DNA of 52,693 nt from Tsukamurella conjunctivitidis (lineage in GTDB: Bacteria; Actinomycetota; Actinomycetes; Mycobacteriales; Mycobacteriaceae), in contig NZ_VIGX01000024.1 of the NCBI RefSeq assembly GCF_007858475.1, positions 1-52,693 of the forward strand, written 5' to 3'. Shown here piece by piece: positions 1 through 52,693 of this stretch. The position numbers and the translations under genes were made by a program. Positions within the stretch are counted from its first letter, which is position 1. Each line of letters begins with the position of its first letter. The notes under the pieces were generated by a model. The model was not told the origin of the DNA, did no database searches, and worked only from the letters and a program-made list of their open reading frames with translations.

Positions 1-1119
1 GAGGCCGAGCTGCAGCCGGCCGCGTTCGCGGGGCGCGAAGCCCGCGAACAGTGCGTCGGCCAAGCCCGGGCCGTCGTCCCCGCCGAGCAGCGCCACGACG
101 CCGCCGGCGCGCTCCGCGTCCGCGACGAAGACCGGGCGGCCCGCGTCGTACAGCGCCGCCCGGACTCCGGCGACCACGACGTCCGGGTCGCCGCCGCGGA
201 TCACCAGCGCCCGCACGCCCGACGGGTCCGCCGCCTCCGCCACGAGCTGCGCCGCCTCGTCGAGCTCCGCGCCCGCGGACAGCACGAGACGCAGCGCCGC
301 CGCGTTCATCCGCCACTGCGCGAGCCGCAGCCGCAGAGGCCGCTCGAAGTCCAGCGCCAGCAGCGAATTGGCGTGGCCGATGAGCACGTGGTCGGTGGCG
401 AGCGGCTCGTGGGGCAGCACGACGCCGAGGTGGCCGTGCCCGCGGTCGCCCACGCGGATCGGCTGGGTCACGATCGTGCCGCGCCCGCCGGAGGTCACGG
501 GCCCGACGGCCGACGCGGCGAGGTGGGCCCGCGCCTGCTCGCCCACCTCGCGCGAGGCGCCGGGGTCGACGTCGGCGGGGTGCGACTGCACGACCCGCCC
601 GCTGCGGTCCAGGAGCAGCGCCGCGCCGCCGCAGCCCACGGCCAGTTCGCGCAGCATCGCCGACGGTCCGCCCGCGACCGCGGCACGGGTCATCCGCTGC
701 TGCGCGCGGCCAGCGGCCACCTGGGAGCGGTTCGCGCGCCGGGCGATCTCGTCGATGACGGTGCGCGCGACGGCCACGAAGGGCGTGGGCAGCGGCACGT
801 CGACGAGGGCGAGACCGACCTCGTCGGCCGCCGCCACCAGGGCCGACGGTGCGCTCGCCCGCGAGACGCCGACGCCGAAGCCCAGCGCCGAGACACCGCG
901 CCCGATCAGCCGGCGCACGTAGTCCCGGCAGCCCTCGTCGCCGGGCGGGATGCCGATCCCGGTGGTCAGGAGCATCTCACCGCCGGTGAGCCACGGCGTC
1001 GGATCCGAGAGCTCGGTGGTCATGACGAAGGTGATCGGCACGTCGATCGCCGCTGCCCCCGCACGGAGCCCGAGGCCGAGGTCGCGCTGCGCGAGCAGCC
1101 ACCGCACCGTGACCGCCAT
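1..1119 (-). CDS. PucR-family transcriptional regulator (3' end outside window)
   Basis: Open minus-strand frame of 373 codons from ATG at 1119 to the window edge, so the C-terminal part is missing. Residues 1-60 carry the N-terminal PucR ligand/regulatory pattern (WLLAQRDLGLGLRAG, then PTPWLTGGEMLLTTG). The remainder reads as the PucR/CdaR middle domain. The C-terminal helix-turn-helix expected in this family would lie left of the window. PucR-type proteins regulate purine, amine and GABA catabolism genes. This one is divergent from the amine catabolism operon starting at 1232, with 112 bp between, so it probably controls that operon, possibly in response to the amine or GABA. That link is inference from position. 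The start is supported by the PucR domain beginning immediately after it. Confidence 0.85.
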   Translation of the reverse strand, partial: MAVTVRWLLAQRDLGLGLRAGAAAIDVPITFVMTTELSDPTPWLTGGEMLLTTGIGIPPGDEGCRDYVRRLIGRGVSALGFGVGVSRASAPSALVAAADEVGLALVDVPLPTPFVAVARTVIDEIARRANRSQVAAGRAQQRMTRAAVAGGPSAMLRELAVGCGGAALLLDRSGRVVQSHPADVDPGASREVGEQARAHLAASAVGPVTSGGRGTIVTQPIRVGDRGHGHLGVVLPHEPLATDHVLIGHANSLLALDFERPLRLRLAQWRMNAAALRLVLSAGAELDEAAQLVAEAADPSGVRALVIRGGDPDVVVAGVRAALYDAGRPVFVADAERAGGVVALLGGDDGPGLADALFAGFAPRERGRLQLGL

Positions 1120-1231
1120 GTCGCTCCGTTCCGTCGAATCATGACCGATGATTTCGCCATTGTGGCAGATGCGACCGTCAGTGACCCAGCGCACAGTGAG
1201 AAGACCCGCCCGCCGACCGGAACGAGCCCCG

Positions 1232-2659
1232 ATGTCCGACCGCCTCCAGAACTTCATCGACGGCGCCTTCGTCGATTCCGCCTCCCCCGACTCGATCGAC
1301 ATCGTCGACCCCGCGACGGAGACCGTGGTCGCCGTCTCCCCCGTCTCGACCGAGGCCGAGATCGCCGCGGCGGTCGCCGCCGCGGAGCGCGCCTTCCTCA
1401 CCTGGGGCCGCACCACCCCGAGCGCGCGCCAGGCGGCCCTGCTGAAGCTCGCCGACGCCATCGAGGCGCACGCCGACGAGATCGTCGCGGCCCAGGTGCG
1501 CAACACCGGGCAGATCGCGGCCCTGGTGAAGTCCGAGGAGGTGCTGGTCTGCGCCGATCAAGTGCGCTTCTTCGCGGGCGCCGCCCGGATGCTCGAGGGC
1601 CGCTCGGCGGGCGAGTACATGGAGGGCTTCACCTCGTACGTGCGGCGCGAGCCGATCGGCGTCGTCGGTCAGGTGACCCCGTGGAACTACCCGTTCATGA
1701 TGGCCATCTGGAAGATCGCCCCCGCCCTCGCCGCGGGAAACACCGTGGTGCTCAAGCCCTCCGACACCACCCCCGAGTCCACCCTGGTGCTCGCCCGGCT
1801 CACGCAGGACGTCCTCCCGGCGGGCGTCCTCAACGTCGTCCTGGGAGACGGTGCCGTCGGCGCCCGACTGGTCGGCGACCCGGCGATCGGCCTCGTCGCC
1901 ATCACCGGCTCCGTCCGCGCGGGCATGGCCGTCGCGACCGCGGCCGCCGCCGACGTCAAGCGCGCCCACCTGGAGCTCGGCGGCAAGGCGCCCGCCGTCG
2001 TCTTCTCCGACGCCGACATCGCCCGCGCGGCGGAGGGCATCGCGCAGGCGGCCTTCTTCAACGCCGGCCAGGACTGCACCGCCGCGACGCGCGCGATCGT
2101 GCACGAGTCGGTGCACGACGACTTCCTCGCCGCCCTCGTCGCGCAGGCGCAGGCGCTGCGCCCCGGCGCCCCCGACGATCCGGACGCCTTCTACGGCGCC
2201 CTCAACAACAGCCGCCACTTCGCCGCCGTCCTCGACAAGCTGGCCGCGCTCCCCGCGCACGCGAGCGTCGCGACCGGCGGCGAGCGGGTCGGCGACGTGG
2301 GCTTCTACGTCGCGCCGACCGTCATCACGGGAGTGCGGCAGGACGATCCGATCGTGCAGGAGGAGACCTTCGGGCCGATCATCACCGTGCAGTCCTTCGC
2401 CACCGAGGACGAGGCCGTGGCCCTCGCGAACGGCGTGCGGTACGGCCTCGCGTCCAGCGTGTGGACCACCGACCACGCCACCGCCAACCGGATGAGCATC
2501 CGGATCGACGCGGGCGCCGTGTGGATCAACTGCCACATCCCGCTCGTCGCGGAGATGCCGCACGGCGGATTCAAGCACTCGGGTTACGGCAAAGACCTCT
2601 CGGCGTACGGCCTGGAGGACTACACCCGAATCAAGCACGTCATGAGCAGCAACGACTGA
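1232..2659 (+). CDS. NAD-dependent aldehyde dehydrogenase (aminobutyraldehyde type)
   Basis: 475 aa, normal length for the ALDH superfamily. The cofactor-binding stretch around VTPWNYPF, the catalytic glutamate E248 in LELGGKAP and the catalytic cysteine C282 in GQDCTAATR are present. The PWNYPFMMAIWKIAPALAAGN pattern resembles gamma-aminobutyraldehyde/betaine-aldehyde dehydrogenases. The expected role is to oxidise the aldehyde released by the downstream copper amine oxidase, for example 4-aminobutanal to GABA. ATG 1232 is chosen because the conserved ALDH N-terminus (MSDRLQNFIDGAFVDS) begins there; the frame is open upstream but shows no family sequence. First gene of the operon ending at 9921; the next start is 48 bp downstream. 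The exact substrate is inferred from context. Confidence 0.9.
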   Translation: MSDRLQNFIDGAFVDSASPDSIDIVDPATETVVAVSPVSTEAEIAAAVAAAERAFLTWGRTTPSARQAALLKLADAIEAHADEIVAAQVRNTGQIAALVKSEEVLVCADQVRFFAGAARMLEGRSAGEYMEGFTSYVRREPIGVVGQVTPWNYPFMMAIWKIAPALAAGNTVVLKPSDTTPESTLVLARLTQDVLPAGVLNVVLGDGAVGARLVGDPAIGLVAITGSVRAGMAVATAAAADVKRAHLELGGKAPAVVFSDADIARAAEGIAQAAFFNAGQDCTAATRAIVHESVHDDFLAALVAQAQALRPGAPDDPDAFYGALNNSRHFAAVLDKLAALPAHASVATGGERVGDVGFYVAPTVITGVRQDDPIVQEETFGPIITVQSFATEDEAVALANGVRYGLASSVWTTDHATANRMSIRIDAGAVWINCHIPLVAEMPHGGFKHSGYGKDLSAYGLEDYTRIKHVMSSND

Positions 2660-2707
2660 CCGCCGCCCGACCGCCGATCACCGACCGCCGAGAAAGGCCC
2701 TCCCGCG

Positions 2708-4693
2708 ATGCCGACCCCCGCTCCCACCCATCCTCTCGACCCGCTCTCCGCCGACGAGATCCGCGCCGTCACCGCCCTGCTCGCGCGGGAGCACGGCGTG
2801 AACGACGACTGGCGCTACGCCTCGATCGAGATGTTCGAGCCGAGCAAGGCCGAGATCACCGCCTTCGACACCGACGGGACGCCGTGCGAGCGCGTCGCGG
2901 TCGCGGTGCTCTTCGACCGCACCGCGAACCGCACCTACAAGGCCCGCCTGTCCCTGACCGACGGCGCTGTCACCGCGTTCGAGCACATCCCCGACGTGCA
3001 GGCGAACGTCACCGTCGACGAGTGGGACGAAGCCGATCAGGCCCTGCGCGCGCACCCCGACGTCATCGCCGCGCTCGCCGCGCGGGGCATCACCGACATG
3101 TCGCTGGTCTTCATGGACACCTGGACCTACGGCGCGGTGCTCATCCCCGAGGAGTTCGCGGGGCGCCGCATCGGCTGGTCCGACACCTGGGTCCGGGCGT
3201 CCGACGGCGCCAACCCCTACGCCGGGCCGGTCAACGGCTTCCACTGCGTGATCGACCTGAACACCATGGAGCTGCTGAAGATCGAGGACGTGTTCCACGT
3301 GGAACGGCCGCAGATCATGGGCGAGTACGTGCCACGGATGCTGCCCAGGGAGATCCGCGAGGCCTCCACCCGCCCGGAGCGCACGCCCCTGGAGATCACG
3401 CAGCCCGAGGGCCCCGGGTTCACCCTCGACGGCAACAAGCTGACGTGGCAGAACTGGTCGCTGCGCGTGGGCTTCAACTACCGCGAGGGCATGACCCTGC
3501 ACGCGATCACCTACAACGACAACGGGAACGTGCGCAAGATCGCGCACCGCCTCTCGTTCGCCGAGATGATGGTGCCGTACCGCGATCACTGCGAGGACCA
3601 CTACCGGCGCACCGCTTTCGACATCGGCGAGTGGGGCCTCGGCTTCATGACCACCTCGCTCGCGCTGGGCTGCGACTGCCTCGGCGAGATCCGCTACCTG
3701 GACGCCACCCTCCACAACAGCAAGGGCGAGCCCTACGACATCGCCAACGCGATCTGCATCCACGAGGAGGACAACGCCGTCCTGTGGAAGCACGTGGACC
3801 ACCACGCCGGTGCCGAGGTGCGCCGCATGCGCCGCCTGACGGTCTCCTTCCACGTCACCGTCGCGAACTACGAGTACCTCACCTACTGGCGGTTCTACGA
3901 GGACGGCAACATCGAGTGCGAGGTGCGCGCCACCGGCATCATGGTGGTCAGCCACTTCCCCGAGGGCGGCTCGCACCCGCACGGCACCCTCGTGGACGAG
4001 CGCACGTACGCGCCCTTCCACCAGCACTTCATCGTCGCGCGCATGGACCTCGACGTGGACGGGGAGAACAACACCGTCTACCAGTCCGAGACGCGGATGG
4101 TGCCCACCGGGCCCGACAACCCCTACGGTCTCTCGCTGCAGCAGGTGAACACGCCGCTGCGCACCGAGGCGGAGGGCAAGCAGGACCCGCACTACCCGAC
4201 GCAGCGCTCGTGGAAGGTCGTCAACGACAACGTGAAGACGGGCCTCGGCACGTCCCCGTCGTACAAGCTGGTCGCCTCCGCGAACGTCCCCGCCATGTTC
4301 GACCCGGCGTCCCCGATCCTCGACCGCTGCCGCGCCATCGAGCACACCCTGTGGGTCACCCCCAACGACCGCGACGAGCGCTGGCCCGCCGGTGAATTCG
4401 TCAACCAGGGCGGCGGCGGCATGGGCCTGCCGGCGTGGACCGCGCAGAACCGCTCGATCGAGAACACCGACGTAGTGCTCTGGTACACCTTCGGCATCCA
4501 CCACATCACCCGCCCCGAGGACTGGCCGATCATGCCGGCGGACACGGTGAGCTTCTGGCTCAAGCCCTTCGGCTTCTTCGACCGCAACCCGTCGATCGAC
4601 GTGGCGCCCACGCCCGCCACGACCGGGTCCTGCTGTTCCACCGAATCCGACGGCGCCGCCGCCGGTTCCGCCTGCTGTGAGGGAGAGAAATGA
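2708..4693 (+). CDS. Copper-containing primary amine oxidase (TPQ type)
   Basis: 661 aa, usual length for bacterial copper amine oxidases. It oxidises primary amines to aldehydes with release of ammonia and H2O2. Catalytic features visible: the TPQ precursor tyrosine Y388 in the TxxNYE motif (TVANYEY), catalytic-base aspartate D305 in FDIGEWGLG, copper ligands H438 and H440 in HQHF, and the third copper ligand H599 in HHITRPEDWP. TPQ forms by self-processing with copper and oxygen. The C-terminus ends in an unusual short tail with two CC pairs (GSCCSTES...GSACCEGEK). The stop overlaps the next ATG by 4 bp (ATGA). Together with the flanking ALDH and GABA genes it suggests putrescine or another diamine as substrate, though tyramine or phenethylamine is also possible for this family. 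Confidence 0.95.
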   Translation: MPTPAPTHPLDPLSADEIRAVTALLAREHGVNDDWRYASIEMFEPSKAEITAFDTDGTPCERVAVAVLFDRTANRTYKARLSLTDGAVTAFEHIPDVQANVTVDEWDEADQALRAHPDVIAALAARGITDMSLVFMDTWTYGAVLIPEEFAGRRIGWSDTWVRASDGANPYAGPVNGFHCVIDLNTMELLKIEDVFHVERPQIMGEYVPRMLPREIREASTRPERTPLEITQPEGPGFTLDGNKLTWQNWSLRVGFNYREGMTLHAITYNDNGNVRKIAHRLSFAEMMVPYRDHCEDHYRRTAFDIGEWGLGFMTTSLALGCDCLGEIRYLDATLHNSKGEPYDIANAICIHEEDNAVLWKHVDHHAGAEVRRMRRLTVSFHVTVANYEYLTYWRFYEDGNIECEVRATGIMVVSHFPEGGSHPHGTLVDERTYAPFHQHFIVARMDLDVDGENNTVYQSETRMVPTGPDNPYGLSLQQVNTPLRTEAEGKQDPHYPTQRSWKVVNDNVKTGLGTSPSYKLVASANVPAMFDPASPILDRCRAIEHTLWVTPNDRDERWPAGEFVNQGGGGMGLPAWTAQNRSIENTDVVLWYTFGIHHITRPEDWPIMPADTVSFWLKPFGFFDRNPSIDVAPTPATTGSCCSTESDGAAAGSACCEGEK

Positions 4694-5556
4694 AGGTCTA
4701 CGTCGCCTACCTCGCCACCGACGGCGGCCGCGACGCGGTCGCCCTCGGCGTGCAACTCGCCCGGACGATGGGGGCCGAGCTCGCGATCGGCATGGTCGTG
4801 CCGCCGGATCAGACCGGCGCCTTCGTCTCCGGCGACCTGGTCGATCAGGTCCTCACGGCGCAGGCCAGGACCTGGCTGAAGCAGGCCCGGGACCTCGTGC
4901 CGGACGACGTGGAGGCCTCGACCCACATCGGCGTCTACGACTCGATCGCCGGCGGCATCATCGCCGAGGCCGAGCGCCTCGACGCGGCCGTCGTGGTCGT
5001 CGGGGGCTCGGGCGGCGGCCTGCTCGGCCGCCACTCGCTCGGCCCCGTCGTCAACGCCCTGATCCACTCCTCGCCGGTCGCGGTCGCGTTGGCCCCACGC
5101 GGACAGCGGCACACCAAGGCCGCGCGCGTGCGGTCCGTGACCTGCGCCGTCGGTACCCGCGCGGGCGCCGACGAATTGCTCGACGCGGCGATCGCCGGCG
5201 CCGAACGCGCCGGGGTCCCGCTGCGCCTGGTCTCGCTCATCGCGGTCGACCTGATGCCCGGCGTGCACCAGGCCGACCAGGAGGCCATCGAGAAGGCGCG
5301 CGCGCATTCGGCCGCCGTGCTCGAGGAGGCCACCAGCCGCCTGTCGGGCACCGTCGAGGTCACCTCGGTGGTCGTGCTCGGCGACACGGTCGAGGACGCG
5401 GTGAACGGCCTCGAGTGGCAGCCGGGCGACCTCATCATGGTCGGCTCGAGCCGGCTCGCCGCGCCGAAGCGCCTCTTCCTCGGTTCCACCGCCGCCACGA
5501 TGCTCCGCGTCCTCGACGTCCCGATGGTCGTCGTCCCCCGAGCCGGCCTCGCATGA
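4690..5556 (+). CDS. Universal stress protein, two tandem UspA domains
   Basis: 288 aa made of two Usp repeats (about residues 1-140 and 145-288). Each ends in a nucleotide-binding loop followed by a beta strand: VVGGSGGGLLG in the first and VGSSRLAAPKR...LGST in the second, then PVAVALAPRG and PMVVVPR. The second loop has GSSR rather than the textbook G-x2-G, a common variant. It sits between amine oxidase and permease with 4-bp overlaps on both sides. It may be a regulatory partner of the transporter, as Usp domains often accompany APC permeases; this is inference. Confidence 0.9.
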   Translation: MKVYVAYLATDGGRDAVALGVQLARTMGAELAIGMVVPPDQTGAFVSGDLVDQVLTAQARTWLKQARDLVPDDVEASTHIGVYDSIAGGIIAEAERLDAAVVVVGGSGGGLLGRHSLGPVVNALIHSSPVAVALAPRGQRHTKAARVRSVTCAVGTRAGADELLDAAIAGAERAGVPLRLVSLIAVDLMPGVHQADQEAIEKARAHSAAVLEEATSRLSGTVEVTSVVVLGDTVEDAVNGLEWQPGDLIMVGSSRLAAPKRLFLGSTAATMLRVLDVPMVVVPRAGLA

Positions 5557-7118
5557 CCACCGCCGGCACGGGCCGCGAGGACCCCGGGGACGCGACGCCC
5601 GCGGGCGAGACCGACATCGTCGACAAGGGCCTCGCGCAGGGCAGCATCGGCACGCTCGCGGGCGCGATCCTCGGCATCTCGACGGTGGCGCCCGGTTACA
5701 CGCTGACGGCGAGCATCGGCCTCATCGTCGCGTCGGTGGGCCTGAAGATGCCGGCGATCTTCATCGCCGGGTTCATCCCGATGTTCCTCACCGCGTACGC
5801 CTACCGCGAGCTGAACTCGCGGGTGCCGGATTGCGGCGCCTCGTTCACGTGGTCCACCAAGGCCTTCGGGCCGTACATCGGCTGGATGTGCGGGTGGGGC
5901 ATGGTGCTCGCGACGATCATCGTGCTGTCCAACCTCGCGGCGATCGCCGTGGACTACTTCTACCTGTTCCTGGCGCAGGTGACGGGAAAGGAGTCCCTCG
6001 CGGACCTCGCGGCGAACAAGCCCGTGAACATCGCGACGACGCTGCTCTTCCTCGTCGTCGCCACGGTCATTGCGGGCCGCGGCATCACCACCAGCGCCAA
6101 GGTGCAGTACGCGCTCGTCGGCTTCCAGATGGTGGTCCTGGTCACCTTCGCCGTCACCGCGATCGTGCGGTCCGGCGGCGTGCCCACCGGGCTGTCCTTC
6201 TCGCTCGACTGGTTCAACCCGTTCACGGGCATCACCATCGCGGCCTTCGTCGTGGGCCTGACCGGATCCATCTTCGCCTTCTGGGGCTGGGACACCTGTC
6301 TCACCCTCGGCGAGGAATCGAAGGACCCGACGAAGGTCCCCGGCCGTGCCGGGCTGCTCGCAGTGGTCTCGATCCTCATCACCTACCTGCTCGTCGCAGT
6401 CGCCGTGATGATGTACGCGGGCGTCGGCACCGAGGGTGTCGGCCTGGGCAATCCGGACAACTCCGAGAACGTCTTCCGCCCGCTGGCGACGCCGGTCCTC
6501 GGCGAGGCGGGCGGCCTGCTGCTGTTCCTCGCGATCTTCGCCTCGTCGATCGCGAGCCTGCAGACCACCTTCCTGCCCGCCGCCCGCACCATGCTGGCGA
6601 TGGGCTCCTACGGCGCCTTCCCCGCGAAACTCGCCGCGATCCACCCCCGGTACCTGGTGCCCACCTACGCGACGGTGGTCTCCGGCATCGTGACCGGCGT
6701 CTTCTACGCCGTGGTCAAGCTGCTCTCGGACCGCGCGCTGCTCGACACCATCGCGGCACTGGGCATCATGATCTGCTGGTACTACGGGATCACGGCCTTC
6801 GCCTGCGTCTGGTTCTTCCGCCGCGAGCTCTTCACCGGCCCGCACAACATCGTCTACAAGTTCCTGTTCCCCCTGCTCGGCGGAACGATCCTCGCCGTGG
6901 TCTTCGTGATCTCGGTCCAGGAGAGCCTCGATCCCGAGAACGGCAGCGGCTCCTCGCTGTTCGGCATCGGGCTCGTCTTCTACATCGGCTTCGGCCTGCT
7001 GCTCCTCGGCGCCGTCCTGATGCTCATCCGGCGGGCCACCCACCCCGCCTTCTTCCGCGGCGAGACCCTGCGCCGCACCACCGCCCCCGTCGACGTCGAC
7101 AAGGAGACCCTCCAGTGA
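5553..7118 (+). CDS. APC-superfamily amino acid/amine permease
   Basis: 521 aa polytopic membrane protein with about 12 hydrophobic segments after a polar N-terminus of about 25 residues. The first helix region contains GAILGISTVAPGYTLTASIG, typical of APC transporters. Further conserved features are GFIPMFLTAYAYRELNSRVPDCGASFTW and FAFWGWDTCLTLGEESKDPTK. It likely imports the amine or GABA consumed by the operon. ATG 5553 overlaps the Usp stop by 4 bp, and its own stop overlaps the next GTG by 4 bp. The reading frame is open far upstream, but that sequence is the shadow of the usp gene, so the start at the overlap is preferred. Confidence 0.92.
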   Translation: MTTAGTGREDPGDATPAGETDIVDKGLAQGSIGTLAGAILGISTVAPGYTLTASIGLIVASVGLKMPAIFIAGFIPMFLTAYAYRELNSRVPDCGASFTWSTKAFGPYIGWMCGWGMVLATIIVLSNLAAIAVDYFYLFLAQVTGKESLADLAANKPVNIATTLLFLVVATVIAGRGITTSAKVQYALVGFQMVVLVTFAVTAIVRSGGVPTGLSFSLDWFNPFTGITIAAFVVGLTGSIFAFWGWDTCLTLGEESKDPTKVPGRAGLLAVVSILITYLLVAVAVMMYAGVGTEGVGLGNPDNSENVFRPLATPVLGEAGGLLLFLAIFASSIASLQTTFLPAARTMLAMGSYGAFPAKLAAIHPRYLVPTYATVVSGIVTGVFYAVVKLLSDRALLDTIAALGIMICWYYGITAFACVWFFRRELFTGPHNIVYKFLFPLLGGTILAVVFVISVQESLDPENGSGSSLFGIGLVFYIGFGLLLLGAVLMLIRRATHPAFFRGETLRRTTAPVDVDKETLQ

Positions 7119-8467
7119 CCACCCCGAGCTACCGCCTCCCCCAGGTGCGCAACCTCGTCACCGCCCTTCCCGGCCCGGAGTCCGCCCGGCTCGCCGAGCG
7201 CCGGCGGTCCGCCGTGGCCGGCGGCGTCGGCTCCTCGGTGCCGGTCTACGCCGCGGACGCCGACGGCGGCGTCATCGTGGACGTCGACGGCAACTCGCTG
7301 ATCGACCTGGGCTCCGGCATCGCCGTCACCAGCGTCGGCGCCTCCGACGCACGGGTCGCGGAAGCCGTTGCCGCACAGGCCGGGCACTTCACCCACACCT
7401 GCTTCATGGTGACGCCCTACGAGGGCTACGTCGCCGTCGCGGAGCGCCTCAACGCGCTCACCCCGGGCGATCACGACAAGCGCACGGTGCTGTTCAACTC
7501 GGGCGCCGAGGCCGTGGAGAACGCGATCAAGGTCGCACGCCTCGCCACCGGCCGCGATGCGGTCGTCGCCTTCGACCACGCCTACCACGGCCGCACCAAC
7601 CTGACGATGGCGCTGACCGCCAAGACCATGCCGTACAAGAAGGACTTCGGCCCCTTCGCGCCGGAGGTCTACCGGATGCCGATGTCGTACCCGTACCGCG
7701 ACGCCGCCGCGGGCCTCGACGCCGACGGCAAGGCCGCGGCGGCCCGCGCGATCAGCCAGATCGAGAAGCAGATCGGTGGCGACGCGGTGGCCGCCGTCAT
7801 CATCGAGCCGATCCAGGGCGAGGGCGGCTTCATCGTGCCCGCACCGGGGTTCCTGCCCGCCCTCGCGGCCTGGGCGAAGGAGAACGGCGTCGTCTTCATC
7901 GCCGACGAGGTGCAGACCGGCTTCGCCCGCACCGGCGCCTGGTTCGCCTGCGAGGACGAGGGCGTCGTGCCCGACATCATCACCATGGCCAAGGGCATCG
8001 CGGGCGGCATGCCGCTGTCGGCGATCACCGGCCGCGCCGACCTGCTCGACGCCGTGCACGCCGGCGGCCTCGGCGGCACCTACGGCGGCAACCCCGTCGC
8101 CTGCGCCGCGGCGCTCGCCGCGCTGGACACCATGGAGGACCTCCGTCTGCCGGCGCGCGCCCGCGCCATCGGCGAGCGCGCGGTGACCCGGCTGCGGGCC
8201 CTCGCCGAGGAGACCGGCGTGATCGGCGACGTCCGCGGCCGCGGCGCGATGATCGCGATCGAGCTGGTCCACCCCGGCACCTCGGAGCCCGACGCCGACC
8301 TGACGAAGGCCGTCGCCGCGAAGGCCCTCGCCGCCGGCGTCGTGATCCTGACGTGCGGCACCTACGGCAACGTCATCCGCCTGCTGCCGCCGCTGGTGAT
8401 CGGCGACGAGCTGCTCGACGACGCCCTGTCGGTGCTCGAGACCGCGGTCCGCGAGGCGGCGGCGTGA
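7115..8467 (+). CDS. gabT: 4-aminobutyrate aminotransferase (class III, PLP)
   Basis: 450 aa, full length for GabT. It transfers the amino group of GABA to 2-oxoglutarate, giving succinate semialdehyde and glutamate. Class III aminotransferase marks: NSGAEAVENAIKVAR, the HAYHGRTNLTM segment, VIIEPIQGEGGF, the cofactor aspartate in IADEVQTGFARTG, and the PLP lysine K293 in TMAKGIAGGMPLSA. The start is GTG 7115, overlapping the permease stop (GTGA); the stop overlaps the next gene the same way. Position directly before a succinate-semialdehyde dehydrogenase supports GABA over ornithine or other omega-amino substrates. Confidence 0.93.
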   Translation: MTTPSYRLPQVRNLVTALPGPESARLAERRRSAVAGGVGSSVPVYAADADGGVIVDVDGNSLIDLGSGIAVTSVGASDARVAEAVAAQAGHFTHTCFMVTPYEGYVAVAERLNALTPGDHDKRTVLFNSGAEAVENAIKVARLATGRDAVVAFDHAYHGRTNLTMALTAKTMPYKKDFGPFAPEVYRMPMSYPYRDAAAGLDADGKAAAARAISQIEKQIGGDAVAAVIIEPIQGEGGFIVPAPGFLPALAAWAKENGVVFIADEVQTGFARTGAWFACEDEGVVPDIITMAKGIAGGMPLSAITGRADLLDAVHAGGLGGTYGGNPVACAAALAALDTMEDLRLPARARAIGERAVTRLRALAEETGVIGDVRGRGAMIAIELVHPGTSEPDADLTKAVAAKALAAGVVILTCGTYGNVIRLLPPLVIGDELLDDALSVLETAVREAAA

Positions 8468-9921
8468 ACCTCACCGACCTCCGCACCGCCGTCCCGACCG
8501 GACTGTGGCAGGGCGGCCGCTCGACCCCGAGCGAGTCCGGCCGCACCTTCGACGTGGTGAACCCCGCCACCGGCGAGGTCCTCACCGCGGTCGCGAACGC
8601 CACGCCCGCCGACGCCCGCGTCGCCCTCGATCGGGCCGCCGCGGTCGCCGACGAGTGGGCCGCTACCCCGCCCCGCCGCCGGGCCGACATCCTCCGCGCC
8701 GCGTTCGACGCCGTGACCGCCCGCGCCGACGACTTCGCCCTGCTCATGACGCTCGAGATGGGCAAGGTCCTGCCGGAGAGCCGTGGCGAGGTCACCTACG
8801 GCGCCGAGTTCCTGCGCTGGTTCTCCGAGGAGGCCGTACGCATCGGCGGCCGCACCACGACCGCCCCCGCCGGCACCGGCGAGATCGCCGTCGTCAAGGA
8901 GCCCGTCGGGCCGTGCCTCGCCATCACCCCGTGGAACTTCCCCTTGGCCATGGGCACGCGCAAGATCGGCCCGGCGCTGGCCGCCGGCTGCACCGTGATC
9001 GTCAAGCCCGCCGAGGACACCCCGCTGACGATGCTGCTACTGGCGCAGGTCTTCGCCGAGGTCGGCCTTCCCCCTGGCGTCCTGGCCGTGCTCCCGACTC
9101 TCGACGCGCCCGCCGTGGTCGCCGAGCTCATGACCGACCCCCGCCTGCGCAAGGTCTCCTTCACCGGCTCCACCGGTGTCGGCAAGATCCTCCTCGCCCA
9201 GGCCGCGGAGAACGTCCTGCGCACCTCGATGGAGCTCGGCGGCAGCGCGCCCTTCCTCGTCTTCGACGATGCCGACCTCGACAAGGCCGTCGACGGCGCG
9301 ATGCTCGCCAAGATGCGCAACGGCGGCGAGGCCTGCACCGCCGCCAACCGCATCCTGGTGCAGAACGGCATCCGCGAGGCCTTCACCGCGCGGCTCACCG
9401 AGCGGGTCGCCGCGATGCGGGTCGGCCCCGGCTGGGACGCCGACTCGGCCATCGGCCCGATCATCAACGCCAAGCAGCGCGGCTCCATCGCCGCGCTCGT
9501 CGACGAGGCCGTCGCCGCGGGCGCCACGGTGCGCACGGGCGGCGAGCAGGTCGACGGTGCCGGCTTCTTCTACCGGCCCACCGTCCTCGACGGCATCCCC
9601 GACAGCGCCCGCATCCGCCGCGACGAGATCTTCGGCCCCGTCGCCGCGATCGTCGGCTTCGACACCGAGGAGGAGGGCGTCGCCATGGCCAACGACACCG
9701 AGTACGGCCTCGCCGCGTACTTCTTCACCGAGAACGTCGGCCGGGCGCAGCGCGTCGCGCGCAGGCTGCAAGCGGGCATGGTCGGCGTGAACCGCGGCGT
9801 CATCTCCGACCCCGCCGCCCCCTTCGGCGGGATCAAGCAGTCCGGCCTCGGTTCCGAGGGCGGCAGCGAGGGCATCGAGGAGTACCTGAACACCAAGTAC
9901 ATCGCGCTCCCGCCCGTGTGA
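8464..9921 (+). CDS. gabD: Succinate-semialdehyde dehydrogenase
   Basis: 485 aa ALDH-superfamily protein. It oxidises succinate semialdehyde to succinate, feeding the TCA cycle. Visible: PWNFPLAMGTRKIGPALAAGCT, catalytic E257 in MELGGSAPF, and catalytic C291 in GEACTAANR. The EACTAANR form is typical of GabD-type enzymes and separates it from the aminobutyraldehyde-type ALDH at the head of the operon. GTG 8464 overlaps the gabT stop by 4 bp. A strong hairpin follows 7 bp after the stop and is the likely operon end. Confidence 0.92.
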   Translation: MNLTDLRTAVPTGLWQGGRSTPSESGRTFDVVNPATGEVLTAVANATPADARVALDRAAAVADEWAATPPRRRADILRAAFDAVTARADDFALLMTLEMGKVLPESRGEVTYGAEFLRWFSEEAVRIGGRTTTAPAGTGEIAVVKEPVGPCLAITPWNFPLAMGTRKIGPALAAGCTVIVKPAEDTPLTMLLLAQVFAEVGLPPGVLAVLPTLDAPAVVAELMTDPRLRKVSFTGSTGVGKILLAQAAENVLRTSMELGGSAPFLVFDDADLDKAVDGAMLAKMRNGGEACTAANRILVQNGIREAFTARLTERVAAMRVGPGWDADSAIGPIINAKQRGSIAALVDEAVAAGATVRTGGEQVDGAGFFYRPTVLDGIPDSARIRRDEIFGPVAAIVGFDTEEEGVAMANDTEYGLAAYFFTENVGRAQRVARRLQAGMVGVNRGVISDPAAPFGGIKQSGLGSEGGSEGIEEYLNTKYIALPPV

Positions 9922-9928
9922 CGGCGGC

Positions 9929-9961
9929 CCGGCGCCCCGCGGCTCGGCCGCGGGGCGCCGG
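9929..9961 (+). terminator. Strong hairpin at end of the amine catabolism operon
   Basis: Perfect 14-bp inverted repeat (CCGGCGCCCCGCGG and its complement) with a 5-nt loop, starting 7 bp after the gabD stop. There is no T-tract, which is common for actinobacterial terminators. Its right arm abuts the TAGGGT box that precedes the next gene, so terminator and promoter are packed together. Confidence 0.7.
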
Positions 9962-9967
9962 TAGGGT
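9962..9967 (+). promoter_or_regulatory. Leaderless-type -10 box (TAGGGT)
   Basis: TAGGGT fits TANNNT and lies exactly 6 nt before the GTG start at 9974. This is the arrangement of leaderless promoters in mycolic-acid actinobacteria. No Shine-Dalgarno sequence is seen, consistent with a leaderless mRNA. Confidence 0.6.
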
Positions 9968-9973
9968 GGCGGC

Positions 9974-10534
9974 GTGCCGCGACTGCAAAGACTCCTCTGG
10001 GGCGTGACGCTCGTCGTGGTCCTCGTCCTCGCCGCGGTCGGCGGCGTCGGCTACGCGATGTTCGGCGTCGATCGCCAGGACCCGCTGCGCAAGGTCGACG
10101 CCATCATCGTGCTCGGTGGCGAGCACGACGGTCGCGAGCAGTACGGCATCCGCCTGGCCCAGGAGGGGTGGTCGACGAACCTCGTCCTGTCGAACCCCTA
10201 CGGCCACTCCGACAGCACGATGCGCGATCTGTGTAGTACCCGGATCGACGGCATCAGCGTCACGTGCCAGGTCCCGGCCCCGAGCACGACGCGCGGCGAG
10301 GCGATGTTCACCGAGAGCCTCGCGAAGCAGAACGGCTGGGCCTCGGTGATCGTCATCAGCTGGGGGTACCACCTCGCGCGATCGCGCTACATCTTCGACA
10401 ACTGCTACTCGGGCGAGACCGTCATGCGGGCGGTGCCCCGCGAATACGACTACGGCCCCGCCGATTGGGAGCTGATCTATCTCTACCAGTTCTTCGGCAC
10501 CGCGAAGGCCGTGGTCCAGGGCTCCTGCGGCTGA
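9974..10534 (+). CDS. DUF218 (SanA/YdcF/ElyC-like) membrane-anchored protein
   Basis: 186 aa. The N-terminus holds one hydrophobic helix (about residues 6-30, LLWGVTLVVVLVLAAVGGVGYAM), then a DUF218 domain: DAIIVLGGEHDGREQYGIRLAQ near residues 38-60, TRGEAMF, and VIVISWGYHLARSRYIF. DUF218 proteins of the SanA/YdcF/ElyC group are envelope-associated and tied to vancomycin sensitivity or cell-wall carbon flow in E. coli; the reaction is not established. Start is GTG 9974, preceded by a leaderless-type -10 box. It is a stand-alone gene between the GABA operon terminator and the next operon. Confidence 0.82.
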   Translation: MPRLQRLLWGVTLVVVLVLAAVGGVGYAMFGVDRQDPLRKVDAIIVLGGEHDGREQYGIRLAQEGWSTNLVLSNPYGHSDSTMRDLCSTRIDGISVTCQVPAPSTTRGEAMFTESLAKQNGWASVIVISWGYHLARSRYIFDNCYSGETVMRAVPREYDYGPADWELIYLYQFFGTAKAVVQGSCG

Positions 10535-10624
10535 CCCGAAGACCGCCGTTCCGCTTTCCCCGCACGCGTTCGGGCGTTAAGATTGCGTCAAGATCGCAGT
10601 AAGAGGTGAAAGGCCGGTACGGTT

Positions 10625-12748
10625 ATGTCAGACGAGGCGGTGTTCCCTCGCGTCCAGATCGAGCAGGCCCGGAGCTGCGCGTGGGCGACCACGCTGGACC
10701 GGGCCCGCGTCATGGTGCCCCCGAACCCGGCCGACGCCAGCCTGGCGGACGCCGTCGACACCCTCCGTCGCCGCGGCATGACGGTGACCGACGCCCTCGC
10801 CCCACACGTGGGGCCGGAGGAGCTGGCGGCCGCCGACGTCTACGTGATCCCGCACCTCGCACGGCCCGGCGTCGAGCGGGTGACGGGCGACCTGCCGCCC
10901 GTGTACGCGCCGGACGAGCTCGACGCGATCGAGCGGTACGTGCGCGCCGGCGGCGGGCTCGTCGTGCTCGCCGAGTGCGACACGGCGACCTCGGGCAACA
11001 ACCTCGACGAGCTCCTCGGCCGCTTCGGCGTGCACGTCGAGTCGGTGGTCGTGCAGGAGGCCGCGGGCGAGCGGCGGCACGGCGGTAACGCCACCTGGGT
11101 CCGCTCGGTGATCGCGCCCGAGCTCGACGGCCAGGGCATCGTCGCCGCCGTCGACGGTGCGTGCTTCTACCGGACGGGCGTCCTCGACCTCGGCGCAGCG
11201 ACGGACGCCACCGTCCTCGCCCGCACCAGCGACACCGCCGCCCCCGCGGACCGCGCGCTGGCCGCCGCACTGCAGGTCGATCGCGGCCGCGTGGTGGTCT
11301 TCGCCGACTCGGACCTCTTCGGCGACGACTCGATCGACGACCTCGACCAGCGCACGCTGTGGACCAACGCGGTGACCTGGGCGGCCGGCACGCACGAGGA
11401 CGCCCCCACCGAGTCCGATGCGGGTACGGCGGGCAGCGCCGACTGGATCGCGCTCAAGGGCGCGGTGGAGGACCTGCGCGGGCTCCAGGCCGAGGACGGC
11501 ACGGTTGCGGAGGCCGACGACCGCCCCCGCGCCGCGGAACTGGTGGACGAGATCGTCGCCCGCATCGCAGCGCTGGCACCGCGCTTCCCGCACGACGCCG
11601 CGTACCTCGCGGCGCTGCCACGGGACTTCCGGCGCTGGGCCGACAGCGGCTTCGGCCGCCCCGAGTTCGACGAGTCGCTGGCCGCCTTCCGGCCCGACCT
11701 CGAGCGCGTCGAGGGCGCCGAGCACCTCGTGGTCTTCCCGATGTACACGCAGAACGGCAACGCGGGCAAGGTCTTCGAGGCGGTGCTGCTGCGCGTCGTC
11801 TGGCCCGAGTGGCTCGCCGAGACGGAGCGCACCTTCGACAACCGGCAATTCCTGGCCGTCGCCTTCGAGGACTTCACCCCCGGCTACGACACCCACTCCG
11901 CGGTGCTCTTCCCGGAGACCGTGACCGTCGCGCAGACCCCGGAGTTCCACTGGGGCGCCATCTTCTGCGACCGCGAGGCCGCCCGCTTCCGGCGGGTGAC
12001 CGGCGCCGCCGCCGAGATCCTCTCGCTGCGTCTCCCGCCCGACGGTGATCGGCTCGTGGCCTCCCAGGGGCTGGCGCAGTCGACCTTCGCGCTGTGGGAC
12101 CTGATCCACGACCGCACGCACAGCCGCGGCGACCTCCCCTTCGATCCGTTCATGATCAAGCAGCGGATGCCGTACTGGCAGTACTCCCTCGAGGAGCTGC
12201 GCTGCGACCTCACCACCTTCCGTGAGGCCCACCGGCTGCAACAGGAGGGCCACCCGTACGGCCTGCCCGTGCAGCTGGCGATCCTCTGCGACCGCCTGTT
12301 CCGGTTCCCGATCACGGGCGACCGGGTGCGCAACTACGACGGCCTCGGCGGACAGCTGCTGTTCGCCTACCTGCATCGGCACGGCGCCCTGCGGTGGCGC
12401 GACAACCGGCTCTCCTTCGACTGGAAGGAGCTGCCGCTCCAGGTGATCCGGCTCGCCGAGGAGATCGAGGAGCTGTACCGCACGGGGATCGACCGCTCCA
12501 AGGTGGGCCAGTGGCTCGCGAGCTACGAGTTCGTCTCCGGGTACGTCGCGCCCGGCCCCGGATCGACCTGGGCGAAGGGCCCGTCGGCCCTGCCGCTCGA
12601 CGGTCCTCCCAAGGCCCTGGTGGACCTGGTCCTGCCCGACGAGTTCCCCCTCAACATGTTCTACGAGGCGCTCCGGCGCAAGATGGGTCCGGTGATCGAG
12701 AGCGCGAAGGGGATCACCGCGGCGACGGCGACGGAGGTCCCCGCATGA
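10625..12748 (+). CDS. DUF6421-like protein with amidotransferase-like N-terminal domain
   Basis: 707 aa. About residues 20-260 resemble a class I glutamine-amidotransferase/DUF4350-like fold (ADVYVIPHLARPGVE, the elbow-like VRAGGGLVVLAECDTATSGNN, and VVVFADSDLFGDDSID), but no classical Cys-His-Glu triad is obvious. About residues 330-690 match my memory of the actinobacterial DUF6421 family. Within it is H495-D-R-T-H499 followed by E523-E-L-R-C-D528, a possible metal site. ATG 10625 has the SD-like GAGGTGAAAG about 10-20 nt upstream, and a TAAGAT -10-like box lies at 10578-10583. The stop overlaps the following SDR start by 4 bp. No experimental function is known to me. Confidence 0.8.
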   Translation: MSDEAVFPRVQIEQARSCAWATTLDRARVMVPPNPADASLADAVDTLRRRGMTVTDALAPHVGPEELAAADVYVIPHLARPGVERVTGDLPPVYAPDELDAIERYVRAGGGLVVLAECDTATSGNNLDELLGRFGVHVESVVVQEAAGERRHGGNATWVRSVIAPELDGQGIVAAVDGACFYRTGVLDLGAATDATVLARTSDTAAPADRALAAALQVDRGRVVVFADSDLFGDDSIDDLDQRTLWTNAVTWAAGTHEDAPTESDAGTAGSADWIALKGAVEDLRGLQAEDGTVAEADDRPRAAELVDEIVARIAALAPRFPHDAAYLAALPRDFRRWADSGFGRPEFDESLAAFRPDLERVEGAEHLVVFPMYTQNGNAGKVFEAVLLRVVWPEWLAETERTFDNRQFLAVAFEDFTPGYDTHSAVLFPETVTVAQTPEFHWGAIFCDREAARFRRVTGAAAEILSLRLPPDGDRLVASQGLAQSTFALWDLIHDRTHSRGDLPFDPFMIKQRMPYWQYSLEELRCDLTTFREAHRLQQEGHPYGLPVQLAILCDRLFRFPITGDRVRNYDGLGGQLLFAYLHRHGALRWRDNRLSFDWKELPLQVIRLAEEIEELYRTGIDRSKVGQWLASYEFVSGYVAPGPGSTWAKGPSALPLDGPPKALVDLVLPDEFPLNMFYEALRRKMGPVIESAKGITAATATEVPA

Positions 12749-13449
12749 GCGGAGTGACAGGGCGCACCGTCGTGGTGACGGGCGCGAACGGGGCCCTGGG
12801 CCGCGAGGTCGTGCGGCGACTCGTGGACGCCGGCGCGAGGGTCGCCGTCATCACGCGCGGCGCCCCCGCGGAGGAGATCGCCGCCCTCGACGGCGTCAGC
12901 GCCTACCGAGCGGACCTCTCCGACCGCGCCGCGACGACACAGGCCGTCGAGCGCATCGTCACGGAGCACGACGGGGCCGACGGCCTGCTGCACCTGGTCG
13001 GGGGCTGGCGGGGCGGCACGCCGATCGCCGAGGCCGACCCCGCGGACTGGGACTTCTTGGAGGCGGGCCTGATCCGCAGCCTGCAGAACGTCTCGCAGCC
13101 GCTGTACCCGGCGCTCGCGGCGAGCGAGGACGCCCGCGTGGCGGTGATCTCCTCAGTCTCGGTGGCGAAGCCGACCGCGTCGAACGCGATGTACTCCTCC
13201 GCCAAGGCCGCGGCCGAGGCGTGGACCCTTGCGCTCGCCGACGGTTTCACCGGGACCGGGGCCGCCGCGTCCGTCCTGCGGGTCATGGCGCTGCTCACCC
13301 CGCAGATGAGGGCCGACGCCCCGCAGCGGAAGTTCCCGCGCTACACGCCCATCGGCGACGTGGCCGACCGACTCGTCGCGCTGTGGGACTCCCCCGCGGC
13401 CGAGGTCAACGGCACCGTCGAGACCCTGGTACCGGAGGTGACCGCATGA
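12745..13449 (+). CDS. Short-chain dehydrogenase/reductase (SDR)
   Basis: 234 aa classical SDR. NAD(P)-binding motif TGANGALG near residues 12-19, a glycine-rich LVGGW segment at the usual NNAG position, catalytic serine in SSVSVAK, and YSSAK as the YxxxK pair. The NNAG motif is replaced by HLVGGWRGG, so the enzyme is a divergent member. ATG overlaps the upstream stop (ATGA) and the stop overlaps the threonine-aldolase ATG, so the three proteins are translationally coupled and probably work in one pathway. Substrate unknown. Confidence 0.87.
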   Translation: MSGVTGRTVVVTGANGALGREVVRRLVDAGARVAVITRGAPAEEIAALDGVSAYRADLSDRAATTQAVERIVTEHDGADGLLHLVGGWRGGTPIAEADPADWDFLEAGLIRSLQNVSQPLYPALAASEDARVAVISSVSVAKPTASNAMYSSAKAAAEAWTLALADGFTGTGAAASVLRVMALLTPQMRADAPQRKFPRYTPIGDVADRLVALWDSPAAEVNGTVETLVPEVTA

Positions 13450-14510
13450 CCCGCCTGCACGACCCCGCCCGCCGCGGCTTCGCGAGCGACAACTACGCCG
13501 GCGTGCTGCCCGAGGTCCTGGAGGCGATCGCGGAGGCGAACCTCGGCCATCAGGGGGCCTACGGAGCCGACGACTACACCGCCGCGCTCGGCGAGCGCGT
13601 CGTCGAGCTCTTCGGCGACGACGCCCGGGCCTTCCCCGTCTTCAACGGCACCGGCGCCAACGTGGTCGCGCTGTCCGCGGTATCCGACCGCTGGTCCGCG
13701 GTGGTCTGCGCCGACACGGGCCACATCCATGTGGACGAGGGCGGCGCGCCGGAGAAGCTCGCCGGCCTGAAACTCCTTCTCGTGCCCACCACGGAGGGCA
13801 AGCTGACGCCCGCGGCGATCACCGCCGCCGTGCCGGACCGCGCCGGCGACGTGCACTGGGCGCAGCCGCGCGTGTTGTCGGTCGCACAGTCCACCGAGCT
13901 CGGCACCGTCTACACCCCGGACGAACTGCGCGCCCTCGCCGAATACGCGCACGAGCGGGGTTGGCTGCTGCACATCGACGGCTCGCGCCTGGCCAACGCC
14001 GCGGCGAGCCTCGGGGTGAGCCTGCGCGCGATCACCACCGACGTCGGCGCCGACATCGTGAGCGTCGGCGGCACCAAGAGCGGCCTGCTCGGCGCGGAGC
14101 TCGTGGTCGTGCTCGGCACCGACGCGGCGCCCGGTATCGAGTACGTGCGCAAGCTGTCGATGCAGCTCGCCTCCAAGCAGCGCTTCCTGGCCGCGCAGTT
14201 CCTCGCACTGTTCGACGGCGACCGGTACCTGCGGGTGGCCGGCCAGGCGAACGCGATGGCCCGGCTGCTCGCCGACCTCACCGCCGGGATCGACGGCGTA
14301 ACGATCACCCAGCCCGTGCAGTCCAACGCGGTCTTCGCCGAGCTTCCGCACGCCGCGGCCGAGGCCCTGATGGCACGCGTGCCCTTCTACTTCTGGGACG
14401 AGATCCGCGGCGAGGTCCGCTGGATGTGCGCCTGGGACACCACCGAGGACGACGTGCGCGCCTTCGCCGCGTCGGTCGCGGAGGAGCTCAGCCGAACCGC
14501 GGGAATTTGA
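13446..14510 (+). CDS. L-threonine aldolase-like PLP enzyme (fold type I)
   Basis: 354 aa. Low-specificity threonine aldolases cleave beta-hydroxy amino acids to glycine plus an aldehyde. Visible: N-terminal FASDNYAGVLPEVLEAI, GHQGAYGADDYT, FNGTGANVVAL, the aspartate-containing LHIDGSRLANAAASLGV, and the PLP lysine K211 in VGGTKSGLLGAE. The substrate may differ from threonine given its coupling to the DUF6421-like gene and the SDR. Its last 23 bp overlap, tail to tail, the convergent membrane protein gene. Confidence 0.9.
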   Translation: MTRLHDPARRGFASDNYAGVLPEVLEAIAEANLGHQGAYGADDYTAALGERVVELFGDDARAFPVFNGTGANVVALSAVSDRWSAVVCADTGHIHVDEGGAPEKLAGLKLLLVPTTEGKLTPAAITAAVPDRAGDVHWAQPRVLSVAQSTELGTVYTPDELRALAEYAHERGWLLHIDGSRLANAAASLGVSLRAITTDVGADIVSVGGTKSGLLGAELVVVLGTDAAPGIEYVRKLSMQLASKQRFLAAQFLALFDGDRYLRVAGQANAMARLLADLTAGIDGVTITQPVQSNAVFAELPHAAAEALMARVPFYFWDEIRGEVRWMCAWDTTEDDVRAFAASVAEELSRTAGI

Positions 14511-14847
14511 TGTAGGCGAGGCCGAGCAGGTCGATCGAGAGGTAGCCGAGGATCGCCGCGGCGACGCCGCCCCCGACCACGAGGACGGCGCGCCACCCGT
14601 CGCGGCGCGGCGCGGCCGTGAGCCACCAGCCGATCCCCACGAACGTGACGATCGGTCCGAACAGTGCGATCGGGAGCGTCGACCAGCCGGTGTCTCCGAC
14701 GATCCGCGCCATGCGGGCCACGCCGCCCAGCACGACCGAGACGGCGATCGTCGCGCACAGCATCCGCGTCCAGTTGGGCCCGCCCGCGAGCAGCCGGTAG
14801 CCGAGCAGCGAGCCGCCGGCGCCGGCGAGGGCGACGAGCAGAGTCAT
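14488..14847 (-). CDS. Small membrane protein (4 hydrophobic segments), unknown
   Basis: 119 aa, almost entirely hydrophobic with about four transmembrane segments: MTLLVALAGAGGSLLGYRLL, TIAVSVVLGGVARM, LPIALFGPIVTFVGIGWWL and AVLVVGGGVAAAILGYL. No family recognised. ATG 14847 overlaps the stop of the upstream membrane protein gene (ATGA), so the two are coupled and may form one complex. The 3' end overlaps the convergent aldolase gene by 23 bp. Confidence 0.7.
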   Translation of the reverse strand: MTLLVALAGAGGSLLGYRLLAGGPNWTRMLCATIAVSVVLGGVARMARIVGDTGWSTLPIALFGPIVTFVGIGWWLTAAPRRDGWRAVLVVGGGVAAAILGYLSIDLLGLAYIKFPRFG

Positions 14848-15257
14848 CGCCGCGCCCTCCGGACGATCGCCCACCCGCCCGCGATCCCGAGGCCGGCGAC
14901 GACGGGCGCGGCGAACAGGAACCGCACCCCTGCCGACGGGGGCATCGCGAGCAGCGACACGAGACCGTAGACGCCCACCGAGCTGAAGCCGGCGAGGACG
15001 CCGAAGACCAGGAATCCGAACCAGCGGTCGCCGAGACGGTCGCGGAGGACGAAGAGCGCCCCCGTCACGAAGGAGAGGAGGGCGAGGCCGACGATCCGGA
15101 CGTCGAACTCCATCGCCCGCCATGCCGACGCCGACGAGATCCGGCTGGTGAGGACGGCGGCCAGTGCGCCGCCGAGCGCGACGCAGGCGAGGGTACGGCG
15201 ATCGGTGGGCAGCCGCGCACCGTCGGGAGCCGGTCGATCGGGGGAGGTCTCCTGCAC
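14844..15257 (-). CDS. Small membrane protein, unknown
   Basis: 137 aa from GTG 15257 (an in-frame ATG at MEFDVRIV lies further in). It has about four hydrophobic segments (LACVALGGALAAVLT, IVGLALLSFVTGALFVL, FGFLVFGVLAGFSSVGVYGLVSLLA, FLFAAPVVAGLGIAGGWAIV) and a basic C-terminus (RRARR). It lies 20 bp after the sugar transferase stop on the same strand and overlaps the next small membrane gene by 4 bp, so it may be co-transcribed with the polysaccharide initiation gene. No family recognised; the start is uncertain. Confidence 0.65.
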   Translation of the reverse strand: MQETSPDRPAPDGARLPTDRRTLACVALGGALAAVLTSRISSASAWRAMEFDVRIVGLALLSFVTGALFVLRDRLGDRWFGFLVFGVLAGFSSVGVYGLVSLLAMPPSAGVRFLFAAPVVAGLGIAGGWAIVRRARR

Positions 15258-15277
15258 GCCGTCGACGATACGGCCCG

Positions 15278-16840
15278 TCAGTACGCGCCGTCGGAGGTGA
15301 GCACCGTGCGCACCGTCCGCGCGATGATGCCGACGTCGGCACCCAGCGACCAGTTCTCGACGTAGCCGACGTCGAGCCGGATCGACTCGTCCCAGCTGAG
15401 GTTCGACCTGCCGCTGACCTGCCACGCACCGGTCACCCCCGGCTTGACGAGCATCCGGCGGAGCATGACCGGCGGATACTGCTCGACCTCGTGCGCCAGT
15501 GCCGGGCGCGGCCCGACGACGGACATCGACCCGCCGAGGACGTTGAAGAATTGGGGGAGCTCGTCGAGGCTGTACCGCCGGATGAACCGGCCCACGCGGG
15601 TGACGCGCGGGTCGTTCTTCACCTTGAACAGCGGTCCGGCGCCCATGTTCTCGTCGGCCAGCACCGCCCGCCGGGTGTCGGCATCGACGTACATGCTGCG
15701 GAACTTGATCATGTCGAAGGCCTCGCCGCCGGCCCCGACCCGCTGGGCGCGGTAGAGGACGGGGCCACGGCTGTCGATCTTGACGGCGACGGCGATCGCG
15801 AGCATCACGGGCGCCGCGACGAGCAGGCCGGCGCCGGCCACCACCAGGTCGAGGGCCCGCTTGCCCGGGCCGTGCGAGCGCGCGGGACGCGGCGCGGCGA
15901 CGTGGGTCATCGGGGTCCGGCCGACGGAGCCCGTGACCATGCGCGAACCCGCCACGTCGGGCAGGCCCGGGGCGACGACGAGCTCGACGCCCTCCGCCGC
16001 GAGCTGCCACATCAGCTCGCGCAGATCGTCGGGCCCGAGCGAATCCGTGGCGGTGAGGACCACGAGTCCGGAGCCGGTCTCCCGCACCGCGTCGAGCACC
16101 GTGCGATCCGTGCCCACCACGGGGATCCGGACGCCGGCGATCTCGAGCGCGTCGACGACGACGGCGTCGTTCGCGGGAAGGCACACGCCCACCACCCGCG
16201 CCCCCGCGGTATCGGCCCGGAGCAGGCTCCGCGCGGAGGCCGTGGCCGAGGCGAAGCCGCCGACCACGAGGGTGGGGACAGCCGCGGCGGCGGCCGCACT
16301 GCGCCGGAACCGCAGCCGGACCAGAAGCGCACCCAGGACGCCGACGGGCGCGGACGCGACGAACAGCGCGTGCGGCAACAGCTGCGGGAAGAGGAGTTCG
16401 AGGACGACCAGCGGGCCGTACACGAGCTGCGCCGTGACGAGGACGCGGCGCAGCTCGGGCGAGCCGAGGCGCAGCAGGGGGACGGCCATCGGGCGCGAGC
16501 GCCAGAGGCGGAGGAACCAGAACAGGTTCACGCCGACCACCAGCGCCGTCAGCTCGGGGACGCTCTCACCCTCGGCGTACCCGACGAGCAGGCCGGCGGC
16601 GGAGGCGATGATCGCCACGATCGCGTCCGCGACCGCGATCCGGCGCTCCAGGCGGGCGCGGTGGGATTCCGCGACGGCGCGCGCGGACGGCACCGCGGGG
16701 CGGGCGACGACCGGTTCCTCGGCGACGGGCGCGGCAGATGGAAGGGCCGCCTCCGGCGGAAGCACCGGCTCCTCGACGACGGTGACGGGACGCGGCTGCG
16801 CCGGGGCGGCCGGGGGCGCCGCCCAGGTGTCGATCGACAA
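15278..16840 (-). CDS. Undecaprenyl-phosphate sugar-1-phosphate transferase (polyprenyl glycosylphosphotransferase)
   Basis: 520 aa from TTG 16840. It has about four N-terminal TM helices (about 80-200), a central Rossmann-like region, then another TM and the bacterial sugar transferase domain: KRALDLVVAGAGLLVAAPVM, FDMIKFRSM, RRYSLDELPQFFNVLGGSMSVVGPRP, and KPGVTGAWQVSGRS. It moves a sugar 1-phosphate from a nucleotide sugar to undecaprenyl phosphate and so initiates the repeat unit of the polysaccharide built by the neighbouring genes. TTG 16840 is chosen because AGGAG sits 7 nt upstream. The longer form from TTG 16912 is possible, but a TAGATT box (16912-16917) overlaps that codon, which argues against it. 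Confidence 0.9.
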   Translation of the reverse strand: MSIDTWAAPPAAPAQPRPVTVVEEPVLPPEAALPSAAPVAEEPVVARPAVPSARAVAESHRARLERRIAVADAIVAIIASAAGLLVGYAEGESVPELTALVVGVNLFWFLRLWRSRPMAVPLLRLGSPELRRVLVTAQLVYGPLVVLELLFPQLLPHALFVASAPVGVLGALLVRLRFRRSAAAAAAVPTLVVGGFASATASARSLLRADTAGARVVGVCLPANDAVVVDALEIAGVRIPVVGTDRTVLDAVRETGSGLVVLTATDSLGPDDLRELMWQLAAEGVELVVAPGLPDVAGSRMVTGSVGRTPMTHVAAPRPARSHGPGKRALDLVVAGAGLLVAAPVMLAIAVAVKIDSRGPVLYRAQRVGAGGEAFDMIKFRSMYVDADTRRAVLADENMGAGPLFKVKNDPRVTRVGRFIRRYSLDELPQFFNVLGGSMSVVGPRPALAHEVEQYPPVMLRRMLVKPGVTGAWQVSGRSNLSWDESIRLDVGYVENWSLGADVGIIARTVRTVLTSDGAY

Positions 16841-17284
16841 AGATCCGCTCCTCACATCCGTTCGCCGCGATGAGACCCGGATGCGACGTTCCCACTGGGT
16901 CGGAATCGACAAATCTACATATTGCAGTTGCGAATATCCAATTCCGTGAGCTTCGTCTCATGCGGTGACCGCACTCGCGCGCGCACCGCCGCACCGGTCG
17001 GCGCGGCAGCACTGCCGGCGGCCGTCGGATCGGGCCGCGGAGCACGCGCTCGGTACACCGTCTCCGCTGTTCACGGCGCATGATTCCGCATTCCGGTCCG
17101 GTCTCGCCCGCGCTCGCGATCCCGGTGTGCCGGAGTCGCCGAGCAGCGGAGTACGAGCGGCCGCCGGTTGCCACGGTAGACCGCCGACATTGCAATCGCA
17201 AGATGATTGGCCGTTTGCAACCAGAAAAGATGTGAGGTCTATGCTCAATCCTTGAAGCCCCGTCGAGAGGTACGGAATACACCC
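16841..17284. promoter_or_regulatory. Divergent intergenic region of the polysaccharide locus
   Basis: 444 bp between the divergent sugar transferase and C-methyltransferase genes, unusually AT-rich around 16905-16950 and 17185-17245. On the minus strand TAGATT (16917-16912) can serve as a -10 for the transferase. On the plus strand TTGCAA (17215-17220) and TATGCT (17240-17245), 19 bp apart, could be a promoter for the methyltransferase, with GAGAGG about 17 nt before its ATG. The octamer TTGTCGAT occurs at both candidate starts of the transferase (16912 and 16840). No gene seen here. Confidence 0.5.
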
Positions 17285-18532
17285 ATGAAATGCCGTCTCT
17301 GCGGCTCGCCGCAGCTGCGAAGTGTGGTCGACCTCGGCGCCACGCCCCCCTGTGAGTTGTTCCTCACGGAGGCGGAGCTGGACGGGCCCGAACCCACCTA
17401 CCCGTTGCACCTGCGCATCTGCGAGGACTGCCTGCTGCTCCAGATCCCGGCACTGATCCTCCCGGAGGAGACCTTCTCCGAGTACGCCTACTTCTCGTCG
17501 TACTCGGCCAGCTGGGTCGAGCACGCCCGGCGGTTCGTGTCCGACTCGATCGAGCGCCTGGCACTCGACGGCGACAGCCTCGTCGTCGAGGTCGCCAGCA
17601 ACGACGGGTACCTGTTGCAGCACGCCGTCGCCGCCGGGGTGCCCTGCCTCGGCATCGAACCCTCGGTCAACGTCGGGCAGGCCGCCCGCGACCGCGGTGT
17701 TCCGACGGTGACCGCCTTCCTCGGCCCGGAGACCGCCGCGCAGGTCCGCGCCGAGCACGGCCCCGCCGACCTGGTGGTCGCGAACAACGTCTACGCCCAC
17801 ATCCCCGACCTGCTGGGCTTCACCCAGGGGTTGCGCGGACTCCTCGCCGACGACGGCTGGCTGAGCATCGAGGTGCACCACGCGCTGGCGCTCGTCGCCG
17901 AGGGCCAGTTCGACACGATCTACCACGAGCACTTCCAGTACTACACCGTGCTCAGCGCGCAGCGGGCCCTCGCGACCGCGGGCCTGACGGTGGTCGACGT
18001 CGAGCTCATCCCCACCCACGGCGGCTCCATCCGCGTCTGGGCCCGCCCCGACGGAGTGGCGCAGGCACCGTCGGACCGGGTGCGCGAGGTCCTGCGGATC
18101 GAGGAGGAGGCCGGGCTGCACGCACTCTCCGGCTACACCGGCATGCAGTCGCTGGCCGACCGAGCCCGGCAGGACCTGCTCCGCTTCCTGCTCGAGTGCC
18201 GCGCCGCCGGTAAGCGCGTGGCCGGCTACGGCGCCCCGGGCAAGGGCAACACCCTGCTCAACTACTGCGGCATCCGCCCGGACCTGCTCGAGTACACCGT
18301 GGACCGCAACCCGTACAAGCACGGCCGGTTCACGCCCGGTACGCGCATTCCGATCCACGCGCCCGAACGCCTCGACGCCGACCGCCCCGACGTGGTCGTC
18401 GTGCTGCCCTGGAACCTCGAGACCGAGATCACCGAGCAGCTGCGCCCCCTGATCGAACAGGGCACCGAGGTGGTCTACCCGATGCCCCAGTTGCACACCG
18501 CGCGGCCGGTCGCCGCCACCACGGAGGTCTGA
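17285..18532 (+). CDS. NDP-sugar C-methyltransferase (TcaB9/TylCIII-type, zinc + SAM)
   Basis: 415 aa with the three-part layout of sugar C-methyltransferases: an N-terminal zinc knuckle (C3, C6, C46, C49), a SAM-binding Rossmann domain (E102-VASNDG motif) and a C-terminal Rossmann-like domain (VAGYGAPGKGNTLLNYCG). The catalytic block YHEH (Y213, E215, H216), which acts on the keto-sugar in TcaB9-type enzymes, is intact. It probably adds a methyl branch to a nucleotide-activated keto-sugar. ATG 17285 is where the zinc-binding N-terminus starts. The next gene follows after 3 bp. A diverged paralogue lies at 21556-22659. Confidence 0.88.
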   Translation: MKCRLCGSPQLRSVVDLGATPPCELFLTEAELDGPEPTYPLHLRICEDCLLLQIPALILPEETFSEYAYFSSYSASWVEHARRFVSDSIERLALDGDSLVVEVASNDGYLLQHAVAAGVPCLGIEPSVNVGQAARDRGVPTVTAFLGPETAAQVRAEHGPADLVVANNVYAHIPDLLGFTQGLRGLLADDGWLSIEVHHALALVAEGQFDTIYHEHFQYYTVLSAQRALATAGLTVVDVELIPTHGGSIRVWARPDGVAQAPSDRVREVLRIEEEAGLHALSGYTGMQSLADRARQDLLRFLLECRAAGKRVAGYGAPGKGNTLLNYCGIRPDLLEYTVDRNPYKHGRFTPGTRIPIHAPERLDADRPDVVVVLPWNLETEITEQLRPLIEQGTEVVYPMPQLHTARPVAATTEV

Positions 18533-18535
18533 GCG

Positions 18536-19318
18536 ATGAAGGTTGTCCTGTTCTGCGGCGGCTACGGCATGCGCATGCGCAACACCGCCGACGACATGGT
18601 GCCCAAGCCCATGCAGCTCGTGGGCCCGCGCCCGCTGATCTGGCACGTGATGCGGTACTACGCCCACTTCGGCCACACCGACTTCATCCTGTGCCTGGGC
18701 TACGGTGCCCAGCACATCAAGAATTACTTCCTCAACTACCGCGAGACCGAGTCGAACGACTTCGTCATCCGGGGAGGTGAGGTGGAGCTGCTCGGCGCCG
18801 ACATGCGCGACTGGTCCATCACCTTCGTCGACACGGGACTGGAGTCCGCGATCGGCGAGCGCCTCCGGCGCGTGCGCCCCTACCTCGGCGACGACGAGTA
18901 CTTCCTCGCGAACTACGCCGATGTGCTCAGCGATGCCCCGATGAACACCATCATCGACCGTGTCCGGGAGACCGGCTCCGCCGCGTCGATGCTGCTGGTA
19001 CCGCCGCAGTCCTCGTTCCACTGCGTGGACGTGGACGGCGACGACAAGGTCACCGGCATCACGCCCGTCTCCGAGTTCCCGATCTGGGAGAACGGCGGCT
19101 ACTTCGTGCTCACCCAGCAGGTGTTCGACCACCTGCCGCCCGGCGGCGACCTGGTGGCCGACGCCTGCACCGCCCTGTCGAAGCAGGGGAAGCTGCTGGG
19201 CTACAAGCACAGTGGTTTCTGGAAGCCCGCCGACACGTTCAAGGAGCGGGCCGATCTCGACGCCGGCTACGCCCGCGGTGACCGTCCCTGGATGGTCTGG
19301 AAGGACCCGGTCGGATGA
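18536..19318 (+). CDS. Sugar-phosphate nucleotidyltransferase (glucose-1-phosphate cytidylyltransferase-like)
   Basis: 260 aa, matching RfbF-type enzymes in length. The N-terminal nucleotide-binding loop reads FCGGYGMRMRN, followed by KPMQLVGPRPLIWHVMRYYAHFGHTDFILCLGY, the pattern of glucose-1-phosphate cytidylyltransferase. FLANYADVLSD carries the catalytic-site aspartate region, and ENGGYFVL the sugar-binding part. It likely makes the CDP- or dTDP-sugar used by the methyltransferase and epimerase around it. The base specificity cannot be read from motifs alone. Overlaps the PIG-L gene by 4 bp. Confidence 0.87.
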   Translation: MKVVLFCGGYGMRMRNTADDMVPKPMQLVGPRPLIWHVMRYYAHFGHTDFILCLGYGAQHIKNYFLNYRETESNDFVIRGGEVELLGADMRDWSITFVDTGLESAIGERLRRVRPYLGDDEYFLANYADVLSDAPMNTIIDRVRETGSAASMLLVPPQSSFHCVDVDGDDKVTGITPVSEFPIWENGGYFVLTQQVFDHLPPGGDLVADACTALSKQGKLLGYKHSGFWKPADTFKERADLDAGYARGDRPWMVWKDPVG

Positions 19319-19968
19319 TCGGGCTGTCCGCCGGCCGGATCTCGGAGATCGCGGTGCTCGGGGCGCATTGCGACGACATCGCGATCGGCATGGGCGGAAC
19401 GCTGCTCCAGCTGGCGGAGGCCAACCCTGGGCTCCGGGTCCGGGCGTTCGTCGGCAGCGGCGCGGGCACGCCCCGTGAGGCCGAGGAGCGCGCGGCGCTC
19501 GCCGCCTTCGCGCCCGAGGCGGAGCTGCACATCACCGTCCTGGACCTGCCCGACGGCCGCGCACCCGCGCACTGGCAGCGCGAGAAGTCCCTCCTGGCGC
19601 AGTTCAAGCGGTCCGCGTCACCCGATATCGTGTTCGCTCCGCACCGCGGCGACGCGCATCAGGATCACCGCCAGCTCGCGGAACTGGTGCCGCAGGAGTT
19701 CCGGGACCACCTGATCCTCGGCTACGAGATCCTCAAGTGGGAGACCGACACCCCGCGGCCGACCGTCTTCAATCCGCTCTCGGCGTACGCCGCGATGGCG
19801 AAGACCCGGCTGCTGACGGAGCACTACCCCTCACAGGTGGACCACGACTGGTTCGACGACGAGTCCTTCCTCGGCCTGGCCCGGCTGCGCGGTATCCAGT
19901 GCCGCGCCACCTACGCCGAGGGTTTCATGCTGGAAAAAGCGATCGTAGATCTCGGAGGAAATCGATGA
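19315..19968 (+). CDS. PIG-L family N-deacetylase
   Basis: 217 aa. Zinc-binding motifs of the LmbE/PIG-L family are present: AHCDD near residues 18-22 (usual form AHPDD) and HRGDAHQDH near 107-115. The family removes N-acetyl groups from amino sugars or related substrates. Its place between a nucleotidyltransferase and an epimerase suggests it deacetylates an activated amino sugar or a lipid-linked intermediate of this polysaccharide. ATG 19315 overlaps the upstream stop, and its stop overlaps the epimerase ATG. A good SD (GGAGG) for the epimerase lies in its last codons. Confidence 0.87.
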   Translation: MIGLSAGRISEIAVLGAHCDDIAIGMGGTLLQLAEANPGLRVRAFVGSGAGTPREAEERAALAAFAPEAELHITVLDLPDGRAPAHWQREKSLLAQFKRSASPDIVFAPHRGDAHQDHRQLAELVPQEFRDHLILGYEILKWETDTPRPTVFNPLSAYAAMAKTRLLTEHYPSQVDHDWFDDESFLGLARLRGIQCRATYAEGFMLEKAIVDLGGNR

Positions 19969-20981
19969 AGGTCCTGCTCACGGGGAGCCAGGGGTACCTG
20001 GGAACGGTCATGGCGCCCATCCTGCGCGCCGCGGGGCACGAGGTGACCGGCCTCGACTCCGGGCTCTTCGCCGACCGGGTGCTCGGGCCCGCGGTGACCG
20101 ATCCGCCGACCATCACCACCGACCTGCGCGACGTCACGGTCGAGGAGCTGCAGGGCTTCGACGCGGTGATCCACCTCGCGGCCCTGTCCAACGACCCGCT
20201 GGGCTCGCTGGCGCCGGAGATCACGTACGACATCAACCACGCCGCGTCGAGCCGCCTCGCGCGGCTGGCGAAGGAGGCGGGCGTCGCCCGATTCCTGTAC
20301 GCATCCACGTGTTCGGTGTACGGCGCGGCCGGCGACGGTCTCGTCGACGAGGAGGCCCCGCTCAACCCGATCACGCCCTACGCGATCAGCAAGGTGCGGG
20401 TCGAGGACGACGCCGCCGCCCTCGCGGACGCCGACTTCACGCCCGTCTTCCTGCGCAACGCCACCGCCTTCGGCTTCTCACCGCGCCTGCGCGCCGACAT
20501 CGTGCTGAACAACTTGATGGGTTACGCCGTGCTCACGGGCGAGGTGCTCGTGCTCTCCGACGGGACGCCGTGGCGCCCGCTCGTCCACGCGCAGGACATC
20601 GCCCACGCCTTCGCCGCGTGCCTCACCGCACCGAAGGAGACGATCTCGGGGCGCGCGTACAACATCGGTACCGAGCGCAACAACGTGACCGTCGCCGAGA
20701 TCGCGCAGGCCGTGGTCGACGTGGTGCCCGGCGCCGCCGTCCGGATCACCGGCGAGGCCGGCAACGACCCCCGCTCGTACCGGGTCGACTTCTCCCGCGC
20801 CCGTGACGAACTCGGCTTCGAGGCGCAGTGGACGGTGGCGGACGGCGCGGCCGAGCTGCACCGGGCCTACACCGAGTACGGGCTCTCGGAGCGCGCCTTC
20901 CACGACGACTTCACGCGCCTCGCCGTGCTCAAGGACCTGCAGGCCCGGGGCACCCTCGACGAGTCGATGCGCCGGCGATGA
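19965..20981 (+). CDS. NAD-dependent nucleotide-sugar epimerase/dehydratase (extended SDR)
   Basis: 338 aa. N-terminal NAD-binding motif TGSQGYLG (residues 6-13), STCSVYG with the catalytic serine or threonine region, and YAISK as YxxxK. The RPLVHAQDIAHAF and NIGTERNNVTVAEIA segments are typical of UDP/dTDP/CDP-sugar epimerases. It acts on a nucleotide sugar made by the neighbouring enzymes. It ends 5 bp from the stop of the convergent RmlC-like gene, and no terminator is visible between them. Confidence 0.88.
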   Translation: MKVLLTGSQGYLGTVMAPILRAAGHEVTGLDSGLFADRVLGPAVTDPPTITTDLRDVTVEELQGFDAVIHLAALSNDPLGSLAPEITYDINHAASSRLARLAKEAGVARFLYASTCSVYGAAGDGLVDEEAPLNPITPYAISKVRVEDDAAALADADFTPVFLRNATAFGFSPRLRADIVLNNLMGYAVLTGEVLVLSDGTPWRPLVHAQDIAHAFAACLTAPKETISGRAYNIGTERNNVTVAEIAQAVVDVVPGAAVRITGEAGNDPRSYRVDFSRARDELGFEAQWTVADGAAELHRAYTEYGLSERAFHDDFTRLAVLKDLQARGTLDESMRRR

Positions 20982-20986
20982 GCCGC

Positions 20987-21541
20987 TCAGCCCAGGCGGG
21001 ACCGCAGGTCCGCCCAGGAGCCGGCGGCCCGGTCGCGCGCCGAGACGATCGTGGCGGCCAGCGGCCACTGCAGCGCCAGCTCCGGATCGGCGTGGTGCAC
21101 CGCGAGATCCTCGGCGGGGTCGTGCGGGCGGTCGATCCGGTAGCAGACGTCCGCGACGTCGGTCAGCGCCTGGAAGCCGTGGAGGAAGCCCGGCGGCACG
21201 TACAGGGTGCGGAACGCCTCGTCGTCCAGCCGGAAGGCCTGGCTCCGGCCGAAGGTCGGCGAGTACGGGCGCGCGTCCACGAGCACGTCGTGCACGGCAC
21301 CGTGGGCGCAGCGGACCAGCTTCGCCTCGCCGCGACCCGAGCGGCCGTGCATCCCCCGGAGCACGCCCCGCACCGAGCGGGACTGCGAGTCCTGCACGAA
21401 TCGCGCTGCGGCGCCGGGCTCGCCGAGGTACTCGTCGAAGATCTCCGCATCGAAGGTCCGGGTGAACAGGCCCCGGTCGTCGGCGTGCGGGGTGGGGACC
21501 AGCAGCAGGACGTCGGCCAGGTCGGTCTGCTCGATGCGCAT
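20987..21541 (-). CDS. dTDP-4-dehydrorhamnose 3,5-epimerase-like cupin (RmlC family)
   Basis: 184 aa, normal RmlC length. Recognised by SRSVRGVLRGMHGRS (with the catalytic His of RGxH), AKLVRCAHGAVHDVLVD, PTFGRSQ, and VPPGFLHGFQALTD. The Tyr-rich segment that usually reads YKxxxYYxPxxE is here YRIDRPHDPAED, so the YY pair is missing. It could be a 3- or 5-epimerase or a related cupin isomerase rather than a true RmlC. No other rml genes are in the window. Its ATG is only 14 bp from the divergent start of the second methyltransferase-like gene. Confidence 0.82.
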   Translation of the reverse strand: MRIEQTDLADVLLLVPTPHADDRGLFTRTFDAEIFDEYLGEPGAAARFVQDSQSRSVRGVLRGMHGRSGRGEAKLVRCAHGAVHDVLVDARPYSPTFGRSQAFRLDDEAFRTLYVPPGFLHGFQALTDVADVCYRIDRPHDPAEDLAVHHADPELALQWPLAATIVSARDRAAGSWADLRSRLG

Positions 21542-21555
21542 GGGGACATGCTGCC

Positions 21556-22659
21556 ATGAGACATGCGCGTGCGTGCCGCGGCTGCGGCTCCGTCAAGCTC
21601 ACCCGGGTACTGGACCTGGGCCGGGTTCCCGCGGCGGACTTCTTCCCGCCGGCCGGGTCCCCGGTCGACCCGGGCGAGTCCAGTCATCCCCTCGCCATGG
21701 ACCTTTGCGCGGCGTGCGGACTCGCCCAGCTCGCCGACGACGACACCGTGGCGGACGAGCCCCGCGGCGTGGAGCCGCGGGCGTTGCGCGAACAGGCCGC
21801 GGACGCGGTGGCGCGCGTGGCCGAGGCGGGCCTCCTCCGCGGTACGACGGTGCGCGAGTTCGGCAGCCCGCACGGCGGTACCTGGCTGCCGCTCCTCGCC
21901 GACCGGGGCTTCCGGGAGGCGGCGGGGGCGGCCGACGTCGTGCTGGACAGCTTCGGGATCATGCACGAACCGGACCAACACGCCGCCTTCGCGGCGCGCG
22001 CTGCTGCGGTCGCGCCCGGCGGGGTGCTGCTGCTGCAGTACCAGCCGCTCGGCGGCATCGTCGAACACCTGCAGTGGACGGCGTTGCGGCACGGTCACTT
22101 CGGCTACTACACGCTGACCGCGCTGCTGCGGCTGCTCGCCGCGGCCGGCCTGGAGCCCGTGCGTGCCTTCGAATTCGACCTGTACGGGGGCACCGTGCTG
22201 CTCGCGGTGCGGCACGCGGGCGCGGCCGACGTGGTGCCGGGACCGGGCACCGCCGACCCGACGGTCCGCCGGATCCTCGCGGCGGAGGCCGAGGCGGGCC
22301 TCGGCACCCCGGCGGGCGTGCGCGCCCTCAGCGCGGCCCCCGCCGATCAGGCCCGCGCCCTCCGGGAGTGGGCGCAGCGGCACGCCGCCGCGGGACGCAC
22401 CGTCGCCGCCTACGGCGCCGCCTCCCGCGCCGTCGCCCTCTTCGCGCTCGCCGGCCTCGACACGGCACTGGTCACGTGCGTGGCCGACGCGTCGCCGTCG
22501 AAACAGGGGCGCCGCATGCCCGGCACCGACATCCCGATCGTCGCGCCCGACCACCTCGGCACGCTCGACGGACCCGTCCTGCTGACCCTGCCCGACCTGC
22601 ACGACGAGGTGCTCGAGGCGTGGCCGGCCCTCCGCGGAAGACTGGTGACCCAGCCATGA
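21556..22659 (+). CDS. C-methyltransferase-like protein with lost catalytic residues
   Basis: 367 aa paralogue of the enzyme at 17285. The zinc knuckle is kept (C7, C10, C51, C54), as is the C-terminal domain (VAAYGAASRAVALFALAG... IPIVAPDHL). The SAM motif E-x-A-S-N-D-G is E-F-G-S-P-H-G, and the catalytic YHEH block reads R178-H-G180-H, so the Tyr and Glu needed for catalysis in TcaB9-type enzymes are gone. It is also about 48 residues shorter. It may be a non-methylating binding partner, or catalyse a different step. Overlaps the next gene by 4 bp (ATGA), so it is coupled to the aminomutase-like enzyme. Confidence 0.8.
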   Translation: MRHARACRGCGSVKLTRVLDLGRVPAADFFPPAGSPVDPGESSHPLAMDLCAACGLAQLADDDTVADEPRGVEPRALREQAADAVARVAEAGLLRGTTVREFGSPHGGTWLPLLADRGFREAAGAADVVLDSFGIMHEPDQHAAFAARAAAVAPGGVLLLQYQPLGGIVEHLQWTALRHGHFGYYTLTALLRLLAAAGLEPVRAFEFDLYGGTVLLAVRHAGAADVVPGPGTADPTVRRILAAEAEAGLGTPAGVRALSAAPADQARALREWAQRHAAAGRTVAAYGAASRAVALFALAGLDTALVTCVADASPSKQGRRMPGTDIPIVAPDHLGTLDGPVLLTLPDLHDEVLEAWPALRGRLVTQP

Positions 22660-23996
22660 CCGAACCCGATTTCACCCGCTCCCGGGCCCTGCAGGGCCGC
22701 CTGCACCACCTGGTGCCCGGCGGCGCCCACACCTACGCCCGCGGCGCCGACCAGTACCCCGAGTACATGCCGCCCGTCCTCACGCGCGGCCGGGGAGCGC
22801 GGGTCTGGGACGCCGACGGCAACGAGTACATCGAATACGGCATGGGCCTGCGCGCCGTGACCCTCGGCCACGCGTACCCGCCGGTCGTCGAGGCCGTACG
22901 GGCGTGCCTCGACGACGGCCTCAGCTTCAGCCGCCCCACGACCACCGAACTGGCCGCCGCCGAGGACTTCCTCGACCTCGTCCCCACCGCCGACATGGTG
23001 AAGTTCGGCAAGAACGGCTCCGACGCCACCACCGCGGCCCTGCGCCTCGCGCGCGCCGCCACGGGGCGCGACCTCGTGGCGGTGTGCGACCAGCCCTTCT
23101 TCTCCGTGGACGACTGGTTCATCGGCGCCACCGACATGGCCGCCGGGATCCCCTCGGCCAGCCGCGAACTCACCGTGCGCTTCCACTACAACAACGCGGA
23201 CTCCCTGCGCGCCCGGTTCACCGAGCATCCCGGCCGGATCGCGGCGGTCTTCCTCGAGGCCGCGACGGCGCTCGCCGAACCCGAGCCGGGATTCCTGGAG
23301 ACGGTGCGGGCGCTCTGCGACGAGCACGGCGCCCTGCTCGTGATCGACGAGATGATCACCGGCTTCCGGTGGTCGCCGCACGGCGCGCAGTCCGTGTACG
23401 GCGTGACGCCCGACCTCTCGTGCTGGGGCAAGGCGATGGGCAACGGCTTCCCCATCTCGGCGCTGGCGGGCAAGCGCGAGTACATGGAGCTCGGCGGCCT
23501 GAACACCGACGCCGAACGCGTCTTCCTCCTCTCCACGACGCACGGCCCGGAATCGGTCTCGCTCACCGCGTTCCGCGCCGTCGCGCGGGCCTACCGCGAG
23601 GGCGACCCGGTGGCCGCGATGGAGCGGGCCGGACGCCGCCTCGCCGACGGCGTGAACGCCGCCGCCGAGTCCGCCGGCGTCGGCGACGCGGTCCGCGCGA
23701 TCGGACGGCCCTCATGCCTGGTCTTCACCACCCGCGACGCCGAGGGCGCGCCGTCCCAGCCGTACCGGACCCTGTTCCTGCAGGAGCTCCTCCGCCGTGG
23801 CGTGCTCGGCCAGTCCTTCGTCATCTCCGCCGCGCACACCGACGACGACGTCGACCAGACCGTCGACGCCGTGGCACGCGCCCTCGTCCCGTACCGGAAG
23901 GCGCTGGAGGCGGGCACCGTCGACGGACTGCTCGAGGGACGACCCGTGGCGCCCGCGCTGCGCCGGACCGCCGCGCCACGGCGCCTGCCCGGGTAG
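22656..23996 (+). CDS. Glutamate-1-semialdehyde 2,1-aminomutase-like class III aminotransferase
   Basis: 446 aa PLP enzyme. Class III marks: GRGARVWDADGNEYIEYG, FGKNGSDATTAALRLARAATG, IDEMITGFRWSPHGAQ, and the PLP lysine K259 in CWGKAMGNGFPISALAG. Similarity to HemL is clear, but the location in a nucleotide-sugar cluster, coupled to a methyltransferase-like gene, argues against a heme role. It more likely aminates a keto-sugar or other surface-polymer precursor; this is inference. It converges on the gene at 24015 with 18 bp between. Confidence 0.85.
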   Translation: MTEPDFTRSRALQGRLHHLVPGGAHTYARGADQYPEYMPPVLTRGRGARVWDADGNEYIEYGMGLRAVTLGHAYPPVVEAVRACLDDGLSFSRPTTTELAAAEDFLDLVPTADMVKFGKNGSDATTAALRLARAATGRDLVAVCDQPFFSVDDWFIGATDMAAGIPSASRELTVRFHYNNADSLRARFTEHPGRIAAVFLEAATALAEPEPGFLETVRALCDEHGALLVIDEMITGFRWSPHGAQSVYGVTPDLSCWGKAMGNGFPISALAGKREYMELGGLNTDAERVFLLSTTHGPESVSLTAFRAVARAYREGDPVAAMERAGRRLADGVNAAAESAGVGDAVRAIGRPSCLVFTTRDAEGAPSQPYRTLFLQELLRRGVLGQSFVISAAHTDDDVDQTVDAVARALVPYRKALEAGTVDGLLEGRPVAPALRRTAAPRRLPG

Positions 23997-24014
23997 CGGG
24001 CGTCAGGGGAATCT

Positions 24015-24575
24015 TCAGGCTCGGAGAGTCGTGAACATCCGCGACTCGCCCGTCCCGTGGACCGGGGCGGCCCAGCCCTCGTCGACGAATCCTGCCGCGA
24101 CGAGCGCGGCACCCAGCGGATGCCCTTCGGGGATCGTCACACCCACGCGGCGGAGCTGCGGAGCCCGGTCGAGCAGGCGCGCCGCGATCGCAGCCAGCGG
24201 CACCGCCGCCGCTGCTCCCTCCGGAACAGCGCCGCGGGGGCTCAGATGCAGCTCGGCGCTGGCGGTGCCTTGGTCGATCCGGCAGAGGAGCGCCACCGGA
24301 GCACTGCCGGGCACGAGCACCGTCAGGCCCGTCAAGACGCCCTGCGCCCACGCCTCATCGGCTTCGGCGCTCGTCAGCCCGAGCCCGCGCGCGATCGCCG
24401 TGGCACCGGACCGCGCGAGGACGAGCACCGCGCCGGCGCCGGCCTCGATACGGGATCCCGGCGCGAGTGGAGACGCGATCTCGGTGCGCCGCACGGCAGC
24501 ACGCGACCTCCGAAGCCCGAGCCGCGCCGCGGCCGAGAACAGCGGAAGGGCGTCTGCGAAGCGAATACGAGTCAC
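24015..24575 (-). CDS. Hypothetical protein, possibly a degenerate GNAT fold
   Basis: 186 aa from GTG 24575. Alanine-rich, with a C-terminal stretch (LLDRAPQLRRVGVTIPEGHPLGAALVAAGFVDEGWAAPVHG) that reads like the end of a GNAT N-acyltransferase, where ligand-binding and GF-x-E elements occur. The acetyl-CoA loop (Q/RxxGxG/A) is not seen, so the family call is weak. It is transcribed from a shared leaderless promoter with the divergent glycosyltransferase at 24593, and this may make it part of the polysaccharide regulon. Confidence 0.6.
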   Translation of the reverse strand: MTRIRFADALPLFSAAARLGLRRSRAAVRRTEIASPLAPGSRIEAGAGAVLVLARSGATAIARGLGLTSAEADEAWAQGVLTGLTVLVPGSAPVALLCRIDQGTASAELHLSPRGAVPEGAAAAVPLAAIAARLLDRAPQLRRVGVTIPEGHPLGAALVAAGFVDEGWAAPVHGTGESRMFTTLRA

Positions 24576-24592
24576 CCCGATATTGTAGATGT
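24576..24592. promoter_or_regulatory. Symmetric bidirectional leaderless promoter
   Basis: Only 17 bp separate two divergent GTG starts (24575 minus, 24593 plus). The plus strand carries TATTGT at 24581-24586 and the minus strand TACAAT at 24587-24582, overlapping on the same bases. Each lies exactly 6 nt before its GTG. Both fit TANNNT, so both mRNAs would begin at the start codon. There is no room for SD sequences. Confidence 0.65.
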
Positions 24593-25675
24593 GTGACTGC
24601 AAACATCCGCATCCTCGTCGTGGGTCCCGCACCCCCCGGCCCGGCGAGCCGCGGCGGGATGGCCACGGTGATCGGTCACATGGCCGATCACCCCGATCCG
24701 TCGATCGAGGTGCGGCTACTGACCACCTACGTCGACGGGTCCCGTGCCGACAAGCTGCGCGCCGGGATCGCGGGAATGGTGCGCGGCACCCTCGCCGTGC
24801 TGCACGGCGACGCGGACGTGCTGCACGTGCACCTCTCGCACGGCGGCAGCGTGGTGCGCAAGGCACCGATGCTGTGGGCGGCGCGACTGCGCGGCGTCCC
24901 CGCTGTGGTGCACGGGCACAGCTACGACTTCGGCGGGTGGATGGCCCGGCTGCCCGCCCCCGCGCGGGTCCTGGTGCGGGCGGCACTGCCGGCGGATCGC
25001 TGGCTGGTGCTCGGCACCGGGCTCGCGGCCGAGTACGCCGACGCCCTGCGACTCGATGCCGCACGGGTCGAGGTACTCCACAACCCGGTGCCCGCCGCCG
25101 CCCTCGCCCCGCCGGCTCCCCGCGGCACCGATGGCGCGCGGATCGAAGCCGTCGCGCTCGGCAGGCTCGGTACCCGCAAGGGCAGCTACGACCTGGTGGC
25201 GGCCATCGCCGCGCTGCCCTCCGCCGCTCGGGACCGGGTCCACCTGACCCTCGCCGGCGACGGCGAGGTCGACGAAGTCCGCGCCGCCGCGGCTCCGCTC
25301 GGCGCGGCGATCACCGTGCGGGACTGGGTCGATCCCTCCGAGCGCGACGCACTCCTCGCGGCCGCGGACGTCTTCGTCCTGCCGAGCCACGACGAGGGCC
25401 TGCCGATGGCTCTGCTCGAAGCGATGGCGGCGGGCCTCGTACCACTCACCACGCCCGTCGGTGGGATCCCGGAGGCGATCACCGACGACGTCGACGGCGT
25501 CCTGGTTCCGCCCGGCGACGTGCCGGCGCTCGCCGCCGCACTGACCCGGCTCGTCGAGGACCCCGCCCTCCGCCGGCGCCTGTCCGAGGGTGCCCGGGCC
25601 CGCGCCGCCGGCTTCGACATCGCCGACTGGCACGCCCGCCTCAGCGCGCTGTGGACCTCCCTCGCGCGGCGATGA
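24593..25675 (+). CDS. GT4-family (GT-B) glycosyltransferase
   Basis: 360 aa from GTG 24593. N-terminal VVGPAPPGPASRGGMATV is the acceptor-side glycine-rich loop, and VLHVHLSHGGS and VVHGHSYDFGG are typical GT4 positions. The C-terminal donor domain has ALGRLGTRKGSYDLVAAI and the EX7E motif in SHDEGLPMALLEAMAAG, followed by GGIPEAITDDVDGVLVPPGD. It probably adds one sugar of the lipid-linked repeat unit on the cytoplasmic face. Transcribed from the shared leaderless promoter. The last 35 bp overlap the convergent glycosyltransferase gene at 25641. Confidence 0.9.
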   Translation: MTANIRILVVGPAPPGPASRGGMATVIGHMADHPDPSIEVRLLTTYVDGSRADKLRAGIAGMVRGTLAVLHGDADVLHVHLSHGGSVVRKAPMLWAARLRGVPAVVHGHSYDFGGWMARLPAPARVLVRAALPADRWLVLGTGLAAEYADALRLDAARVEVLHNPVPAAALAPPAPRGTDGARIEAVALGRLGTRKGSYDLVAAIAALPSAARDRVHLTLAGDGEVDEVRAAAAPLGAAITVRDWVDPSERDALLAAADVFVLPSHDEGLPMALLEAMAAGLVPLTTPVGGIPEAITDDVDGVLVPPGDVPALAAALTRLVEDPALRRRLSEGARARAAGFDIADWHARLSALWTSLARR

Positions 25676-26681
25676 CGCGCTCCAGCTCGGCACCGAGGGC
25701 GGCAGCGGACACCGCCGCCGCGTAGTGCCGCTCGTAGTGCTCGCGCGCCACGCGTCCGCGCCGCGCGGCCGCCTCGGGATCGGCGAGCGAGTCGAACGCG
25801 CGGGCCAGAGCGGCGACGTCGTCCACACCGATCGGATGCTCGCCGGGGGGCTGGAACTCCGGCAGCGCGCCCTCGGGCGAGACGATCGGCGTGACCCCCG
25901 ACTGCATGGCGAGCACCTGCACCCCGCTCTGCGTGGCACGGCGGTAGTGCACCACCGATCCCTTCGCGTGCGCCAACGGGTCGATCACGTCGACGTACGC
26001 GTAGGGGCCGCGCCGCCACCGCACGGCCGTGCCCAGCTCCCGGTCCGGCCCGTCGCCGATGAGCACGAGTTCGTCTCCGCGCCAGCCCGGCCCGGCCACG
26101 TGCCGGTCCCAGGCCGCAAGCGTCACGTCGAGGTTCTTGTAGGCGGTCAGGCGGCCCACGGCCAGGAAGTCCCGCCGCTCCGCCGCGGGAACGAGGGGCG
26201 GCACGAGCGCCTCGTCGAGGTCACTGGTCAGGGGCGCGACCGCCGACGCCCCCACGGCCTCGGCCACGTACCGACTGAACGCGACGGTCGACGCGGCGCG
26301 CGCGTTCCACCGGCCGAACAGGGCCCGCTCCCACCGGGGCAGCTCCTCGTCCGCGCCGTGCGGCCGGTCGTCGTGCACCAGGTTCACCCGCGGCGCACCG
26401 CCGGCGAGGCCGATCCACCGCGGGTCCCGGACGAGCTCCGTGACCACCACGTCGGGCCGGAAGGACCGCGCCCGGCGCAGCGCACCCGCGAACTCGGGCC
26501 ACGTTCCGGGCGTCTTGGGGCGCGGATCCAACACCCACTCGTACGGCCGCTCGCCGTCGGACTCGGGGTGCCGATCGGAGGTCACCAGAGCCACCTCCCA
26601 GCCCGCGGCGATGAGACGTTCGCAGTAGACGCGCGCCAGCGGCCGCATCCACGGCGAGAGCCACAGCACCCGGCCCGTCAC
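25641..26681 (-). CDS. Glycosyltransferase, GT-B fold
   Basis: 346 aa. N-terminal VLWLSPWMRPLARVYCERLIAAGWEVALVTSD is a GT-B acceptor domain start; FLAVGRLTAYKNLDVTLAAWD and LVLIGDGPDRELG mark the nucleotide-sugar domain. A clear EX7E is absent; VLAMQSGVTPIVSPEGALPEF fills the corresponding place. Sugar and linkage unknown. Its ATG overlaps the stop of the upstream GT2-GT4 fusion by 4 bp, so it is the third gene of a coupled unit flippase, GT fusion, GT. Confidence 0.85.
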   Translation of the reverse strand: MTGRVLWLSPWMRPLARVYCERLIAAGWEVALVTSDRHPESDGERPYEWVLDPRPKTPGTWPEFAGALRRARSFRPDVVVTELVRDPRWIGLAGGAPRVNLVHDDRPHGADEELPRWERALFGRWNARAASTVAFSRYVAEAVGASAVAPLTSDLDEALVPPLVPAAERRDFLAVGRLTAYKNLDVTLAAWDRHVAGPGWRGDELVLIGDGPDRELGTAVRWRRGPYAYVDVIDPLAHAKGSVVHYRRATQSGVQVLAMQSGVTPIVSPEGALPEFQPPGEHPIGVDDVAALARAFDSLADPEAAARRGRVAREHYERHYAAAVSAAALGAELERVIAARGRSTAR

Positions 26682-28660
26682 GGTCGCTTCCGTCCCAGGC
26701 TGGTGAACGCCGCCTCGTAGGCGTCGGCCATCGCCTCCACGGTGTAGTGCTCGCGCATCCGCTCGAAGCCGCGGTCGCCGAGCGCGGGCCAGTCCTCCGG
26801 GCGGGACAGGAGGGTGCGCAACGCCTCCCGCCAGCCCTCGACGGTGACATCGCGCACCAGGGCGCCCGCCGCACCGTCATCGAGCATGTCGGGGACCGCG
26901 CAGACGGCGGATGCGGCAACGGGCAGCCGCCGGGCCATCGCCTCGAGGATCACCATCGGGAAGGCCTCGGATCCGCTCGGAACGCACACCAGATCGGCGT
27001 CGGCGAACGCGTGGTCGGGTCCCGGCGACCAACCGCGCCACCGCACCCGCCCGGCGAGCTCCGGCGGGGTCAGCGCCTCGAGCCGCGCCCGGTCCGGTCC
27101 GTCCCCGAAGATGTCCAGCTCCCAGTCGAACTCGGTGAGGCCGGCCAGTGCCTCCACGAGCAGGTGCGGGTTCTTGTGCTCGACGATCCGCGAGAGCATC
27201 ACGAGCCGCGGCACCGCGCCGACCGGTCGGCGGGCGGGCACCCCGTCGAGATCGGCGCGGCGTGCCACCCCGTTGGGTGCCACGGCGAACCTCCGGGCCA
27301 CGTCCTGGTGCGCCCCGACGATGTCGCGGTGCGCGGGCGAGAGCGCGACGAAGCCGTCGGCGCGGCGCATCGCGGCGGCCAGCGGTGCGGAGTAGGTGGG
27401 TCCACCGGTCTCCGGCGGGATGTGCGCGCCCACCAGCCATGTCCGATCCCGGCCGCCGGCTCGCCAGAGCGTCGCGAACCCTGTCTCCGTGTTGGTGTCG
27501 CCACTGACGAGGATCGCCGGGCCGGGTGGCAGGTCCAGCAGCGGGCCCCACCACGGCTGGCGGACCACGCGCACGCCCGCGGGCGCCTCGGCGATCAAGG
27601 GACCGAACCGCTGCAGGCACACGACGGTCACGTCGTAGCCGCGACGCTGCAGTTCGCCCGCCAGCACCAGGTGATGCCGCTCAGCGCCGCCGAAGACCAA
27701 CCGGTTCACGGTGAAGACGATGTTCGGGCGTTCGCCGCGCCGCAGCGCGCGGCGCGCGGCGCGCTTGCTGCGCTGGAGGCGATCGAGCAGCGAATCCCCG
27801 AGGAGGAACGCACCGGCCACCCGGGGGCCCGCCGCGTGCTCGATGTTCAGGGCCATGTTCGCGCGCAGCAGATCGTTCGAGCGGCGCCACGCCACGGCGT
27901 CGTCGCGCACCGTCCCATGACCCGAATGCTCCACGCCCTCATCGCCCGTCAGCTCCAGCGTCCAGCCCGCATCGAGCGCGCGGCGCTGCCAGTCCGTCTC
28001 CTCGCCGTAGAGGTAGAACTCCTCGTCGAAAGGACCCAGCGCCTCCCACGCGTCGCGGCTGATCGCCAGGCACGCGCCCGTCAGGTACGCGTCGACCCGG
28101 CCCGGGGCCGCGCGGTAGAGATCCGAGAACGGGGTCCCGCGCAGGTGCTCCGCGTAACCCGCCCGGGAGACGAGTCCGCGCACCAGCCCTCGCCGGCGAT
28201 GCGCGACATCCCACGGACGACTCCGCCCACCGGTGTCCGCCGTGTCCCGGACGGCGGGGGCGGCGGCCGCGACCCCCTGCCGCCGTAGCGCGGCACGGGT
28301 CTCGTCGAGTCCGCCGCGGAGCACCGCGTCGGGGTTGAGCAGCAACAGGTCGTGCTCCGGGGCGAGGTCGGCGAGCCGGTTCACCGCCGCCGCGAAGCCC
28401 AGGTTGCGGCCGTCGCCGTGCCATTCGGCCCCGGGGAAGGCCTCCCGCACACGGTCCATGCCCGGGTAGTCGGCACCCGAGTTGTCCCACACCAGGACCG
28501 GCGCTCCGGGCAGGTGCTCCGCCACGGCACCGAGGCACGCTTCGACGTCGCGCGGCACCCGGTAGGCGACGACCAGCACGGCGAGGTCGCGGGGTGTCGG
28601 CGCCGCCGGCGGGGGCCCGTGCCGGAGCCCGCCCGGCAGCTGGGCGCGATCGGCGATCAT
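26678..28660 (-). CDS. Two-domain glycosyltransferase: GT2 fused to GT4
   Basis: 660 aa. Residues about 25-290 form a GT2 (GT-A) rhamnosyltransferase-like domain: LAVLVVAYRVPRDVEACL, VLVWDNSGAD, GRNLGFAAAVNRL, DLLLLNPDAVL, and FDEEFYLYGEETDWQRRALDAGW. A basic linker (LQRSKRAARRALRRGE, about 310-325) leads into a GT4 domain (about 330-650): FTVNRLVFGGAERHHLVLAGEL, VMLSRIVEHKNPHLLVEAL, and an EX7E-like SGSEAFPMVILEAMARRLP. A single protein could thus add two consecutive sugars. ATG 28660 is where the flippase stop overlaps (ATGA); the frame is open upstream but only as a shadow of the flippase gene. Confidence 0.9.
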   Translation of the reverse strand: MIADRAQLPGGLRHGPPPAAPTPRDLAVLVVAYRVPRDVEACLGAVAEHLPGAPVLVWDNSGADYPGMDRVREAFPGAEWHGDGRNLGFAAAVNRLADLAPEHDLLLLNPDAVLRGGLDETRAALRRQGVAAAAPAVRDTADTGGRSRPWDVAHRRRGLVRGLVSRAGYAEHLRGTPFSDLYRAAPGRVDAYLTGACLAISRDAWEALGPFDEEFYLYGEETDWQRRALDAGWTLELTGDEGVEHSGHGTVRDDAVAWRRSNDLLRANMALNIEHAAGPRVAGAFLLGDSLLDRLQRSKRAARRALRRGERPNIVFTVNRLVFGGAERHHLVLAGELQRRGYDVTVVCLQRFGPLIAEAPAGVRVVRQPWWGPLLDLPPGPAILVSGDTNTETGFATLWRAGGRDRTWLVGAHIPPETGGPTYSAPLAAAMRRADGFVALSPAHRDIVGAHQDVARRFAVAPNGVARRADLDGVPARRPVGAVPRLVMLSRIVEHKNPHLLVEALAGLTEFDWELDIFGDGPDRARLEALTPPELAGRVRWRGWSPGPDHAFADADLVCVPSGSEAFPMVILEAMARRLPVAASAVCAVPDMLDDGAAGALVRDVTVEGWREALRTLLSRPEDWPALGDRGFERMREHYTVEAMADAYEAAFTSLGRKRP

Positions 28661-30102
28661 TCGTCGGTTCCTCCCTCGGAGCTCAGCAGGCCACGGGCAT
28701 CGCGCAAGCGCACGGGCCCGAGCACCAGGTTGACGGCCAGGTAGGCGACCGCCGCCAGCGCGCCGGTCACCAGCACCGGCAGGGAGCCCCCGGCGACGCA
28801 TACCGCCGCGGCCGCGGCGACGGGCGGCACCAGGCGCACCAGGAACAGCCACTGCGTGCGGTACGGCGTCCTCCCGGTCAGCCGCCAGGTCGCGACGGCC
28901 AGCCCGAAGAGCTCGCTCGCCACGAGCGACACCGCGGCGCCCTTCGCGCCGAACTGCGGGATCAGCACGAGGTTCAAGCCGATGTTGAGCAGCAGGCTCA
29001 CGATGTTGAGCCGCAGGAGGAAGACCTGGTCGTGCGCCGCGAACAGACCCTGACTGAGAGTTCCGGTGACCAGCCGGATCGCGACGGCGACGAACAGGAG
29101 CGCCAGCGTGGTGCCGCCGGCGGCGACGAAGTCCTCCGAACCGAGCAGCCGCACCAGGTCCGGCGCGAGCAGCACGCCGGCGACCGCCAGCGGGGCTGCG
29201 ACGAACAACATGACCTGCATACTCCGCTCGGTGAATCGGGCGAATCCCTCCCGGTCGGTCGCGAAGAGGTTGGTCATCGTCGACAGCGTCGACCAGAGGA
29301 AGACGCTGGAGATCACCGTCGCGTTGAAGGCCACCGTGTACGCGAGGTTCCACGCACCCGTCTGCTCCTTCGTGCTCAGGACCGACAGCAGGACACCGTC
29401 CGAGCGCCAGTAGAGCGCCGCGATGATGAGCACTCCGGTCTGGGGGAGGCTCTCGCGCACCAGCTCCCAGCTTTCGCGGACCGAGAACACCGGCCGGATG
29501 TCGATGATCCGCCGAGCCACACCTCCCTGCACGGCCAGCACCACGAGCGGCGGCACGAGCTGCACCAGGGCGTACCAGTACAGGTCGGCCCCGATGTGCA
29601 CCAGCACGAAAGTCAGCCCGAAGGAGAGCAGGCGACCGATAAGGTCCGACAACGCGACCGCGCCGAAGCGCACGTCGGTCACGAAGACCGGCTGCACGCA
29701 GCTGCCGAGCGTCGTGAGCACGAGGCTGCCGCTGATGATCGCGATCATCCCCACGACCAGCGGGTCGTCACGGTAGATGAGCCAACCGGTGAGCGAGGCC
29801 ACAGCGCCGAGCGGAAGGCAGTACGTCAGCGAGAATCCGGCGTTCACCCGCACCAGGCGCGACAGATCACCGTCGCCGCCCGTCACGCGGCGAACGATCA
29901 CCGCCCCGATACCGAGCTCGGTGAGGCTGCTCCACAGGCCGATGAACATGATCGCCGCGGACAACTGCCCGTACGGACCGGGCCCGAGGGACCGCGTGGT
30001 GAGCGCGACGGTGCCGATCGACGCCACGAGTCCGACGATCCGCGCGACGAACTGCATGCTGAACGCCTTGGCGATTCGGCCGCCGGAGGCACGTCCACGC
30101 AA
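28657..30102 (-). CDS. Polysaccharide flippase (Wzx/MOP family)
   Basis: About 481 aa with 12-14 hydrophobic segments. The N-terminus (SMQFVARIVGLVASIGTVALTTRSLGPGPYGQL) and WSSLTELGIGAVIVRR are typical of O-antigen/teichoic-acid flippases. It should move the lipid-linked repeat unit across the membrane. The frame is open to 30333, but the divergent glycosyltransferase starts at 30150 with a strong SD, so the real start is probably inside: TTG 30102 (GAGGCGGAA upstream) is preferred, and ATG 30057 is the alternative. First gene of the coupled flippase/GT/GT unit. Confidence 0.87.
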   Translation of the reverse strand: MRGRASGGRIAKAFSMQFVARIVGLVASIGTVALTTRSLGPGPYGQLSAAIMFIGLWSSLTELGIGAVIVRRVTGGDGDLSRLVRVNAGFSLTYCLPLGAVASLTGWLIYRDDPLVVGMIAIISGSLVLTTLGSCVQPVFVTDVRFGAVALSDLIGRLLSFGLTFVLVHIGADLYWYALVQLVPPLVVLAVQGGVARRIIDIRPVFSVRESWELVRESLPQTGVLIIAALYWRSDGVLLSVLSTKEQTGAWNLAYTVAFNATVISSVFLWSTLSTMTNLFATDREGFARFTERSMQVMLFVAAPLAVAGVLLAPDLVRLLGSEDFVAAGGTTLALLFVAVAIRLVTGTLSQGLFAAHDQVFLLRLNIVSLLLNIGLNLVLIPQFGAKGAAVSLVASELFGLAVATWRLTGRTPYRTQWLFLVRLVPPVAAAAAVCVAGGSLPVLVTGALAAVAYLAVNLVLGPVRLRDARGLLSSEGGTDE

Positions 30103-30149
30103 CGAGGGTTCCGCCTCGGCGTTAATCTCATCGCCGTGAGGAGGATCGG

Positions 30150-31193
30150 ATGCGAGTAGTGGTTCCGCTGGCGGGGGGACTGTCCCCGGACGACTGGGCG
30201 GCCCGGCATCGGGCGGGCGAGGTTCCGGATCGTTCACCGTACGGCCTCCATCAGTTGGCCGACCACGGCCTCGACGTGCGCTTCGCCACGACGTCGCTCG
30301 GCGACCGGTCTCGTGCGCTGCGGCGAGTGGCACAGGCGGTGCGGCACCGCACCGACGGATACGAGCTCATCGGCGCGCCGGCGCTCGACGACGCCGACAC
30401 GGTGCTCGCCTACGACGAACGGACCGGCGTGCCCGCGTTGCTCCGCGCCGGCGCTCCCGTAGCGGCGGGCATCGGATGGCTCACCACCCGCGCGGCCGCC
30501 GGCAGGGTGCACGGCGGTCTCGCGGCCCGCGCCCTTCCCCGCGCGGCTGCCGTGTGGGCGCAGTGCTCCGCGGTGCTGCCCGTGATCGAGAGCGAGTGGA
30601 AGATCGCACGGGATCGCCTGCATTTCATTCCCCTGGGGATCGATACCGATTTCTACGTCGAGCAGCCTGCGGCCGATGCGGGAACCACCGTGATGAGCGC
30701 GGGTGAGGATCGCTTCCGCGACCACACGACGCTGGTCGCCGCCGTCGAGGAGGTGCGTCGCACCGTGCCGCGGGCCACCCTGGAACTGGCGTCCAGCCTG
30801 CCCGTGCACGCGCCGGAAGGGCTCGTCACCGTGCACACCGAACGCCTCAACGGCCGAATCCGCGACCTGTACCGGCGCTCTGCGGTCGTCGCGATCGCCC
30901 TGCATCCGACCGTGACCGGCTCGGGCCTGACCGTCGTCCTCGAGGCGATGGCCAGCGGTCGCCCGCTCGTGGTCACCGACAACCCCGGCGTCTCCGACTA
31001 CGTTCAGCACGGCGAGACGGGCCTGCTCGTGCCGCCCGGAGACGCCGAAGCGATGGCCGTGGCCATCCGCACCCTGCTGCTCGACGAGGACATGCGGACG
31101 GCGATGGGGCGCCGCGCCGCGGCAGTCGCACGCGAGAGCTTCACGACGAAGGTCATGGCGCGCCACCTGGCCGAGATGCTTCGGGCCATGTGA
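30150..31193 (+). CDS. GT4-family glycosyltransferase
   Basis: 347 aa. ATG 30150 has a near-perfect SD (GAGGAGGATC) about 6 nt upstream. HFIPLGIDTDFY, TVMSAGEDRFRDHTTLVAAVEE and the EX7E region TVTGSGLTVVLEAMASGRPLVVTDNPGVSDYV identify a GT4 GT-B enzyme. The first E of EX7E is S or G here (GSGLTVVLEA), a variant also seen in other GT4 enzymes. Probably adds a sugar to the repeat unit. Its last 41 bp overlap the convergent WecG/TagA-type gene. Confidence 0.87.
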   Translation: MRVVVPLAGGLSPDDWAARHRAGEVPDRSPYGLHQLADHGLDVRFATTSLGDRSRALRRVAQAVRHRTDGYELIGAPALDDADTVLAYDERTGVPALLRAGAPVAAGIGWLTTRAAAGRVHGGLAARALPRAAAVWAQCSAVLPVIESEWKIARDRLHFIPLGIDTDFYVEQPAADAGTTVMSAGEDRFRDHTTLVAAVEEVRRTVPRATLELASSLPVHAPEGLVTVHTERLNGRIRDLYRRSAVVAIALHPTVTGSGLTVVLEAMASGRPLVVTDNPGVSDYVQHGETGLLVPPGDAEAMAVAIRTLLLDEDMRTAMGRRAAAVARESFTTKVMARHLAEMLRAM

Positions 31194-31950
31194 CGCGATC
31201 GAGACGGGCGCGCCGCAGGCGCAGCACCGCCCTCGGCCCCTGCACCAGGTACCTGCGCCCGAGCCGACGGGGTTCCTGCAGCAGCCGGTAGAGCCATTCC
31301 GCGCCCATGCGCTGCCACGCGGACGGTGCCCGCGACACCGTGCCCGCGAGGAAATCGGCGGCGGCGCCGAAGGGGAGCAGAACGTGCGCCCCGGTTCCGG
31401 GCCCCGCCTCATCGATCCACTGCTCCTGCCGCGGTTTGCCCAGACCCACGATCAGCACTGCCGGCCGGGCCGCGCGGATCTCGGCCACCAGCCGGGCCGA
31501 CGCAGCGGGATCGTCGAGCTCGACCCGTTCGGGTGCCCAGAATCCGGCGACATCCAGCGCCGGGTACCGCTCGGCGAGCACCGGGGCCAGCCGTGCATGC
31601 ATCGCGGGCGTGCCACCCACGAATCCGATGCGCCAGCCCTCCGCCTCCGCCTTCGCGAGCACCTCGGGCAGCAGGTCCGCTCCGGTGACCCGCGGCCACG
31701 GATGGCCCGCGACCAGCGCGCCGCGACCGGCGACCGGGGCACCGTCGGCCACCGAGAGCCAGTCGACCTCCCGGCCGAGCCGGCGGCGACCGCGCCCGAA
31801 GTGATGGAGGTGATCGACGTTGATCGAGCAGACCGCGAGCGGCCGGCCGCCACCCTCGGCGATCCTGAGCCCGATCCGGCCGAGGACATCGGCACCGGTG
31901 ACGCAGACGACCTCCTGACCGTCGAGCAGCATCGCGGTCCGGGTGCTCAT
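31153..31950 (-). CDS. WecG/TagA/CpsF-family glycosyltransferase (GT26)
   Basis: 265 aa, usual length for GT26. Family marks: an N-terminal segment with INVDHLHHF (INxxxxxx pattern), GAPVAGRGALVAGHPWPRVTGADLLPEVL, GFVGGTPAMHARLAPVL, and the signature GLGKPRQEQWID near 170-181, followed by FGAAADFLAGTVSRAPSAWQRMGAEWLYRL. GT26 enzymes usually transfer ManNAc or ManNAcA (or a glucose) to the undecaprenyl-diphosphate-sugar, the second step of assembly. ATG 31950 overlaps the upstream GNAT stop by 4 bp. Confidence 0.92.
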   Translation of the reverse strand: MSTRTAMLLDGQEVVCVTGADVLGRIGLRIAEGGGRPLAVCSINVDHLHHFGRGRRRLGREVDWLSVADGAPVAGRGALVAGHPWPRVTGADLLPEVLAKAEAEGWRIGFVGGTPAMHARLAPVLAERYPALDVAGFWAPERVELDDPAASARLVAEIRAARPAVLIVGLGKPRQEQWIDEAGPGTGAHVLLPFGAAADFLAGTVSRAPSAWQRMGAEWLYRLLQEPRRLGRRYLVQGPRAVLRLRRARLDRVTWPEASRPGGAP

Positions 31951-32582
31951 GCCGCCAGCCCTTCCAGGCGGCGGCGCACCGCGGGAGTGTTCTCCAGTAC
32001 CCAGACGCCGTGGTCGTGCGGTGCGCCCCCGTACTCGCGCAGCGCCAGCCGGTCGGCGGCGTGCCACCACTCCATCCGGCCCAGCGCGCGGACCGGCCCC
32101 GGGTTCGCGAGGGCGACGGGCGCGATCACACGGTCCAGCCCGAGCAGGTCGAATCCGGCGAGGATCATCGTGCTCGCAGCCCACGGCACCAGGCTCGCGG
32201 GCCGCGCCACGGACCACACCGACATCTCCCCCGTGGCAGTCACCGGATCCATCGCGCAGATGCTGCACTCGCCGACCACCCGCTCGCCGCCGGAATGCAC
32301 TTCAGTGAGGATTCCCGGGAGGGCCCGACGGGCGTGGGACGCCGCCCGGAACCGTCCGATCGCCTCCAGCCAGGCCTCCGGGCTGCTGTCGACGGCCCAC
32401 TGCAGTTCCGACTTCCCGAACGCCGGCGCCAGATGCGCGGCGTTGGCGATACGCGCATCGCGCCAGGTGGAGAAGTCGTCGACGCGCGGCGCTCGGAGTG
32501 CATATCTGCAGTCCCCGGCCACGTGCGACGCCCGCGGCAGCCCCGCCCGAGCGCGGGGTCCGCGGCGATTCAAGATGCTCAC
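31947..32582 (-). CDS. GNAT-like N-acetyltransferase
   Basis: 211 aa from GTG 32582. After about 20 residues, YALRAPRVDDFSTWRDARIANAAHLAPAFG resembles the start of RimJ/RimL-type GNATs. VVGECSICAMDPVTATGEMSVWSVARPASLVPWAASTMILAGFDLLGLDRV follows the GNAT strand-4/helix-3 order, with VALANPGPVRALGRMEW at the C-terminal part. It could acetylate an amino sugar of the polymer. GTG 32582 lies 6 nt after TACTAT, a leaderless arrangement, and is preferred over the longer open frame to 32624. Coupled to the GT26 gene by a 4-bp overlap. Confidence 0.78.
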   Translation of the reverse strand: MSILNRRGPRARAGLPRASHVAGDCRYALRAPRVDDFSTWRDARIANAAHLAPAFGKSELQWAVDSSPEAWLEAIGRFRAASHARRALPGILTEVHSGGERVVGECSICAMDPVTATGEMSVWSVARPASLVPWAASTMILAGFDLLGLDRVIAPVALANPGPVRALGRMEWWHAADRLALREYGGAPHDHGVWVLENTPAVRRRLEGLAA

Positions 32583-32588
32583 CACACC

Positions 32589-32595
32589 ATAGTAT
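32589..32595. promoter_or_regulatory. Overlapping divergent -10 boxes
   Basis: Minus-strand TACTAT (32594-32589) lies 6 nt before GTG 32582 of the GNAT gene, giving a leaderless mRNA. Plus-strand TAGTAT (32590-32595) shares the same bases and would drive the Wzz-like gene at 32685 with a leader of about 80 nt. The core is the symmetric ATACTA/TAGTAT type. Confidence 0.55.
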
Positions 32596-32684
32596 GATGA
32601 AGCCTCGGATTGCTGTTGATGCAACTACACACACCACGCGGTCGGCAACGGTGCCGCGCCGACTCACGAAACGGGGTAGTACGG

Positions 32685-33641
32685 ATGAATGTGGCAGCGT
32701 TCCTCCGCTGGGTGCTGACGAAGCCGGCTGTCATCGTGGTGGTGCTCGTGTGCGCAGTGGGCGGCGGGCTCATCGGCTACCGCACGGCGACGGTGCAGTA
32801 CCAGACCCAGGCCGCGGTCCTGGTGATCCCGCCGTCGATCCCCTCGACCCCGGGCGCCTCGGACGCGATGCTCAACCCGTTCACCAACCTGTCCGGGAGC
32901 ACCACGCAACTCGCGTGGGTCCTGGCCAGCGCCGCACAGTCGGTACAAGCCCGGGAGATGGTCGAGCGGACGGGCGCCTCGCCGGACTACACGATCGGCT
33001 CCGTCGCCGGTGACTCCAGCTTCTCCCAGCTCTCCCCCCAGGTCACGATCACCGTTTCCGCCGCAGACCCCGAGGCGGCGAAAGCCGGGGCAGCGGCCCT
33101 CGTCGGCTTCATGCACGACCAACTGCGCAGCATCCAGAAGGACGCGGGCGTCGCGCCGAACGTCTACGCCGATCTCCGCACCACGACCGAGCCCCAGGCC
33201 GGCACCCAGGTCGGCAGCACCGCTCTGAGCAACGCCGGCGGACTGGCCATGGGTGCCGGGCTGGCCGGACTCCTCGTCAGCCTGCTCGTGGTGGCGGGCC
33301 TCGAGGCCCGCCGCAAGCGACGCCCCGCCGCGGAGGCGGAGACTCCGGAGGAGAACCCGCTGAGCGGCGTCGCCGTCGGACCGGCCGACGGCGTCTCGAC
33401 CGCACCGGCCGCCGAGACGGGACCGGTACCTCCGGCTCGGCTCGAGATCGCTCGCCCGCCCGCGGACGACGAGGCGCGGCCGGCGGCGCCCCGTCCCGCG
33501 CGCCCAGCGGGCCGCGCGCAGCAGCGCGCGATGACGCGCTGGCGCGATCACGTCGAGGTGATCTCCGAGGAGTCGGAATTCCCGCTTCCCACCATCGATG
33601 ACGACGCCGAGGACGGACGTCGCCTCGGCACCTCGGGGTGA
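32685..33641 (+). CDS. Wzz-like polysaccharide chain-length/co-polymerase protein
   Basis: 318 aa. One TM near residues 14-34 (PAVIVVVLVCAVGGGLIGY), an extracytoplasmic domain with YQTQAAVLVIPPS (Wzz N-terminal pattern), a second TM near 185-207 (AMGAGLAGLLVSLLVVAGL), then a cytoplasmic tail of about 110 residues rich in Pro, Ala and Glu. No Walker motifs or tyrosine-rich tail, so it is not a BY-kinase fusion. It likely governs polymer length or export. ATG 32685 is chosen because the TM pattern starts right after it; its stop overlaps the next start (GTGATG). Confidence 0.82.
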   Translation: MNVAAFLRWVLTKPAVIVVVLVCAVGGGLIGYRTATVQYQTQAAVLVIPPSIPSTPGASDAMLNPFTNLSGSTTQLAWVLASAAQSVQAREMVERTGASPDYTIGSVAGDSSFSQLSPQVTITVSAADPEAAKAGAAALVGFMHDQLRSIQKDAGVAPNVYADLRTTTEPQAGTQVGSTALSNAGGLAMGAGLAGLLVSLLVVAGLEARRKRRPAAEAETPEENPLSGVAVGPADGVSTAPAAETGPVPPARLEIARPPADDEARPAAPRPARPAGRAQQRAMTRWRDHVEVISEESEFPLPTIDDDAEDGRRLGTSG

Positions 33642-35260
33642 TGCGGGCGCGCTCCGGCGTCGTGCCGAAGCGCGTCGTCGCCCTCGCCGTCGTGGGGAGC
33701 ATCCTCGCCGGATGCACGTCCCCACCGCCGGAGCCGGGCACCGTCGACTACGACGGGCCGGACCTGGTCAATCCCATGCGCGGCCAGTACGAGAACCTCC
33801 TGACGGAGCTGTTCCCCCAGGCCAGCGACCTCAACCGGGACCGGCCCGCGTGGCCCGGGACGCGCTTCGAGAGCGTCCGGATCCCGTGGCGGATGCTACA
33901 GCCGAAGGATCCGGCTCGGGTCCCCGCGAATGCGCCGGACACCGAGCGCTACGACTTCCGCCGCCTGGACGACGCCATCGCCGCAGCTGCGGCGAAGGGA
34001 CGCCAGTTCGGGTTCCGGATCACCGCTTTCGACTCCTGCTGCGATGCGACCGAGCCGGGCCAAACGGTCTCGATGGTGCCCGACTGGCTCCGGGCGACCC
34101 CCGGAGCGACGACCACTCGCAGCGCGGACGGTGTGAATTACGTCCTGCCGGAGTGGAACAATGCCTCCTATCTCGACAGATTCACCGCGCTCATCGCCGC
34201 ACTGGGGCGCCGGTACGACCGGGACGAACGCGTGGCGATGTACGAGATGTCCGGTTACGGCGACTTCAGCGAGAACCACGTGGCGTTCGCGCGGGATTCG
34301 CTGCAGGTGGCAGCACCGTCGCCCGAGACGAGCCGCGCCACGCTCGGCTACTACAGCCAGTACCGGGACCAGTACCTCACCTACGCGTCGGCGGAACGGC
34401 TGGTCGGGACCACGCTGCGGGCCTTCCCGTCGACCCAGATCGTGTCCACCATGGGCAACCCCGCGATCGCCGGCCTCCTGCTACGCGACAGTCCCGAAGT
34501 GCGGAACCTGCGCCGGCCCGTCGGCATCCGTTCGGACTCACTCGGCGCGCTGCCCATCCTCCCGACATGGGCGGAGAACCGCTGGTCGGAGTATGTGAAG
34601 AACCGTGACCCCTTGATCGGTGTGCTCGCGGAACGGTTCCGCTCTGCGCCGGTCATCACGGAGTGGCCGCCACAGCTGCTGTCCGGCGGCACGGTGCTCG
34701 ACTACTACCGACGCGGACTGTCGGACGTCGTGAACGGGCACGTGTCGCTGGTATCGAGCACCGGCTTCCCCGCGCAGAGCCGGCCGGAGCGCATGACCGA
34801 CGAGCAGTACGCGCTGTGGCAACGGGCGACGAAGTACGCGGGCTACCGGTACGCGGTGGACCGGGTGAACGTCACCGCGGCTGAGTCCGGCCTGCGCGCG
34901 ACGGTGCAGTGGGTCAACCGCGGATCCGCACCCACCTACGAACGCTGGCGGGTCTCCTACGAGGTGGTCACCGAGTCGGGGCGCAGTGTCGCCCGGGTGG
35001 ACGGCGCCCCGGACCTGCGGTCCATGGTGTCCACCCGGCCGTACCGGGACCTGACCGCATCGCCGCCGGAATCGGTGTCGACGGACACGGTGGAGCTGCC
35101 CACGCTGAAACCGGGGCGGTACATGCTGCGTGTCGTCGTGACCTGGGACGAGCACAAGCCCGGCGGCACGCACCGGGTGACGATGCCGCCGATGCAGTTG
35201 GCGATGCAGGGGCGCGGTGGGGACGGGGGCTACTCAGTCGGTTGGTTCCGAGTGGACTGA
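33638..35260 (+). CDS. Secreted lipoprotein with DUF4832-like/glycoside-hydrolase-like fold
   Basis: 540 aa (GTG 33638; ATG 33641 is equally possible). The signal peptide ends in a lipobox (GSILAGC, Cys near residue 26), so it is a lipoprotein. The body reads like the DUF4874/DUF4832 pair: NPMRGQYENLL, SVRIPWRMLQPKD, a TIM-barrel-like GFRITAFDSCCD, and MYEMSGYGDFSENH, with an acidic site reminiscent of family 42-type hydrolases. The C-terminal about 120 residues are a beta-sandwich-like region (VTAAESGLRATVQWVNRGSAPTYE). It may trim or bind the exported polysaccharide. Overlaps the Wzz-like gene by 4 bp. Confidence 0.8.
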   Translation: MMRARSGVVPKRVVALAVVGSILAGCTSPPPEPGTVDYDGPDLVNPMRGQYENLLTELFPQASDLNRDRPAWPGTRFESVRIPWRMLQPKDPARVPANAPDTERYDFRRLDDAIAAAAAKGRQFGFRITAFDSCCDATEPGQTVSMVPDWLRATPGATTTRSADGVNYVLPEWNNASYLDRFTALIAALGRRYDRDERVAMYEMSGYGDFSENHVAFARDSLQVAAPSPETSRATLGYYSQYRDQYLTYASAERLVGTTLRAFPSTQIVSTMGNPAIAGLLLRDSPEVRNLRRPVGIRSDSLGALPILPTWAENRWSEYVKNRDPLIGVLAERFRSAPVITEWPPQLLSGGTVLDYYRRGLSDVVNGHVSLVSSTGFPAQSRPERMTDEQYALWQRATKYAGYRYAVDRVNVTAAESGLRATVQWVNRGSAPTYERWRVSYEVVTESGRSVARVDGAPDLRSMVSTRPYRDLTASPPESVSTDTVELPTLKPGRYMLRVVVTWDEHKPGGTHRVTMPPMQLAMQGRGGDGGYSVGWFRVD

Positions 35261-35297
35261 GCTCGCTCGGTGGCGTGCCCGATACGCTGAACGCATC

Positions 35298-36401
35298 GTG
35301 CCCTCGCGCCCCGGCCTCCGCACCACGCTGCCCGCACTGCTGTCAGCGTGGTGGTCGGACGCGCCCACGTACGACGAGCGGATCACCTACCTGCGCAACC
35401 GCTCCCTGCTCGGACTCGTGCGCACGGTCGTGAGCATCTGCGCGTCCCTGCTCGGGCTGATGTCCTTCGCCCTCATGCTCGACATCGAGCCGCTGACCAC
35501 ACTGACCGTCGTACGACTGATCGTCTGCGGCGTCGTGGCGGTCGGATGGGCGGTGCGCTGGCAGGTGGGCCCCGTCCCCACCGCGCGAGAGGCCGGCGTC
35601 TTCGTCGCCACGGCGATCATCGCGATCTACGTGGCCAGCTCCGCCCAGACGGACCCCGTCGCGGCCGCGCTCGGCATCGCGAGTCTCGCGATGATCGCAA
35701 CCTTCGGCGCGCTCATCCTGTCGACCCGCGCCTTCGTTCTGAACTCCCTGCTCGTCGCCGCCGCGATCGCGGCATCGGCGCCGCCGGTGGCCGCGGAGCA
35801 CGGTGCCTTCCTGACCACCCTCGGGACGGGGATTCTCGTCGGTGCCACCATCGGCGTACCGGCGACGATGCAGTTCGGTATGTCCTTCTCCTGGCTCGAC
35901 ACCGCCGAGGCCGGGACGGACCAGCTGACCGGCATCCCCAACCGGCGCGGCCTCAGCACCCGCTGGGCGACGTGGGCGATGCGCCGCATGCCGGCCGCGG
36001 CGCACGTCGGCGTCCTCGTTCTCGATCTCGACCGCTTCAAGGACATCAACGACCAGCAGGGCCACGCCGCCGGCGACGAGGTGCTGGTCCGGGTCTCGCG
36101 CGTCCTGCGGGTCGAGGGCGCGGCCGACGACGCGATCGTCGCCCGCCTGGGCGGCGACGAGTTCGCACTGCTCGTGATGGGTCGGAGCACGCCGGCCTGC
36201 ATCGCGCTCGGCGAGCGGATCCGCCGCGGGGTGGCCTCCCTCCCGGCATCAGACGGGATCGTCGTGACGGCGAGCGTCGGGGTCGGCGTCGACGAGCACC
36301 CCGTGGTCGACGCCTCGCTGCTCGACACGCTGCTCGCCGACGCCGACCGCGCGATGTACACCGCGAAGCGGACCGGCGACGCGGTGGCCCTGGCCTCCTG
36401 A
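35298..36401 (+). CDS. Membrane diguanylate cyclase (GGDEF)
   Basis: 367 aa from GTG 35298. The N-terminal half has about six TM segments (about 35-200), followed by a GGDEF domain: DQLTGIPNRRGL, VLVLDLDRFKDINDQQGHAAGDEVL, intact RLGGDEFALLV, and TASVGVGV. It should make c-di-GMP from two GTP. The allosteric I-site RxxD five residues before GGDEF is absent (ADDA at that place). Placed 37 bp after the polysaccharide lipoprotein gene, it probably couples c-di-GMP to polymer production. A TACGCT box 9 nt before the GTG may be its own -10. Confidence 0.9.
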   Translation: MPSRPGLRTTLPALLSAWWSDAPTYDERITYLRNRSLLGLVRTVVSICASLLGLMSFALMLDIEPLTTLTVVRLIVCGVVAVGWAVRWQVGPVPTAREAGVFVATAIIAIYVASSAQTDPVAAALGIASLAMIATFGALILSTRAFVLNSLLVAAAIAASAPPVAAEHGAFLTTLGTGILVGATIGVPATMQFGMSFSWLDTAEAGTDQLTGIPNRRGLSTRWATWAMRRMPAAAHVGVLVLDLDRFKDINDQQGHAAGDEVLVRVSRVLRVEGAADDAIVARLGGDEFALLVMGRSTPACIALGERIRRGVASLPASDGIVVTASVGVGVDEHPVVDASLLDTLLADADRAMYTAKRTGDAVALAS

Positions 36402-36424
36402 CCCGGCGGTGCGGCACCGTCGGG
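36402..36424 (+). terminator. Hairpin after the GGDEF gene
   Basis: Starts one base after the stop codon: 9-bp stem (CCCGGCGGT / ACCGTCGGG, one G-U pair) with a GCGGC loop and no T-tract. It lies between two convergent genes and may serve both. Confidence 0.55.
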
Positions 36425-36436
36425 CCCGCGGAGCCG

Positions 36437-37417
36437 TCAGTCGCGGACGAGGCCCGGGAGGCGGCGGGTCATGATCTGCTCCGCCTCGGCGACGACGGTG
36501 CCCACCACACCGGCGACCGTGTCCACGGAGTCGATGAGGCCCTGAGTCTGGCCGGCCCACCACATCCCGTCGTCCATGCGGCCCTCGCCGAGGACGTTGG
36601 CGCGGCCGCGGGCACCGGAGGCGAGCTCGGCCACGTCGTCGAAGGTCGCGCCGGGGCGCTCGCCGATCTCGACGATCTGCTCGGAGACCGTGTTCCGCAC
36701 GACGCGCGCGGTGTTGTGGAAGTTGCGGAAGACGAGCACGGTGTCGCGCTCGGAGTTGGCGACGATCTGGTTCTTGACGTTCTCGTGGATCGGCGCCTCG
36801 GCGGTCGCCATGAACCGGGTACCCATGTTCACGGCGTCGGCGCCGAGGGCGAGCGCCGCGGCGAGGCCGCTACCGGTGGCGATGCCGCCGGAGGCGATGA
36901 CCGGAATGGACAGCGCGCGCACCGCGGCGGGGATCAGGATCAGGCCGGGCACGTCGTCCTCGCCCGGGTGGCCAGCGCACTCGAAGCCGTCGATGCTGAT
37001 CACATCGACGCCCTTGCGCTCGGCGGAGAGCGCGTGGCGGACGCTGGTGGCCTTGTGGATCACCTTGACGCCGGCCGCCTGGAAGTCGGGCAGGTGCGGC
37101 GCGGGGCTCGACCCGGCGGTCTCGACGATCGTGATGCCGGATTCGACGATGACCGCGCGGTACTCGTCGTACGGGACGGGGTTGATCGTCGGCAGGATCG
37201 TCAGGTTCACGCCGAAGGGCTTGTCCGTCAGGTCCTGCGTGCGCTTGATCTCGGCGGCCAGCGCCTCCGGACTCGGCTGGGTCAGCGCGGTGAGGAAGCC
37301 CAGCGCGCCGGCGTTGGCGACGGCGGAGATGAGCGGCGCGGTGCCCAGGCCCGTCATGCCGCCGCAGACCACCGGGTGGTCGATGCCGAACATCTCCGTG
37401 ATGCGGGTGCTGATCAT
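36437..37417 (-). CDS. Nitronate monooxygenase-like FMN enoyl reductase family protein
   Basis: 326 aa TIM-barrel flavoprotein. Marks: N-terminal MFGIDHPVVCGGMTGLGTAPLISAVANAGALGFL, PFGVNLTILP, the catalytic-His block GFECAGHPGEDD, IPVIASGGIATGSGLAAALALGADAVNMGTRF (phosphate/FMN binding). Family members oxidise alkyl nitronates (propionate 3-nitronate) or act as NADH:quinone reductases. Starts at ATG 37417. It follows the di-iron hydrolase-family gene on the same strand after 71 bp. Substrate not inferable. Confidence 0.9.
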   Translation of the reverse strand: MISTRITEMFGIDHPVVCGGMTGLGTAPLISAVANAGALGFLTALTQPSPEALAAEIKRTQDLTDKPFGVNLTILPTINPVPYDEYRAVIVESGITIVETAGSSPAPHLPDFQAAGVKVIHKATSVRHALSAERKGVDVISIDGFECAGHPGEDDVPGLILIPAAVRALSIPVIASGGIATGSGLAAALALGADAVNMGTRFMATAEAPIHENVKNQIVANSERDTVLVFRNFHNTARVVRNTVSEQIVEIGERPGATFDDVAELASGARGRANVLGEGRMDDGMWWAGQTQGLIDSVDTVAGVVGTVVAEAEQIMTRRLPGLVRD

Positions 37418-37488
37418 GCTGTGTCGTGGTCCTCTCGGGTGGCCGGTACTCGGCTCCCAGTGTTGCCGACGGGGCCGGGCCGTGCGGA

Positions 37489-38400
37489 TCAGGCCTCGGC
37501 GGCGCGGGCGGCGGGCGACGTGGCGAGGTACGCGACGGCCTGTGCCGTGGAGCCGATCGACGCGGGGTCGAAGCTGGGCTTGAAGTAGAGCAGCGTGAAC
37601 TTGATGACGTGCCGGATCTTGGGCAGCAGGTTCTTGTGCGAGGCCTTGAGGTACTCCCACCACAGGCGCGGGTAGGAGTAGCTGAAGTTCGGGTCCTTGC
37701 GCAGCAGGAAGCCCGACGAGCGGTGCAGGGTGAGGCCGAGGAAGAAGACCACGGTGAGCATCGCCCGGACGCGGTGGAGGTAGCTCGGGTCGAAGTAGTT
37801 CGCCACGTCGTGCGCGACGGACCGGTGCTCGACCTCTTCGGCGCCGTGCCAGCGGCAGATGTCGGCCATCACGGGGTTCACGTCGTAGCGGTCCCAGGCG
37901 TTGTTGAGCGCGAAGACGCCGAGAATCGCGGTGTAATGCTCGATGCCGGCGATGAGCCAGAGCCGCTGGACCATGTCGTTGTACTGCGCGCGATCCGAGC
38001 GGTAGCGTCGCGGCGCGAGGATCCGGCGGAAGATGTACTCGGCCTGCCGGGCCATGGGTGCGGTGTCGATCCCGCAGCGCTCCAGGTACTCCGCAAGGGC
38101 CCGGTCGTGCGATTCGGCGTGCATCGCCTCCTGGCCGATGAAGCCCCGCATCGTCCGGGCGAGGTCCTCGTCCTTCACGTACGGCAGCGCCTCGGTGTAG
38201 ACCTCGCAGAACCAGCGCTCGCCCTCGGGGAGCACCGCGTGCAGGACCGAGCTGACGATGTCGCTGGCGACGGGCTCGCCGGGGATCCACTCGAGGGGAA
38301 CGTTCTCCCAGTCGAATTCGACGTTGCGGGCGTGGATCTCCACGCCGACCGGCTCCGTGCCGGCACTCGCCGCGGACGACCTGTCATTGAGGGACACCAT
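37489..38400 (-). CDS. COG3687-type metal-dependent hydrolase (di-iron, ferritin-like)
   Basis: 303 aa. All-helical, with two ExxH-type metal motifs of the kind found in carboxylate-bridged di-iron proteins: GQEAMHAESHDR and GAEEVEHRSVAHDV, plus GIEHYTAILG. These match the family often annotated as predicted metal-dependent hydrolase (COG3687) in mycolic-acid bacteria. A hydrophobic segment (MLTVVFFLGLTLH) and the C-terminal PKIRHVIKFTLLYFKPSFDP suggest membrane contact. An SD (GGAG) lies about 7 nt before ATG 38400. The exact reaction is unknown; hydroxylation or desaturation is also possible for a di-iron protein. Confidence 0.82.
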   Translation of the reverse strand: MVSLNDRSSAASAGTEPVGVEIHARNVEFDWENVPLEWIPGEPVASDIVSSVLHAVLPEGERWFCEVYTEALPYVKDEDLARTMRGFIGQEAMHAESHDRALAEYLERCGIDTAPMARQAEYIFRRILAPRRYRSDRAQYNDMVQRLWLIAGIEHYTAILGVFALNNAWDRYDVNPVMADICRWHGAEEVEHRSVAHDVANYFDPSYLHRVRAMLTVVFFLGLTLHRSSGFLLRKDPNFSYSYPRLWWEYLKASHKNLLPKIRHVIKFTLLYFKPSFDPASIGSTAQAVAYLATSPAARAAEA

Positions 38401-38498
38401 TGCTCGGCTCCAGCCTGTCGGAACGATTCGTACACGGGTGTAGGAACTGGTTCCGAAGTCTGCTGCGCCCGCAGTGATATGTCAAGCGGTAGTTTCTA

Positions 38499-38756
38499 TC
38501 ACTCCTGGGCGTCGGCCGTCAGATCCGCGGAGTCCGCGAAGACCAGCGCGCCCGCCTCGGTGAGCACCGCCCACCGTCGGGCGGGCTCGGCGATGCGCTC
38601 GCCGTCGTACTCCGTGGCGACGGGGGTGAACTCACCGAAGTCGTCGACGATGCGGCCCCGGGCCTCGCGGTCCGAGCCGGCGAAGGCGACGACCGTGGTT
38701 CCGACCTCCAGGGCGGGGCCGGATTCCGAGGTGCTGTCGGTGCGCGTCGTGCTCAT
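38499..38756 (-). CDS. Small hypothetical protein (85 aa)
   Basis: 85 aa acidic protein (MSTTRTDSTSESGPALEVGTT...). VGTTVVAFAGSDREARGRIVDDFGEF reads like a small SH3-like/KOW-type beta barrel of the kind found in short regulatory proteins, followed by RWAVLTEAGALVFAD. The family is not recognised. It is encoded as a single gene between the di-iron protein and the divergent MFS gene. Coding is supported by a well-formed amino-acid pattern and an ATG start; no strong SD seen. Confidence 0.6.
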   Translation of the reverse strand: MSTTRTDSTSESGPALEVGTTVVAFAGSDREARGRIVDDFGEFTPVATEYDGERIAEPARRWAVLTEAGALVFADSADLTADAQE

Positions 38757-39112
38757 ACGATTCGTGCCTTCCGTGGGGCTGCTCCCCGCCGGCTGCTCGA
38801 CGGAATGGCGATCAGTACAGGCTGACAGTCGCTGACAGCAATCTTGTTCGTGATCTTCGGGAGAAGGATAAACACATCCAAGAGGGTCCTAGGAATGCAT
38901 GCACCAGCGGCGCGGGAAATTCCGACTTTCCCGCAGGTTCCGGTCTCCATCACCGACGAGTGTTCTCCCGGGGATGCGATCGCGCGCCGCACGGAGGGCC
39001 TCTTGCGGAATTGTCGGCCCGGTGGTTCGCTGGTCCTCGGCGCACGATGCGCCGCGGTTCCTGTTCCGTCCGGGGGTCGCTCTCACTCCCGTCAGGGCGG
39101 CCACGAGGCCGC
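38757..39112. promoter_or_regulatory. Divergent intergenic region with 8-bp direct repeat
   Basis: 356 bp between the 85-aa gene and the MFS gene. A direct repeat GCTGACAG occurs at 38821-38828 and 38831-38838, spaced exactly 10 bp, as an operator for a dimeric regulator might be. The stretch 38840-38900 is comparatively AT-rich. Open frames here lack credible protein character. Confidence 0.4.
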
Positions 39113-40312
39113 ATGTTCCGACGCACTCCTAACTCCGCACGTCCTGTTCTCGGGCTCTGGCTCGTCTACTTCGTCAACGGGGCGGTGCTGTCCAGCTGGG
39201 CGCCACGGATTCCAGAGGTCAAGGACCGCCTGGGGCTCTCCGACGCCGCGCTGGGTGCTGCGCTGTTCGGAGTCGCCGCAGGCTCGGTACCCGCGCTCCT
39301 GCTCACCGGTCGGCTACTGCACCGGGTCGACGGCGGGATCGTCTGCCGGGGATCCGCCGCCATCTTCGCGGCGGGGCTACCGGCAATCGCGACCGCGACC
39401 GGGCCCGTGAGCCTGGGCCTGATACTCGCCGCGCTCGGCGCCGCGTCGGGGGTGCTCGACGTCGCGATGAACACCACCGGAATCGAATTCCAGAAGCGGC
39501 GCACGGGCGGGCCGGTCCTCTCCCGCCTCCACGGCGGCTACAGCCTCGGGACTCTATGCGGAGCCGGGGGTGGAGCGGCGGCCAGCGGCGCCGGTATACC
39601 CGTCTCGATGCAATTCGCCGGCACCGCCGGAGTACTCCTCCTGCTCCTCGTCTGCGCGGGTCCGCACGTTCCGCGCACCGTCGAGCCTCTCGCCGGTCTC
39701 GCCCCGGCGCCGCGGGTGTCCCTGGCACGGGCGATCACGCCCGCGATCGCGGCCGTGGCCGTGGCGGGCCTGCTCCTCGAAGGAGTTCTCACCGACTGGT
39801 CGGCGCTGCTCGTCGCGCGGGACCACAACGCGGGCTTCGCAGTCGGGTCGACGGTGGTCGTCGCGTTCAGCGCTGCGATGTTCGTCTCCCGGTCGGGGGG
39901 CAACGGCATCGTCTCGCAGCTCGGGCGCGGGCGCTACCTCGTACTCGCCGCAGTGACCTCGACCGTCGGTACGGGCATCGGCGTGGTCGTCCCGGGTTGG
40001 CCGGCCACGTACGCGGGGGTCGTCATCGTCGGCCTGGCGCTCGGACCCGTGTTCCCCATCGCGCTCGAAGTCGCGACGGAAGGCACCCCCGGGTCGGTCG
40101 CGGGGGCGACGGCGGCGGTGAGTGCGGTCGGCTACCTCGCGCATCTCGGCGGCCCGCCACTGGTCGGCAGCCTCGCACAGCCCCTCGAACTGCCGGTCGC
40201 CATCGCCGTCCTGGGGACGGCCGCGAGCGCGGCGCTCACCGCGGGCGCATTCGCGGTCAGCCGACCCCGGCGTCTACCCGTGGACGGGGACGGAATGCGC
40301 GATGATCCGTAG
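39113..40312 (+). CDS. MFS transporter
   Basis: 399 aa with about 12 TM segments. The N-terminus (GLWLVYFVNGAVLSSWAPRIPEVKDRLGLSDAALGAALFGVAAGS) matches the MFS subgroup often annotated as fucose/inner-membrane YbjJ-like transporters, and the loop after TM2 reads TGRLLHRVDGG. Start ATG 39113 is taken where the membrane protein begins; the frame is open upstream without TM character. The stop lies past the in-frame upstream ATG (40302) of the esterase, so the two genes are probably co-transcribed. Substrate unknown. Confidence 0.87.
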   Translation: MFRRTPNSARPVLGLWLVYFVNGAVLSSWAPRIPEVKDRLGLSDAALGAALFGVAAGSVPALLLTGRLLHRVDGGIVCRGSAAIFAAGLPAIATATGPVSLGLILAALGAASGVLDVAMNTTGIEFQKRRTGGPVLSRLHGGYSLGTLCGAGGGAAASGAGIPVSMQFAGTAGVLLLLLVCAGPHVPRTVEPLAGLAPAPRVSLARAITPAIAAVAVAGLLLEGVLTDWSALLVARDHNAGFAVGSTVVVAFSAAMFVSRSGGNGIVSQLGRGRYLVLAAVTSTVGTGIGVVVPGWPATYAGVVIVGLALGPVFPIALEVATEGTPGSVAGATAAVSAVGYLAHLGGPPLVGSLAQPLELPVAIAVLGTAASAALTAGAFAVSRPRRLPVDGDGMRDDP

Positions 40313-40367
40313 GAGCTACCCGGGCCGTGCACCCTCGGTCCGGACCCCACCGGCGAACGGACGTCCG

Positions 40368-41348
40368 ATGAAACCTCACTGGATGGTGCTGCCCGCCGTC
40401 GTCGCGACCGTGACGGCTGTGCGGAGGACGCGCGCCCTGCGCGCCGTCGCGCCCGGGTTGCGCAAGCCCGCCGCGGCCCTCCTGCCCTCGCTGGGGCCGC
40501 TCACCCTCAGGGTGGTCCGCGCGATGCCGGCACCGCCCGCCGCCGCACCGACCGGGGGCGGCGTGACCGTGCGCAGGGAGGCCGTCGACGGCGGCCAGGA
40601 CGTCTACGTCTACACGCCCGTCGAGCCGAACGGCGGTGCGCTGCTGTGGATCCACGGCGGAGGTACGATCATCGGCTCCCCGGAGGTCGATCATCGGCGG
40701 TGCGTCCGGATCGCCCGCGACAACGGCGTCGTCGTGGTCAGCGCGCGATACCGGCTGGCGCCGGAGCACCCGTTCCCCGCCGGCCACGACGACTGTTTCG
40801 CCGCGCTGCGTTGGCTGCACGACGCCGCGGCGGACCTCGGGATCGATCCGGCACGCGTCGCGGTCGGCGGGGCGAGCGCCGGGGGCGGGCTCGCCGCCGG
40901 CGTCGCCCAGCGCGCCGTCGACGAGGGCGTCCCCGTCGCCTTCCAACTGCTGATCTACCCCATGCTCGACGACCGCACCACCATCCGGCCCGCGGATCAC
41001 CGCGGTGCCCTGACGTGGACCCGGCGCTCGAACGCCTTCGCGTGGGACGCCTACCTCGGTGCCGGGCACGCCGCCCGGGAGGTGCCCGCCTACTCCGCGC
41101 CCGCGCGGCGGACGGATCTCAGCGGCCTGCCGCCCGCGTGGATCGGCGTCGGCGAGCTCGATCTCTTCCACGACGAGGACCTCGACTACGCGCGCCGGTT
41201 GGAGGCGGCCGGGGTGCCGGTGGAACTCGTCGTCGAGCCCGGGATGTACCACGCCGCAGACCTGTTCGCCGCCCGCACCACGTCGATGCGGGCCTTCACC
41301 ACCGCAGCGGTCCGGGCGGTCGGACGGGGCGTCGGCCCGCGGAAGTGA
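40368..41348 (+). CDS. Alpha/beta-hydrolase esterase/lipase (HSL family, LipH type)
   Basis: 326 aa. HSL family marks: oxyanion-hole HGGGTIIGSPEVDHR, YRLAPEHPFPAGHDDC, nucleophile Ser in GASAGGGLA, catalytic Asp in GELDLFHDED, and catalytic His in PGMYHAAD. A hydrophobic N-terminus (WMVLPAVVATVTA) could anchor it. The start is uncertain: ATG 40368 is used; ATG 40302, in the same frame and overlapping the MFS stop, has a GGGGA SD-like stretch upstream and would add 22 residues. The mycolic-acid bacteria have many Lip esterases of this type. Confidence 0.87.
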   Translation: MKPHWMVLPAVVATVTAVRRTRALRAVAPGLRKPAAALLPSLGPLTLRVVRAMPAPPAAAPTGGGVTVRREAVDGGQDVYVYTPVEPNGGALLWIHGGGTIIGSPEVDHRRCVRIARDNGVVVVSARYRLAPEHPFPAGHDDCFAALRWLHDAAADLGIDPARVAVGGASAGGGLAAGVAQRAVDEGVPVAFQLLIYPMLDDRTTIRPADHRGALTWTRRSNAFAWDAYLGAGHAAREVPAYSAPARRTDLSGLPPAWIGVGELDLFHDEDLDYARRLEAAGVPVELVVEPGMYHAADLFAARTTSMRAFTTAAVRAVGRGVGPRK

Positions 41349-41360
41349 GCCGCGCCGGCG

Positions 41361-42086
41361 CTACGTCGCCGGCCGGTCCTGCGCGGCGATGAGGTCGAGG
41401 TCGCGGACGCAGAAGCGGTGGTGCTCGAAGGTCTCGTTCAGGACGGTGCCGAGGCACTGTCGTACCGTCCGCCCGCGCGCGTAGGGCGGCCAGACGTCGT
41501 CGCCGGGCACCGGCGCCGGCGCGGCGAGTTCTTCCGGCGCGGCCCGCTCGAGCCAGGCCTCGAGCTCGGCAGCCTGGGCGGCGCGCGCGGCGACGACCTC
41601 GTCGAGTTCCGGATCCGCCGTGAGATCGAGCCCGTGCGCTCCGCGATAGGGCTCGGCGTCCGGGCCCAGGCCCATCGGCGTGAAGAGGTCCGTCGAGCCG
41701 AGGCAGCACCGCCGGAACCAGGAGTCGTGGACGAAGACGAGGTGGCGCAGGGTCTGGATCGCCGACCACTCATGGTTGACGGTGCGGCGCTCGCTGCCGG
41801 GGGTGCGGCGGATCCGCTCGATCGTCGCCACCCAGGCGCCGTGGAGCATCCGCGCCGCACGGGCCAGGTCCGCAGTACTCTCGGAGCGGATCAGCGGTCG
41901 CACCGGATGGCGCCGGTCGAGCTCCGCCTCGACGTACCCGCCGACCTCGACACCATTGACCACGAGGCCGGTGACGAGGCCGTCGATCACGGCGTCACGC
42001 ATCACCACGCCGACCAGGCGCGCCCCGGACAGGTCGCACTCGCGGAACTCCACTCCGCGCAGATCCTCGTCGACGTACCGGGCCAT
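41361..42086 (-). CDS. DinB-family protein with short pentapeptide-like N-terminus
   Basis: 241 aa from ATG 42086. About residues 7-60 (DLRGVEFRECDLSGARLVGVVMRDAVIDG) look like a pentapeptide-repeat stretch. The rest is a DinB/YfiT four-helix bundle: NHEWSAIQTLRHLVFVHDSWFRR and ETFEHHRFCVRDLDLI supply the His residues that bind a metal in this family. DinB proteins are often thiol-dependent (mycothiol) transferases. ATG 42086 is preferred because TAGTAT lies 7 nt upstream, a leaderless arrangement. Confidence 0.85.
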   Translation of the reverse strand: MARYVDEDLRGVEFRECDLSGARLVGVVMRDAVIDGLVTGLVVNGVEVGGYVEAELDRRHPVRPLIRSESTADLARAARMLHGAWVATIERIRRTPGSERRTVNHEWSAIQTLRHLVFVHDSWFRRCCLGSTDLFTPMGLGPDAEPYRGAHGLDLTADPELDEVVAARAAQAAELEAWLERAAPEELAAPAPVPGDDVWPPYARGRTVRQCLGTVLNETFEHHRFCVRDLDLIAAQDRPAT

Positions 42087-42093
42087 GCTTCGC

Positions 42094-42099
42094 ATACTA
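42094..42099 (-). promoter_or_regulatory. Leaderless-type -10 box (TAGTAT)
   Basis: Minus-strand TAGTAT at 42099-42094, 7 nt before ATG 42086 of the DinB-family gene. No SD is seen. It suggests that transcription starts at the A of the start codon. Confidence 0.55.
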
Positions 42100-42146
42100 G
42101 GTCGGTGCACGCCCGACGGTGTCCGCGTGCGCGGGCCCGGCAGGGC

Positions 42147-42761
42147 TCAGCCGCTGGGCGACCGCCGGCGCACCCGAGTGAGCCGTCCCGAGAGGTAGCT
42201 CTCGATCGTCTCCGCCACGGACGGCCCCGCGGAATCGCCGCCCCGGCCTCCCGCCTCGCGTGCGCCGACGCCGGCGGGCACCGGCGAGGATCGCATCACG
42301 GCCTCGCCGAGCGCGATCCGCCAGATCCCGCGCACCGTCTCGGCCGCCTCGTCGTCGTCGAACCCGAGATCGCGGACGCTCTCCGTCAGGACGAGCGCGT
42401 GGTTGCGGGTGAGCTCCTCGATCCCGACGTGACCGTCCAGCACTCCCGAGAGCGCCCAGGAGTGGACTTCCAGGAACTCGGCCACCGCCTCCGAGGTCCG
42501 CACGGCGCGCTCGAACGGGTCGAGCTTCTCGAGCTCCCCGGCGTCCCCCGCACCGTCGGACAGGCTGAACAGGAAGCCGAGCAGCTCGTTCTTCGAGGCG
42601 AAGTAGTAGTAGATGCCCATGGTGCTCGTGCCGAGTCGGTCGGCGAGGTAGCGCATGGAGAGGCTCGAGTAGCCCTCCTGGGTCACGATCTCGATCGCCA
42701 TCTCGACGATCTTGTCGCGGTTCATCCGCGCAGGTCTGCCTTGGCGGCCCGTGGTGCTCAT
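42147..42761 (-). CDS. TetR-family transcriptional regulator
   Basis: 204 aa from ATG 42761, which has GAGGAGG about 10 nt upstream; an in-frame ATG at 42797 would add 12 residues but has no SD. Residues about 12-58 form the TetR N-terminal HTH: NRDKIVEMAIEIVTQEGYSSLSMRYLADRLGTSTMGIYYYFASKNELL. The ligand domain follows (about 70-190). It lies between the DinB gene and the SRPBCC gene, all on the minus strand, and may regulate one of them or itself. Confidence 0.9.
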   Translation of the reverse strand: MSTTGRQGRPARMNRDKIVEMAIEIVTQEGYSSLSMRYLADRLGTSTMGIYYYFASKNELLGFLFSLSDGAGDAGELEKLDPFERAVRTSEAVAEFLEVHSWALSGVLDGHVGIEELTRNHALVLTESVRDLGFDDDEAAETVRGIWRIALGEAVMRSSPVPAGVGAREAGGRGGDSAGPSVAETIESYLSGRLTRVRRRSPSG

Positions 42762-42862
42762 ACGGTGCGACGCCTCCTCGGTCGGAATCATTGTCACCAG
42801 TCATTCGGAGCCGAAGCCCGGACGGATCGACTCCGACGAAGGGCGGCTCCTGTGCGCTGCGC

Positions 42863-43297
42863 TCAGGCCAGCTTCTCCAGGTGCGCCGACAAGCCCTTGG
42901 CCCCGTCGGCGAAGAGCTTGTTCACGGCGAGGGTCAGGACCGGCTCGAGAAGGCGGAAGACGCCGTGGAAGGCGAACTCCACGGCGTAGGTGACGGCACT
43001 GCCCGATCCCGTGGGCGCGATGGTGATGGTGTCGACCGCGGTGAGGGAGCTCTTGTGTCCCCGCAAGCGGATCAGCGAGGTGGGCTCGAGTTCGGTGAGT
43101 TCGTAGTCGAGGTCGGTCCGGGCGCCGGCGAACGTGCTCGTGACCCGGTAGGTCGAGCCCACGCCGCCGTCACCGGTGAGCCGCGCTACCGCGACGGCGT
43201 TGGGATCCCACTCCTGGGCGTTGGTGAAGTCGGCCAGGTATGCGAACACGGCGCTCGCGGGCGCCGAGGTGTGCACGGTCTGCTGCTTGGTGATCAC
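42863..43297 (-). CDS. SRPBCC (polyketide cyclase/START-like) protein
   Basis: 144 aa from GTG 43297 (SD-like GGAAGG upstream). Starts KQQTVHTSAPASAVFAYLADFTNAQEWDP, typical of the SRPBCC ligand-binding helix-grip fold, and continues with VGSTYRVTSTFAGARTDLDYELTELEP, ending in FADGAKGLSAHLEKL. These proteins bind hydrophobic ligands. Same strand as the TetR gene and the SDR on either side. Confidence 0.85.
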   Translation of the reverse strand: MITKQQTVHTSAPASAVFAYLADFTNAQEWDPNAVAVARLTGDGGVGSTYRVTSTFAGARTDLDYELTELEPTSLIRLRGHKSSLTAVDTITIAPTGSGSAVTYAVEFAFHGVFRLLEPVLTLAVNKLFADGAKGLSAHLEKLA

Positions 43298-43342
43298 GCG
43301 ATGTGCCTTCCAGGTGTGAGGTGATACGAGAAGAGTTCGCGG

Positions 43343-44305
43343 CTAGGGTGCGATGCCCGCGAAGGAGCACACCCGACGCCAGACCGCCGCCCGATCGGTC
43401 TCGGTGAACTCGGTGCGTCGCAGGTAGCGCTCCGGCCGTGGGGCGCGATCGTGCCAGAACCGTCCGTTCTCGGGCTTCGGAGTGGTCGCCGCGAGCCAGA
43501 CGGCGGTGTCGGCGCCCTGGTCCGCGTCCCGCAGCAGCGGACCGGTCACCTTGGTGAAACCGGGCAGGGAGTCGGCGACGCCGGGGGTGGCCACCCATCC
43601 GGGGTGCATTCCCGCCACGGTGACGTCCGCCGACGCCCACCGGCGCGCCAGGATCGGCACCATCGCCACCTGGACGCACTTGCTCCGCGCGTACGCGGTG
43701 GCGCCCTTGTACCGGCCGGCGCGGTAGTCGAGATCGTCGACGGGAAGCTCGGCGGTGTACATCCCGCCCGACGACATGAAGATCACGCGGGCGTCCTCGC
43801 TGTCAGCCAGCTGGGGCACCAGCAGATCCGTCAGGAGTACCGGCCCCAGGACGTGCGTGGCGAGGGAGAGTTCGTGACCGTTGGTGGCCGCGGTCCACTG
43901 CGGCGGCATCACACCGGCGTTGTGCACGATCACGTCGACACCGTGTGCCGCGAGCCGCCGCGCCAGATCGGGAACCGCGGCGAGATCCGAGACATCGCCC
44001 AGTTCGACGGCGACGACGCTCCCCGGATGATTCCGGAGGATGCGGGCACGCACCTCATCGGCACGCGCACCGTTGCGCCCCGTGATCACGACCTTCGCCC
44101 CCAGGCCCGCGACCTGCTCGGCGATCGCCGCCCCGATGCCCGAGGTGGCTCCGGTGACGACGACCGTGCGCCCGGCCAGGGAGCCGGGGCGCGGATCGTC
44201 CGTGCCCCATCGAGCCCTGCGCAGCGCGAAGCCGATCTTCGAATAGCCGAACACGATGGATCGGTCCACGACCGCGTCGAGCAATCCCGTCCGTCTGTCT
44301 GTCAC
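43343..44305 (-). CDS. SDR family oxidoreductase (DHRS12/retinol-dehydrogenase-like)
   Basis: 320 aa from GTG 44305, with GAGGGAG SD about 8 nt upstream. Classical SDR marks: TGATSGIG (about residues 51-58), NAGVM, catalytic serine in SSGGMY, YARSK as YxxxK, and PGWVATPG. An N-terminal extension of about 45 residues precedes the Rossmann fold, as in DHRS12-like proteins. Substrate unknown; 45 bp separates it from the SRPBCC gene. Confidence 0.9.
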   Translation of the reverse strand: MTDRRTGLLDAVVDRSIVFGYSKIGFALRRARWGTDDPRPGSLAGRTVVVTGATSGIGAAIAEQVAGLGAKVVITGRNGARADEVRARILRNHPGSVVAVELGDVSDLAAVPDLARRLAAHGVDVIVHNAGVMPPQWTAATNGHELSLATHVLGPVLLTDLLVPQLADSEDARVIFMSSGGMYTAELPVDDLDYRAGRYKGATAYARSKCVQVAMVPILARRWASADVTVAGMHPGWVATPGVADSLPGFTKVTGPLLRDADQGADTAVWLAATTPKPENGRFWHDRAPRPERYLRRTEFTETDRAAVWRRVCSFAGIAP

Positions 44306-44424
44306 CGGAACTCCCTCGTCGGCCTACCTGGACATGAGGTATTCGGCGCGGAGAGCGATCCGGATGGGATCGGATCAGAACGTGCCTGAGATCGTTCGGC
44401 CGCCACAGCGGTCCTCAGGCGTCG

Positions 44425-45387
44425 CTAGCGCGACGGGATGAACCGTGCCGCGGTCGTGCCGGCGGCGGCGTCGACCTCCGGGTGCGACGCCAGCACCTCC
44501 TCGAGCGAACGGTGGCGTCCGCCCTGCTCCGGCTTGACCAGAGTGTGCTGTCGGACGTCGATCAGACCGCGGCGGAACGCATCCGCACAACCGGTCAGGT
44601 ACGTCATGTACGTGTCGTACACGGCCTGTGGATGAATCCGAAGGGCCTGCTCGCGCGCCGCCTCCAGGTTCGCCGCCCAGATGTCGAGGGTCCTCGCGTA
44701 GTGCGGTTGCAGGCTCTGCACCTGGACCACGTCGAATCCGCCCATTTCGGCGAGAAGAGGGAAGTACTTGGTGATGGGGAGTTCGCCGCCCGGAAAGATC
44801 TCGGTGCGGATGAAACGGAAGAAGTCGAAATCGGCGCGGGTGACTTTGCTCCTACCCCGGAAAGTGTCCATTCCGAAGGTCATGATGGTGTGGATCATCG
44901 CCCTGCCACCGTCCGGGAGAATATCGAAGGCGCGGTCGAAGAAGGCGAGATGGCGCTCGTGGGTGAAGTGCTCGAAAGCCCCGATGCTGACGATCGCATC
45001 GACCGGAGCGTCGAACTCCTCCCACCCCTGCAGCCGTACCTCCGCGGAGCGATCGGACTTCAGGTCCGCCAGGCGGCGGCTGACCGACTCGTACTGGTTC
45101 TTCGACAGCGTCAAACCCACCACGTTGACATCGTATTTCTCCACCGCACGGATCAGCGTTGTTCCCCAACCGCATCCGACATCGAGCAGCGTCTGCCCGG
45201 GCGTGAGGCCGAGCTTGCCGAGGGACAGGTCGACCTTCGCGAGCTGAGCCTCCTCCAGGGTCATCTCCTCGCGCTCGAAGTAGGCGCACGAGTACGTCTG
45301 CGTCGGATCGAGGAACAGCCGGAAGAATTCATCCGACAGGTCGTAGTGGGCCTGCACATCCTCGAAGTGGGGATCCAGCTCAGGCAT
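44425..45387 (-). CDS. Cyclopropane mycolic acid synthase-family SAM methyltransferase
   Basis: 320 aa, a typical length for CmaA/PcaA/MmaA or Cfa-like enzymes of mycolic-acid bacteria. Marks: N-terminal AHYDLSDEFFRLFLDPTQTYSCAYFE, SAM-binding LDVGCGWGTTLIRA, GLTLSKNQ, and SIGAFEHF with the active-site Glu/His, GGRAMIHTIM. It modifies double bonds in mycolates or fatty acids by adding methylene or methyl groups. Transcribed away from the HadA-like gene at 45550 through a 162-bp gap. Confidence 0.93.
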   Translation of the reverse strand: MPELDPHFEDVQAHYDLSDEFFRLFLDPTQTYSCAYFEREEMTLEEAQLAKVDLSLGKLGLTPGQTLLDVGCGWGTTLIRAVEKYDVNVVGLTLSKNQYESVSRRLADLKSDRSAEVRLQGWEEFDAPVDAIVSIGAFEHFTHERHLAFFDRAFDILPDGGRAMIHTIMTFGMDTFRGRSKVTRADFDFFRFIRTEIFPGGELPITKYFPLLAEMGGFDVVQVQSLQPHYARTLDIWAANLEAAREQALRIHPQAVYDTYMTYLTGCADAFRRGLIDVRQHTLVKPEQGGRHRSLEEVLASHPEVDAAAGTTAARFIPSR

Positions 45388-45549
45388 GGCGGCCTTTCGT
45401 TCGGCTACGGGTCTCCCGTGCGTTCAGCACGAGCATCAGCTGGAAAAGTAATGCAGAACACAGCGCCCCGCATCGCCGAACAATTAGATTTCGGTGTACA
45501 TGAATTCCGAGCGGTTACCGCGCTCGGAAGAATCGAGTAAAAACGACTC

Positions 45550-46104
45550 GTGCCCTCACCGAACAGTCGTCAATCCGATGCTGCAGACGCCCCGTACGCC
45601 GACGGCTGGGACCTGTGGTTCCACGACGCCTACGAGGTCAGTTCCGAGGCCGTCAGGGCCTTCGCCCGGGCCACCCGCGACCCCCACATCGCCTACGCCG
45701 GGCGCGGCATCCTCGCCCCGGACTGCCCCGTACCGATCACCCTGCTGGCCGCACCCATGTTCGACGCCGCAGCGGCCCTCGTCAGTCGCGCGATCCCCAA
45801 CTGCAATCTCTCCCGCATCGTCCATGCGGCACAACAGTTCACCGCTCTGGACGCACTGCGTATCGGCCAGCGGATCAGCATCGGAGCACGCCTGTCCTCG
45901 CACGTCGTCAAAGCGGGTACGGACATCATCACCATCGACACCACCGCCTACGCCGACGACGCCCCGCGGCTCGCCGCGGTCCTCACCATCGCCCACTCCG
46001 ACAGCGCCGGACCGGCCGTCGACCTCGACTCCGTCGCGGACCACATCATGCTCACCGGAACCGGACCGTCGGACAGCAACGCCTACACCAGCAGCGCACG
46101 CTGA
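45550..46104 (+). CDS. HadA/FAS1-dehydratase-like hot-dog protein
   Basis: 184 aa from GTG 45550. VSSEAVRAFARATRDPH matches the start of the FAS1-like dehydratase/HadA N-terminal hot-dog family. IVHAAQQFTALDALRIGQRISIGARLSSHVVKAGTDIITIDTTAYA matches its central strand order. Such subunits dehydrate hydroxyacyl-ACP in mycolate elongation. It lacks a MaoC-type D-x4-H catalytic motif, so it may be a non-catalytic partner like HadA. Neighbour of the mycolate methyltransferase. It is the last gene before the accessory region. The start is uncertain. Confidence 0.65.
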   Translation: MPSPNSRQSDAADAPYADGWDLWFHDAYEVSSEAVRAFARATRDPHIAYAGRGILAPDCPVPITLLAAPMFDAAAALVSRAIPNCNLSRIVHAAQQFTALDALRIGQRISIGARLSSHVVKAGTDIITIDTTAYADDAPRLAAVLTIAHSDSAGPAVDLDSVADHIMLTGTGPSDSNAYTSSAR

Positions 46105-46221
46105 CTCGAACACCTCCGCGGACACCGTGACTCGCGTGAACCGCCGCACCGCTGCCGGTGATCGCGCCCGCCCTCTTCAAAGGACGGTGGAGTCCGACGG
46201 AACGTCGGCAGAAACGACGAA

Positions 46222-46260
46222 ACCCGGGGTACGGGCTCTTGAAGAGTTCGTACCCCGGGT
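46222..46260. repeat. 12-bp inverted repeat (hairpin)
   Basis: ACCCGGGGTACG at 46222-46233 is perfectly complementary to CGTACCCCGGGT at 46249-46260, with a 15-nt loop that contains a small CTC/GAG pairing. No T-tract. It lies 118 bp after the HadA-like gene and might terminate that transcript, or form the edge of the accessory region. Confidence 0.65.
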
Positions 46261-46262
46261 CC

Positions 46263-46299
46263 AGCAGTTCATGGAACTGCTCTCTGTGAGCAGTTCCAT
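46263..46299. repeat. Three-arm repeat that can form two exclusive hairpins
   Basis: AGCAGTTC occurs at 46263-46270 and 46289-46296, with its complement GAACTGCT at 46274-46281 between. Arms 1 and 2 give an 8-bp stem with a 3-nt loop; arms 2 and 3 extend to a perfect 12-bp stem (46271-46282 with 46288-46299, 5-nt loop). The two cannot form together. Confidence 0.6.
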
Positions 46300-46604
46300 A
46301 ATTGCTGTATAGGGTCTGTTTTCCTGACGAGCTTTCCACCTCATTATCGCAGGAATTCCACCGCATTTTGGCGGCGACACGCCGGGTGTCGGAGGCCTTT
46401 GCACAGACCTGTGGTGGTTGGTGGATCGTCGCGGTCTCGTCGGCTTCGGATGTGCCGACCAGACCGGATGTTTGCCGCAGCAGCGGCCTGGGCCAGTGTC
46501 CGATTTTGGGCGGGAGATTTTCCACCACTTATTGGTCGTCTTGCGAAACGCCGGATGGCCGGCCCCGCGCTGTGCAGGGTCGGCCATCCGATCGGGTCGT
46601 TAGG

Positions 46605-48392
46605 TCAGGTTCGGGGTGGTGTCTTCGCCGGCGGGTGTCCGAGATCGGATTCGAGTAGGCGCATGCGGATATCAATGGATTCGGCTCGATGTTGTCGGCG
46701 GTCGTAGGCCTCTTGGGTTCGGTGGTTGAGGACCGCAACTGCCGCGGCGAGGGTGATCGCGATCAACGGCTCGCGTCGTGGTCCCTCGACCAACTCTTTC
46801 AAACCGGTGACGGCGTTCGACTTGAGTTGGCTAAATCGCTGCTCGGTCAGGGACCGGGCAGCCTCGTAGTACAGCGCGTGTTCCCACGATCCGGGAGTCA
46901 TGCCCCATTGGGCGAGCCTGACCTGCGCGTCCGTCAGGGTCACTGTCAGCGATGCGTTCGAGCAGCAACCGTAGCGGTCTGCGGACCACGTCGGGTCGAC
47001 GGCCGGGACGCTGGAATCTACCGACAGCGACTCGGGTTTGAGGGGACACCGGACGCGTCCCATGGCGGCGGGGCAGACCAGCTTGACGGTCAGCTGCTCG
47101 TCTCGGGAGCCTCCGATTCTGGGGCGTCCTCGGGTGACGTTGCGGTATTCGGGGCGCGAGTTTCGACCCATCAGGAGCGGGAGGACCTGCGCGAGGGCTC
47201 GATCGTGCTCGGCGAAACCCGATGGATTCGACTCGAGCATGGTCCGAGTCGGCCGCACCGTGAACTTATTGATGTGCGGCTGCACCGCGGGGCAGTAGAA
47301 GTCCCCGGCGACTTGCACAGGTCCGGGGTCGGTCTCCCGGCCTGCCGCGGGAGCGCTCGGATAGACCGTCTTCCAGTGACTGGGGTAACGGCCGACGTAG
47401 GCGTACTGCTCGCGGATCATCGTCTCGGCCCACGTGCGCTTGACGTTGTACCCCATGTCGACGGTCAGGAACGGCCACGCCGCCCGAGAGCTAGGGCTTC
47501 GACCGGTCAGGTCGTTTTCCTTAGCGCGGGTCAGCGCTTCAAAGAGGCCCTCGACGCTTCCGGAGGTGACCTTGCCGACGCTGATGCCGATGACGACGGG
47601 AGGTACGGCGTGCAGCTGGTGAGGTTCGCCGACTCGGGTCAGCGCAGTCAGACCGAGCCCGTACCCGGACTTGGTGATCTTGCCGTTCAGAGCCAAGGGC
47701 TCAGAGCCGGTGCTCACTGCATTGTCCTGCCCGCGAGCGTAAGGACTTCCTCCCGGGGTGGCGCCACGGAGCTTGTCGTCCTTGACGCCGAGACCGTACA
47801 TGTGACGGGCGAGATCGAAGGTCGATTCATCGGTCACGAGATCGCCGCGACAACCCTGCGGACGTTTCTCCCATACCGAGGCGGCCACGATCCGGTTGAT
47901 CAGGATGCTCAGTCGTTCGCCGGCGCGTTCTGCGGCGTGCCACTGCTCGGCAGTGCGGTCGCCCAGCAGTCGCTTGTGTTCCTTGTTCGAGATCCGTTGG
48001 GCTGGAAGGTCAGCGTGGGGATCGACCGGGGTGAACTGGCGGGTCAGCCAGGCGTGGAATCGGGTGTACTCACGCTTCGGCTGGTCGTAGATGGCCGAGG
48101 TGTTAGCGCCCGCCATACCGACAGCGGCGAGTTGCTCGTCCGTCATGTCCGCGATCGTGGCGAGGATCTGCCGGATCGTCACGGTGCGCTGGTGGAACGT
48201 CAGGATGAGGATCGCGGTCAAGACAGCCCGGCTCGTATAGACGAATCCGCTCGGCGGACGGCCACCGGCGCCCCGTTCCAGGGCATGCCAGCAATCGATC
48301 AGACTGTCGGCTTCGGAACGATCGACGATGCCGATGACCGTGTCGAACAAGCGCGACGCCACGGTCAGCGTGGGCTGAAAGGGAGTGATCAT
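46605..48392 (-). CDS. DDE-type transposase-like protein (595 aa)
   Basis: 595 aa. A catalytic triad fits D188 (LVTDES), D312 (TVDMGYN) and E517 (SLTEQRFSQLK, E followed by a lysine seven residues on), with about 205 residues between the second D and E, as in transposases with an insertion domain. That insertion holds Cys residues (FYCP, VCPAAMGRVRCP, YGCCS) resembling the CP-rich region of IS1182-type elements. N-terminal residues 50-110 look helical and DNA-binding. ATG 48392 overlaps the stop of the recombinase-like gene (ATGA), so the two are coupled. It is divergent from any family I can name; no flanking terminal repeats or target duplication were found. Confidence 0.65.
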   Translation of the reverse strand: MITPFQPTLTVASRLFDTVIGIVDRSEADSLIDCWHALERGAGGRPPSGFVYTSRAVLTAILILTFHQRTVTIRQILATIADMTDEQLAAVGMAGANTSAIYDQPKREYTRFHAWLTRQFTPVDPHADLPAQRISNKEHKRLLGDRTAEQWHAAERAGERLSILINRIVAASVWEKRPQGCRGDLVTDESTFDLARHMYGLGVKDDKLRGATPGGSPYARGQDNAVSTGSEPLALNGKITKSGYGLGLTALTRVGEPHQLHAVPPVVIGISVGKVTSGSVEGLFEALTRAKENDLTGRSPSSRAAWPFLTVDMGYNVKRTWAETMIREQYAYVGRYPSHWKTVYPSAPAAGRETDPGPVQVAGDFYCPAVQPHINKFTVRPTRTMLESNPSGFAEHDRALAQVLPLLMGRNSRPEYRNVTRGRPRIGGSRDEQLTVKLVCPAAMGRVRCPLKPESLSVDSSVPAVDPTWSADRYGCCSNASLTVTLTDAQVRLAQWGMTPGSWEHALYYEAARSLTEQRFSQLKSNAVTGLKELVEGPRREPLIAITLAAAVAVLNHRTQEAYDRRQHRAESIDIRMRLLESDLGHPPAKTPPRT

Positions 48393-49516
48393 GCTGCCCG
48401 CACCCCCGCCACGTAGTCGAGAATCGAGTACATCCCATAGGTGGGTAGATCGGAGGTGACATCGCGGAGCGCTGTCAGCGTGGAGACGTCGGCCAGTTGC
48501 AGCCACAGAGCGGCCGGCACAGTCTCAGCGAGGTCCGTCAGCCACCGCATCCGCAGCGCATACAGGTCCAACGGTCGAAGTTTGTTGGCGCGCAAATCCT
48601 CATTGATCCGGTTCGTCATATTGCGTTCCGCCTGCGCCATCCCCGGCCGAAACAGCGACGCATCCCCCACCTGCTCCGCGCGCGTGAGCAACCGCTTCGA
48701 CGCCGCGCGATCGGCGATAGGGACAGACCTGCGACCGCCACTGTGATTCGGGAGCGAGACGACGGCGTAGTCGCGGCCACCGCGGCGCCCCGCAGTGACA
48801 TCGACACCGCGCAAGACCTTGAAGTCACTCGGTCGGGCACCAACTCCCAGACACAGGTCGAGCAACAGATACAGGCGAACCTGCAGCTCGCCCTCGAGTC
48901 GCGCAGCGGTGCCGTAGTGATCGGCGATCACATGATCACCTGCCGGTCGGTGCCGGCGTGGACGCGGCGAGATCGGCTGATTCGCCGGCGGGAACTCCCG
49001 CGGATGCACCAATCTGCCCACCGCATACAACTGGTACTTCACCTGGTGCATACCCTTATCCCGACCTCGCCGGCGACGATCCTCGAGATACTGGTCCACA
49101 TTCGACCGCCGCAGCGCGACAGACAGATTCAGCGTCCCGCGGTCATCGACGTGGTCGACGAGGTATCGGGACACTTCCCGAGCTGCGGTCTCGACGGTGG
49201 GGCGGGCACGGACCGGCAGCCTCGTCTGCAACGCGGCCGAATACCGCGCTGCCGCATCCACCTTCCGCTTGCTGCGCCCGCGTACTCCCAGCGTTGCGAG
49301 CCGGTCGAAGAGCGCCTCCTGTCCCTCCGGGACCCAGGATTCTGGCGCGCCCAGCCACATCGCAGATACCTGCGGCTCGGGTGGGTGCGCACCTAGTTCC
49401 CGGACCGGTTCCGGCGGTACCGGCAGCTCAGTGACGACCGACGCAGCAGGGGGCGTGGCCGCCACCGAGGCTACCAGCGTCTTGGCGGAGCGATGGTGAC
49501 CGGAGAAGCGGGCCAT
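48389..49516 (-). CDS. Degenerate tyrosine-recombinase-like protein (375 aa)
   Basis: 375 aa. It reads as an integrase with N-terminal SAM-like DNA-binding region (about 130-200) and a catalytic-like domain. YLLLDLCLGVGARPSDFKVLRGVDV matches box I with R228. RPLDLYALRMRWLTDLAE takes the place of box II, but the HxxR motif is Y319-A-L-R322, so His is replaced by Tyr. The end (YGMYSILDYV) offers candidate nucleophile tyrosines. ATG 49516 is fixed by a perfect SD (GGAGGTGATC) 5 nt upstream. Coupled on both sides, to a 23-aa ORF and to the transposase-like gene. Whether it is active is open. Confidence 0.65.
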   Translation of the reverse strand: MARFSGHHRSAKTLVASVAATPPAASVVTELPVPPEPVRELGAHPPEPQVSAMWLGAPESWVPEGQEALFDRLATLGVRGRSKRKVDAAARYSAALQTRLPVRARPTVETAAREVSRYLVDHVDDRGTLNLSVALRRSNVDQYLEDRRRRGRDKGMHQVKYQLYAVGRLVHPREFPPANQPISPRPRRHRPAGDHVIADHYGTAARLEGELQVRLYLLLDLCLGVGARPSDFKVLRGVDVTAGRRGGRDYAVVSLPNHSGGRRSVPIADRAASKRLLTRAEQVGDASLFRPGMAQAERNMTNRINEDLRANKLRPLDLYALRMRWLTDLAETVPAALWLQLADVSTLTALRDVTSDLPTYGMYSILDYVAGVRAA

Positions 49517-49587
49517 CAGCGGATCACCTCCGCCGACACACGTGCCGCGACGTCCTTGACATCGACTTTTGGGTACGACAAACTCAT
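49516..49587 (-). CDS. 23-aa ORF coupled to the recombinase-like gene
   Basis: ATG 49587 with SD-like AAGGGGAT about 6 nt upstream; encodes MSLSYPKVDVKDVAARVSAEVIR and stops in TGATG, so its stop shares a base with the recombinase start. Its last codons hold the recombinase SD (GGAGGTGATC). It may act as a leader ORF for translational coupling, or be a tiny protein. It is too short to assess by homology. Confidence 0.45.
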   Translation of the reverse strand: MSLSYPKVDVKDVAARVSAEVIR

Positions 49588-49620
49588 GACAGATCCCCTT
49601 CCCAGGACGATCTAGGTTCG

Positions 49621-49640
49621 AGACCAATTGGCGTTGGTCT
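49621..49640. repeat. Inverted repeat with TTGGCG centre (site 1)
   Basis: AGACCAA - TTGGCG - TTGGTCT: perfect 7-bp arms around a 6-bp centre, 34 bp upstream of the 23-aa ORF on the minus strand. It resembles a tyrosine-recombinase core site (inverted arms around a 6-8 bp spacer) or a leader-RNA hairpin. Confidence 0.55.
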
Positions 49641-49647
49641 AGTGCGC

Positions 49648-49679
49648 AAGGCCTGCGAGTTGGCGCTCGTAGGCCTTTT
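49648..49679. repeat. Inverted repeat with TTGGCG centre (site 2), T-tract on plus strand
   Basis: 12-bp arms (AAGGCCTGCGAG / CTCGTAGGCCTT, one G-T mismatch) around the same TTGGCG centre as site 1, in the same orientation, centre-to-centre 32 bp. Read on the plus strand it is followed by TTTT and could be an intrinsic terminator; alternatively it is a second recombination-type site. Confidence 0.55.
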
Positions 49680-49729
49680 GCGTGTGCGAGGTAAGACGAG
49701 AAGTACGGCGTCCCGTCAGGTTGGTGTGG

Positions 49730-49915
49730 TTACTCCGTACGCGCTCCTTCAGACTCGATCGTGTTCAACCCCGTCTCGATCACGCGAGCAGCCGCGTCCG
49801 AGAGCCGCATGCGCCGCTCAGAGGCGAAGTCGTACAGCCGCTCAGCGAGCTCGGACTCGAGCCGCACCTCGACCCGAACACGGTCGAGGTGCGGCAGGGC
49901 ACGGCGCTCGGACAT
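49730..49915 (-). CDS. Ribbon-helix-helix (CopG-like) small DNA-binding protein
   Basis: 61 aa from ATG 49915, with GGAG 5 nt upstream (GTG 49939 would add 8 residues). The core RVRVEVRLESELAERLYDFASERRMRLSDAAARVIETGL has the beta strand followed by two helices of RHH/CopG or MetJ/Arc type proteins. Such proteins are antitoxins or plasmid/mobile-element repressors. No toxin gene is visible next to it; it lies 142 bp upstream of the recombinase operon on the same strand and could regulate it. Confidence 0.75.
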   Translation of the reverse strand: MSERRALPHLDRVRVEVRLESELAERLYDFASERRMRLSDAAARVIETGLNTIESEGARTE

Positions 49916-50250
49916 CGCGTCTCCGATCGGTGGAGGCACCGGTGAACTACCGGCGCAACACAGACCCTAGCGGCGCTCGCACCCATGTGGCGGCGGCTAA
50001 GCACCTGGATGCAATTCTTCAGATCACTTGCGCCACAATATGATTTATCGCCAGCGGGAAGTCAAACTATGCATATTCAAAACGCCCGGCTGACCTGGGG
50101 AGATACACCCGACTCCCCTCGATAGCGGCCAGTGACGCACGCTAACTAATCTCGCGTGCGTCGGAATCTCGCTCCGGCGTGTCGCAGGCGGCGCGCGCCC
50201 CTCACACGAACCGCACCCTCGGCGTCAGCACTCGGTGGCACGATCGGACC
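49916..50250. other. Intergenic, partly AT-rich, with one hairpin
   Basis: 335 bp. 50030-50090 is AT-rich for this genome (CACAATATGATTTATC and ATGCATATTC). The inverted repeat at 50134-50162 is listed separately. No gene supported. Confidence 0.45.
50134..50162. repeat. 9-bp inverted repeat
   Basis: GACGCACGC (50134-50142) and GCGTGCGTC (50154-50162) with an 11-nt loop TAACTAATCTC. No T-tract. Could be an operator or a weak terminator. Confidence 0.5.
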
Positions 50251-50397
50251 GTGGACTCCCTCGAGCCGAAGCTGACCTACGAACTGGCTAAGCGGAACAT
50301 CCCGCTTACCGCTCAGGAGTTCATCGATGCAGTCCTCGACGCGCTCGGCGAAGCCACGACTTCCTTGACGTCATGCGTGAACTGTGGTCCTAACTAA
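50251..50397 (+). CDS. Small hypothetical ORF (48 aa)
   Basis: 48 aa from GTG 50251 (open frame upstream to GTG 50179). Reads DSLEPKLTYELAKRNIPLTAQEFIDAVLDALGEATTS... with a helical, acidic middle and a CVNCGPN end. Not recognised. Coding status rests only on its amino-acid pattern. Confidence 0.35.
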   Translation: MDSLEPKLTYELAKRNIPLTAQEFIDAVLDALGEATTSLTSCVNCGPN

Positions 50398-50404
50398 CGG
50401 TCAC

Positions 50405-50548
50405 TCAAATCTCGCGCCGGTTGTCGATGACAGCGTCCGCCAAGGTGATCGCAGGTGCTTCGAGCAAGGCGGCGAGCACCTCCCGGTGGTCGGTTGGGTC
50501 GAGCGCACCGACCTCGCCTGCCTCGATGAGCTCGCTCGCTCGTGCCAC
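50405..50548 (-). CDS. Small hypothetical ORF (47 aa), possibly a fragment
   Basis: 47 aa from GTG 50548 with a good SD (AGGAGA, 5 nt). ARASELIEAGEVGALDPTDHREVLAALLEAPAITLADAVIDNRREI looks like the amphipathic part of a larger protein. Convergent with the ORF at 50251, 7 bp apart. Family not recognised. Confidence 0.4.
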   Translation of the reverse strand: MARASELIEAGEVGALDPTDHREVLAALLEAPAITLADAVIDNRREI

Positions 50549-50938
50549 ACTGATCTCCTGATTTCCGATTCGACAAGCGCACCGACGGGTGCGCGACAAC
50601 CAGCTGCTGCGTCGCTTCTCAACCGACCGGAGGCCCTCGCGTACTCCCCTCCGTCGCGAACCGACTACGGCGAATCTCCCGTACATGAATCTGTCGCCGA
50701 CGCAGCATATCTGCGCAAATCTCGCGACGGGGCTACGCTGAAGGGGCGCCGTGGTGCGCAGGTGACCTCCCAGGGCTCCGACCTTGGAATCGGACCCGGG
50801 ACCGCCACGAGGCCCAGCCTCATGTCCTCCCCACTCTGATTTGAGGCTGGGTCTCCCCTCATCCTGCAAGCATCCCCAGAAGCGCAACACCGCAGCACCA
50901 CCAGCTGCGCTAGAATACCAATTACGTTGGGACAGAAT
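50549..50938. other. Intergenic with one terminator-like hairpin
   Basis: 390 bp. CCCAGCCTCA (50813-50822) pairs with TGAGGCTGGG (50842-50851), a 10-bp stem with a 19-nt loop. TAGAAT at 50911-50916 is a good -10 box for the small membrane peptide at 50939. No further gene supported. Confidence 0.45.
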
Positions 50939-51037
50939 ATGACCAGAGATGAGAACGCCGAACCCAAAGGGCGGCGCAAGTGGCCGTGGATTCTCGGAGC
51001 CGCGGTCGCCGCGTTACTTGCGTGGAGCATGAGCTAG
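50939..51037 (+). CDS. 32-aa single-pass membrane peptide
   Basis: Sequence [19 protein letters not shown] followed by [14 protein letters not shown] charged, basic N-terminus leads into one hydrophobic helix (about residues 15-32), the layout of small membrane peptides. A TAGAAT -10 box lies at 50911-50916, and a GGGACAG SD-like stretch about 3-9 nt before the ATG. The helix runs to the C-terminus, giving a likely N-in topology. Toxin, transporter regulator or membrane-stress peptide are all possible; none is shown. Confidence 0.5.
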
Positions 51038-51264
51038 ACCCCTCGGTCGACTCAGAACGCTCTAGGCCTAGCCACCGACCGAGATGTCTGCTACTGTCAA
51101 ATTGGTTGATTTTCTTGGTGGCTCGTTTCGCGAAGATTTTCCGCGGCGGACACATCCCAAACTCCGTGAGTAGTCCCGGTAGCTTTGTTTCTGCGTACCT
51201 CCGCACTACCCAAGATCGAAACACTCGGTCTTGCAACACCTTTGATACTCAGGAGAGTAATCGC

Positions 51265-51474
51265 ATGGCTCAGCAGGGCACCGTCAAGTGGTTCAACGCC
51301 GACAAGGGCTTCGGGTTCATCACCCCGGACTCCGGCAGCAAGGACCTCTTCGTCCACTTCTCCGGCATCGTCGCCAATGGCGGCTTCCGCAGCCTCGACG
51401 AGAATGACCGCGTCAGCTTCGAGGAGCAGGCCGGCGACCGCGGCCCGCAGGCCGTCTCCGTGCAGACCATCTAA
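51265..51474 (+). CDS. cspA: Cold-shock protein (CspA family)
   Basis: 69 aa, one cold-shock domain. RNA-binding motifs RNP1 (KGFGFI) and RNP2 (LFVHF) are intact; the sequence begins [22 protein letters not shown]. It binds single-stranded nucleic acid as an RNA chaperone. AGGAGAG lies 8 nt before ATG. A long upstream region (51038-51264, no gene) may be a structured cold-responsive leader as in other csp genes. A hairpin follows the gene. Confidence 0.95.
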
Positions 51475-51497
51475 AGCCTCACAGCTCGCGTACCAGG

Positions 51498-51535
51498 AGG
51501 AGCTGGCGGGTCCGCGACAGGACCCACCAGCTCCT
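51498..51535. terminator. Terminator hairpin between csp and a convergent small gene
   Basis: 16-bp stem (AGGAGCTGGCGGGTCC with GGACCCACCAGCTCCT, one G-U type mismatch) around a 6-nt loop, 23 bp after the csp stop and 30 bp before the stop of the convergent gene at 51566. No long T-tract. Confidence 0.7.
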
Positions 51536-51565
51536 ACTGCTTCGTTTCACCCGTGCAGAGCTCAG

Positions 51566-51745
51566 TCAGATAAAGAACCGGTGCCCGTCGACCATCAGCA
51601 CCTCGTCCCGGCGCACCCACGGGTAGTCCTCGACCGCGGACTCCAGATCGACACTGCGACGCTGCTCCACGAGATCCGCAGGGTCTGCATGAGAGGCACT
51701 CTCACCGAGAAGCTGGGCAAGAGCACCACCGCTGAAACTAGACAT
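51566..51745 (-). CDS. Small hypothetical protein (59 aa)
   Basis: 59 aa from ATG 51745, with a strong SD (GAGGAGG, 6 nt spacing). Sequence MSSFSGGALAQLLGESASH..., ending in a hydrophobic HRFFI. VDLESAVEDYPWVRRDEVLMVDGHRF has an acidic middle and aromatic end. Not recognised. The SD, the terminator-flanked position and a proper start make it a credible gene. Confidence 0.6.
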   Translation of the reverse strand: MSSFSGGALAQLLGESASHADPADLVEQRRSVDLESAVEDYPWVRRDEVLMVDGHRFFI

Positions 51746-51886
51746 TTCACGCCTCCTCGTCGCCTGCAACGCTGGAACCAACCAACGCCATCTGTCACCT
51801 GATCACCCGCGCCGCTCGCGAGTGGCCTCCTGTCTACCCCGACGACTGCCCTCGCGCCACCGTTTGAGTACCCCGGCTTTGCCGCT

Positions 51887-52221
51887 GATCTGCCTGGCTT
51901 GGAGAGAGTGGTGCACATCTTGGGCTACCGCGTCGGGAGCAGGATCCTTTGAGTGTTACGTGGTCAGAGGATCCAGGTCCTGGCCAGCGAGCGCGGAGTT
52001 CCGTGGACGATCGTCAACCCCTCCAGTGTCATCGGCGACAGCACGACCGGTGAGTCCGACCAGCACCTCTGCCTGGCCCCACCGTCGGACATATAAGGGA
52101 CGGCAGCGCAGCCGCGCTGCCCGGCGGCGCATCGACCGTTCCTCCCGGTCGTCACAGTCGACCACCTCGCGGCCTTGATGGCAGCTACGGCGATCGATCC
52201 GGGTGCCGTAAACAAGGCCAG
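51887..52221 (+). pseudogene. Frameshifted NAD-dependent epimerase/SDR remnant
   Basis: Three pieces of one extended-SDR protein lie in order but in different frames. First, DLPGLERVVHILGYRVGSR at 51887-51949, ending in TGA. Second, VLASERGVPWTIVNPSSVIGDSTTGESDQH from 51977. Third, LPVVTVDHLAALMAATAIDPGAVNKA after an indel near 52140. N- and C-terminal parts are absent. At least two frameshifts and in-frame stops make it non-functional. The parent is of the NmrA-like/epimerase type. Confidence 0.7.
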
Positions 52222-52266
52222 CGTTCGCCGCAGCCGCCGTGCGGCAGATGACTGGACATGCGCGGG

Positions 52267-52282
52267 CCGGGCGTACGCCCGG
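52267..52282. repeat. 16-bp perfect palindrome
   Basis: CCGGGCGTACGCCCGG, self-complementary with no spacer. It sits between the epimerase remnant and the truncated gene at 52410. It could be a regulator site, or chance in GC-rich DNA. Confidence 0.4.
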
Positions 52283-52409
52283 TGCGATGCCATCCAGAGG
52301 CACTGCGGCGCCGAATACTTGATAGCGGCGAACAGAGCGTCGCGCGTTGGTGCACCGAACCCGGCGCCCCAACGGCATACGACAACCCAACGAATGTGAG
52401 CTGATCTGC

Positions 52410-52589
52410 ATGGTTACAGGAGCACCCCACCGCGAGAATCTCGCCGACCGCCGAGAATTCCGTCCCGTGGCCCTTGTGGTCTCGCTGCTGTGCGTCGGAA
52501 TCGTTGCCGGCGTCGGTGGGGCGGCGTCAGCTGACGCGGCGTCAACCTACTCGCAACTCGCTCAACGGGACTGCTGCACGATCGGGTGA
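52410..52589 (+). CDS. Secreted/membrane protein N-terminus, truncated by the IS3 element
   Basis: 59 aa. MVTGAPHRENLADRREFRP precedes a signal-like helix (about residues 20-40, VALVVSLLCVGIVAGVGGAASADA) with an AxA-like cleavage region, then STYSQLAQRDCCTIG and a stop at the edge of the IS3-like sequence. The last residues probably come from the insertion, so this is likely the 5' stub of a broken gene. Confidence 0.5.
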   Translation: MVTGAPHRENLADRREFRPVALVVSLLCVGIVAGVGGAASADAASTYSQLAQRDCCTIG

Positions 52590-52600
52590 CAGTGTCGGTG

Positions 52601-52693
52601 TCATGCCGCTGAGGCGGCTGTGTTGATGATCGTCTCGTATTCGACGGGCGTCAACCGGCCGAGGCGGACCTGACGGCGTCGGCGGTGGTAGGT
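52601..52693 (-). mobile_element. IS3-family transposase (orfB), C-terminal end only
   Basis: Minus-strand frame of 30 residues plus stop, running off the right edge. It reads TYHRRRRRQVRLGRLTPVEYE..., the typical C-terminus of IS3 OrfB transposases (YHRRRxHxxLGxLTPxEYE). The terminal repeat would lie near 52570-52600, where TGACAGTGTCGGTGTCA contains a short inverted repeat. The body of the element lies beyond the window. Confidence 0.8.

Follow-up and report, generated by a model that had tools for sequence, protein, structure and literature searches.

A DDE transposase and a degenerate tyrosine-recombinase-like partner at the right end of genomic islands behind tRNA-Leu in Tsukamurella and relatives

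Introduction

What kind of mobile element encodes a tyrosine-recombinase-like protein and a mid-sized DDE transposase in one operon? The question is raised by a minus-strand locus in a contig of Tsukamurella conjunctivitidis (NZ_VIGX01000024.1, assembly GCF_007858475.1), whose 52,693 nucleotides were analysed in full and are referred to as the window. A first-pass annotation had described three overlapping minus-strand ORFs, at coordinates that proved correct, and had delimited the unit as 48389..49587. That span does contain the small ORF and the recombinase gene, but the real unit is wider, starting with a target duplication at 46283 and running beyond the window end at 52693. The annotation also missed the setting: a genomic island has inserted behind a tRNA-Leu gene, its ends form inverted repeats, 5 bp are duplicated, and the unit makes up its right end. 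We consider it likely that this island is moved by a site-specific DDE transposon of a new family that uses an inactivated tyrosine recombinase as its target selector.

Results

Organization of the operon

On the minus strand, the genes for the 375-aa pseudo-recombinase (48389..49516) and the 595-aa transposase (46605..48392) overlap by 4 bp, and the stop codon of a 23-aa leader ORF (49516..49587, same strand) overlaps the recombinase start by 1 bp. A mechanical ORF list extended the two larger frames to 412 and 633 aa by using TTG/GTG codons further upstream, but the shorter starts are better supported because M1 and R3 of the recombinase are invariant in a 17-row alignment and the N-terminal residues of the transposase align among relatives. 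In all 18 loci first collected the order is recombinase, then transposase, with a short ORF ahead of the recombinase; in 12 of the 18 this ORF has a window-like start, M[S/F/C][I/L/T], and the same 1-base stop overlap. A chance overlap of ORFs is ruled out by conservation. The leader probably serves translational coupling.

The fourth gene of the module is a 69-aa ORF (49730..49939, minus strand) that appears ribbon-helix-helix-like by eye and for which a Pfam scan returned no family at cut-off. In 19 of 20 loci a related ORF precedes the recombinase gene. For both small ORFs the role is one that we infer. Between them, at about 49645-49690 of the window, a hairpin is found in the same place in many loci, its top often GGGCNGCAACCC-like, and this might perhaps be a terminator or attenuator. 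The locus devoid of the ribbon-helix-helix-like ORF, L043 in G052, also has a broken transposase frame, yet the 5-bp duplication and the two ends can still be read there.

A Tn5-like transposase without a family-model match

Structure prediction assigned to the 595-aa protein an RNase H-like fold that carries a DDE triad and is interrupted by an insertion ahead of the Glu helix, a feature of IS4/Tn5-type enzymes, and its best fold match was the Tn5 transposase over 311 residues. The triad D188, D312 and E517, at first only a guess, is invariant in 16/16 aligned relatives. R513, E517 and K524 are invariant as well, in an R-(3)-E-(6)-K spacing that we take to be that of the YREK signature of IS4/Tn5-type transposases; position 510, the place of the Tyr, is a Glu in all 16. 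At the level of sequence, the family matched no curated model in Pfam or NCBIfam (0/16 each, E 0.1), a PDB search with the transposase profile returned no match at E 1, and neither protein of the window had a Pfam or NCBIfam match. The earlier suspicion of a poorly described transposon family is thereby strengthened. Plasmid or phage carriage was rejected, as tblastn with the transposase against plasmid and phage collections gave no match.

IS4/Tn5 (IS50) elements share the fold and the residue spacing, but differ in that the present system has no family match in sequence, a partner protein, a tRNA target, cargo of tens of kilobases and a 5-bp target duplication, that of Tn5 being 9 bp. Tn3-family elements with TnpI or TnpS-TnpT encode a TnpA of about 1000 aa, as against 595 aa without a Pfam transposase match here. 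As the first-pass annotation had proposed, the locus follows neither the standard IS plan nor the Tn3/TnpI plan. A plain transposon with a resolvase was likewise rejected: catalytic residues are missing from the recombinase-like protein, and the ends can be explained without any res-type use.

Insertion behind tRNA-Leu

The operon forms the right end of an island whose insertion point lies 5 nt beyond the acceptor stem of the tRNA-Leu(CAG) gene. The part inside the window (46288..52693, minus strand) continues past the contig end and has a G+C content of 63.9%, compared with 71.7% for the rest of the window. Two pairs of elements with an abrupt stop of identity led to GAGCAGTTCYAYGAACTGC followed by a terminator hairpin, found directly behind tRNA-Leu in 13 of 16 genus genomes. 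In the window, the corresponding flanking palindrome GAGCAGTTCCATGAACTGC (46264..46282, minus strand) is followed by a terminator-like hairpin, predicted from sequence, outside the element (46223..46259, minus strand). All six pair-bearing genomes of the genus carry one palindrome copy at the tRNA and a second at the right end of the operon. Seven pair-less genomes (L047, L048, L050, L051, L053, L054, L057) keep a left-end-like palindrome and hairpin behind tRNA-Leu, and we suggest that these could be solo ends, or ends turned tRNA terminator. A search for the exact tRNA-plus-palindrome pattern in genomes of the order gave 1/200; the pattern was too strict, and the result shows only that this palindrome is not universal behind tRNA-Leu.

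Both tRNA-Leu(CAG) and the operon are visible in nine genomes (G005, G015, G036, G052, G071, G090, G223, G246 and C. tuberculostearicum G290); in every one of them the tRNA gene shares the contig and the orientation of the operon and is found upstream of it. Seven islands measure 11,824, 14,902, 18,373, 18,562, 22,091, 28,585 and 29,853 bp from left to right end. In G005 the distance is 101,267 bp, and since further left-end-like sites lie within this span, islands seem to have been stacked there by repeated insertion at the same point. Over the region G005:C1 987633-1091825 (L078, L039), four left-end-like sites occupy about 104 kb behind one tRNA-Leu.

In the genome of the window itself, tRNA-Leu is located on another contig, C276, at 4.3 kb from the end of that contig, and the left end was placed at C276:6618. 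An overlap of C276 with the window end was sought and none was found; if joined, the two would make up an island of about 12 kb. By eye, the window end (52693) and the end of C276 (L079) resemble opposite ends of an IS3-type transposase gene, and such a gene would account for the break in the assembly. The right flank of the window resembles the region behind tRNA-Leu in G009, G010, G013 and G003, all without the pair.

The right flank that follows the duplication in C. tuberculostearicum reads CGAAATCCGGAG, and the tRNA 3' end is joined to this flank, the ancestral trailer, in 2 of 151 Corynebacterium genomes. Both also carry another insertion, IS481-like by eye, at the tRNA end, and no wholly clean empty site turned up among the 151. 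Corynebacterium G300, G346 and G294 (L144, L182, L183, L181) have an element, IS481-like by eye, exactly at the tRNA-Leu 3' end, and in G300 and G346 the tRNA end is repeated by the insertion.

Element ends and target duplication

The right end (46288..46604, minus strand) was compared with 16 others. Its junction is at 46288, and its last bases on the minus strand are GAACTGCTC. Left ends open with GAGCRGTTC and right ends close with GAACCGCTC or a close variant, forming imperfect inverted repeats. Within the right end, GTGGAA occurs three times on the minus strand, at 46334..46339, 46356..46361 and 46520..46525, that is, 52, 74 and 238 bp from the end, and the 22-bp spacing of the first two is kept in most relatives. 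A motif at about 50, 72 and 236 bp from the tip is found in 7 of 13 genomes; in G295 the distances are 50, 72 and 228, in G006 the same spacing is shifted by 22, G052 has another motif at 53, 75 and 240, G290 and G071 have two copies, and G036 has no clear pattern. The motif varies among elements and agrees within each. A search of the left end for inverted copies of these repeats found nothing convincing, and the ends therefore look asymmetric. The left end carries a hairpin and a T-run, so that the tRNA retains a terminator.

The right copy of the duplication in the window is ACAGA (46283..46287, minus strand), with the left copy behind tRNA-Leu on C276. Right ends were picked by a script blind to the genome's own tRNA, and 17 of 20 loci were readable on both sides (left out were G289 and G293, where no right end was found, and G223, at a contig end). 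In 15 of these 17, the pentamer after the right end equals the five bases behind the tRNA stem. When the tRNA pentamers were shuffled, agreement averaged 1.94 and reached at most 9, with 0 of 100,000 shuffles attaining 15, in a test that ignores relatedness and uses an end consensus derived from the same loci. One miss is due to the script, which chose a wrong end in G294; by hand, ACGAT was read on both sides. The other, in G296, is a real mismatch (ACAAT versus ACCAT); the contig concerned shares 99.9% identity with the C. tuberculostearicum element and may be a contamination. G005 shares six bases at the duplication. A C. propinquum contig (L034) matches the C. tuberculostearicum element with 99.9% identity over 4.2 kb, while the tRNA-Leu of the C. 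propinquum genome itself looks unoccupied, possibly reflecting contamination or very recent transfer.

Integrases use sites of this kind, located behind a tRNA gene, with the palindrome directly repeated at the two ends and a core of inverted repeats surrounding the 5 bp. These traits would suit an ordinary integrase island, in which the 375-aa protein acts as an unusual but active tyrosine recombinase through the Tyr of an LPxY motif, strand exchange takes place in a 5-bp overlap between GAACCGCTC and GAGCAGTTC, and the DDE protein is an accessory or hitch-hiker. However, the elements of G011 and G001 are 95% identical over 6.4 kb and yet have different pentamers, each that of its host. This fits a duplication made by a transposase and is hard to square with an integrase, which would need matched overlaps.

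The recombinase-like partner

The tyrosine-recombinase fold of the 375-aa protein was likewise confirmed by structure prediction, and a profile alignment of its family with five recombinases of the same genome gave E 8.4e-6. A PDB sequence search with the recombinase profile returned only a MarR regulator (0.036) and an archaeal Xer (0.14). Judged by His-II, His/Trp-III and Tyr, the catalytic R-K-HxxR-H/W-Y set is absent. The box-II His and the box-III His/Trp are missing in all 17 aligned sequences and Arg-I is replaced by Ser in 7, all of which speaks against an active integrase, as does the lack of an invariant Tyr: of the 17, 4 have Phe at this position, 1 has Ala and 1 has Pro. In favor of an active enzyme, Arg-II is retained in 16/17 and the near-canonical LPxY Tyr in 11/17, so that inactivity is not proven for every member. 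On balance we consider an integrase island rather improbable. The notion of two recombination-type proteins in the first-pass annotation is not supported for the smaller one.

Because catalytic residues are absent across the family, the 375-aa protein is most likely a DNA-binding target selector, and because the islands insert exactly behind the leucine tRNA gene, it is probably what picks the landing site. This selector role is our best reading of the fold, the lost catalysis, the constant pairing and the precedent of TnsF, an inactivated tyrosine recombinase that is shown in PMC10293859 to select one chromosomal site for the Tn7-like Tn6022.

Alternatively, the DDE protein might transpose while the target is chosen by the transposase itself or by the ribbon-helix-helix-like protein, with the pseudo-recombinase serving in end binding, synapsis or repression. 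The phage regulators SroF and MrpR are among its fold matches, and the ribbon-helix-helix-like ORF is nearly as constant as the pair; but L043 lacks this ORF, whereas each of the 28 paired loci has the pseudo-recombinase, and TnsF is a precedent for a selector. We regard this alternative as unlikely. In L195 (G810) three, and in L199 (G758) two, recombinase-like domains lie in a row upstream of a transposase relative.

Pairing and distribution

In 28 of 31 transposase places (a distinct count over samples that overlap in the window's own genome and G052, with G105 added via its recombinase-like gene), the transposase is immediately preceded by a recombinase-like gene on the same strand. The exceptions are a remnant in G022, a 36-residue remnant in G223 and G980:C12 at a contig end, and no intact transposase match stands separate, so that the pairing is indeed conserved. 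A hitch-hiking DDE gene in an integrase island would not remain paired to this extent with an invariant triad. Inter-member distances of the two proteins co-vary (Mantel r 0.97, 0/10,000 permutations), based on 15 shared rows, some of them near-identical. G056 has two recombinase-like ORFs with no transposase detected at the one of its two places examined.

Of 151 neighbourhood genomes, 11 contained the transposase (one of these as a 49-residue remnant only). It was also present in 8 Corynebacterium loci of a named genome collection, in 7 of 296 genomes of the class and, by profile search, in 5 of 296 of the phylum. Among more distant pairs, those of G640 and G663 are found beside tRNA-Leu(CAG), that of G565 beside tRNA-Ala(CGC) and that of G105 beside tRNA-Ser(CGA). 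In these four the module faces the tRNA 3' end, whereas it faces away in islands of the Mycobacteriales type. For four phylum-level pairs, no tRNA was present within stretches of 9.7-16 kb.

Cargo was sampled as eight ORFs of three islands, chosen by eye, and restriction-modification genes were present in all three: an Eco57I-type methylase and a ResIII helicase in G071, an MmeI-type methylase, a helicase and a T5orf172 protein in G015, and type I restriction subunits R and S in C. tuberculostearicum. For two of the window's own cargo ORFs, Pfam gave no match.

Discussion

The pairing, the invariant triad, the degenerate recombinase site, the position behind the tRNA gene, the ends and the duplication, established by sequence comparison, argue strongly for insertion of the island at tRNA-Leu by the DDE protein; that islands still move we infer. 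In the mechanism that we propose, the 595-aa protein would cut the element ends and join them to the target, while the 375-aa protein, a tyrosine recombinase with its catalysis lost, would most likely bind the 3' end of tRNA-Leu(CAG) and recruit the transposase, so that the island would always enter in one orientation, 5 nt past the acceptor stem. The 5 bp at the insertion point would become duplicated, and the left end would supply its own palindrome and terminator hairpin, preserving the tRNA terminator.

The closest parallel is Tn6022, likewise a DDE system with a catalytically inactivated partner of tyrosine-recombinase fold. As described in PMC10293859, Tn6022 uses TnsABC and TniQ and targets comM, and its TnsF has zinc fingers and a truncated catalytic domain, in contrast to the Tn5-like transposase, full-length recombinase domain and tRNA gene 3' end found here. 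The Tsy transposon in the same text is also built around a TnsF-like recombinase-fold protein, but has active tyrosine recombinases, no DDE transposase and comM as its target. CAST I-D, a tRNA-targeting Tn7-like system, shares the protein-guided homing behind a tRNA-Leu gene (PMC10293859), although it homes 30-33 nt downstream via TnsD rather than 5 nt behind the acceptor stem. Islands integrated at tRNA genes by active integrases are likewise flanked by copies of the tRNA 3' trailer, whereas here the short duplication stems from the host and the recombinase-like protein has no complete catalytic set.

Tn7-like traits are indeed present: a 5-bp duplication, one fixed site and orientation, right-end repeats 22 bp apart and a putative selector of recombinase fold. 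A Tn7-like element whose remaining genes were missed is nevertheless highly improbable; no TnsC, TniQ or TnsD was detected among nine scanned non-pair ORFs of G071, the one complete island checked. Our literature search retrieved no description of this transposon family, which weighs little, as most subscription journals lay outside its coverage, and the family of islands is apparently unnamed.

We are evenly divided on a broader proposition: that these elements form, across the phylum, one class of DDE transposons without relation to Tn7 that independently made a tyrosine recombinase its selector, needs no TnsC-like ATPase, shifts its site among tRNA-Leu, -Ala and -Ser by divergence of that protein, and is a main carrier of the defence cargo found behind tRNA genes of Actinomycetota. 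If the proposed mechanism is true, it would be a second, independent case of a dead recombinase guiding a DDE transposase, apparently without the Tn7 adaptor machinery, and the simplest guided transposon may thus need two proteins. It would also offer a possible explanation for tRNA-linked islands in which an active integrase is missing, and the related pairs found next to different tRNA genes would be natural material for understanding how such a selector reads its site.
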